Shown here piece after piece: positions 1 to 32,411 of a DNA stretch of 32,411 bases. Under the pieces are notes generated by a model. It had not been told where the DNA came from. It worked only from the letters and a program-made list of their open reading frames with translations, and ran no database searches. The translations under genes and the position numbers were made by a program. The stretch is from contig JAAYNA010000017.1 in NCBI GenBank assembly GCA_012521105.1, forward strand, positions 1-32,411, given 5' to 3'. Position 1 is the first letter of the stretch. Every line of letters begins with the position of its first letter. Origin of the DNA: Clostridiaceae bacterium (GTDB taxonomy: Bacteria > Bacillota > Clostridia > DSM-8532).

Positions 1-75
1 AGTAAAACTCAAAATTATTCATCTCTCACCTTTCCCTTCCTTTCATTATACGTTTATCTGCTCAACAACATTGTA

Positions 76-432
76 TTGCAACAGAATGAATTACGCAAGC
101 AGGAACGTTTTACCCTGTTTTACCATTTACACCTGCTTCCTGCTCACCATTTCATCACGAATGATTATCTGTGTAAATTCTTTAAGGACTTTCAGTTGTT
201 TAATATGCCAAATTCTATACATGAATGGCAATATGATTCTGTTTATATAAAAGTTAGACAATTTGCTCAAGAACTATTTACATTAATTGTAATATATTTC
301 GCAACGGGGTTAATAAATGCTTTATTTGCTTTTTTAATTGGGCTGATATTAATTTTGTTTTTCTGCAAGTTTTACAACCGCCTGGGTGCGAAGAAAAAAG
401 GTATAATAATAGAATGTATAGATGCAGAATAA
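76..432 (+). CDS. Small membrane-anchored hypothetical protein (start uncertain)
   Basis: I do not recognise a family. The frame is open from the first base of the window to the TAA at 430-432, so this may be the 3' end of a longer gene. The TTG at 76 has no ribosome binding site, and neither does the ATG at 205. The C-terminal half holds one or two hydrophobic segments (about residues 70-95 from the TTG) followed by a basic stretch, YNRLGAKKKG, and a short acidic end, which is the layout of a membrane anchor with a cytoplasmic tail. The last 30 codons closely match a degraded copy at about 2270-2366 on the far side of the reductase gene. That repetition is the best evidence that at least the C-terminal part is, or was, a coding sequence. 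The N-terminal part looks less protein-like. Function unknown. Confidence 0.4.
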   Translation: MQQNELRKQERFTLFYHLHLLPAHHFITNDYLCKFFKDFQLFNMPNSIHEWQYDSVYIKVRQFAQELFTLIVIYFATGLINALFAFLIGLILILFFCKFYNRLGAKKKGIIIECIDAE

Positions 433-462
433 TAAATTCATTATAACACGTGGGCAGCTTCC

Positions 463-491
463 TTGAAGGCATACTGACAATAAGCTATAAT
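463..491 (+). promoter_or_regulatory. Promoter of the aldo/keto reductase gene
   Basis: A -35 box TTGAAG (463-468) and a perfect -10 box TATAAT (486-491) are separated by 17 bases. They lie about 47 bases before the ATG at 538, which has a strong AGGAGGT at 527-533. Inferred from sequence only. Confidence 0.6.
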
Positions 492-537
492 TACAGTATG
501 CAAAATTTCTTAACAGCTATGTATTCAGGAGGTATAT

Positions 538-1551
538 ATGCGGAAGATAATACTGGGAAACACGGGACTTGAAGTAACCCGCGTGGGTTTTGGTGCTCTC
601 CCTATACAAAGAGTATCCATGGACGAAGCTAAAAGAATCTTAATCAGAGCTTACGAAAGCGGTATTAACTTTTTCGACACTGCAAGAGCATATTCGGACA
701 GTGAGGAAAAAATCGGAAACGCATTGTCTGATGTCAGGAAAAATATCATAATTGCCACAAAAACAAATGCAAAAGATACCAAAACTTTCTGGCAACAATT
801 GGAAACAAGCCTTGAAAACCTGAAAACAGATTATATAGATATTTACCAGTTCCATAATCCCAAGGCTGTCCCAATGCAGGGTGACGAGCTCTATGATGCA
901 ATGCTTCAGGCTAAGCAAAAAGGTTTAATCAGGCATATAGGTATTACAAACCATAGTTTTGAGAACGGAAAAAATGCAGTTTTATCCGGCCTGTATGAAA
1001 CACTTCAGTATCCGTTCAATCATATTTCATCAGAAGAAGATTTGGAGCTTGTGACGCTGTGCAAGGAAAAGAGCGTTGGCTTTATTGCAATGAAAGCTCT
1101 TTCAGGCGGATTGATAACCAATGCAGAAACATCCTTCTGCTATTTGTGGCAATACCCCCATGTAGTACCAATCTGGGGTATTCAAAGGATTAACGAACTT
1201 GAACAGTTTATTGAGCTTGAAAAAAATCCACCTGTATTAGATGAAACCAGAAAAAAATTAATTGAACAGGATAAAAAAGAACTATCGGGCAGCTTCTGCA
1301 GAGGTTGCGGCTATTGCATGCCATGCCCTGTGGACATACCCATACCCACAGCTGCCAGAATGAAATTTCTTCTAAGACGGGCTCCTTATCAGAAATTTGT
1401 TACAAAGGAATGGCAGGATAAAATGGAGTTGATCGGAAACTGTATTGAGTGCAACCAGTGCTCATGCCAATGCCCTTATCACTTGGACACCCCGGCACTT
1501 CTTAAGGAAATGCTCGAAGACTACCGGGAATTTGTAAGGAACCACGCGTAA
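538..1551 (+). CDS. Aldo/keto reductase with C-terminal ferredoxin-like 4Fe-4S domain
   Basis: Predicted NAD(P)H-type oxidoreductase of 337 residues. The N-terminal three quarters is an aldo/keto reductase TIM barrel. The catalytic tetrad is visible as Asp47, Tyr52, Lys75 and His106. The C-terminal part carries two clusters of cysteines, Cys254/257/260/263 followed by Pro and Cys302/305/308/312 followed by Pro, the pattern of two 4Fe-4S clusters as in bacterial ferredoxins. This fused architecture is common in Clostridia and is usually annotated only as an aldo/keto reductase; the substrate is unknown and the clusters suggest coupling to ferredoxin-type electron transfer. The ATG is preceded by AGGAGGT and its own promoter. 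It is a single-gene unit that reads away from the cobalamin transporter genes. No signal peptide is seen, so it is probably cytoplasmic. Confidence 0.9.
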   Translation: MRKIILGNTGLEVTRVGFGALPIQRVSMDEAKRILIRAYESGINFFDTARAYSDSEEKIGNALSDVRKNIIIATKTNAKDTKTFWQQLETSLENLKTDYIDIYQFHNPKAVPMQGDELYDAMLQAKQKGLIRHIGITNHSFENGKNAVLSGLYETLQYPFNHISSEEDLELVTLCKEKSVGFIAMKALSGGLITNAETSFCYLWQYPHVVPIWGIQRINELEQFIELEKNPPVLDETRKKLIEQDKKELSGSFCRGCGYCMPCPVDIPIPTAARMKFLLRRAPYQKFVTKEWQDKMELIGNCIECNQCSCQCPYHLDTPALLKEMLEDYREFVRNHA

Positions 1552-1575
1552 TCATGTGGTTCTGCATTTTTACTT
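1540..1575 (+). terminator. Possible intrinsic terminator after the reductase
   Basis: An inverted repeat, AACCAC at 1540-1545 and GTGGTT at 1556-1561, overlaps the stop codon and is followed by a T-rich run (CTGCATTTTTA). The stem is short and the T run is offset, so this is a modest candidate. Confidence 0.4.
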
Positions 1576-1717
1576 CAAACTGTAATTTTCCTAACACAAC
1601 TGTTTGAATATCATCTGCTGTCTATCTTTGACCTCGCGCTGATTATACGTCTCATTCAGAAATTATAGTACAAACCTTCTCCATGATCAGGCCGGGCATA
1701 ATTCCTGTTCTTCATGA
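1552..1717. other. Intergenic stretch with no recognisable content
   Basis: I see no open frame with coding character, no strong hairpin beyond the terminator candidate at its left edge, and no promoter with good boxes. Confidence 0.5.
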
Positions 1718-2366
1718 CAGGAAGAATTTTTGTTTCTGATGCAGCAGATGAAGTTTTATTACATCGACCGACAATTCAGTCTTTACCCCGCTGCCATCTC
1801 CCAGAAAAGAACAAAAATAATGAGCATAATTTTTTATGAATGTATAGTTTTTTTTTTGCAGGATTGCATAAAAAACTCCGTTACAAATATAATCTGATGT
1901 TTTTCCAGCAAAATTTCTGAATCCGTCAGTCGAATTTGACAACTGCTTTATTTGGGCTGATACGGGAAAAGAGTTCAGTTTGGATTATATTTCAGGAATT
2001 CCAAATAAATCAGCATTAAATAAATATTTTGAAAATTTGCAGAAAATAAATTGGTTTTCTTTCAAAATATATACAAACGCCAGTGTTAATATATCCTTGG
2101 TTGATGTAGAACATGGCGGCAGAGAAATATACTTTTCCGAAATTTCAAAAAAAGATTATAATATAATTGTCGCTCTCCTGATTGAGGAATGCGGAAAAGT
2201 ATTTGAACTAAAGGATTATTTACATGGTCTATGTCTTCAATAGTAGGCCTGATATATGCTTTGGTAGTTTATCGGCCTGATACTTATTTTGTTTTTCTGT
2301 AAACTGTATAATCGCCTGGGAGCAAAGAAAAAAGGAATAATAATTGAATGCACTGATACAGAATAA
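1718..2366 (+). pseudogene. Decayed hypothetical gene; its tail duplicates the gene at 76-432
   Basis: Three stretches of protein-like sequence lie end to end but in shifting frames. Bases 1718-1894 read QEEFLFLMQQMKFYYIDRQF and onward in one frame. From 1893 to the TAG at 2241-2243 the next frame reads through SDVFPAKFLNPSVEFDN and a longer segment that includes a TTG-initiated frame from 1980. After a second shift the tail (about 2265-2366) reads LFFCKLYNRLGAKKKGIIIE and ends at TAA 2364-2366. This tail is nearly identical to the end of the gene at 76-432. Between the shared blocks this copy is 5 bases shorter than the intact one, which explains one frame break. No start codon with a ribosome binding site is visible. 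I infer a broken paralogue; the segment 1980-2243 could still be read as an 87-codon ORF. Confidence 0.4.
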
Positions 2367-2403
2367 ATGCTGGCAGAAGCAGAGAAAGCATCTTTTGCTT
2401 CCC

Positions 2404-3189
2404 TTATTTGCTGCTTACCGGAATTATGTGGGGTTTCTTTGATACGGGGTTTTCATAAACAAGACATACAATATCATAGACATTTTCAATCTTATCATAG
2501 GTAAGAACTTCTTTGGGAGGACCCCCGCACACAATGCATCCGTCTTTTAACAGGTAAATGATATCACAATATTCTGCAGCCAGGTTTAAATCATGTAAAA
2601 CAGTAACTATTGTAAGTTTCTGTTCATGGGATAACCGGGTTATGGTTTCCATTATTGAAAGCTGGTGATGAATATCAAGCTGGGATACTGGCTCGTCCAA
2701 AAGAATTATCCGGGTTTTCTGAGCTAATGCCCTTGCTATAACCACCCGTTGAAGCTCCCCTCCGCTTATTGATTTTATGCTTCTGCCTTTAAGGTGGTTT
2801 ACCCTTGCGGTTTCAAGCGCCCACTGAACAATTTCCCTGTCTTCATTGGTTTCATTCGAAAAACCTTTAATATGAGGTGTTCTTCCCATCATAACAATGT
2901 CCTCAACAGTGAAATCAAAATCAATATTAGTGCTTTGCGGAACCAGCGCCATTTCCTTTGCAATTTCGGGTGGTGTCATTTTGGTAATATCCCTGCAGTT
3001 TATATACACCGCATTTTTCTCGGGTTTCAAAATTGATGCAATATTTTTAAGCAAAGTGGTTTTACCCGAGCCGTTAGGTCCTAAAAGGCCACATACCATA
3101 CCCGGCTTAAAACTTGCACATATATTTTTTAAGACTTCCCTGTTGCCATATGAGAAGCTTAAGTCTTCAACCTTAACCGATCGTTCCAC
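2404..3189 (-). CDS. Cobalamin/iron-chelate ABC transporter ATPase (BtuD/FhuC type)
   Basis: ATP-hydrolysing subunit of a type II metal-chelate importer, 261 residues, membrane-associated on the cytoplasmic side. Walker A is GPNGSGKT at 37-44, the Q-loop Gln is at 85, the signature is SGGELQR at 142-148, Walker B ends in DEP at 165-167 and the switch His is His199 in LHDLN. It starts at a GTG immediately after the permease stop codon (TAAGTG), with GAGGAG ten bases upstream, so it is translated as the last gene of a three-gene operon. The family also handles siderophores and haem. The cobalamin riboswitch at the head of the operon is what points to B12 or another corrinoid. A weak hairpin after the stop (2385-2402) may end the transcript. 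Confidence 0.88.
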   Translation of the reverse strand: MERSVKVEDLSFSYGNREVLKNICASFKPGMVCGLLGPNGSGKTTLLKNIASILKPEKNAVYINCRDITKMTPPEIAKEMALVPQSTNIDFDFTVEDIVMMGRTPHIKGFSNETNEDREIVQWALETARVNHLKGRSIKSISGGELQRVVIARALAQKTRIILLDEPVSQLDIHHQLSIMETITRLSHEQKLTIVTVLHDLNLAAEYCDIIYLLKDGCIVCGGPPKEVLTYDKIENVYDIVCLVYENPVSKKPHIIPVSSK

Positions 3190-4242
3190 TTACATCACAC
3201 TCCTCTTACTGCGAATAAGAAGTGCGATGAAAAACGGGGAACCAAAAACAGCAGTAATTGCCCCGACCGGAATTTCAGCCGGCGAAGCAATTACCCTTGC
3301 CAATGTGTCACATATTACAAGAAAAGCTGCACCGCCAATAATGGAATAGGGTAAAAGAATCCTTTGATCTGGCCCAACTATTAGCCGGAAAACATGCGGG
3401 ATTATTAAACCTACGAACCCAATAATACCGCTGGTTGAAACACAGGCTGCCGTTATCAGGGAGCACACTGCCAGTAAAATCCTTTTCACTTTTTCAACCT
3501 CTATTCCAAGGGATTGTGCCGTTTCCTCGCCAGTGGAGATAACATTCAGCTGCCTTGCATACAATAAAAGTATTGACAGGCCTGCAACAAGGAACGGAAT
3601 AAGAATCAGAATCTTATTCCATCCCGATGTTGTGAACGAGCCCATTGTCCAAAGCATAATATAATCCATGCGATCCCTTCTGAAAATCATAAGAAGCTGG
3701 ATTATTGCACTGTTCATAAAGCTGATGGCTGTTCCTGCAAGAATTAATACCGTAGGCGATATTTTAGGGCCTGTCCGGGATATATTATAAACAATAAGTA
3801 TTGTTATTATGGCTCCGATAAATGCGCTTATTGCAGTGGCACCCATTCCGAATACTGTTGTATTTAGTCCAAGAAAGATAGCAATTGTTGCACCAAGTCC
3901 CGCCCCCGATGATATTCCCAATAGTCCCGGCTCTGCCATGGGATTCCTGAAAAGACACTGCATGGTTGAACCTACCGCCGAAAGGCCTGCCCCAACCAAT
4001 AATGCAAGTATTACCCTCGTAAGCCTAAGCTTCATTATAATTGTTACAGCCGAATCAGGTATTCCGTCAATGCTGATTTGATCGCCTAAGCCAGGAATGT
4101 GATGTAAAAGTATTCTGAACACATCAACATAGCCTATATTCGCAGTTCCCAAAAAAAGAGAAGCAGCAGAAATAAAAATTAGCAATACTATGAGAGCAAT
4201 TATTAGCACCCCGGATAACTTACCTTTTAATCCTGAAAACAT
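3190..4242 (-). CDS. Cobalamin/iron-chelate ABC transporter permease (BtuC/FecCD type)
   Basis: Membrane-spanning subunit, 350 residues, of the FecCD family, expected to form a homodimer with about ten helices per subunit. The sequence is hydrophobic throughout. Typical family blocks are visible: LRLTRVILALLVGAGLSAVG near residues 70-95, a glycine-rich segment around PMAEPGLLGISSGAGLG, and GFVGLIIPHVFRLIVGPDQR in the C-terminal third. That last stretch includes the coupling helix that meets the ATPase. The ATG at 4242 follows an AGGATG site. It lies between the lipoprotein gene, whose stop is about 37 bases upstream, and the ATPase gene, with no gap. Corrinoid specificity is inferred from the riboswitch. 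Confidence 0.88.
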   Translation of the reverse strand: MFSGLKGKLSGVLIIALIVLLIFISAASLFLGTANIGYVDVFRILLHHIPGLGDQISIDGIPDSAVTIIMKLRLTRVILALLVGAGLSAVGSTMQCLFRNPMAEPGLLGISSGAGLGATIAIFLGLNTTVFGMGATAISAFIGAIITILIVYNISRTGPKISPTVLILAGTAISFMNSAIIQLLMIFRRDRMDYIMLWTMGSFTTSGWNKILILIPFLVAGLSILLLYARQLNVISTGEETAQSLGIEVEKVKRILLAVCSLITAACVSTSGIIGFVGLIIPHVFRLIVGPDQRILLPYSIIGGAAFLVICDTLARVIASPAEIPVGAITAVFGSPFFIALLIRSKRSVM

Positions 4243-4279
4243 ATCTGAATCATCCTAATCAAATGGTGTTCTACCGTCC

Positions 4280-5257
4280 TTAATCGGAGATACTTTCTGA
4301 ATGAAAGATTTCATACAGTGCTCGTAGGCCTTCAGCAAGTCTCGGTCCCTGGCGCACTATAAGATTTTCATCTATTGCATATATCCTTCCTTCTTTAACA
4401 GCAGTAAGCTCTTTATATCCGTTAGTCTGCAGGAATGCTTCCTTTGCATACTCAGGACAAATAATTATGTCAGGATCTTTTTCTATCAACTTTTCAAGAC
4501 TATAAACCCAACCGGTGATGTCAGCAGCAATATTGTTGCCACCGGCCATCCCGATCATACTGGATATGAAAGTTTCTCCCGTAGCAGTATAATCTCCGTA
4601 TTCACCATACCCGACCACATAATATACCGAAGGTTTTTCTTTCCCTTCTGCTGCCTTTTGAACCTCTGAAACTGTCTTTTTCATCTCATTTATTATTTCG
4701 TCAGCCCGATCCTGAGCATTCAGAACCTTTCCCACCAAATCAATGATTTCATACGTGCTTTCAAAAGATTCTATCTGCGTTAAAAATACTGTATTAATAC
4801 CAAGTTCCATGAGTTTATTCTCGTTCTCTTCGGTATTCAGCGAGGAAGCAAAAACTACATCGGGCTCAAGGGAGAGTATAGTTTCAAAATTCCATTCAAT
4901 GAAATCTCCAACAACGATTGCATCTTCTGCATCTTCAGGATAATCACAGAATGCTGTTCTTCCCACCAGCGTATCACCCTTGCCAAGGGCATAAATAATT
5001 TCGGTGATGTTTGGACTTAATGAAATCACTCTTTGAGGTTCTTTGGCGAGCTTAACTGAATTACCTCTAAAATCGGTAACTTCTAAAGGATATGCTGCAG
5101 TTTCTTCTGACTTGGACGCATCTTTCTGTTGATTGTTGTCCTTTATAACCCCGGTGTGTTCCGGACTGTTAATATCCTGTGGAGCATTTGTGCTGCCACA
5201 TCCAGCAACAAAACTTAAAGCAAACAAAATAAGCATTAAAATAAGACCTTTTTTCAT
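4280..5257 (-). CDS. Cobalamin-type ABC transporter substrate-binding lipoprotein (BtuF-like)
   Basis: Extracellular, lipid-anchored substrate-binding protein of 325 residues. I start it at the ATG at 5257 (MKKGLIL) because AAAGGAG lies eight bases upstream and a classic signal peptide follows, with the lipobox FVAGC and the acylated Cys20. A longer upstream frame exists but runs into the riboswitch terminator. After a low-complexity linker comes the periplasmic-binding fold of the BtuF/FepB class: RVISLSPNITEIIYALG, then DTLVGRTAFCDYP and LEPDVVFAS. These are characteristic of corrinoid binders, with the aromatic and acidic groups of BtuF-like proteins. First gene of the operon under the cobalamin riboswitch, so it should be turned off when B12 is plentiful. 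Confidence 0.88.
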   Translation of the reverse strand: MKKGLILMLILFALSFVAGCGSTNAPQDINSPEHTGVIKDNNQQKDASKSEETAAYPLEVTDFRGNSVKLAKEPQRVISLSPNITEIIYALGKGDTLVGRTAFCDYPEDAEDAIVVGDFIEWNFETILSLEPDVVFASSLNTEENENKLMELGINTVFLTQIESFESTYEIIDLVGKVLNAQDRADEIINEMKKTVSEVQKAAEGKEKPSVYYVVGYGEYGDYTATGETFISSMIGMAGGNNIAADITGWVYSLEKLIEKDPDIIICPEYAKEAFLQTNGYKELTAVKEGRIYAIDENLIVRQGPRLAEGLRALYEIFHSESISD

Positions 5258-5300
5258 AATTAGAACTCCTTTATGAATTATTATTAAGGCCCTTAAAAAT

Positions 5301-5325
5301 GAAAAATCCTTTCCACAAGGAAAGG
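5301..5325 (-). terminator. Intrinsic terminator of the cobalamin riboswitch platform
   Basis: On the minus strand CCTTTCC-TTGT-GGAAAGG (5325 to 5308) forms a perfect 7-bp stem, directly followed by ATTTTTCATTTTT. It lies between the riboswitch aptamer and the lipoprotein start codon, so it is the likely ligand-controlled off switch. A second near-palindromic A/T-rich hairpin (about 5331-5354) just upstream could belong to the alternative fold. Confidence 0.75.
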
Positions 5326-5387
5326 CTAATATTTGCAATTATTGCAATATTTCGTGGGGCCCATCGCTCGTAGTTTCCCTCACTTCT

Positions 5388-5546
5388 ACTGCAGGCAGGT
5401 ATTCTGACTTGGATTCATCGCATACATTCGCCTTCCCATCATTCGACAGTGGCATTATGAATGTATACTCATCCTTACAGCGGCGGGACCGTCCGGGATT
5501 TACACCCGGTTCCCTTTTAAGTGCATCCAAACTGCACACCTGCAAT
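5388..5546 (-). ncRNA. Cobalamin (B12) riboswitch aptamer
   Basis: Read on the minus strand, this stretch has the conserved landmarks of the AdoCbl class in order. There is a closing P1 arm (TGCAGGT), then GGGAACCGGGTGTAAATCCC, then CGGTCCCGCCGCTGTAA, a variable arm, a second GCCACTG-like segment, and the B12 box AAGTCAGAATACCTGCC (near 5396-5412). It sits directly upstream of the BtuF-like gene with a terminator in between. Binding of a corrinoid is expected to favour termination. The 68-codon open frame inside it is not a gene. Confidence 0.93.
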
Positions 5547-5679
5547 ACATATATTAAATTGTAATTATTATAGACTGGTTTGGCACCAGCAAAGCGCCAT
5601 AAATCCGTTTTAATTATATAATTAATTATAAAGTATTATGTTGAACTTTGTAAAGGTTTTTCAGGCAGATTAATTTTTA

Positions 5680-6075
5680 TTATATTCTTTTCACTAACTT
5701 GTAAATAAGCCATATTAAAAACGGAAAATAAAATACCGCTATAATTACCCAAACATAGGTAAGACGCCTGCTTTGATAGAATTCTTTCTCGGCTTCAATT
5801 TCTTTATCATAATCATCTCTGCTCGCAGCATCTTTTATCAATTCCTGTGCCTCGCTATAATATTTTTCCGGAACATAAATATCCACACCATAGATATTCA
5901 TCCCCATCGATATATTCAGGTACTCTCCCGCTTCTCTATGTTTTTTTAAAACAGGTATACCATAAGCTTCTAGCAGGGATTTGTAGACGTCATACTCACG
6001 TTCATTTGCTGCTGTTGTTAAGAACACTTCATTACCTGCCTGTTCATACTCTTTATCAACAGATACAGATTTCAT
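5680..6075 (-). CDS. DUF2007 family protein with C-terminal membrane anchor
   Basis: Protein of 131 residues. I start at the ATG at 6075 because AGGTGA lies six bases upstream; a GTG five codons earlier has no such site. The N-terminal domain (about residues 15-80) resembles the DUF2007 family, often called a putative signal-transducing protein: VFLTTAANEREYDVYKSLLE, then YGIPVL, then NIYGVDIYVPEKYYSEAQEL. A charged segment follows, then one hydrophobic helix (about 107-127) and the basic end KLVKRI, so the domain probably sits in the cytoplasm on a membrane tether. It lies 32 bases after the FolT-like gene and should be co-transcribed with it under the folate riboswitch. The biochemical role of the family is unknown. 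Confidence 0.75.
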   Translation of the reverse strand: MKSVSVDKEYEQAGNEVFLTTAANEREYDVYKSLLEAYGIPVLKKHREAGEYLNISMGMNIYGVDIYVPEKYYSEAQELIKDAASRDDYDKEIEAEKEFYQSRRLTYVWVIIAVFYFPFLIWLIYKLVKRI

Positions 6076-6107
6076 TGTTTTCACCTGCACTAAAGGTATT
6101 TATAAAA

Positions 6108-6650
6108 TTATAATACACCACGTACACTTGCAGGAGCAAATTTTTTTACTAAAGAACCGGTAGTGTACAAAATTAATATTTGAATGGGTATTGTAATTAA
6201 TGCCTTTATTAGCCTTGCCACAACAAGCACCTTATACGCATTCCCCGTTAAAATATACAGCCATATCGAGTTTAGCAGAACCTCCACAACCAATATCATG
6301 GTAATAGCAGCAAAAATAACTCTTTTCCAGGTAATTTCCTTCCTGTAAAGAAACAGTCCATATATAATTCCCGAAACAAACCCGCTTACGGTAAACCCAG
6401 GGAAAAAAGGGCCTACCGGGTTTATCGCCCAACCCACTATATCACCCAAGACTCCTGTTATGCCACCTGCAATAGGACCAAACAGAATTGAAGCCCATGC
6501 TACAGGCATAAATGTCAGGCTTAATCGAAGTTCGTTAGGAATGATGTAGATTCGTAATAAGGAGAGAACACCATAGATTGCAACAAATAAAGACATCAGT
6601 ACCATTGAAAAAATATTTCTCACGAATGACGAATTGCCTTTCTTAACCAT
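6108..6650 (-). CDS. folT: ECF transporter S component, folate type (FolT)
   Basis: Substrate-binding membrane subunit of an energy-coupling-factor importer, 180 residues with about six hydrophobic segments. The family layout is clear: LRIYIIPNELRLSLTFMPVA near residues 31-51, then SILFGPIAGGITGVLGDIVG with GPFFPGFTVSGFVSG, and ARLIKALITIPIQILILY near the end. The assignment to folate comes mainly from the tetrahydrofolate riboswitch just upstream. The energising subunits EcfA, EcfA' and EcfT are not in the window and must be shared from elsewhere. The ATG at 6650 has GAGGAGG seven T residues upstream. The DUF2007 gene follows in the same transcript. Confidence 0.88.
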   Translation of the reverse strand: MVKKGNSSFVRNIFSMVLMSLFVAIYGVLSLLRIYIIPNELRLSLTFMPVAWASILFGPIAGGITGVLGDIVGWAINPVGPFFPGFTVSGFVSGIIYGLFLYRKEITWKRVIFAAITMILVVEVLLNSIWLYILTGNAYKVLVVARLIKALITIPIQILILYTTGSLVKKFAPASVRGVL

Positions 6651-6756
6651 AAAAAAACCTCCTCATGAACATTGATTTCTGCGCCATCGGTTTTCCGAAT
6701 GGCTTTCTAACGAGGCATATAACGTATGCTACATGAAGAGGAAAACTCCCTCATGC

Positions 6757-6857
6757 AGCAGCGGGATGCGGCGCCTGTACCGCAAGCCTTCCGGCTTTTC
6801 GTCCGGATGTCAACTCCCCGTTCACCCGGCACTTAACGCACAAACGCCTACTCTGCT
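6757..6857 (-). ncRNA. Tetrahydrofolate (THF) riboswitch
   Basis: On the minus strand the segment reads AGCAGAGTAG, then CGTTAAGTGCCGGGTGAACG, then GGGAGTTGACATCCGG and ACGAA, and closes with GGCGCCGCATCCCGCTGCT. These are the conserved positions of the folT-associated THF class I aptamer, including the CGUUAAGUG core and the GCCGCAUCC segment. The outer stem is AGCAG with CTGCT. Downstream hairpins (about 6724-6760 and 6683-6704), ahead of the GAGGAGG of folT, probably form the expression platform, which would act on translation because no T run follows them. Confidence 0.93.
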
Positions 6858-6954
6858 TACGAGAGACCCTATATTTAATTTTCTACCTCATTATTATATT
6901 AGTAATTATAAAACTTTTATGTAAAATTTTCAATACAATCTGCTAAAAATTTCA

Positions 6955-7581
6955 TTATTTATTATGGGCTTCAATTATTTGCTCCAATGTGCTTTTTATA
7001 ATATCGTATGAAAAACCCTTATGTGACAGAAAAGATGCGATTCTACGCTGTATTTTCGGATCGGTGGCGTCATATTTTCCGTATTTTCGTTTGGCTAGAC
7101 GATATGCAATGAGGAATTCATCTACTTCAAATTCATCCATTACATCTGCTATAATATCTGCCTCAATCCCCTTTTTTTCAAGCTCATAAGCTAATGCCTT
7201 TTTGGATTTTGGTTTTAGCTTTAAGCGATCAGATATGTATTTACGGGCAAAAAGCATATCATTAATATAGCCCATTGCTTTTAACTGTAATACCGCGCTC
7301 TCTGCTGATATATCGTCAAAACCCAGCCGGATCAGCCTGGTTTTAACTTCATATTCGGTTCTGTCCCTTGCTGCAAGCATTCTGATAGCGCGCTGTTTTG
7401 CATATTTAACATTTATTTCTTCACGAATTTTTTTTATTTCTTCGTCAGTAATTTCCTGTTTTTCATATAAATTCATCCTAAGATATTCTTCTTCCGGGAT
7501 GGAAAAAGCGTAGGCATTATCTATGTAAATCTGTATCATTTCAGGATTGTTTTTCTGTTTTACTGCAGATGTTATCGTCAT
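6955..7581 (-). CDS. recX: Regulatory protein RecX
   Basis: Modulator that binds the RecA filament and limits its activity, 208 residues. The start is chosen at the ATG at 7581 (MTITSAV). AAGGTGG lies seven bases upstream, and the promoter at 7609-7638 leaves a leader of only about 20 bases. An ATG two codons earlier is too close to the site. The repeated three-helix modules of RecX are visible: KYAKQRAIRMLAARDRTEYE with VKTRLIRLGF, then LKAMGYINDMLFARKYI, then KIQRRIASFLSHKGFSYDII near the end. An N-terminal beta-rich extension of about 60 residues is normal in Firmicutes. It lies downstream of recA but is a separate transcription unit. Confidence 0.92.
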   Translation of the reverse strand: MTITSAVKQKNNPEMIQIYIDNAYAFSIPEEEYLRMNLYEKQEITDEEIKKIREEINVKYAKQRAIRMLAARDRTEYEVKTRLIRLGFDDISAESAVLQLKAMGYINDMLFARKYISDRLKLKPKSKKALAYELEKKGIEADIIADVMDEFEVDEFLIAYRLAKRKYGKYDATDPKIQRRIASFLSHKGFSYDIIKSTLEQIIEAHNK

Positions 7582-7608
7582 AATCATCCCACCTTGTTTT
7601 TTGACAAA

Positions 7609-7638
7609 ATTATACCATATATAAACAAACACCTGCAA
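7609..7638 (-). promoter_or_regulatory. recX promoter
   Basis: Minus strand: -35 TTGCAG (7638-7633), 18-base spacer, perfect -10 TATAAT (7614-7609). Transcription would begin near 7602. Confidence 0.65.
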
Positions 7639-7714
7639 ACCATCAAATTATAGGGTAATGGGAAACTAAAGACCCTTCTCCTGCTTCCTCTGACCATATC
7701 TAAAAATTCATGAT

Positions 7715-7855
7715 AGCAACAAAGCTATTGTACAATTATCGGAAACAGACGCTTCTTTGCAAGAGCCGTATAGTTCACTCGGCCAAACCGAAACTCGCTC
7801 CGGCTATACATCTATATGCGGCATTCGGCTAGCATTGCACAATAGCTCCATAGCT
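7715..7855. repeat. Nested inverted-repeat element between recX and recA
   Basis: The outer arms AGCTATTGTACAAT (7723-7736) and ATTGCACAATAGCT (7834-7847) are complementary at 13 of 14 positions. Inside, GCCGTATAG (7765-7773) pairs with CTATATGCGGC (7812-7822) apart from two bulged bases. The loop region is rich in short CGG/CCG pairs. The segment looks like one long imperfect hairpin of about 130 bp with no coding frame, consistent with a mobile palindromic element or a structured RNA. Whether it is repeated elsewhere in the genome cannot be seen here. Confidence 0.5.
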
Positions 7856-7899
7856 TTACTTCTGAACCGTTCCCCTGCTTTATAAACCATCAAATCTGA

Positions 7900-8049
7900 T
7901 TAGAAGTAGGCGGTAAAAAGACCACCTACAAGATGAACGGGTGGAACCAGGGATTCATAGTATTCCCCTCTGTATTCAATATCTTTGTCGGTATGGACTA
8001 CTTCAGAACGCCCACCATGAATGAAAAATATATTTGTGGGGGCTTCCTG
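7900..8049 (-). pseudogene. Orphan C-terminal coding fragment
   Basis: On the minus strand a frame of 49 codons follows directly after a stop (8050-8052). It reads QEAPTNIFFIHGGRSEVV, then HTDKDIEYRGEYYESLVPPV, then HLVGGLFTAYF, and ends at TAA 7900-7902. It has no ATG, GTG or TTG near its beginning and no ribosome binding site. The composition looks protein-like, so it may be the tail of a gene lost between recA and recX. A frame of this length can also arise by chance. Family not recognised. Confidence 0.25.
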
Positions 8050-8074
8050 TTATATGCATTTAATATGTTCTAAA

Positions 8075-9106
8075 CTATTCGTCGTCAACAACATGGGCTT
8101 CTACGCTTTGTAAGAAGGCCTTATCATATTGAGCGCGTATTTTAGATTCAATTTCCTGAAGAATTTCAGTGTTTTCCTTTAAAAACTTTTTAACGTTTTC
8201 GCGTCCCTGGCCAAGCCGCTGATCGTTGTATGAAAACCATGCTCCGCTCTTTTTAACAATATCCAGTTGAACTGCCACGTCCAGAATATTACCTTCCTTT
8301 GAAATGCCCTCTCCGTAGATAATATCGAATTCAGCTTCTTTGAATGGAGGAGCTACCTTATTCTTTACAATTTTAACCTTGGTTCTGTTTCCAATCGGAT
8401 TGCCCGCCTCTTTTAACGTTTCAACCCTTCTGACCTCTAAACGTACCGATGAATAAAATTTTAGAGCACGCCCTCCGGGAGTTATTTCAGGATTACCAAA
8501 CATAACACCAACCTTTTCACGGAGCTGGTTAATAAAAATTGCTACCGTCTTGGACTTGCTAATAACACCCGACAATTTCCTTAATGCCTGGGACATTAAC
8601 CTTGCCTGCAGACCAACATGTGTATCTCCCATTTCTCCGTCAATTTCAGCTTTTGGTACAAGAGCAGCAACTGAATCGATAACAATAACATCTATTGCAC
8701 CGCTTCGTACCAGAGCTTCGGCGATTTCAAGGGCCTGCTCACCGGTATCGGGCTGAGAAACAATAAGATTTTCAATATTGACCCCCAGCGCTTTTGCATA
8801 GACCGGATCCAATGCGTGTTCTGCATCAATAAAGGCTGCTTCGCCTCCTGCTTTCTGCGCTTCGGCTACAACATGAAGGGCAACGGTGGTTTTACCCGAT
8901 GATTCGGGACCGTAAATTTCAACAATACGACCTCTTGGCAGCCCTCCTACTCCCAAGGCAATATCCAAACCCAAGGCCCCGGTTGATATGGTGTCAATAT
9001 TCATATGTGCAGCTTCTCCAAGTTTCATCACCGCACCTTTTCCAAACTGCCTCTCAATTTGACTGAAGACCATCTCTAAAGCCTTTTTCTTTTCATCACT
9101 TGCCAT
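8075..9106 (-). CDS. recA: Recombinase RecA
   Basis: DNA-dependent ATPase for homologous recombination and SOS induction, 343 residues, normal length with no intein. The start is the ATG at 9106 ([18 protein letters not shown]), with GGGGAGG seven bases upstream; a longer frame upstream is not needed. Walker A is GPESSGKT at 66-73. Also seen are the make-ATP-work segment with [11 protein letters not shown], the Walker [11 protein letters not shown], the L1/L2 region containing [23 protein letters not shown] (shown here as blocks IFINQLREK and GVMFGNPE), and an acidic C-terminus ending VVDDE. It has its own promoter overlapped by a LexA-type box. It follows murJ in gene order but is likely regulated independently of the housekeeping block. 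Confidence 0.98.
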
Positions 9107-9148
9107 AAAATAACCTCCCCTGAGCGGCAAAAGCCCCATCGGTTTTTT

Positions 9149-9193
9149 CGAACATCTGTTCTTTATTATAAAGTACTAAAATATAAAAAGCAA
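9149..9193 (-). promoter_or_regulatory. recA promoter with LexA/SOS box
   Basis: Minus strand: -35 TTGCTT (9193-9188), 17-base spacer, perfect -10 TATAAT (9170-9165). Immediately after the -10 lies CGAACATCTGTTC (9149-9161 on the plus strand). It contains the palindromic GAAC-N4-GTTC of the Gram-positive LexA (DinR) operator CGAACRNRYGTTYG. Its place over the transcription start fits repression by LexA. Confidence 0.8.
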
Positions 9194-9222
9194 TAGTTTT
9201 AGTGTTCAATTTTGTAAATCCA

Positions 9223-10824
9223 TTATTCCGGATTTCCGGTGATTTTCCTTATCCGCGTCAGTATTACAGCCAATAGCCTTCTTATTTCATCAATTTTAAA
9301 TAAAACAGATGTTACAATAAATACCAGGAATGAAGGAATAAGCCTTGCGATTACGGACAATATTTCCAGAACTTTTTTCCCAATTGAAAAACTTTGTTCG
9401 GTTGGAAAAGGAATAATCATTGTGAAAATCCAGAGGATTATGCCCGATATTATTGTTACCGCGGTAGTTTTAGCAAGGAAAATAAAATTATCTGGGATGA
9501 GTGCCTGTCCGGTTTTTCTGGAAAATAAAATAATAAGCAAAAATGCGTTAACCATAACTGTTAAAACATAAGCCATTGCAGTTCCTATGGCACCGAAATC
9601 GGTATGGTTCGTAAAATATAAATTGGCAGCAATGTTTATACCAATAGTCCCTAATCCTACAAGCAGAGGTATCCGGGTATTCTGAATTGAATAGAAGGCT
9701 CGGTTCAGAATTACAACAACTGACTGAAATAGTAAAGCTGGAGCATAAGCTAACAGAGCAAGACCATTCATTGCCACCTCATAGACGGACATACTGCTCC
9801 ATTTAAAAAGTATCTGCATTATTTCCCTGTTTAAAGCAATCAGAACCATTGTACTCGGAATGCATAATGCCAAAACAGTTCTGATCCCGTTATTTAAAAC
9901 CCGCCTGTATTCTTCTTTTTCTTCCAGGGCATACTGGGATGATAATGTCGGAAGCATTGCAACACCCAAGCTTTGCGCAAAAATACCGAGGGGCAATTGC
10001 CATGTCCGGTTTGCATTATTCATCATTGTCACACTGTTCTGTGCAAACTCGGTGGAAAAGCTCCTGGAAATAATTGCGTTAACCTGTACAACAGCTGAAG
10101 CAGCAAGGGAAGGTACAGCTAATTTTATGAGTTTCAGAAAGGTTTCATTTCTTATATATAATTTGGGTCTGTAGAAACTGAAATGCTTCCGGGTCCATAA
10201 AAGCTGAACAATAAAATAGATCATTGCACTGATCATAACACCAAAGGTAGTCAGTTCAACGCTTTTAGCCCCGAAAAGAATAATACTCATCATAACACAC
10301 AGATTATATAAAACCGGGCCAAAAGAGGCTGCAGCAAACCTGTTATAAGCATTTAAAACTCCATTGCACTGCCCTGCCAGTATCATAAACAGGGAAGACG
10401 GCAGAAGAATACGCGTAAGTTTCACTACAAGATTAAACTTTTCGGTGCCAGGTTCATATCCAATTGCAACTATTCCAACGAAACTTGGTGTAAAGATATA
10501 AAAAATAATGCTTATAAAAAAGAAAGCTAATACCGTTATATTTAGAAATGTTCCAATAGCTTTCCAGCCTTCCCTTTCGTTCTTTTTAGAGATACTGGAA
10601 GATAGAACCGGTATTATTGCGGCTGCAATTGCACCACCAACCAGCAGTTCAAATGTAAGATCGGGAAGAGAAAATGCTACAAGGAATTCATCCGAATAGC
10701 CCTTTGGTGACATAATGTTTTTAATTAATACTGTCCTCAAAAAACCCGTTATTCTGCTAAGAAGTGTTGCAAACATAACCAGAGCAGCCGTTCTTGACAG
10801 ATGTTTTTCTTCTTTCAAACCCAA
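9223..10824 (-). CDS. murJ: Lipid II flippase MurJ (MviN family)
   Basis: Polytopic membrane protein of 533 residues that carries lipid II across the membrane for peptidoglycan synthesis. The family start is clear: TAALVMFATLLSRITGFLRT at about 12-31, followed by DEFLVAFSLPDLTFELLVGG and AAIIPVLS. About fourteen hydrophobic segments can be counted. The charged residues of the central cavity (Arg in the first helix, Asp/Glu in the second) appear in the usual places. The start is a TTG at 10824 with AAGGAGG eight bases upstream; no ATG lies nearby. It is 15 bases downstream of cinA and probably co-transcribed. Members of this family also serve other polysaccharides, so the lipid II role is the best but not the only reading. 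Confidence 0.88.
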   Translation of the reverse strand: MGLKEEKHLSRTAALVMFATLLSRITGFLRTVLIKNIMSPKGYSDEFLVAFSLPDLTFELLVGGAIAAAIIPVLSSSISKKNEREGWKAIGTFLNITVLAFFFISIIFYIFTPSFVGIVAIGYEPGTEKFNLVVKLTRILLPSSLFMILAGQCNGVLNAYNRFAAASFGPVLYNLCVMMSIILFGAKSVELTTFGVMISAMIYFIVQLLWTRKHFSFYRPKLYIRNETFLKLIKLAVPSLAASAVVQVNAIISRSFSTEFAQNSVTMMNNANRTWQLPLGIFAQSLGVAMLPTLSSQYALEEKEEYRRVLNNGIRTVLALCIPSTMVLIALNREIMQILFKWSSMSVYEVAMNGLALLAYAPALLFQSVVVILNRAFYSIQNTRIPLLVGLGTIGINIAANLYFTNHTDFGAIGTAMAYVLTVMVNAFLLIILFSRKTGQALIPDNFIFLAKTTAVTIISGIILWIFTMIIPFPTEQSFSIGKKVLEILSVIARLIPSFLVFIVTSVLFKIDEIRRLLAVILTRIRKITGNPE

Positions 10825-10839
10825 TTTCCTGTCCTCCTT

Positions 10840-12084
10840 TTATTGCTGCTCTACTCCAAGTATCAGCCTTCGTGTCATGTCCAGTGCATGCAAACATGCA
10901 TCATTTCTGACTCGTTCTCTGTTTCCCATAAGTTCAAACTTTCTGCACAGAAACCTGTCTTTAACATATGCCGCAATGAAAACCAGGCCAACAGGTTTCT
11001 CGGGTGTACCTCCTCCAGGTCCTGCAATACCGGTTATTGCAACACCCACTGAAGCCCCGGTTTTTTGCTTTAATCCGTTAAGCATTTCCATGGCTGTTTG
11101 GTGGCTTACTGCACCATATTTATTCAGTGTATCCCACGAAACACCTAAATCTTCAACTTTTGCCCTGTTTGCATATGTTATATAAGCCCGTTCGAAAATC
11201 TCTGATGAACCGGGTATATCTGTAATCCTTTCCGACAGCAGCCCTCCGGTGCAGGATTCAGCAGTTGCCATAACCAGGCCGTTTTCTTTCAGTAAATTAA
11301 ACACAACTTCTTCAAGTGATTGTCCATCTTCAGAATAAACCAGTACACCAAGTCTTGACTTAATTTCGCTAACAACCGGGTCCAGCAGGGCAGAAGCTTC
11401 ATTGTGGTCTGAACAGCGTGCTGTTACCCGTACGGTAATTTCGCCCTGAGAAGCATATGGGGCTATGGTGGGATTGTTCTGGCTTTCAATTAAATCCATA
11501 AGCCTTGTTTCAAGGTCTGACTCGCCTATTCCGAAAATTTTCAACATTTTTGAAACCAGGATTACACCTGTTCTTTGTTTAAGATATTTAAAAACAGTAG
11601 CCTCAAACATTGGCTGCATTTCCTTCGGTGGCCCGGGAAGCATAATAACGGTTTTTTCCCCTTCTTCTATGATACAGCCGGGAGCCGTTCCATTCGGGTT
11701 TGGAATTACAATTGAATTTTCAGGCAGGTATGCCTGTTTTTTATTTATTTCTGCCATCTTTCTGTGTCTTTTGGCAAAGAAATTCCTTATGCCATCAAGT
11801 ATATCTTCGTGAAGAACCAATTCCCGGTTCATTGTTTTTGAAATTGTTTCTTTTGTAAGATCGTCCTTTGTGGGGCCAAGCCCACCGGTGGTAATAACAA
11901 TATCAGAACGATTTAATGCTCTTTTCAAAGTTTCTTCAAGCCTTGCAGGATTATCGCCAACAACAGTATGAAAATATACGTTTATACCTAATTCTGCAAG
12001 TCTTCTTGAAAGATACTGAGCATTTGTATTAGCAATCTGCCCCATTAAAAGCTCTGTTCCCACTGCAAGTATTTCTGCTGTCAT
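10840..12084 (-). CDS. cinA: CinA: competence/damage-inducible protein, NMN/ADP-ribose hydrolase family
   Basis: Two-domain protein of 414 residues. The N-terminal domain is MoaB/MogA-like (MTAEILAVGTELLMGQIAN, then VITTGGLGPTKDDLT) and in other bacteria has ADP-ribose or CoA pyrophosphatase-type activity. The C-terminal domain is PncC-like nicotinamide-nucleotide amidohydrolase (ATAESCTGGLLSERIT, then VAITGIAGPGGGTPEKPVG), which converts NMN to nicotinate mononucleotide in pyridine recycling. The start is the ATG at 12084 with GAAGG nine bases upstream; a TTG three codons earlier is inside that site. It sits between ysxC and murJ, upstream of recA. A cinA-recA neighbourhood is common in Firmicutes. 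Confidence 0.93.
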   Translation of the reverse strand: MTAEILAVGTELLMGQIANTNAQYLSRRLAELGINVYFHTVVGDNPARLEETLKRALNRSDIVITTGGLGPTKDDLTKETISKTMNRELVLHEDILDGIRNFFAKRHRKMAEINKKQAYLPENSIVIPNPNGTAPGCIIEEGEKTVIMLPGPPKEMQPMFEATVFKYLKQRTGVILVSKMLKIFGIGESDLETRLMDLIESQNNPTIAPYASQGEITVRVTARCSDHNEASALLDPVVSEIKSRLGVLVYSEDGQSLEEVVFNLLKENGLVMATAESCTGGLLSERITDIPGSSEIFERAYITYANRAKVEDLGVSWDTLNKYGAVSHQTAMEMLNGLKQKTGASVGVAITGIAGPGGGTPEKPVGLVFIAAYVKDRFLCRKFELMGNRERVRNDACLHALDMTRRLILGVEQQ

Positions 12085-12099
12085 AAGCACCAACCTTCT

Positions 12100-12729
12100 T
12101 TATTTGTTGTCTTTCTGCCCATCTTTGGATCCCGTTATATTCAAATCGGGCACTATTTTTTCAATTTCTCTCCAAACATCAATGAACCCTGTTTTTTTAG
12201 TTGTAGAAACCGGTACAACAGGGATTCCAGGAACTAAATCCAAAGTCTTGCGTATTTCTTTTATGTGTTTTTGATGATGGGCTCTTGCAATCTTATCTGC
12301 CTTTGTTGCGACAATAATATGAGGCTTTCCCATAGAGACTACCCACTGATACATAATTATATCATGCTGTGTGGGTTTATGCCTTATATCAACTAACATA
12401 ATAATACCACAGAGTTGGTTTCGGTTGTTTAAATAAGTTTCTATGATTTTACTCCATTTTCTTTTTTCACTTTCAGAAACCTTTGCATAACCATAGCCGG
12501 GAAGATCAACAAGTATGAGTTTGTTTTCCACACCAAAAAAATTAATAACCCTTGTTTTTCCGGGAGTATTGCCTACCCTTGCAAGGGATTTTCTTTGGGT
12601 AAGAAAGTTTATCAAAGATGACTTGCCAGCATTTGACCTGCCAACCATGGCTATTTCAGGCACTCCACCCGACGGATATCCATCCGGGCTAACCGCTGTA
12701 GCAATATGTTCGGACCACTTTATATTCAA
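12100..12729 (-). CDS. ysxC: Ribosome biogenesis GTPase YsxC/EngB
   Basis: Small essential-type GTPase, 209 residues, for assembly of the 50S subunit. G1 is GRSNAGKSS at 30-38, the G2 region holds TPGKTR at 55-60, G3 is DLPGYG at 75-80, and G4 is TKAD at 142-145; this set is diagnostic. The start is TTG at 12729 with GAGGTG about five bases upstream. It lies 33 bases after recN and 15 bases before cinA, so it is probably in the same transcript. The usual Bacillus neighbour lonA is absent here. Confidence 0.93.
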   Translation of the reverse strand: MNIKWSEHIATAVSPDGYPSGGVPEIAMVGRSNAGKSSLINFLTQRKSLARVGNTPGKTRVINFFGVENKLILVDLPGYGYAKVSESEKRKWSKIIETYLNNRNQLCGIIMLVDIRHKPTQHDIIMYQWVVSMGKPHIIVATKADKIARAHHQKHIKEIRKTLDLVPGIPVVPVSTTKKTGFIDVWREIEKIVPDLNITGSKDGQKDNK

Positions 12730-12762
12730 ATTATCACCTCAATTTCTCTTCATTTGTATACC

Positions 12763-14469
12763 CTATCCGGTGCTCTGCTTCCTTCTAAGTCCTATGCCTT
12801 TTTCAATCATTTCCCTTGCAAGCTTGGATGTACTCGCACTATCGTCACCACTTAAAAGCCTTGCTACTTCCTTCTCTCTGTTAATACCATCAAGCTTTTC
12901 AATCCGGGCAAGGGTTCTTTCTTTTTTGGTTTCCTTGCTTATTCTGAAATGTGATTTTGCAAGGCTTGCGATTTGTGCATGGTGCGTTATACAGATTACC
13001 TGGTGTTTTGCTGAAATTTCAAGTAGTTTTTCACCCACCTTAAGGGCAGCCTTTCCACTAACTCCTGTATCAATTTCATCAAATATTAACACATCTATCT
13101 CATCAACATCTGCAAGTATTGTCTTTATAGCAAGCATAATTCTGGACATTTCCCCGCCCGAGGCAATACGGTTTAGGGGCTTCAAGCCCTCGCCGGGATT
13201 GGGTGAAATTAGAAATTCTATTGTATCAAGACCGTTTTCAGTATAATTACGTGTTTCATCGAAATTAATATCTACAGAAAATTTAGCCTTGGGCATTTCC
13301 AGGTCTTTTAACTGGGCTGTGATTTTGCTTTTTAAATCCTCTGCTGCTTTCACCCTCATTTTATGTATATTGGAAGCTTTCCTGTACAGGTTTTCATCCA
13401 GTTCCTTTTTTCTGTTCAATAGTTCTGTCAAATGACTTTCAATATCGGTAACCTCTTCAAGTTTTCGCCTTGCCTCTTCCCCGTACTTTATTATTTCTTC
13501 CACGGTATTACCATACTTTCGTTTCAGTGCTTCAATAAGTGCAAGCCTCTCCTCCACTTCCTGTTGCAGCACCGGATCGTAATTTATCTGTTCCCTTTTA
13601 TGTCTTATCTGCCTGGCTATTTCTTCAAGCTTATCGTTTATTTCCACAAGGTTTTCAGATATCACGCCAAAATCCCTGTCCAAATCTGCGATATTGGCTA
13701 GTGCAGACTGTGCCCTTTGAACCTGTTCAATTGCCCCCGGTACAAGGTCATCTTCACCAATCAGGCAGGTATATGCATCATTAAAGGCTTCAATAATGCC
13801 CTCAGCATTGGACAGGAGTTTACTTTGCTGTGAAAGTTCAGCATCTTCACCTTTTTTCAAGTTTGCAGCTTCTATTTCGTTAACCTGGTACCTGTACAGG
13901 TCCTCCAGCCGGGCCCTCTCTTTCTCCTTATCCCTTAGTTCCGAAATCTTTCTGTCCATTTCCCTGAACCTGGCCAAAAGCTGCTGGTATTCTTCCTTTT
14001 CCTTAAGAAGTTCATCGCCTGAAAACTTATCCAGGTACTCAACCTGGACCTGGTTTCTTAAAAGCGACTGATTGTCATTCTGACCGTGAATATCTATCAG
14101 GTATTCACCGATCGCCTTAAGCTGTGACACGGTTACCAGGCTCCCGTTAACTCTGCAAATATTTTTACCTGTAGAAGAAAACTGACGGGATATAACAACA
14201 GTTCCATCGTCCTCGGTGTCAATTCCCATACTGCTTAGCACCGAAGCAAGTTTTTCAGGTGAATGGAAAACAGCTTCTACTTTTGCTCTGTCTTCACCGG
14301 TCCGAATAAGCTCCCTTGATACTCTGCCTCCCAACAAGGCATTAACAGCATCGATCAGAATGGATTTACCTGCTCCTGTCTCTCCGGTTAATATATTAAG
14401 TCCATCTTCAAGCTCCACAGTAAGCTTTTCAATTATGGCTATGTTTTCAACCGACAACTGGATCAGCAT
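12763..14469 (-). CDS. recN: DNA repair protein RecN
   Basis: SMC-like ATPase acting early in double-strand break repair, 568 residues. The N-terminal half has ENIAIIEKLTVELEDGLNIL and Walker A GETGAGKS at 29-36. Long charged coiled-coil segments (about 155-380) surround the centre. The C-terminal half has the signature IASGGEMSRIMLAIK and Walker B VLIFDEIDTGVSG, followed by ITHHAQIAS. It starts three bases after the argR stop with AGGGGG upstream, so the two are translationally close. The argR-recN pairing is standard in Firmicutes. The spoIVB and spo0A genes that often follow are replaced by ysxC. Confidence 0.95.
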   Translation of the reverse strand: MLIQLSVENIAIIEKLTVELEDGLNILTGETGAGKSILIDAVNALLGGRVSRELIRTGEDRAKVEAVFHSPEKLASVLSSMGIDTEDDGTVVISRQFSSTGKNICRVNGSLVTVSQLKAIGEYLIDIHGQNDNQSLLRNQVQVEYLDKFSGDELLKEKEEYQQLLARFREMDRKISELRDKEKERARLEDLYRYQVNEIEAANLKKGEDAELSQQSKLLSNAEGIIEAFNDAYTCLIGEDDLVPGAIEQVQRAQSALANIADLDRDFGVISENLVEINDKLEEIARQIRHKREQINYDPVLQQEVEERLALIEALKRKYGNTVEEIIKYGEEARRKLEEVTDIESHLTELLNRKKELDENLYRKASNIHKMRVKAAEDLKSKITAQLKDLEMPKAKFSVDINFDETRNYTENGLDTIEFLISPNPGEGLKPLNRIASGGEMSRIMLAIKTILADVDEIDVLIFDEIDTGVSGKAALKVGEKLLEISAKHQVICITHHAQIASLAKSHFRISKETKKERTLARIEKLDGINREKEVARLLSGDDSASTSKLAREMIEKGIGLRRKQSTG

Positions 14470-14472
14470 TCA

Positions 14473-14928
14473 TTAATCCCCCTTTAACAGCGAGGTGAAC
14501 CTTTCCTGCATTTCCTCGGCTATTTTTTCAGCACGAGTCACTACCATAATTGTATCATCTCCGGCAATTGTACCAACAACCTCGGACCATCCCAAATTAT
14601 CAATCGCAGAGGCTACGGCCTGAGCCATTCCCGGAAGAGTTTTCACTACCAGAATATTGTTTGCATAATCGCTGGATACGTAACCCTCTCTTAGTATGGT
14701 AAGAAGTCTGTCACTAATAACACCCGAGTCATTGCTCATTGCCCTGTATCTGGCTCTGCCATCCGAACTTGCAACCTTAACCAGACGTAATTCCTTAATA
14801 TCCCTTGATACAGTTGCCTGAGTAACATCCATGCCGTGTTCTTTCAATTTCGCCACCAGTTCATCCTGGGTTTCAACATCGTAGTTTTCAATTATTTCAA
14901 GAATTTTAGCATGCCTGTTGTATTTCAT
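14473..14928 (-). CDS. argR: Arginine repressor ArgR/AhrC
   Basis: Arginine-responsive hexameric DNA-binding regulator, 151 residues. The winged helix-turn-helix lies at about 1-70 with TQATVSRDIKELRLVK at 36-51. The C-terminal arginine-binding and oligomerisation domain shows GTIAGDDTIMVV at 119-130, where the paired Asp residues contact the arginine. The ATG at 14928 has AAAGGGGA upstream. It is coupled to recN just downstream, the usual Firmicutes order; the link between the two is historical gene order rather than a shared pathway. Confidence 0.95.
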   Translation of the reverse strand: MKYNRHAKILEIIENYDVETQDELVAKLKEHGMDVTQATVSRDIKELRLVKVASSDGRARYRAMSNDSGVISDRLLTILREGYVSSDYANNILVVKTLPGMAQAVASAIDNLGWSEVVGTIAGDDTIMVVTRAEKIAEEMQERFTSLLKGD

Positions 14929-15018
14929 AGGCTTCCCCTTTCATATTCACCAAAGAAATAATTATTTTTCAATATCAACTTAAACCTTTCCTGCCGGCTA
15001 TCTAAGTTGCTATGTAAT

Positions 15019-15894
15019 TTAAGTGTTTAATTTCAAGGATGGCTGATGAATTTTGGCTCTTAATACATCAAAGAAATTAATATCATTAAAAGAAACAAGC
15101 TTAATTTTTTTCTGTGCACGGGTGATTAATATTTCATCCCCTGCTGCAATCCTGAACCCTTCCTGCCCATCCATGGTAATAATAGCACTATCGGGATAAT
15201 CATCATTTATTGTAATGCGAAGCTTCCTGTCAGGGCTAGTAATGAAAGAGCGTGAATATAATATATGCGGGCATATCGGGGTAGTAATCATCATCTCCAT
15301 ATCGGGCTGAACAATGGGCCCGCCTGCAGATAAATTATACGCTGTAGAACCGGATGGGGTTGATACAATAACCCCGTCTCCCGGGAAAGAATCGATAAAC
15401 TGGTCATCTACAAATACCTGAATCCTTATAATTCGTGACAGCCCATCCCTGTTAACCACTACATCATTTATAGCAATACTTTTAAACACAGTATAATCAT
15501 CGCGAAAAACCGATGCTAAAAGCACCATACGATCTTCTATTGAGTATTCACCACAGGCCAGACGCTTAATCGCCTTTTCTATGTCGTTTATTTCAACATC
15601 AGCTAAAAACCCTACAGTTCCAAGATTGATACCAAGTACCGGAACATCGTAATTAAATGAAGTTCTTGCCATATTCAGCAGTGTCCCGTCACCGCCAAGA
15701 GAAATTAAGAATGAAGATTTATCCATCATGTCTTCCTCGGTATATCCCCCGGAAAACCCCAAATCCTGTGAAATGGGTCTTGGAAGAAGAGGTTTCATAC
15801 CGTATTTCAGGATGCTGTCAACAAGTTTCTTGGTAATTTCCAGTTCTTTATCCTTTTTTCTGTTTACAAACAAACCAATACTCTTTTGTTCCAT
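15019..15894 (-). CDS. nadK: NAD kinase
   Basis: Cytoplasmic ATP-NAD kinase making NADP, 291 residues. The GGDG motif is at 67-70 (LGGDGTLLNMAR), followed by VLGINLGTVGFLADV, the conserved INDVVVNR and the SGSTAYNLSAGGPIV segment that binds NAD. The ATG at 15894 is preceded by GGGGAG. There are 131 bases between it and tlyA and 90 bases to argR, with no strong terminator, so it fits the same long transcript. Confidence 0.95.
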   Translation of the reverse strand: MEQKSIGLFVNRKKDKELEITKKLVDSILKYGMKPLLPRPISQDLGFSGGYTEEDMMDKSSFLISLGGDGTLLNMARTSFNYDVPVLGINLGTVGFLADVEINDIEKAIKRLACGEYSIEDRMVLLASVFRDDYTVFKSIAINDVVVNRDGLSRIIRIQVFVDDQFIDSFPGDGVIVSTPSGSTAYNLSAGGPIVQPDMEMMITTPICPHILYSRSFITSPDRKLRITINDDYPDSAIITMDGQEGFRIAAGDEILITRAQKKIKLVSFNDINFFDVLRAKIHQPSLKLNT

Positions 15895-16025
15895 TGAGTA
15901 AATTCTCCCCTGTTTATTAATTCTATTATACAGTTAATTTGAATAAAAATACAATAAAATTAAATGATATGCCTGTTGGTATTTTCCAGGTTTATAAACC
16001 GTCTATAACAAGTTTTGCCCGGTGT

Positions 16026-16823
16026 TTATTTTAGTTGTGTATGCGCAGCCTCTACAACTTCATCAACAGAAATAAAATCCTGTTCTTCGGGCTTCTGAAC
16101 AAGATACAGTAAATACTCTATATTCCCTTCGGGCCCTTTTACAGGTGAATAAGAGAGACCTTTTATACTAAAGCCGAGATTTTTTGCAAATTCAATTACT
16201 TTTTCAATAACTTCCTTATGAACGGCAGGATCTTTTACGACACCCTTTTTTCCAACTTTCTCGCGACCTGCTTCAAACTGTGGTTTAATAAGGCAAACCA
16301 TACTTCCTTCGTCTTTTAGTAATTGCTTTGCAGGGGGTATGATTTTTGTAAGTGATATAAACGAGACATCTGCAGATGCAAAATCCACCTTCTCACCGAT
16401 ATCATCAGGTTTAACATATCTGAAATTTGTTCGCTCCATCACTATTACCCTGCTGTCATTTCTAAGCTTCCATGCAAGCTGACCGTATCCGACGTCAACT
16501 GAATAAACCTTACAGGCGCCGTTTTTAAGCATACAGTCGGTAAAACCTCCGGTAGAAGCTCCAATATCAATGCATACTTTGTCTGTCAGATCAATTTCGA
16601 ACTCATTAATTGCCTTTTCAAGCTTAAGCCCTCCCCTGCTAACGTAGGGGTGCGGATTTCCTTTAACTTCAAGCTCTGCTTCGGTATCAACCTGAAAACC
16701 AGGTTTATCCTCAATTATTCCGTTTACAAGAATAAGACCTCCCATAATTGCCCTGCGAGCTTTTTCGCGGCTGTCAAAGTACCCTCTGTTAACCAAGTGT
16801 ACATCTAATCTTTCCTTTGCCAT
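16026..16823 (-). CDS. tlyA: TlyA family rRNA 2'-O-methyltransferase with S4 domain
   Basis: RNA methyltransferase of 265 residues. The N-terminal S4 RNA-binding domain (about 1-60) reads RLDVHLVNRGYFDSREKARR. An FtsJ-type Rossmann fold follows, with SAM motif I DIGASTGGFTD at 86-96 and further blocks VDVGYGQLAWKLR and ADVSFISLTKI. Family members methylate 16S and 23S rRNA and some were first called haemolysins. The ATG directly abuts the dxs stop (TAGATG), so it is translationally coupled to dxs. The order dxs-tlyA-nadK-argR-recN is the conserved Firmicutes arrangement. Confidence 0.95.
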   Translation of the reverse strand: MAKERLDVHLVNRGYFDSREKARRAIMGGLILVNGIIEDKPGFQVDTEAELEVKGNPHPYVSRGGLKLEKAINEFEIDLTDKVCIDIGASTGGFTDCMLKNGACKVYSVDVGYGQLAWKLRNDSRVIVMERTNFRYVKPDDIGEKVDFASADVSFISLTKIIPPAKQLLKDEGSMVCLIKPQFEAGREKVGKKGVVKDPAVHKEVIEKVIEFAKNLGFSIKGLSYSPVKGPEGNIEYLLYLVQKPEEQDFISVDEVVEAAHTQLK

Positions 16824-18725
16824 CTAACAATCACCTTTACTTCTTAACCGTTTAAGAACTCTTTCTGTTAAGCCCTTTGGATCAAGACTGTATTTTTTAT
16901 ATAAAAGGTTCCTTTTTCCATGCTCTATTGGGATATCCGGAAAGGCAGCAATTTCAACCGGAATGTTTATCCCGGCTTCGTTTAGCTTAACCAAAACTGT
17001 GCTCCCAAACCCGCCACTTGCTATATGATCCTCAACTGTCATAACAAACCGGGTTTTTTTTGCAGATTCACAAAGCATATCGATATCAAAGGGTCTTATA
17101 AAACGATAATATATAATATCACAGTGTATCCCATGGCACTCAAGTTCTTTTGCGGCATCAAAAACGGCATCCACCATGTACCCTGTTACTGCAATTGTTA
17201 TATCTTTCCCATCCGAAAGTTTTACAGCCTTCCCACATTCAATTGGCAAATCGGGTACAAGGTTTCTTTTTCCCTGCCCTCTTGGGTACCGGATTGCAAT
17301 GGGGCCTGTTCCATATTCCACTGAAAAATCAAGCATTTTCTCCAGTTCATCGTAGTCCGCAGGTGACATTATAGTTATATTGGGCAGGGTTGAAAACAAT
17401 GCAATATCATATATACCCTGATGGGTTTCACCATCGTCACCCACAATTCCTGCCCTGTCAACAGCAAATATAACATTAAGATTCATTAAAGAAACATCAT
17501 GAATGATCTGATCGTAGGCCCTTTGCAAAAAAGACGAATAAATGGCTACAACAGGTTTTAATCCTCTAATAGCCAGACCGGCTGCCATGGTAACTGCGTG
17601 TTGTTCTGCAATACCTACGTCAAAAAAACGTTTTGGGTACTTTTCGCTAAAATGGCTGAGACCTGTTCCCTCGGGCATTGCTGCGGTAATTGCCACAATG
17701 TCTTCATGCCTTTCTGCCAGTTCAACAAGCTTCTTTCCAAAAACATTGGAAAAGCTGCCATTGGTTTCTGTTATAACTTCGCCTGTTTCTACGTTAAAAG
17801 GCGAAATACCATGGTATTTATGTGGTTTTTCTTCAGCAGGGGAATAACCCCGGCCCTTTTTTGTGCAAACATGTATCAGAACCGGTTCCTTTATGTTCCT
17901 AACCCTTTCCATTACTTTGTACATTTCGGCTATATTATGCCCGTCCAGCGGACCATAGTAGCGGAACCCCAGTTCTTCAAAAAGTACACCGGGAAGAAGC
18001 AGGTATTTTAACGATCCTTTAACTTTGTGAAAAACCTTCCTGGCTGATTTACCAATTGCAGGTATATTATCAACCAGCGACTGAAAATCATTTCTGACTT
18101 TATAATAAATAGGTTCGGTCCGTATCCGGCTAAGGTATCGTGACATGCCTCCGACATTTTTGGATATTGACATTTCGTTGTCATTTAAAATAACGATCAG
18201 GTTGGTTTTACTGTTTCCGGCATCATTTAAAGCCTCAAAGGCCATACCGCCCGTTAAGGCACCGTCCCCGATTACTGCAACAACGCTGTAATCTTCTCCA
18301 AGAAGATCCCGCGCCCTGGCAATACCAAGTGCAGCAGATATTGATGTTGAACTGTGACCTGTGTTAAAGCAATCGTGTTCACTTTCGGTTATTTTTGGAA
18401 AACCAGAAATACCATCCATTTGCCTGATGGTTTCAAGGGCATCCTTCCTTCCCGTCAATATTTTATGTACATAGGTTTGATGCCCGACATCCCACACGAT
18501 TTTATCGGTTGGAGACTTAAAAACCGTATGTAAAGCAATGGTTAATTCAACCACGCCAAGATTTGAAGCAATATGCCCGCCGGTTTGGGATATTTTATCT
18601 ATTAAAAAAGCCCGTATTTCGTCTGCAAGTGTTTGAAGGCAGCATAGCTTCAAATTCTTTAAATCTTCAGGTTCCTGTATACAGCTCAATACCCCTGTTG
18701 AGCATAAGCAAATTTTATCGTTCAA
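16824..18725 (-). CDS. dxs: 1-deoxy-D-xylulose-5-phosphate synthase
   Basis: Thiamine-diphosphate enzyme for the first step of the MEP isoprenoid pathway (pyruvate plus glyceraldehyde 3-phosphate), 633 residues. It has His51 in GGHIASNLG, His82 in DVGHQTY, the TPP motif GDGALTGG at 153-160 ending in NDN near 181-183, and the C-terminal domain with VGIAEQHAVTMAAGLA. The start is a TTG at 18725 with GGAAAG seven bases upstream. The N-terminus is about ten residues longer than many homologues and contains a cysteine cluster (KICLCSTGVLSC) not usual in the family, so a later start is possible. It follows oapA by 100 bases. Confidence 0.95.
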   Translation of the reverse strand: MNDKICLCSTGVLSCIQEPEDLKNLKLCCLQTLADEIRAFLIDKISQTGGHIASNLGVVELTIALHTVFKSPTDKIVWDVGHQTYVHKILTGRKDALETIRQMDGISGFPKITESEHDCFNTGHSSTSISAALGIARARDLLGEDYSVVAVIGDGALTGGMAFEALNDAGNSKTNLIVILNDNEMSISKNVGGMSRYLSRIRTEPIYYKVRNDFQSLVDNIPAIGKSARKVFHKVKGSLKYLLLPGVLFEELGFRYYGPLDGHNIAEMYKVMERVRNIKEPVLIHVCTKKGRGYSPAEEKPHKYHGISPFNVETGEVITETNGSFSNVFGKKLVELAERHEDIVAITAAMPEGTGLSHFSEKYPKRFFDVGIAEQHAVTMAAGLAIRGLKPVVAIYSSFLQRAYDQIIHDVSLMNLNVIFAVDRAGIVGDDGETHQGIYDIALFSTLPNITIMSPADYDELEKMLDFSVEYGTGPIAIRYPRGQGKRNLVPDLPIECGKAVKLSDGKDITIAVTGYMVDAVFDAAKELECHGIHCDIIYYRFIRPFDIDMLCESAKKTRFVMTVEDHIASGGFGSTVLVKLNEAGINIPVEIAAFPDIPIEHGKRNLLYKKYSLDPKGLTERVLKRLRSKGDC

Positions 18726-18825
18726 TTACATGCTTTCCTTCCTTCAGAATTTATAGATTAACTGGCTGGTTTCCCGATATAGTTCCACATTCGTATATTT
18801 TACTAAACTGCAAAAGTTAAATCAA

Positions 18826-19440
18826 TTATTTATTTCCATTTGCTGGTATGAACAGAGAAAGAAACAGCCCTGCATGGTAAATGATAAAATTGCTGTTACT
18901 CATTCCAAACCTTTTTGCAAAAGCTTTTCCACCCACCGTGAATGCGGCTATCAAACCGCCAACCGCTGCTTCTATCCAAACAGACTGGGCACTTCCCGAA
19001 AATATACGGAAAACAATGGCAGCACCTGCAGTTCCACTGACAACACCGCATATATCACCAATAACATCATTGCAAATGCTTGCTACTTTATCAGCATTCC
19101 GGATTAAGCGTATTGCATACCTGGCACCTTTATACTTTTTAGATGCCATGGCGTGAAAAGGTTTTTCATCGGCAGCAGTTACAGCAACACCTATCACGTC
19201 AAAAAATATTCCTATGAAAATAATGATAAAAACAATCAGAAACGACCAAAATATGGATATCCTTTCAAACAAACCTGTAGATATAAAAAGAATACCCATA
19301 GATAATAAAAAAGATACAACGGTTACAGTAACAGCCCATAGCGTTTGCTCTCTTTTAGGTCCTCCCTTTACCTTTTTAACGGGTATACGTCTTTTATCTG
19401 CAACCTTGTATTTATTGATCTTCTTATCAGCTTTCTCCAT
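18826..19440 (-). CDS. oapA: OLE RNA-associated membrane protein OapA
   Basis: Membrane protein of 204 residues. The N-terminal 33 residues are very basic (KKINKYKVADKRRIPVKK), suited to RNA or lipid head-group contact. Four to five hydrophobic segments follow (about 34-56, 62-90, 125-150, 155-172, 183-200). The connecting loop contains DVIGVAVTAADEKPFHAMAS and later NDVIGDICGVVSG. Family knowledge: OapA is a small multi-pass protein encoded just downstream of OLE RNA. It binds that RNA and localises it to the membrane. Here it lies immediately downstream of a 0.7 kb structured non-coding region, between ispA and dxs, the expected locus. The ATG at 19440 has only a weak GGTAAA site, so its translation may depend on the RNA upstream. 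Identification rests on synteny plus sequence resemblance. Confidence 0.85.
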   Translation of the reverse strand: MEKADKKINKYKVADKRRIPVKKVKGGPKREQTLWAVTVTVVSFLLSMGILFISTGLFERISIFWSFLIVFIIIFIGIFFDVIGVAVTAADEKPFHAMASKKYKGARYAIRLIRNADKVASICNDVIGDICGVVSGTAGAAIVFRIFSGSAQSVWIEAAVGGLIAAFTVGGKAFAKRFGMSNSNFIIYHAGLFLSLFIPANGNK

Positions 19441-19469
19441 TTATATTTACCGATACTTTCATGCAAGTA

Positions 19470-20132
19470 TGATTACATACAGGATGGCGATATACATGGT
19501 AAATTTTGCGGCTTAGGTCAGGCAGGTTTTCCCCAAAGTGTACCGCTCGTCGCCAAACGGCTGTTTCCATTTAAACACTTTGTCGAAGGGTTGCCCTCAT
19601 CGAAGCCTGATCACCACTTAGTCCACACTGCAATCCCATGTATACCTGATGTACAGTCTAGGGGTTTTCCCCAAAAGCCTTATTTGCTTCTAGCCTCTTT
19701 TGCAGGATTGATTTCAAACAGCAATAATGCAAAGGTACTGGCCTGGCACCAAAGCATCTGATCCATTATCCCTCAAACCCCACTCAAGGCAGGCTACACT
19801 GCTCACAGCACCGAACTGCGGAACCGCAAAGCAGGTTCTTCCCGTAACGTAGTCAAGGTATGTATCCATTATCAGGAGCAACCTGTCTTCCACGAATACG
19901 GGTCTCCACGGTAGCGGGGTCAATATCCTGCATGCCATTGCAGGTTGCCCCAAAACCTTAACTCCCAGCACCAGCCCATCACTGGGCGTAACAAGCCGAC
20001 ACCAGGAACTTCATCGATGTGCCCTTTAACGGATTTTTAGGCCCGTCTTCAAAACAAACAGTGCCAACTAGAATACTGCGCCATCCTAATATGTTAAATT
20101 TTCAGTAAGATATCTTCTTACTTCCTATGTTG
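19470..20132 (-). ncRNA. OLE RNA (ornate, large, extremophilic RNA)
   Basis: About 660 bases without a plausible gene but GC-richer and more structured than other gaps here. Minus-strand hairpins include GCCCA-GTGA-TGGGC (19987-19974), CTGCA-ATGGCA-TGCAG (19943-19928), AGGG-CAA-CCCT flanked by TCGA on both sides (about 19605-19582), and an 8-bp stem CAAAGTGT/ACACTTTG (19582-19534) that encloses a further CCG/CGG stem. GGGGAAAACC occurs twice (near 19670 and 19530). Position, length, and the oapA gene directly downstream between ispA and dxs match OLE RNA. The 5' end is placed just after the promoter at 20139-20167. The 3' end is an estimate, and covariance-model alignment would set it. An 85-codon open frame inside is judged spurious. 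Confidence 0.85.
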
Positions 20133-20138
20133 ATAATT

Positions 20139-20167
20139 ATTATAACACAGCTTTTAAACCCGGGCAA
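20139..20167 (-). promoter_or_regulatory. Promoter for OLE RNA
   Basis: Minus strand: -35 TTGCCC (20167-20162), 17-base spacer, perfect -10 TATAAT (20144-20139). It lies between the stop of the DUF212 gene and the start of the structured region, so the RNA and the oapA-dxs genes downstream may be transcribed independently of nusB. Confidence 0.65.
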
Positions 20168-20223
20168 AGAGCTAATTAAACCTTTTAAGACTGATAAAAC
20201 AAAATGGCTTTAATATACCGGGC

Positions 20224-20664
20224 TCAATTTATTGCTATCCCCGTTATAATTCCCAATGCTGCCCCTGCGAACACCTCGACCGGTGTGTGCCCTAAAAGCT
20301 CTTTTAGCTGCTTATCAAGCTGAATGTGCTCACTTGAATTTACAAGCTTATTTAAAACTTCAGCCTGTCTCCCGGCAGCTCTTCTAACCCCGGCAGCATC
20401 AGCCATTACTACAAGCGAAAAAATAACCGACAATGCAAAAATATCTGACGAAAAGCCATTATGTATACCCAAGATGGTTGCTAACGACACAGTAAAAGCG
20501 GTGTGCGAACTGGGCATTCCACCCGAGTCTATGAACTTCCTGAAGTCGGGCTTACGATTTTTTATATAAGAATAGATAAATTTAATGCTTTGCGCCAAAA
20601 ACCATGCCAACACCGGCGTTGTAATAGCCCTGTTGTTTAAAATATCTAACAGAAACTGGAACAT
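20224..20664 (-). CDS. DUF212 / divergent PAP2-family membrane protein (YuiD-like)
   Basis: Membrane protein of 146 residues related to acid phosphatases of the PAP2/vanadium haloperoxidase superfamily. Conserved blocks are PDFRKFIDSGGMPSSHTAF at 39-57, VVMADAAGVRRAAGRQAEVL with its double Arg, and LKELLGHTPVEVFAGAALG near the end. The SGGMPSSH and GHTP segments stand where the PAP2 phosphate-binding and catalytic His motifs occur. The activity of this family has not been settled. Its place 38 bases after ispA hints at a prenyl or lipid phosphate substrate, but that is inference. The ATG at 20664 follows a GAGGTGTGAG segment. The OLE promoter lies just beyond its stop. Confidence 0.85.
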   Translation of the reverse strand: MFQFLLDILNNRAITTPVLAWFLAQSIKFIYSYIKNRKPDFRKFIDSGGMPSSHTAFTVSLATILGIHNGFSSDIFALSVIFSLVVMADAAGVRRAAGRQAEVLNKLVNSSEHIQLDKQLKELLGHTPVEVFAGAALGIITGIAIN

Positions 20665-20702
20665 CTCACACCTCGATATATAACAATGTAATGCGGCCTG
20701 AA

Positions 20703-21599
20703 CTAATTCCTTCTTTCAGCGATAAAATAAGCAATCTCCTTTAAAAACCAGGCTTTCTCCCCGAATATATTCAAAACTTCAATTGCTTTTTCAGTCACAT
20801 TCCGAAGCATTTTCTTTGCTCCATCCAGACCATATAATGATACATAAGTTGTCTTTTTATTCTTTGCATCGCTTCCAACAGATTTGCCTAATTCTTCGCT
20901 GGTACCTTCAACATCAAGGATATCGTCTTTAATTTGAAAAGCAACTCCTATATAACCCGCATATTCAGACAGGGCTTTTATTTCATCATCAGGCAAACCT
21001 ATGAAAACAGCAGGGGCAATGATACTTGCCATAATTAATGCTCCGGTCTTCTTCCTGTACATGGTTTTAAGGGTCGTCTCGGAAATTTGCTTTCCTTCGG
21101 ACTCTATGTCAATAACCTGGCCTGCGATCATCCCGTCCATTCCTGCAGCACTGGCAATTACACAGGAAGCTTTAACAGACTGTTCCATTTTTTCACCTGC
21201 TTTGGCAGAAGTCTTAAACAGCAGGTCAAAGGCTTCATTCAATAAAGCATCACCTGCAAGAATCGCCATGGCTTCGCCGAACACTTTGTGATTTGTTAAT
21301 TTACCACGCCTGTAGTCATCGTTATCCATTGCAGGCAAATCGTCATGAATCAGTGAATAAGTATGAATCATTTCTATTGCCGCAGCAAAGGGCATTACTT
21401 CAGAAAGTTCTGCCGACATCATTTTCGCCACAGCCAGGACCAAAACCGGTCTTATTCTCTTTCCCCCGGCCATCATGCTGTAGTGCATGGATTCTATCAG
21501 TTTTGTTTCGGGTACTTCTGACTTAAGTCTTTCAAAATACTCCAATAAATAATTGTCAACCAGTAACGTTAAACTCATTAATTCCTCTTTAAAATTCAT
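20703..21599 (-). CDS. ispA: Geranyl/farnesyl diphosphate synthase
   Basis: Trans-prenyltransferase of 298 residues making C15 farnesyl diphosphate from IPP and DMAPP. GGKRIRP is at 45-51, the first aspartate-rich motif DDLPAMD at 86-92 with the following DDYRRGKLTNHK, and the second motif DDILD at 225-229 with GKSVGSDAKNKKTTY after it. The four-residue spacing in the first motif is the bacterial type. The start overlaps the xseB stop (TAATG) with GGAGG seven bases upstream; an internal ATG at codon 8 also has an AGAGGA. With dxs in the same locus it gives two steps of isoprenoid supply. Confidence 0.95.
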   Translation of the reverse strand: MNFKEELMSLTLLVDNYLLEYFERLKSEVPETKLIESMHYSMMAGGKRIRPVLVLAVAKMMSAELSEVMPFAAAIEMIHTYSLIHDDLPAMDNDDYRRGKLTNHKVFGEAMAILAGDALLNEAFDLLFKTSAKAGEKMEQSVKASCVIASAAGMDGMIAGQVIDIESEGKQISETTLKTMYRKKTGALIMASIIAPAVFIGLPDDEIKALSEYAGYIGVAFQIKDDILDVEGTSEELGKSVGSDAKNKKTTYVSLYGLDGAKKMLRNVTEKAIEVLNIFGEKAWFLKEIAYFIAERRN

Positions 21600-21829
21600 T
21601 ATTCAGCCTCCAATGACAATAGTTCTTCTCTGCATTCGTTGTTTTCATCAATGAGTTTAACAATTTTCTTTTCTGTTTCTTCAAGTTTTTTTGTACAGTA
21701 GGCTGACAATGAAACACCTTTTTGGAATAATTCTAAAGACTTCTCCAGTGAAACATCTCCTTTTTCCAGAAGCCCAACAATCTCTTCCAACTGCTTCACC
21801 GCATCTTCATAACTCAAATTCTGTTCCAT
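21599..21829 (-). CDS. xseB: Exodeoxyribonuclease VII small subunit
   Basis: Small coiled-coil subunit, 76 residues, that binds the C-terminal part of XseA in exonuclease VII, a nuclease of single-stranded DNA. LSYEDAVKQLEEIVGLLEKG and VSLEKSLELFQKGVSL are the family signature. The ATG at 21829 has AAAGGAG upstream. It is 21 bases after xseA and overlaps ispA by one base, so all three are translated from one message. Confidence 0.95.
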   Translation of the reverse strand: MEQNLSYEDAVKQLEEIVGLLEKGDVSLEKSLELFQKGVSLSAYCTKKLEETEKKIVKLIDENNECREELLSLEAE

Positions 21830-21850
21830 ATGTTTTTCTCCTTTAACTTA

Positions 21851-23050
21851 TTATTTTACTTCTCCTTTAGCCAAACACCTTATTTTACCGTCGGTTAAAA
21901 CTATGTCCAATTCATCTCCATTATGTACCTGTTTTACAGATTTTATAATATTACCATCACTTTTCATGGTAATGCTGTATCCCCTGGCTAAAACAGTCAG
22001 AGGGCTAAGCGCATCAAGTTTTCCGCACAAAACCGAAAGATTCCCTTTTTCTTTTTCAACTTTTCTGCTCATTGCTTCTGCGATGCTTCGTCTAAGAATT
22101 TCCAAATCCATCTTCTTTTGATTTATTTTGTCTAAGGGGTGGCGCATTGACGGACTTTTCATCAGTTGTTCCAGCTTCAATCTTTCACACTGAATTTTGT
22201 TTGCTAATGCTTTCTTTAAACGAAGCCTGAGTTCCATGATTGTTTTTACCAGAACTTCTTTTTCAGGAATAACAAGCTCGGCCGCTGAAGAAGGAGTTGG
22301 TGCCCTAAGATCTGCAACAAAATCTGCAATTGAGAAGTCGGTTTCATGGCCAATAGCAGAAATAACAGGGATGCCAGACCTGAAAATGCTCCTTGCTACT
22401 ATCTCTTCATTAAATGGCCAAAGTTCCTCCAAAGAACCACCGCCACGGGCTAATATTATAACGTCAGCAGCGTTATGACGGTTAATAAAGTCTAACGCAC
22501 AGGCTATCTGTCTTGCCGCATCTTCTCCCTGCACTTGGACAGGGTATAATTTTAAAACTACATTTGGGAACCTTCTGAATAATACATTCATAATATCTCT
22601 AATTACAGCTCCGGTAGGAGAAGTAACAACTGCAATACTTTGTGGCAGGTACGGAATTTTCTTTTTTGCTTCGGGTCTGAACAAGCCTTCTTTTTCAAGC
22701 TGTTGTTTCAGCTGTTCGTAGGCAAGGTACAAATTTCCCATACCGGCAGGTTCCATATACTCCGGATAAAGCTGATATAATCCCCCTGCCTCGTATATCG
22801 AAACATATCCCCTGACTATTACCTTTAAACCGTCTTTGGGCTTAAACTTCAGCATTTGATTCTGGGACCTGAACATAACACATTTAATTACACTGTATTC
22901 ATCTTTTAGTGTAAAATACATATGACCTGATGAGTGCAACTTAAAATTCGAAATTTCGCCTATTACACTTACATTGGATAATATATTGTCAAAGGAAAAC
23001 AGTTTTTTAATATACCTTGTAAGCTGGCTTACACTAATAACTTCATGCAT
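21851..23050 (-). CDS. xseA: Exodeoxyribonuclease VII large subunit
   Basis: Catalytic subunit of exonuclease VII, 399 residues. An N-terminal OB fold (about 5-100) reads SVIGEISNFKLHSSGHMYFT with TLKDEYSVIKCVMFR. The catalytic region has VVTSPTGAVIRDI, ILARGGGSLEELWPFNEE and AIGHETDFSIADFVADLRAP. A coiled coil follows, then the C-terminal RGYSIT segment. It starts at the ATG at 23050, two bases after the nusB stop. Confidence 0.95.
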   Translation of the reverse strand: MHEVISVSQLTRYIKKLFSFDNILSNVSVIGEISNFKLHSSGHMYFTLKDEYSVIKCVMFRSQNQMLKFKPKDGLKVIVRGYVSIYEAGGLYQLYPEYMEPAGMGNLYLAYEQLKQQLEKEGLFRPEAKKKIPYLPQSIAVVTSPTGAVIRDIMNVLFRRFPNVVLKLYPVQVQGEDAARQIACALDFINRHNAADVIILARGGGSLEELWPFNEEIVARSIFRSGIPVISAIGHETDFSIADFVADLRAPTPSSAAELVIPEKEVLVKTIMELRLRLKKALANKIQCERLKLEQLMKSPSMRHPLDKINQKKMDLEILRRSIAEAMSRKVEKEKGNLSVLCGKLDALSPLTVLARGYSITMKSDGNIIKSVKQVHNGDELDIVLTDGKIRCLAKGEVK

Positions 23051-23052
23051 TC

Positions 23053-23472
23053 TTAATGCTCCCCTGTGCTCTGTAGTCTGGTCACGACCTTACCTAATAC
23101 ACCATTTATAAAGTTCCTCGACTGATCTCCGCCATACTTTTTCGCCAGTTCCACCGCTTCATTTATTGAAACATTTACAGGGATATCCTTTCTGTATTTC
23201 AATTCATAAACCGCAAGCCTCATTATAGCAAGATCCACTTTTGGCATTCTTTCCAACCCCCAGCCTTTTGCATGGGATTGGATTATACTATCTATTTCTT
23301 CTTTATTATTTACAACACCATGAAGAACATCTAGAAAAAACTCTTTATCTAATTGTTCCAAGCCTTCAGTTTCATTAAGAAATAAACCTATTTGCTCATC
23401 AATGTCATCATCTCTAAGCTGAAACTGATATAATAATTTCATTGCATTCTCACGAGAAATTCTTCTGCTCAA
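23053..23472 (-). CDS. nusB: Transcription antitermination factor NusB
   Basis: Small all-helical RNA-binding protein, 139 residues, acting with NusE (S10) in rRNA antitermination. RISRENAMKLLYQFQL opens the protein. VDLAIMRLAVYELKYRKDIPV and NEAVELAKKYGGDQSRNFIN with VLGKV near the C-terminus are the family core. The start is TTG at 23472 with AAGGTGG six bases upstream; the next ATG (codon 11) would cut into helix 1. It is the first gene of the minus-strand block and has its own promoter. The asp23 gene that often precedes it is not here. Confidence 0.93.
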   Translation of the reverse strand: MSRRISRENAMKLLYQFQLRDDDIDEQIGLFLNETEGLEQLDKEFFLDVLHGVVNNKEEIDSIIQSHAKGWGLERMPKVDLAIMRLAVYELKYRKDIPVNVSINEAVELAKKYGGDQSRNFINGVLGKVVTRLQSTGEH

Positions 23473-23532
23473 ATTAATCCACCTTACCTTACTAAACTCA
23501 TTACTACATTCAAGAATGCCTGTTTTTTCATT

Positions 23533-23561
23533 ATTATACCTACTGAATTATAATGCTGCAA
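23533..23561 (-). promoter_or_regulatory. Promoter of the nusB-xse-ispA operon
   Basis: Minus strand: -35 TTGCAG (23561-23556), 17-base spacer, perfect -10 TATAAT (23538-23533), about 60 bases before the nusB start. The -35 matches that of the recX promoter. Confidence 0.65.
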
Positions 23562-23712
23562 GGGTTAAGTAAAAGGTATGTGAAATTGAAATCGATCTAT
23601 AAAAAATAGCAATACGTAAGACCTTTCTTTTTGCCTATGTTATCCGGTTAGTATAATAGAACGAAAAACAGATAGTTTAAATACGGTAATATACTGCTAA
23701 ATCCCTATCAAA

Positions 23713-23741
23713 TTGACATTAACATCATTATATATTAAATT
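23713..23741 (+). promoter_or_regulatory. Possible promoter of the LacI-family gene
   Basis: Perfect -35 TTGACA (23713-23718) and -10-like TAAATT (23736-23741) are 17 bases apart. A second candidate TATAAT lies near 23655-23660 with a poorer -35. The region is A/T-rich, so the exact start is uncertain. Confidence 0.45.
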
Positions 23742-23777
23742 ATTATATAGTAACAAAGTATATAACGGAGTTATATT

Positions 23778-24758
23778 ATGAGTACTCTTAAAGATGTTGC
23801 AGAAAGAGCCGGGGTAACGGTAACAACTGTATCCCGGATGCTTAACAACAGAGGTTATGTAAGTGAAAAAACCAAAAATAAAATTCGCCAAGCCATGAAG
23901 GAGTTAAACTATCGTCCTAATGAGTTTGCCAGGGCTCTGTCATTGCAAAGAAGTAACTTTATTGGCTTAATCGTTCCATCTGCGCGCAATATGTTTTTCA
24001 GTAAAGTTATTGATAGTGTTGAGCGCCAGGTTTCGAAACATGGTTACAAATTATTGCTGTGTACATCAAACCTTGAACCCAAAAAAGAGTTTGAATATTT
24101 TGATATGCTAAGCGCGAATAAAGTTGCAGGTGTCATTATTGCCAGCCATACACAGGACATAGATAAAAAAATTAACATCAATGCGCCAGTAATCTCTATT
24201 GACAGAATTATTTCTCCTCAAATACCAGCCATATGTTCAGACAATTATCAGGGTGGTGTGTTAGCTGCTGAACACCTTATATCTAAGGGTTGCAAGAAGC
24301 TTGCACACATTAGTGGAAGCATCCACCTTAACATGGATGCAAATAAAAGGTATTATGGCTTTAAAGATGTTTGTGAGAAAAAAGGAGTTCCTCATATACT
24401 TATTGATGCAACAGAAGAACAGTTCCTGTCGATGAACTATGATTCAATTGTTAATATGTTATTGGATAACTATCCGGATGTTGATGGTATATTTACATCG
24501 AATGATATAATAGCCGCTCAGGTAATTGCAACATGCAGCAGACGCGGCATAAAAATACCAGATCAAATAAAAGTTGTTGGATATGATGATATAGACCTAT
24601 GTACTATTTTCAACCCCTCAATTACAACAATCCGTCAGGCTATTAGTGAAATTTCCCTCTATGCCGTAGAAAGCATAATATCCAAGGCAGAAAAAGACAA
24701 GCCCATTCCGTCTTGTATAATCTTCCCGGTTGAGCTGATAGAAAGGGAAACAACTTAA
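23778..24758 (+). CDS. LacI-family transcriptional regulator
   Basis: Sugar-responsive repressor of 326 residues. The N-terminal helix-turn-helix (about 1-50) reads LKDVAERAGVTVTTVSRML and ends with the hinge helix LNYRPNEFARALS. The rest is a periplasmic-binding-like effector domain: IGLIVPSARNMFFSKVIDSV, then VAGVIIASHTQD, then DGIFTSNDIIAAQVI and VVGYDDIDLCTIFNPSITTI. ATG at 23778 with a nearby ACGGAG. It is divergent from nusB and convergent with the permease genes. It probably controls the transporter and the phosphorylase-kinase genes through the shared palindrome found at their promoters. Effector unknown. Confidence 0.92.
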   Translation: MSTLKDVAERAGVTVTTVSRMLNNRGYVSEKTKNKIRQAMKELNYRPNEFARALSLQRSNFIGLIVPSARNMFFSKVIDSVERQVSKHGYKLLLCTSNLEPKKEFEYFDMLSANKVAGVIIASHTQDIDKKININAPVISIDRIISPQIPAICSDNYQGGVLAAEHLISKGCKKLAHISGSIHLNMDANKRYYGFKDVCEKKGVPHILIDATEEQFLSMNYDSIVNMLLDNYPDVDGIFTSNDIIAAQVIATCSRRGIKIPDQIKVVGYDDIDLCTIFNPSITTIRQAISEISLYAVESIISKAEKDKPIPSCIIFPVELIERETT

Positions 24759-24839
24759 TTGCTTTTAAGAATTAGCGTAAATTAACTTGTCGCCCTTAAA
24801 TCATCAGTCACTTTTTTATCTGTGAAATAATAGTATAAT

Positions 24840-25673
24840 CTACTTTATTGCTCCCTGCACTACTCCTTCAATAATATACTTTTGCGAGAACAAATACACA
24901 ATAAGAACGGGTATGATTGTTAAAACAATGCCAGCCATTAACGGCGCATAGTCAACACTATAAGTGGTAAAAAAGCTGTATGTTGATAAAGGAAGCGTTC
25001 TTTCAATCGGAGACAGCAAAACAAGGCTTGGTAGCAGATAGTCATTCCAAATCCACAACACGTCTAAAATTAATACTGTTACCAGCACTGGCTTTAATAA
25101 TGGGAATACTATTTGAAAGAAAGACTGGATTTTGCTGCAGCCGTCAATCAAAGCCGACTCTTCCATTTCAAGGGGTATATTTTTAATGAACCCATGAAAA
25201 ATAAAAATAGCGAACCCCTGGCCAAATCCCATATACATAAAGATTAAAATCCATTTACTGTTCATCAGATTCAATCGTCCATAAATGCTTACAAGTGGTA
25301 TCATGATAGCCTGAAAAGGAACAATCATCGATGCTACCAGTGTTGCAAAAATAATTTTATTAATTTTCCATTTATGCCTTACAAGAAAATAGGCTGCCAT
25401 GGATGCAGTAAGTAAAATTAACAGAACGCTGATAAGTGTAATAATGGTACTGTTCGTGATTGCATTTAGAAAATTCATTTTATTAAATGCACTGATATAG
25501 TTACCAAACCCAACCTTCTCAAGTTTTGGTAATGAAAAAGGATTATTGACAAACTGTTGTGTGGTTTTAAAGGAGTTTATTACCATTAAATAAAAAGGCA
25601 TCATAAATAGAATTAGTAAAATATATATTAAAACATATTTAGCAAATTTAAATACATTCTTTTTTTCTTTCAC
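24840..25673 (-). CDS. Carbohydrate ABC transporter permease (MalG type)
   Basis: Inner-membrane subunit of a CUT1-type sugar importer, 277 residues with six hydrophobic helices. The ATPase-docking EAA loop is at about 170-190 (EESALIDGCSKIQSFF with FP after it). SFKTTQQFVNNPFSLP near residue 35-50 is typical of MalG-type partners. The start is GTG at 25673 with GAGGTGG seven bases upstream; the G of the upstream stop is shared (TAGTG), so it is coupled to the other permease. No ATP-binding subunit is encoded here, so a shared MsmK/UgpC-type ATPase from elsewhere is needed. Confidence 0.92.
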   Translation of the reverse strand: MKEKKNVFKFAKYVLIYILLILFMMPFYLMVINSFKTTQQFVNNPFSLPKLEKVGFGNYISAFNKMNFLNAITNSTIITLISVLLILLTASMAAYFLVRHKWKINKIIFATLVASMIVPFQAIMIPLVSIYGRLNLMNSKWILIFMYMGFGQGFAIFIFHGFIKNIPLEMEESALIDGCSKIQSFFQIVFPLLKPVLVTVLILDVLWIWNDYLLPSLVLLSPIERTLPLSTYSFFTTYSVDYAPLMAGIVLTIIPVLIVYLFSQKYIIEGVVQGAIK

Positions 25674-26557
25674 TATGCTTCCACCTCAAACTTCTTAGTT
25701 AGAAGAACCTGGGACACTGCAACAATTGCGACAGTAGCAAAAAATATAATCGCCTCTGCCTGCCCAATCCCATACTCATTTGCCTGGAAGGCTTTTTGGT
25801 ATATATGCATGGCTGCAAGCCGAGTAGAACCATATGGTTGCCCATTTGTCAAAGCAAGATTTAGGTCATATGTCATAAATCCTCTTGAAATGACAATAAA
25901 AAAGCATATTATAAATGAGGGTACCATTAATGGTATTGTTATTGAACAAAGCTTTTTGAAACCCGTAGCACCGTCAATTTCAGAAGCTTCCTGTACTTCC
26001 TGCGGTATACCAACAAAACCAGCTATATAAATTATCATCAGATAACCTGCATATTGCCATACAGTTACAATGATCATTGCAATAATTGCCCTATCGGGGT
26101 GTGTAAGAAACGAAGTCATCAGAGGTTGATATCCTAATGCATCGCCAACCTTTGTAAACACATTTGCAAAAATAAACTTCCATATATAACCAAGTACAAT
26201 ACCACCAATTAAGTTTGGAGTAAAAAAACCGGCTCTTAGAAAGCCTCGTGCTTTTATGTTGCTGGTAAGCAAATACGCCAATAAAAATGCTATTACATTA
26301 CAAAATATGGTCGAGTAGAATACATAACCCAGTGTTTTAACAAATTGCTGCCAAAACTCTTTATCAGTAAAAACTGCTTGAAAATTGCTGAAACCCACAA
26401 ATTCATATGTTAGTTTTATTGGACTATAATTGGTAAAGGTTAAATAAACACCGTATATTAATGGTATCAATAATACGCATGAGAACGCGATTAGTGAAGG
26501 TCCTATAAATATAACAAAATTGCCTATATTATTTAGTAATTTACTTTTGCTATTCAT
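25673..26557 (-). CDS. Carbohydrate ABC transporter permease (MalF/UgpA type)
   Basis: Inner-membrane partner permease, 294 residues with six helices. The EAA motif is EASEIDGATGF at 190-200. VGFSNFQAVFTDKEFWQ around 54-70 is a conserved extracellular segment of the family. I start at the ATG at 26557 with GGAG nine bases upstream; a TTG three codons earlier sits on top of that site. A 13-bp perfect hairpin lies between the binding-protein gene and this one, which may lower its expression relative to the binding protein. Confidence 0.92.
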   Translation of the reverse strand: MNSKSKLLNNIGNFVIFIGPSLIAFSCVLLIPLIYGVYLTFTNYSPIKLTYEFVGFSNFQAVFTDKEFWQQFVKTLGYVFYSTIFCNVIAFLLAYLLTSNIKARGFLRAGFFTPNLIGGIVLGYIWKFIFANVFTKVGDALGYQPLMTSFLTHPDRAIIAMIIVTVWQYAGYLMIIYIAGFVGIPQEVQEASEIDGATGFKKLCSITIPLMVPSFIICFFIVISRGFMTYDLNLALTNGQPYGSTRLAAMHIYQKAFQANEYGIGQAEAIIFFATVAIVAVSQVLLTKKFEVEA

Positions 26558-26581
26558 ATATAACAACTCCGATTCAACTCA

Positions 26582-26616
26582 AACGGATAACGGCTGAATT
26601 TTGGCCGTTATCCGTT
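26582..26616. other. 13-bp perfect inverted repeat between binding protein and permease genes
   Basis: AACGGATAACGGC (26582-26594) and GCCGTTATCCGTT (26604-26616) form a perfect 13-bp stem with a 9-base loop. No T run follows on the minus strand, so it is not a standard terminator. An RNA stem here commonly protects the upstream message or partly stops transcription, so that the binding protein is made in excess. Confidence 0.75.
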
Positions 26617-26647
26617 ATAAAATTAACAGTTTGCTTTATACTTCGGA

Positions 26648-28009
26648 TTATTTAACCGATTTCCAATAGTTATTAATTCCTTGTGCAAGCTCGTCTCTGT
26701 TAATTGCACCTGAAAGATATTTTAACATCAGGTTTCCTGTTTCGGTCCAAGCATCTCCCGATATGTATGAGAAACAACCCAGATTAATGGTTTTGCCTCT
26801 TTGTGCATATTCAGATATAGAAGTTGTCATTGAATTATACACAACGTCATCTCTAACATTTTTATACGGCATGTAGAACCCGGCATCAATGAAAAACTGC
26901 TGGCCTTCTGGCTCTGAAAGCATCCATGCCAAGGCATCTAATGCAGCCTGCTGCTGTTCTGGTGTACTTTGGGATTTATTAATGCACTGGAATTTGGGTA
27001 ATACCATTACAACCTCTGTGTTACCATAATCATCTGGATTATTACTCCAGGGTACAGGTATGAAACCATATTCCTGATCAACGTTTTCCAATGTTACCAT
27101 TGTTGTCCATGCCCAGTCACCCATAAAGAAAGTTGCACATTTACCTTCGCCAAAAGCCTGGATATCTTTATTAAAGTCTCCTACCAATGGGTCTGCTTTG
27201 TTGTAATTATGCTTTGCAAGCAGGTCAAAAGTATCCATATAGCCCTGGAATATTGGGTTATCCTCTATATTTACAGTTCCAGCTTTTATTTTGTCTATAA
27301 AACCTGTACCGTCTGAGGTCTTAGGCCCTTGTACTGCGTATACCAATGTAAGATAATGACCACCTAATGACCAGTTGGCGCCATGAAGCATAGTTCCTGG
27401 TACACCGGCAGCTTCACACTTTTCTAAGAAAGCTTGTAGCGCATCTCTTGTGTTAATAGATTTTGGATCAAAATTTCCTTCTCCAAATATTTCATTAACT
27501 ACCCTTTTGTTATAAAGCAATCCATATCCCTGAACACTCCATGGTGCACCAAGAACTTTGCCTCCGAATGTCCCCCCATCGACAGCACCATCAGCAGCCA
27601 AACTCAACCAAGGTGCATTCTCCTCGGTAAATTCCAGAAGATGATCTTCATACTCGATTACATTTGCAGGGTCTACATTCATAAATGTTGGTGCATTTCC
27701 TGATGCATAAAGTGATTGTAATTTCTCCTGCTGTCCTTCTCCTATACCTGTTGGAATCAATTCAATTGTAACATCAGGATAAATCTCGTTATACCTTTTG
27801 AACATATTCTCAAACATGGTGTTTACTTCAGCAGAGGTGTTAAAGTATGTAATTTTTACAGCTTTTTTATCCGTGTTTGAGCCTGTTGAACCCACAGCAT
27901 CTCCACCAGTTCCTGAAGTGGATGTACCCGTGGTCGTCCCGCTACATGCTGTTATTAACATGGTAACAACAGTAAGCATTAGAAACATTGCAAACAATCT
28001 TCGCTTCAT
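26648..28009 (-). CDS. Sugar ABC transporter substrate-binding lipoprotein
   Basis: Extracellular solute-binding protein of family 1 (MalE/CUT1 type), 453 residues. The signal peptide ends in the lipobox LITAC with Cys22, followed by a Gly/Ser/Thr linker. The binding fold shows VKITYFNTSAEVNTMFENM, YNEIYPDVTIELIPTG, YGLLYNKRVVNEIFG and a C-terminal segment GDAWTETGNLMLKYLSG. Ligand not readable; the neighbouring phosphorylase suggests an alpha-glucoside. ATG at 28009 with AGGAGG upstream, its own promoter at 28090-28118, and a 73-base leader holding a small hairpin. Confidence 0.92.
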   Translation of the reverse strand: MKRRLFAMFLMLTVVTMLITACSGTTTGTSTSGTGGDAVGSTGSNTDKKAVKITYFNTSAEVNTMFENMFKRYNEIYPDVTIELIPTGIGEGQQEKLQSLYASGNAPTFMNVDPANVIEYEDHLLEFTEENAPWLSLAADGAVDGGTFGGKVLGAPWSVQGYGLLYNKRVVNEIFGEGNFDPKSINTRDALQAFLEKCEAAGVPGTMLHGANWSLGGHYLTLVYAVQGPKTSDGTGFIDKIKAGTVNIEDNPIFQGYMDTFDLLAKHNYNKADPLVGDFNKDIQAFGEGKCATFFMGDWAWTTMVTLENVDQEYGFIPVPWSNNPDDYGNTEVVMVLPKFQCINKSQSTPEQQQAALDALAWMLSEPEGQQFFIDAGFYMPYKNVRDDVVYNSMTTSISEYAQRGKTINLGCFSYISGDAWTETGNLMLKYLSGAINRDELAQGINNYWKSVK

Positions 28010-28062
28010 GGTTTACCTCCTCTTACAAAAAGTTTGACTTCTTAAAGGTTGTAAAAGAATTC

Positions 28063-28081
28063 TCCCAAAAAGCATTTGGGA
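28063..28081 (-). other. Leader hairpin upstream of the binding-protein gene
   Basis: TCCCAAA and TTTGGGA on the minus strand enclose a short loop just after the predicted transcription start, followed by a mixed T-rich run. It may stabilise the 5' end of the mRNA; a weak attenuator cannot be excluded. Confidence 0.4.
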
Positions 28082-28089
28082 TATTCTAT

Positions 28090-28118
28090 ATATTACTATA
28101 ATAACTTTAATATGTCAA
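28090..28118 (-). promoter_or_regulatory. Promoter of the sugar transporter operon with overlapping operator
   Basis: Minus strand: perfect -35 TTGACA (28118-28113), 17-base spacer, -10 TAATAT (28095-28090). The -35 lies inside TGTCAACCCCTTAACA (28113-28128), a near-copy of the palindrome in the kinase promoter, so a repressor there would block polymerase. Confidence 0.75.
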
Positions 28119-28128
28119 CCCCTTAACA
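28113..28128. promoter_or_regulatory. Putative LacI-family operator, copy 1
   Basis: TGTCAACCCCTTAACA, a dyad of TGTCAA and TTAACA with a four-base centre. It matches copy 2 (31030-31045) at 14 of 16 positions and, like it, covers the -35 box. Confidence 0.55.
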
Positions 28129-28233
28129 TACTTTCGCCTGACGTTTTATGTTTACTTATTTAGCAATATCTTAATGCAGCCGATTATATAAAGCACTCAT
28201 CCTAGAAACCGATTGACAATTTCACGTTAAATG

Positions 28234-28251
28234 GCATGCAAATTTGCGTGC
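28234..28251. repeat. 18-bp near-palindrome downstream of the phosphorylase gene
   Basis: GCATGCAAATTTGCGTGC is symmetric except at one base pair and lies 49 bases beyond the stop at 28300. It could be a hairpin end of the phosphorylase transcript or a regulator site; no T run follows on the minus strand. Confidence 0.4.
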
Positions 28252-28299
28252 TTTTAGCAATTTGATAACGCTCAATATATAAAATTCTTAATTATAATT

Positions 28300-29997
28300 C
28301 TAAGTCATAGTAAAAGAAACAACACCGTCATTATCTGTTGCATTAATACTGAAATCAAATGTCTTTAGATCTGCTTCCAAAAACGCAATGTAGCCATTAT
28401 TCTCCCATTTGATCTTCAGTATATGTGTTTCAGATTCATCAATTGTAACCTTAGAATCGAAACCAAAGGCAGGGAACGTGTTCCTGAACCTTAACAATGA
28501 AAGCTGCTTCATGACCACTTCCCTGTGCAACGCTTCCCTAACTTGTTGTAACGTAAGATTTGTTCGGTTAATTTCCTTATGGCCTCTTTTTATAGCATCA
28601 TAATCATTTTTGCCCGCAAAAAGGTCAAGATACCAAACCTGTGGCTTACCGGGCATGAAAATCTGAATGGCTCTGGCCAAAAGAAGTCTTTTGTCGCATT
28701 CGCCCAAAGCACTGTAATACGTACAATTAACCTGATAATACATATTCTTTTTCCCGTGTAAGTCTTTTACATGGCCACCTCGTTGTACTACTGTGTCTAT
28801 CAGATTAGTTATGTACTCGTCAGGCAACAAACCCTTTAAGTCTAAAAGCGGAATTCCATCATGACAACCAAGCATGTTAACCACTCGGATTTGCTTTTCC
28901 TGCAACTCATTGATCCATCTGATTAACAACTGGTTTGTATGCCTTTCCATAGCATCAATAATCAAACCCGGAAGGAAAAAATCATAGGTCATATACCCTT
29001 TCTCGGCAAGCTTTTCATGGATTTTTTCCTCATATTTTGAATGTATCTCGGGTAGAAGTATAAGTCCGTATTTATCTGCTATATCCTTCACCTTTGCAAG
29101 CAACTCCCAGGTTTCGGGCTCATTAAAGAAGTTTTTAAGACCAGGTTTTTTGGACACATAAGCAAAGGCATCAAGCCTAACAATTTTCGCACCATACTGA
29201 GACAATTTTCGTAAAGTTTCTTCATAGTAGTCCCATACTTGCGGAGATTGAATATTTAAGTCCATCTGACCCAGGTATTTACGTTTAGATTCCAGCAATT
29301 CTACAACTTTGTCTTTAAAATTAGATAATACCCCAAAGTCGATCTCTTTTGGTTTTTTCCCGGCAGAAATCTCTGCGTTAACCAAATCTGCAAGTTTTTC
29401 TGCTGTTGTGTACTGAATATCCATAGCATATACTAAGTCAACAGCATCTAACTCATCATATTTCACTTCCTGGTAAAATGTATTCCAATATGGAACCTCT
29501 TTTCCATCCGGGAAACGGACAAACAGAATTGGCAGCCCGGGCTTTCTGAAAAACATATTTTTTATCAAACTCTCATCAGGCATTATATAGCCTTCATCTG
29601 TCATTTCGCCATAGCCAGTCCAGAATTTGTTCCAATCAATGAAAAAGTCCTTATATTTTGACTTGTCGCCATTTTTCAGAATGTCCTGAAACTGGCTTGA
29701 GAGCACCGATAAATGGTTCAGCACGAAATCAAGTTTTAGCTCAATTTCTAAATCTTTTAATTTTTTAAGATCTTCACTGGAAGCAAACTGTTCATTAAGT
29801 TCATAGTCGATAACTGAAAACCCTCGATCCAAATCAGTATTAAAAACACTAGGAAGTATATAAAAGGATTGAAATACGTTATCTAGCTCCGGCATTTGCA
29901 AAAACTCAATAATATCTGCCAAAGTACCACCTAAACTATCGGGATATGCGTTAAACATTGGTCCGGCATTATAACCGGTACTAATCGGTTTAGTCAT
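28300..29997 (-). CDS. GH13 subfamily 18 glucoside phosphorylase (sucrose-phosphorylase type)
   Basis: Predicted retaining alpha-glucoside phosphorylase releasing alpha-glucose 1-phosphate, 565 residues. It starts with the barrel strand FNAYPDSLGG, then DRGFSVIDYELNEQF and DFVLNHLS. The catalytic Asp276 is in VRLDAFAYV, the acid/base Glu317 in LLPEIHSKY, and the third Asp380 in CHDGIP. The acceptor-side region reads VQRGGHVKDLHGKKN, then YYQVNCTYYSALG, close to sucrose and sucrose-6-phosphate phosphorylases. It is about 60-70 residues longer than those because of an insertion near 178-245 in domain B. No signal peptide is seen, so it is cytoplasmic. It overlaps the kinase gene upstream by eight bases. 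Acceptor may be fructose, fructose 6-phosphate, glycerate or glycerol; the sequence does not decide. Confidence 0.88.
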   Translation of the reverse strand: MTKPISTGYNAGPMFNAYPDSLGGTLADIIEFLQMPELDNVFQSFYILPSVFNTDLDRGFSVIDYELNEQFASSEDLKKLKDLEIELKLDFVLNHLSVLSSQFQDILKNGDKSKYKDFFIDWNKFWTGYGEMTDEGYIMPDESLIKNMFFRKPGLPILFVRFPDGKEVPYWNTFYQEVKYDELDAVDLVYAMDIQYTTAEKLADLVNAEISAGKKPKEIDFGVLSNFKDKVVELLESKRKYLGQMDLNIQSPQVWDYYEETLRKLSQYGAKIVRLDAFAYVSKKPGLKNFFNEPETWELLAKVKDIADKYGLILLPEIHSKYEEKIHEKLAEKGYMTYDFFLPGLIIDAMERHTNQLLIRWINELQEKQIRVVNMLGCHDGIPLLDLKGLLPDEYITNLIDTVVQRGGHVKDLHGKKNMYYQVNCTYYSALGECDKRLLLARAIQIFMPGKPQVWYLDLFAGKNDYDAIKRGHKEINRTNLTLQQVREALHREVVMKQLSLLRFRNTFPAFGFDSKVTIDESETHILKIKWENNGYIAFLEADLKTFDFSINATDNDGVVSFTMT

Positions 29998-30961
29998 TTA
30001 TTTCCCTCCCATCTGCCTCATTCGTGTAACTTCCCAGTACCACTGTATTTAAAAACTCTTTATATGATATTATTTCACCGCTCAACGAAACAATTATTTT
30101 TGCTTGTGGTGCTTGCGTTATCAATAATTCCTGTTCTATATTCAATACCATTGTGGTAAACGGGCTGTCTGCTCCACTGTCTCTGTTGCGAAGTTTACGA
30201 AACTCTAAAGTTTCCTGAGGTGTACTGCTAAGCAGAATTGGAATATCAACACCCTTTAAATAGTAACTGTTACCGTGGGTCCATTCAATTACCAACACCT
30301 TAATGTCTTTAAAATCCACTGCTTCATACCAAATATCCTCTTCTTTCCTGCCCATACGTTTAAGAAATATTTGGTCTGCCCCATTTTTAAACTTTGAAAT
30401 TATTTCATTCAACTCAGAAAAATTTATTTCACTGGGAGTTCCTAAATAGTGCCGAAGCCCCCTCCTGCCTTCACTCTGATATATGGATAACCAGGGATAA
30501 ATTTTAATCATCTTTGGGTCAAAATCTTCATTGTTACTTTGCAGCGTATATAGATTTTTACTTCTTTCCTGCAAATACTGACCATGGGCAATAAGACCCT
30601 TTATTCCACTTTGCCTGAAAATGCGAAGCCTTTCTGCGTCATTGTATTTTGGAATTCTATGAGGATAGTTATCGCCGGACAGAGTATAACTGCCTATACC
30701 CGTCTGGTTAAAATAATAAGAGAGCAAAGATGCAATTTCAGACTTACCTGTACCAGAGCCGCCGCAAACAGATACAACAACTCTATTATAGGTATGATTT
30801 TCAATCAAAGGATTTATTAATTTCATCAGAACAGGTATAATAGTTTTCGCTCTTGTAACATGGCCAAAATTAATATTGATTTTATCTCCCGGCATATCTC
30901 CCTTAGGTATATTATTTAGCTCTTCTATGCTTTTCAATCTATCCATAATGTTATCAACCAT
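29990..30961 (-). CDS. P-loop kinase-like protein of unknown substrate
   Basis: P-loop NTPase of 323 residues. Walker A is GGSGTGKS at 67-74 after a beta strand VVVSVC. LSGDNYPHRIP near 95-104 gives the acidic substrate-side residue (Asp97) seen in uridine kinase and phosphoribulokinase relatives. VLVIEWTHGNSYYLKGVDI near 215-235 looks like the strand holding the second acidic position, and EFRKLRNRDSG recalls the Arg-rich lid of those enzymes. No transit or membrane segment. The gene opens the operon and overlaps the phosphorylase (29990-29997), so the two are translationally coupled and probably act on one pathway, such as phosphorylating the aglycone. Glycerate kinase of the P-loop type is one hypothesis; it is not shown. 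Confidence 0.7.
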   Translation of the reverse strand: MVDNIMDRLKSIEELNNIPKGDMPGDKININFGHVTRAKTIIPVLMKLINPLIENHTYNRVVVSVCGGSGTGKSEIASLLSYYFNQTGIGSYTLSGDNYPHRIPKYNDAERLRIFRQSGIKGLIAHGQYLQERSKNLYTLQSNNEDFDPKMIKIYPWLSIYQSEGRRGLRHYLGTPSEINFSELNEIISKFKNGADQIFLKRMGRKEEDIWYEAVDFKDIKVLVIEWTHGNSYYLKGVDIPILLSSTPQETLEFRKLRNRDSGADSPFTTMVLNIEQELLITQAPQAKIIVSLSGEIISYKEFLNTVVLGSYTNEADGREIND

Positions 30962-31006
30962 TACAAAACCACCATGCCTTAATTTTTTTAGTTTCTGGTT
31001 GAATCA

Positions 31007-31035
31007 ATTATAAATAAAAACCGCGAAAATGTCAA
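31007..31035 (-). promoter_or_regulatory. Promoter of the kinase-phosphorylase operon
   Basis: Minus strand: perfect -35 TTGACA (31035-31030), 17-base spacer, perfect -10 TATAAT (31012-31007). It is one of the strongest promoters in the window. The -35 is covered by the operator at 31030-31045. Confidence 0.8.
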
Positions 31036-31045
31036 CCGCTTGACA
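31030..31045. promoter_or_regulatory. Putative LacI-family operator, copy 2
   Basis: TGTCAACCGCTTGACA is a dyad with 6-bp perfect arms (TGTCAA/TTGACA) and a CG-containing centre, the usual form of LacI-family operators. Its near-copy lies at 28113-28128 at the same place relative to the other promoter. Confidence 0.6.
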
Positions 31046-31184
31046 TATAGATAATAGAATCAAAATACCTACTACCGCATTTTTACCCACCAAGTTCAAT
31101 TTTTTATGGTCTTAATACCAACTATATTAAAAGGTTGACTTCTTTGAAATTGCTATAGAACGACGAATTAATCGTGCATAAGTG

Positions 31185-31218
31185 TAAAAATAGAAAAAGA
31201 GCTTGTTATTAAGCTCTT
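31185..31218 (-). terminator. Intrinsic terminator after the esterase gene
   Basis: Minus strand: AAGAGCTT-AATAAC-AAGCTCTT (31218-31197), a perfect 8-bp stem, then TTTCTATTTTT. It lies about 70 bases past the esterase stop. Confidence 0.75.
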
Positions 31219-31289
31219 ATGTAGATATGTGATATAATTATTGTCAAAGCTGGTTTAGGCTTACTGCCTATTTGAGGTAACGGTTACAA

Positions 31290-32081
31290 TTAAATTGCCC
31301 ACTCGATTCCCTTTTCAATGTATTCATTCCAGAATTTCCAGTCATGAGTACCTTTACTCTCCTTATAAGTATGTTCTATACCTTCTGCAACCAGGAACTC
31401 ATGGAATCTTCTGTTCTCCGCCAGAAGAAAATCTTCTGTTCCACAAGCCATGTAAATTTCTGGTATCTGTTTATTTTCTTTTTTAAGTTGAAGAATTAGA
31501 GCCTCAGGATCCCTATCACTGCCAATAATTTTGTTGACATCGCCAAAAACTCTTGAATAATACTTATAGTCTGCTATATCATTCTTATAATCAACGGGTA
31601 TTCCGGCTATGTTGTAAGTGATAAGTGCTGACGACAAGGCGATGATCCGGCCGAAAGTGTCAGAGTATTTCAACCCGTTTCTTATTGCGCCATAGCCACC
31701 CATTGATAATCCACCGATAAATGTATTTTCTTTTTTATCTGTTATTGGGAACATTTTTCTTGTAAAATCAACCAATTCTTTTCCTATATACTCGGAATAC
31801 AAGGCACCCATATCCACATCATCCAAATAAAAGAAGTTTTCTCCCGATGGCATAAAAACAGCAATATTATGTTTTAATGAAAACTCCTGTATGTTGCTGT
31901 TACAAACCCAATCGGTATGGTTTCCGGCGTAACCATGCAGTAAGTAAAGAGCCTTCATGGGCTTATGCTCCAAAGTCTTTTTTTCGCCGGGAACGTCAAA
32001 TCTGTCTAATGGAATCAGAGCGTTAAATGATGTCACTCTTTTTAGTGACTTGGAGAAAAAGTTCACCTGTAAAAACGCCAT
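31290..32081 (-). CDS. Tributyrin-esterase-type alpha/beta hydrolase (EstA/esterase D family)
   Basis: Serine esterase of 263 residues. The start is the ATG at 32081 (MAFLQVNFFSKSL), the usual first residues of this family; AAAGGA lies nine bases upstream. Earlier TTG and ATG codons sit inside or against that site. The nucleophile is Ser126 in GLSMGGYG, with Asp217 in GTEDFLL and His246 in GTHDW completing the triad. LHGYAGNHTDW at 48-58 holds the oxyanion-hole region. There is no signal peptide, so it is cytoplasmic. Family members hydrolyse short acyl esters, including acetylated sugars, which would fit the sugar island, but the gene is its own unit with its own terminator. Confidence 0.9.
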   Translation of the reverse strand: MAFLQVNFFSKSLKRVTSFNALIPLDRFDVPGEKKTLEHKPMKALYLLHGYAGNHTDWVCNSNIQEFSLKHNIAVFMPSGENFFYLDDVDMGALYSEYIGKELVDFTRKMFPITDKKENTFIGGLSMGGYGAIRNGLKYSDTFGRIIALSSALITYNIAGIPVDYKNDIADYKYYSRVFGDVNKIIGSDRDPEALILQLKKENKQIPEIYMACGTEDFLLAENRRFHEFLVAEGIEHTYKESKGTHDWKFWNEYIEKGIEWAI

Positions 32082-32211
32082 AGCATTCATTCCTTTCAAA
32101 GCATATTCTTATCTGCAAAAATTCTAAAGTCTTACAAACAGTTTATCACACTGTATAACCTTGTATAAACAGCTAAGTGATTTATATTTTTAATTCCTGA
32201 TTGTAGTGCTA

Positions 32212-32411
32212 TTACAAATACCTGAACGGTTCCTCTGCACTTATAAATGTTACGGGCACACCATTAACCAAAGGTTTCAACCAATCCACCATATGTTTCA
32301 TTCCCCATTCCTCGGTGCGTTCGTGGCCAAGTACAATCATACCCTTATTGAATCCCAGCATCTGTGCATCGTTAATATAAGCACAAAGAGTCCATTCGGT
32401 TATTTCTCCGC
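32212..32411 (-). CDS. NIF3-like dinuclear metal-centre protein, 3' end only
   Basis: Only the last 65 codons are in the window; the gene continues past the right edge. The translation has GEITEWTLCAYINDAQMLGF, then NKGMIVLGHERTEEWGMKHM, and ends EEPFRYL before the TAA at 32214-32212. The Gly-His-x-x-Thr-Glu-x-x-Gly block matches the C-terminal metal-binding His/Glu segment of the NIF3/YbgI/YqfO family. A related metal-dependent hydrolase cannot be excluded from so short a piece. Confidence 0.6.
   Translation of the reverse strand, partial: GEITEWTLCAYINDAQMLGFNKGMIVLGHERTEEWGMKHMVDWLKPLVNGVPVTFISAEEPFRYL

Follow-up and report, generated by a model that had tools for sequence, protein, structure and literature searches.

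A full-length OLE RNA beside oapA in a Clostridiaceae genome and a short OapA loop that accompanies the RNA

Genes and features of the OLE-oapA locus

The window, by which we mean the whole stretch of 32,411 nucleotides analysed, belongs to a 3.38-Mb draft genome in 194 contigs that is 98.6% complete. The genes and signals around the OLE RNA are as follows.

20703..21599, minus strand: ispA, farnesyl diphosphate synthase (NF045485, 358.3 bits)
20224..20664, minus strand: divergent PAP2 (DUF212) gene between ispA and OLE (PF02681, 166.3 bits)
20139..20167, minus strand: promoter-like site upstream of OLE, reading TTGCCC-17-TATAAT and having a TG ahead of the -10 (consensus scan only)
19468..20100, minus strand: OLE RNA (Rfam RF01071), full length (cmscan 494.3 bits, E 2.7e-142, model 1-616 of 616)
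18826..19440, minus strand: oapA, 204 aa, membrane partner of OLE RNA (DxxxD, position beside OLE, weak CNNM match, predicted fold)
18797..18825, minus strand: promoter-like site ahead of dxs, lying in sequence also conserved in G026, the congener without OLE (consensus scan and comparison with G026)
16824..18725, minus strand: dxs (TIGR00204, 794.5 bits)

The initial annotation had proposed that a gap in this region holds an OLE RNA, and the covariance match bears this out: it runs from 20100 to 19468, takes up most of the gap and covers the model from end to end, the gathering score of RF01071 being 50 bits. A whole-genome covariance search returned a single OLE match (n = 1), the one at this locus. 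The window locus is a complete and ordinary representative of a remarkable known class, OLE, one of the largest conserved RNAs in bacteria that still lack a known biochemical task.

OLE lies on the minus strand within the 783 nt that separate the stop of the DUF212 gene from the start of oapA. The placement between ispA and dxs given at the outset was correct, except that the divergent-PAP2 gene separates ispA from OLE. Likewise, the gap was described as directly upstream of the oapA gene, which it does adjoin, but the OLE model match itself stops 27 nt short of the oapA start. Upstream of OLE are found, in order, the divergent-PAP2 gene, ispA, xseB, xseA and nusB, and oapA is followed by dxs, tlyA, NAD kinase, argR and the gene of an SMC/RecN-type ATPase. 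The isoprenoid/exonuclease/argR-recN block that had been recognised is therefore present, and the gene clusters described for OLE in PMC12265935 agree with this neighbourhood. The promoter-like site upstream of OLE (20167-20139) has 10/12 consensus matches and is suggestive only, because the scan gives 8 promoter-like sites in the region where 4.1 are expected.

Both of the other protein partners, OapB and OapC, have homologues encoded in the source genome. The OapB homologue was located by position, between frames recognised by eye as map and infA, and its best PDB match is 7k9b, 'OLE-associated protein B' (E 5.3e-11). The OapC/YbxF homologue matches PDB entries 4lck and 3v7e (E 2.4e-13). The KOW Pfam model was rejected as a means of finding OapB, since the frames it returned were recognised as being of the uL24 and NusG type.

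Conserved elements of the OLE RNA

The window RNA was compared with the RF01071 model and with 75 OLEs, these being the 78 distinct sequences of 88 anchored loci minus L035 and L051 (mis-anchored) and L117 (scaffold gap). The elements assigned within it are listed below.

20052..20060, minus strand: 5' strand of helix P3, proposed in print as membrane-spanning (9 pairs with 19689-19681; strand assignment by the present analysis)
20033..20040, minus strand: A-rich P4 loop CUAAAAAU (from the model alignment; an RNA dimer contact in the published cryo-EM models, PMC12265935)
19983..19987, minus strand: loop GCCCA, taken as P5.1, one half of the P5.1/P6.1 intermolecular kissing pair (GCCCA in 72/75 OLEs)
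19932..19939, minus strand: loop AAUGGCAU, taken as P6.1, the other half of the P5.1/P6.1 pair (AANGGCAU in 75/75 OLEs)
19740..19743, minus strand: P9 loop GGCC, a self-complementary kissing loop (palindromic in 74/75 OLEs)
19681..19689, minus strand: 3' strand of helix P3, pairing with the 5' strand at 20052..20060

The conserved blocks of the model are kept, including the P4, P5.1, P6.1 and P9 dimer loops. As for differences, two hairpin loops between model positions 190 and 280 are longer by 18 and 7 nt, the P9 loop has one extra base, and a small 4-bp hairpin at model positions 424-435 is largely missing. Variant OLE RNAs from the TANB77 and RF39 clades, as described in PMC11332333, belong to the same RNA class, but their P7 and P8 are shortened or missing, whereas the window RNA spans the entire model.

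The P5.1/P6.1 contact is an intermolecular kissing pair according to PMC12265935, and the assignment of its two loops within the window is that of the present analysis. The P9 kissing loop reads GGCC in 70 of the 75 OLEs, GCGC in four (L034, L036, L066 and L082) and GACC in one. These counts come from alignment columns and replace those of an automatic P9-loop finder, which mis-registered 7/75 sequences. A loop that is palindromic in all but one sequence is consistent with the homodimeric contact seen in cryo-EM.

Sequence, predicted fold and orientation of OapA

Two elements of the window protein are referred to throughout.

19135..19161, minus strand: OapA loop P94-K102 (PFHAMASKK), where OLE is predicted to dock (present in OLE-associated OapAs, missing from the seven of genomes without detected OLE)
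19054..19068, minus strand: OapA D125-D129 (DxxxD), membrane core (56/56 OapAs; kept in RNA-less OapAs)

The initial annotation took the neighbouring gene for OapA, a small polytopic protein with a highly basic N-terminus, and was right on each point. The product has 204 aa, with 13 K/R in the first 33 residues after Met, and it contains the OapA-specific DxxxD, D125 and D129 being invariant in 56/56 aligned homologues (the A3 set). The closest named OapA, that of the MAG DTU070, is 88% identical, and other near OapAs come from records titled Thermoclostridium, Ruminiclostridium or Clostridiaceae. The OapA of Halalkalibacterium halodurans (L062, DSM 497) shares DxxxD, the loop PFHAMAS, the position beside OLE and basic termini, but identity is 39% and the window protein has a longer basic N-terminal tail.

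The AlphaFold model of the window OapA (mean pLDDT 86.3) comprises four long helices (28-57, 62-88, 115-145 and 152-180) and three shorter ones. A Foldseek search of the PDB with this predicted model gave 7m1t (MtCorB) at probability 1.00, with a TM-score of 0.51 by query and an E-value of 1.5e-3. Even this best E-value is modest, but the top six matches are all CNNM/CorB/CorC chains at probability 0.99-1.00, and among the 50 matches listed all those with a probability of at least 0.99 are chains of this kind (7m1t, 7m1u, 7cff, 7cfg). Pfam gave a weak CNNM match of 21.9 bits, below the cut-off of 28.4, and found neither a CBS pair nor a CorC domain after the membrane domain of the 204-aa protein at E up to 0.001. 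The window OapA is thus like the CNNM/MpfA/CorC/CorB Mg2+ transporters in its predicted transmembrane fold, but is without their CBS or CorC domains and scores below the Pfam cut-off. It also has DxxxD, a motif that CNNM domains are said to be without (PMC11332333). The relation of OapA to MpfA is not new, having been published in that same source.

Orientation was predicted from charge only. The K+R bias, inside minus outside, is +23 in the window OapA and lies between +15 and +29 in all 56 OapAs, and in every one of the 56 sequences the predicted cytoplasmic loop by itself has more K+R than the two outer loops (+1 to +8). Dual-topology proteins have a charge bias near zero. So strong a positive-inside bias predicts a single OapA orientation with N- and C-termini inside, and all contacts between OapA and the RNA would then be cytoplasmic. 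The basic residues may, however, serve RNA binding rather than topology.

This bias bears directly on the published model in which OLE is an integral membrane RNA whose helix P3 spans the bilayer. The model (PMC12265935) rests on cryo-EM dimer geometry and has one OapA site on either side of the membrane, which requires OapA to be inserted in both orientations. P3 itself is well supported as a helix by the alignment: 86.2% of cells pair over the 9 positions, compared with 64.6% when partners are shuffled (maximum 68.4% in 500 shuffles, which leave relatedness in and use the better of two registers per sequence for observed and shuffled alike), and up to six pair types occur per position. It covaries strongly at a nearly constant length, which favours the transmembrane model; its 5' strand measures 15-18 nt in the 75 OLEs (CV 3.5%), the CV of the P7-P8 region being 21%. 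However, the P9 arm, which is not proposed to span a membrane, is as constant in length (CV 3.4%, 73 sequences), so the constant length of P3 neither supports nor refutes spanning. Moreover, every one of the 56 OapAs is strongly positive-inside, unlike dual-topology proteins, and we regard an RNA that crosses the bilayer with OapA in both orientations as unlikely.

Distribution within the order and probable loss in a congener

Thirty three genomes of the order were surveyed, with OLE detected in 30 and OapA in 31. The three without an OLE match are G018, which has only a 58-nt OLE tail at a contig end, G013 and G026. The status of G013 is undecided because it gave no ispA match and its dxs matches are only partial (31-37%). 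Two of the detected OLEs, those of G003 and G014, are contig-end pieces, and an apparent insertion in the 765-nt OLE of G002 was rejected as a scaffold gap with runs of N.

G026, a congener, is closed and 100% complete, and is without both ole and oapA while keeping the order ispA, DUF212-like frame, dxs. No remnant of ole or oapA was supported between its ispA and dxs. A 53-bp match to oapA proved to be mostly the stretch with the dxs promoter, and the remaining 89 nt were rejected with a score of 24, as high in 15/300 shuffles and not at the oapA 3' end. G026 retains OapB and a YbxF-type protein. Most likely, ole and oapA disappeared jointly from this congener while the other partners stayed, which is what one would expect if OapB and OapC have other tasks (PMC11332333).

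CNNM matches above 160 bits occur in 15/33 genomes, including 14/30 with detected OLE and the OLE-less G026; each of the four congeners has one copy. Replacement of OLE by MpfA in this order was considered and rejected, with no exchange seen among the 33 genomes. As CNNM is found in 14 of the 30 OLE genomes, the published anticorrelation of OLE and MpfA is not visible within the order.

OapA in genomes without detected OLE

At the level of the class, 393 genomes yielded OLE in 164 and a match to the OapA profile (A3) in 175, the whole-class OLE search having been run with stricter filters and two candidates scored per genome. Eleven genomes had an OapA match and no detected OLE. Four of these matches are weak (G057, G085, G138 and G362; E 8e-6 to 5e-5); that of G138 has 23 bits in a 461-aa frame, and weak long-frame matches of this kind score 19-23 bits. 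The other seven are strong, at 143-171 bits, with six from a single genus, g12 (G037, G117, G176, G255, G282 and G366), and one from G402.

The g12 genomes are about 1 Mb in size. Their gene, here named OapA2, follows a prolyl-tRNA synthetase frame in 5/6 (in G366 it starts near a contig end) and precedes an infC frame in 5/6 (another gene follows in G282), and its distance from the upstream gene, in the genomes that show that gene, is roughly 40-300 nt. The domains of the neighbours were checked by Pfam in L160, and that of the upstream gene also in L165. Two genomes of the same genus, G070 and G267, hold OLE, a normal OapA and an OapA2-type paralogue. At L159-L162, L166, L168 and L169, OapA2 stands directly before an L20-leader-like RNA, which scores below the Rfam gathering score, and infC.

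In G402, oapA (L163, G402:C2:239171-239719) occupies the canonical slot, 33 bp after ispA and overlapping dxs by 4 bp. Only these 33 bp precede it, compared with 783 nt in the window. The G402 protein scores 35.2 bits to CNNM, above the cut-off, and its predicted model (pLDDT 73.5) has a helix order similar to that of the window OapA, its six best PDB matches being CNNM chains.

No OLE was found near the nine genes (about 3.5 kb each, 2.6 kb in G366) at Rfam E-values up to 1. With E up to 0.1, about 20 kb around the genes of G037, G282 and G402 and 9 kb of G366 likewise gave none, and neither did a further 40 kb of G037 at the gathering score. In G290, G318, G178 and G314, OLE and oapA are on different contigs or about 200 kb apart. 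Given such separation and the filters of the class search, an unlinked OLE is possible in G402, as is an unlinked or divergent OLE in the RNA-less genomes as a whole. We nevertheless consider it probable that RNA-less OapAs exist in the class. One paper describes oapA as exclusive to ole-containing organisms, and another states that ole and oapA may never occur apart. No paper on an RNA-less OapA was found in the literature on OapA with OLE, CNNM, topology or TANB77, a search that covered few subscription papers.

A loop of OapA that goes with the RNA

OLE-associated OapAs have in common a form of P[FL]xAMAxKK-x2-GA in the stretch that joins long membrane helices two and three. A relaxed version of this pattern matches 53/56 OLE-associated OapAs (A3), the other three holding P[FL]xAMA and failing only at the last position of the pattern, and 4/4 OapAs whose OLE lies elsewhere in the genome. 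It matches 0/7 OapAs from genomes without detected OLE and 0/2 RNA-unlinked paralogues, the latter being in genomes whose OLE-linked OapA keeps the loop. A stricter pattern gave 52/56, 4/4 with unlinked OLE, 0/7 RNA-less, 0/2 paralogues and 4/4 divergent OLE-linked OapAs.

OLE, or a piece of it, stands beside 79 of the 80 OapA loci kept from named genome records, 65 being called by ordered anchors, 13 more by Rfam and L022 by a 62-nt OLE tail; 15 of the 65 anchor-called loci were also run through Rfam and 15/15 matched. That all A3 rows are OLE-linked could not be upheld, as L054 is unlinked; it appears to be G290, with its OLE elsewhere in the genome.

A closer inspection of single positions showed that P94 and M98 reach 91% among 64 OLE-associated OapAs and occur in neither RNA-less group, and that D81, D125, G128, D129, G136, K172 and K176 stand at 98-100% in all groups. 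For the G402-type group these percentages involve some circularity, since the loop's absence was the criterion by which its 20 database rows were selected. G77 and N124 differ in both RNA-less groups and were candidates for a tie to OLE, but were dropped, since OLE-linked OapAs of the same genus (L157 and L158) share the changes. Relaxed constraint on one branch could therefore explain part of the signal.

In database relatives, counted on sequence alone, the loop occurs in 0/120 of those listed (of 510 found, chosen regardless of the loop) for OapA2 and in 45/120 of those listed (of 470 found) for the G402 protein. DxxxD is kept in all 240 listed relatives and in all seven RNA-less OapAs. Over the 45 residues that precede DxxxD, net charge averages +2.2 in A3, -0.1 in the RNA-less genomes and -0.6 in OapA2 relatives, but stays at +1.9 in the unsorted G402-type relatives. 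In the model of the window OapA, the loop region folds into helices 92-99 and 105-113. The corresponding pair of membrane helices in MtCorB is linked by a helix-turn-helix that is cytoplasmic and carries basic residues (PMC8242095). Some OapA-like proteins among P0135-P0240 have a PL[TN]AMA version of the loop, and L079, which groups with them, has OLE.

One in six of the listed OapA2 relatives and one in four of the listed G402 relatives were taken into the trees. These divide the RNA-less proteins between two clades, of 28 sequences (support 0.999) and 21 sequences (0.978) without an outgroup; with six MpfA-type outgroup sequences the supports are 0.903 and 0.975. The G402 clade branches from within the loop-bearing OapAs whether or not the CNNM outgroup is included. 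In the unrooted tree the OapA2 clade joins L072 and the OLE-linked OapAs from its own genus (support 0.966), while in the CNNM-rooted tree it lies outside all other OapAs, across a branch of 2.88. As its position shifts with rooting, OapA2 may be either a secondary or an old RNA-free form.

The loop correlation rests on two lineages, both on long branches. These branches, the rooting of OapA2 outside all other OapAs with the CNNM outgroup and the above-cut-off CNNM score of the G402 protein (35.2 bits) could all be accounted for if OapA2 and the G402-type proteins were ordinary CNNM-like proteins or drifted OapAs, in which case the loop difference would say nothing about the RNA. This is improbable given that all seven score 143-171 bits to the OapA profile, compared with 19-23 for weak long-frame matches, that all seven keep DxxxD and that the G402 gene sits in the canonical ispA-dxs slot. 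Moreover, two clades are without the loop, and one of these arises from within the loop-bearing OapAs.

Proposed mechanism

The absence of the loop from the OapA relatives of seven genomes without detected OLE makes it the likely docking site of the RNA. On balance we favour a reading in which the OLE RNA and OapA from the window locus would form the known OLE ribonucleoprotein, with OapA as a predicted CNNM-type transporter of Mg2+ or another divalent ion. Its predicted cytoplasmic loop P94-K102 would dock OLE, and the RNA would regulate transport, doing the sensing much as the CBS and CorC domains likely do in MpfA-type transporters.

Persistence of the OapA core without detected OLE suggests that OapA likely has a function of its own. 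This speaks against OLE being mainly a ribozyme or a translation-linked regulator with OapA as only a membrane anchor, an idea put forward as speculation in PMC11332333 and in keeping with the bS21 binding reported in PMC12054373. With OapA homologues of intact membrane core persisting where no OLE was detected, we think it distinctly unlikely.

Returning to a transporter docked by the RNA, there is about an even chance that OapA is a free-standing cation transporter with or without OLE, so that the RNA has gone in two lineages while the DxxxD transporter stays, and PFxAMAxKK is a plug for OLE. If so, exchanging the loop should link the transporter to the RNA or sever the two. What the present analysis adds is this comparison, which brings together a pair probably lost naturally in one congener, OapAs that probably exist without the RNA, and a short loop whose presence follows that of OLE. 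As natural controls, RNA-less OapAs would set the protein part that accompanies the RNA apart from the part that likely carries out the chemistry. With them, the site and the membrane side at which OLE and OapA meet become a matter of swapping nine residues.

Additional observations

At L164 (G321), OLE and oapA are separated by a long, almost perfect inverted repeat (1183-1313), and the OapA match there is divided between two frames. The repeat is listed as a MIR4371-like palindrome and is perhaps a small mobile element.

Elsewhere in the window, a cobalamin riboswitch (5377-5558, minus strand, 127.9 bits) lies upstream of a set of genes for a periplasmic-binding protein, a FecCD permease and an ABC ATPase, which is likely a B12 importer. 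A tetrahydrofolate riboswitch (6757-6857, minus strand, 95.4 bits) stands before the gene of an ECF transporter S component (6108-6650), which is likely a folate transporter.
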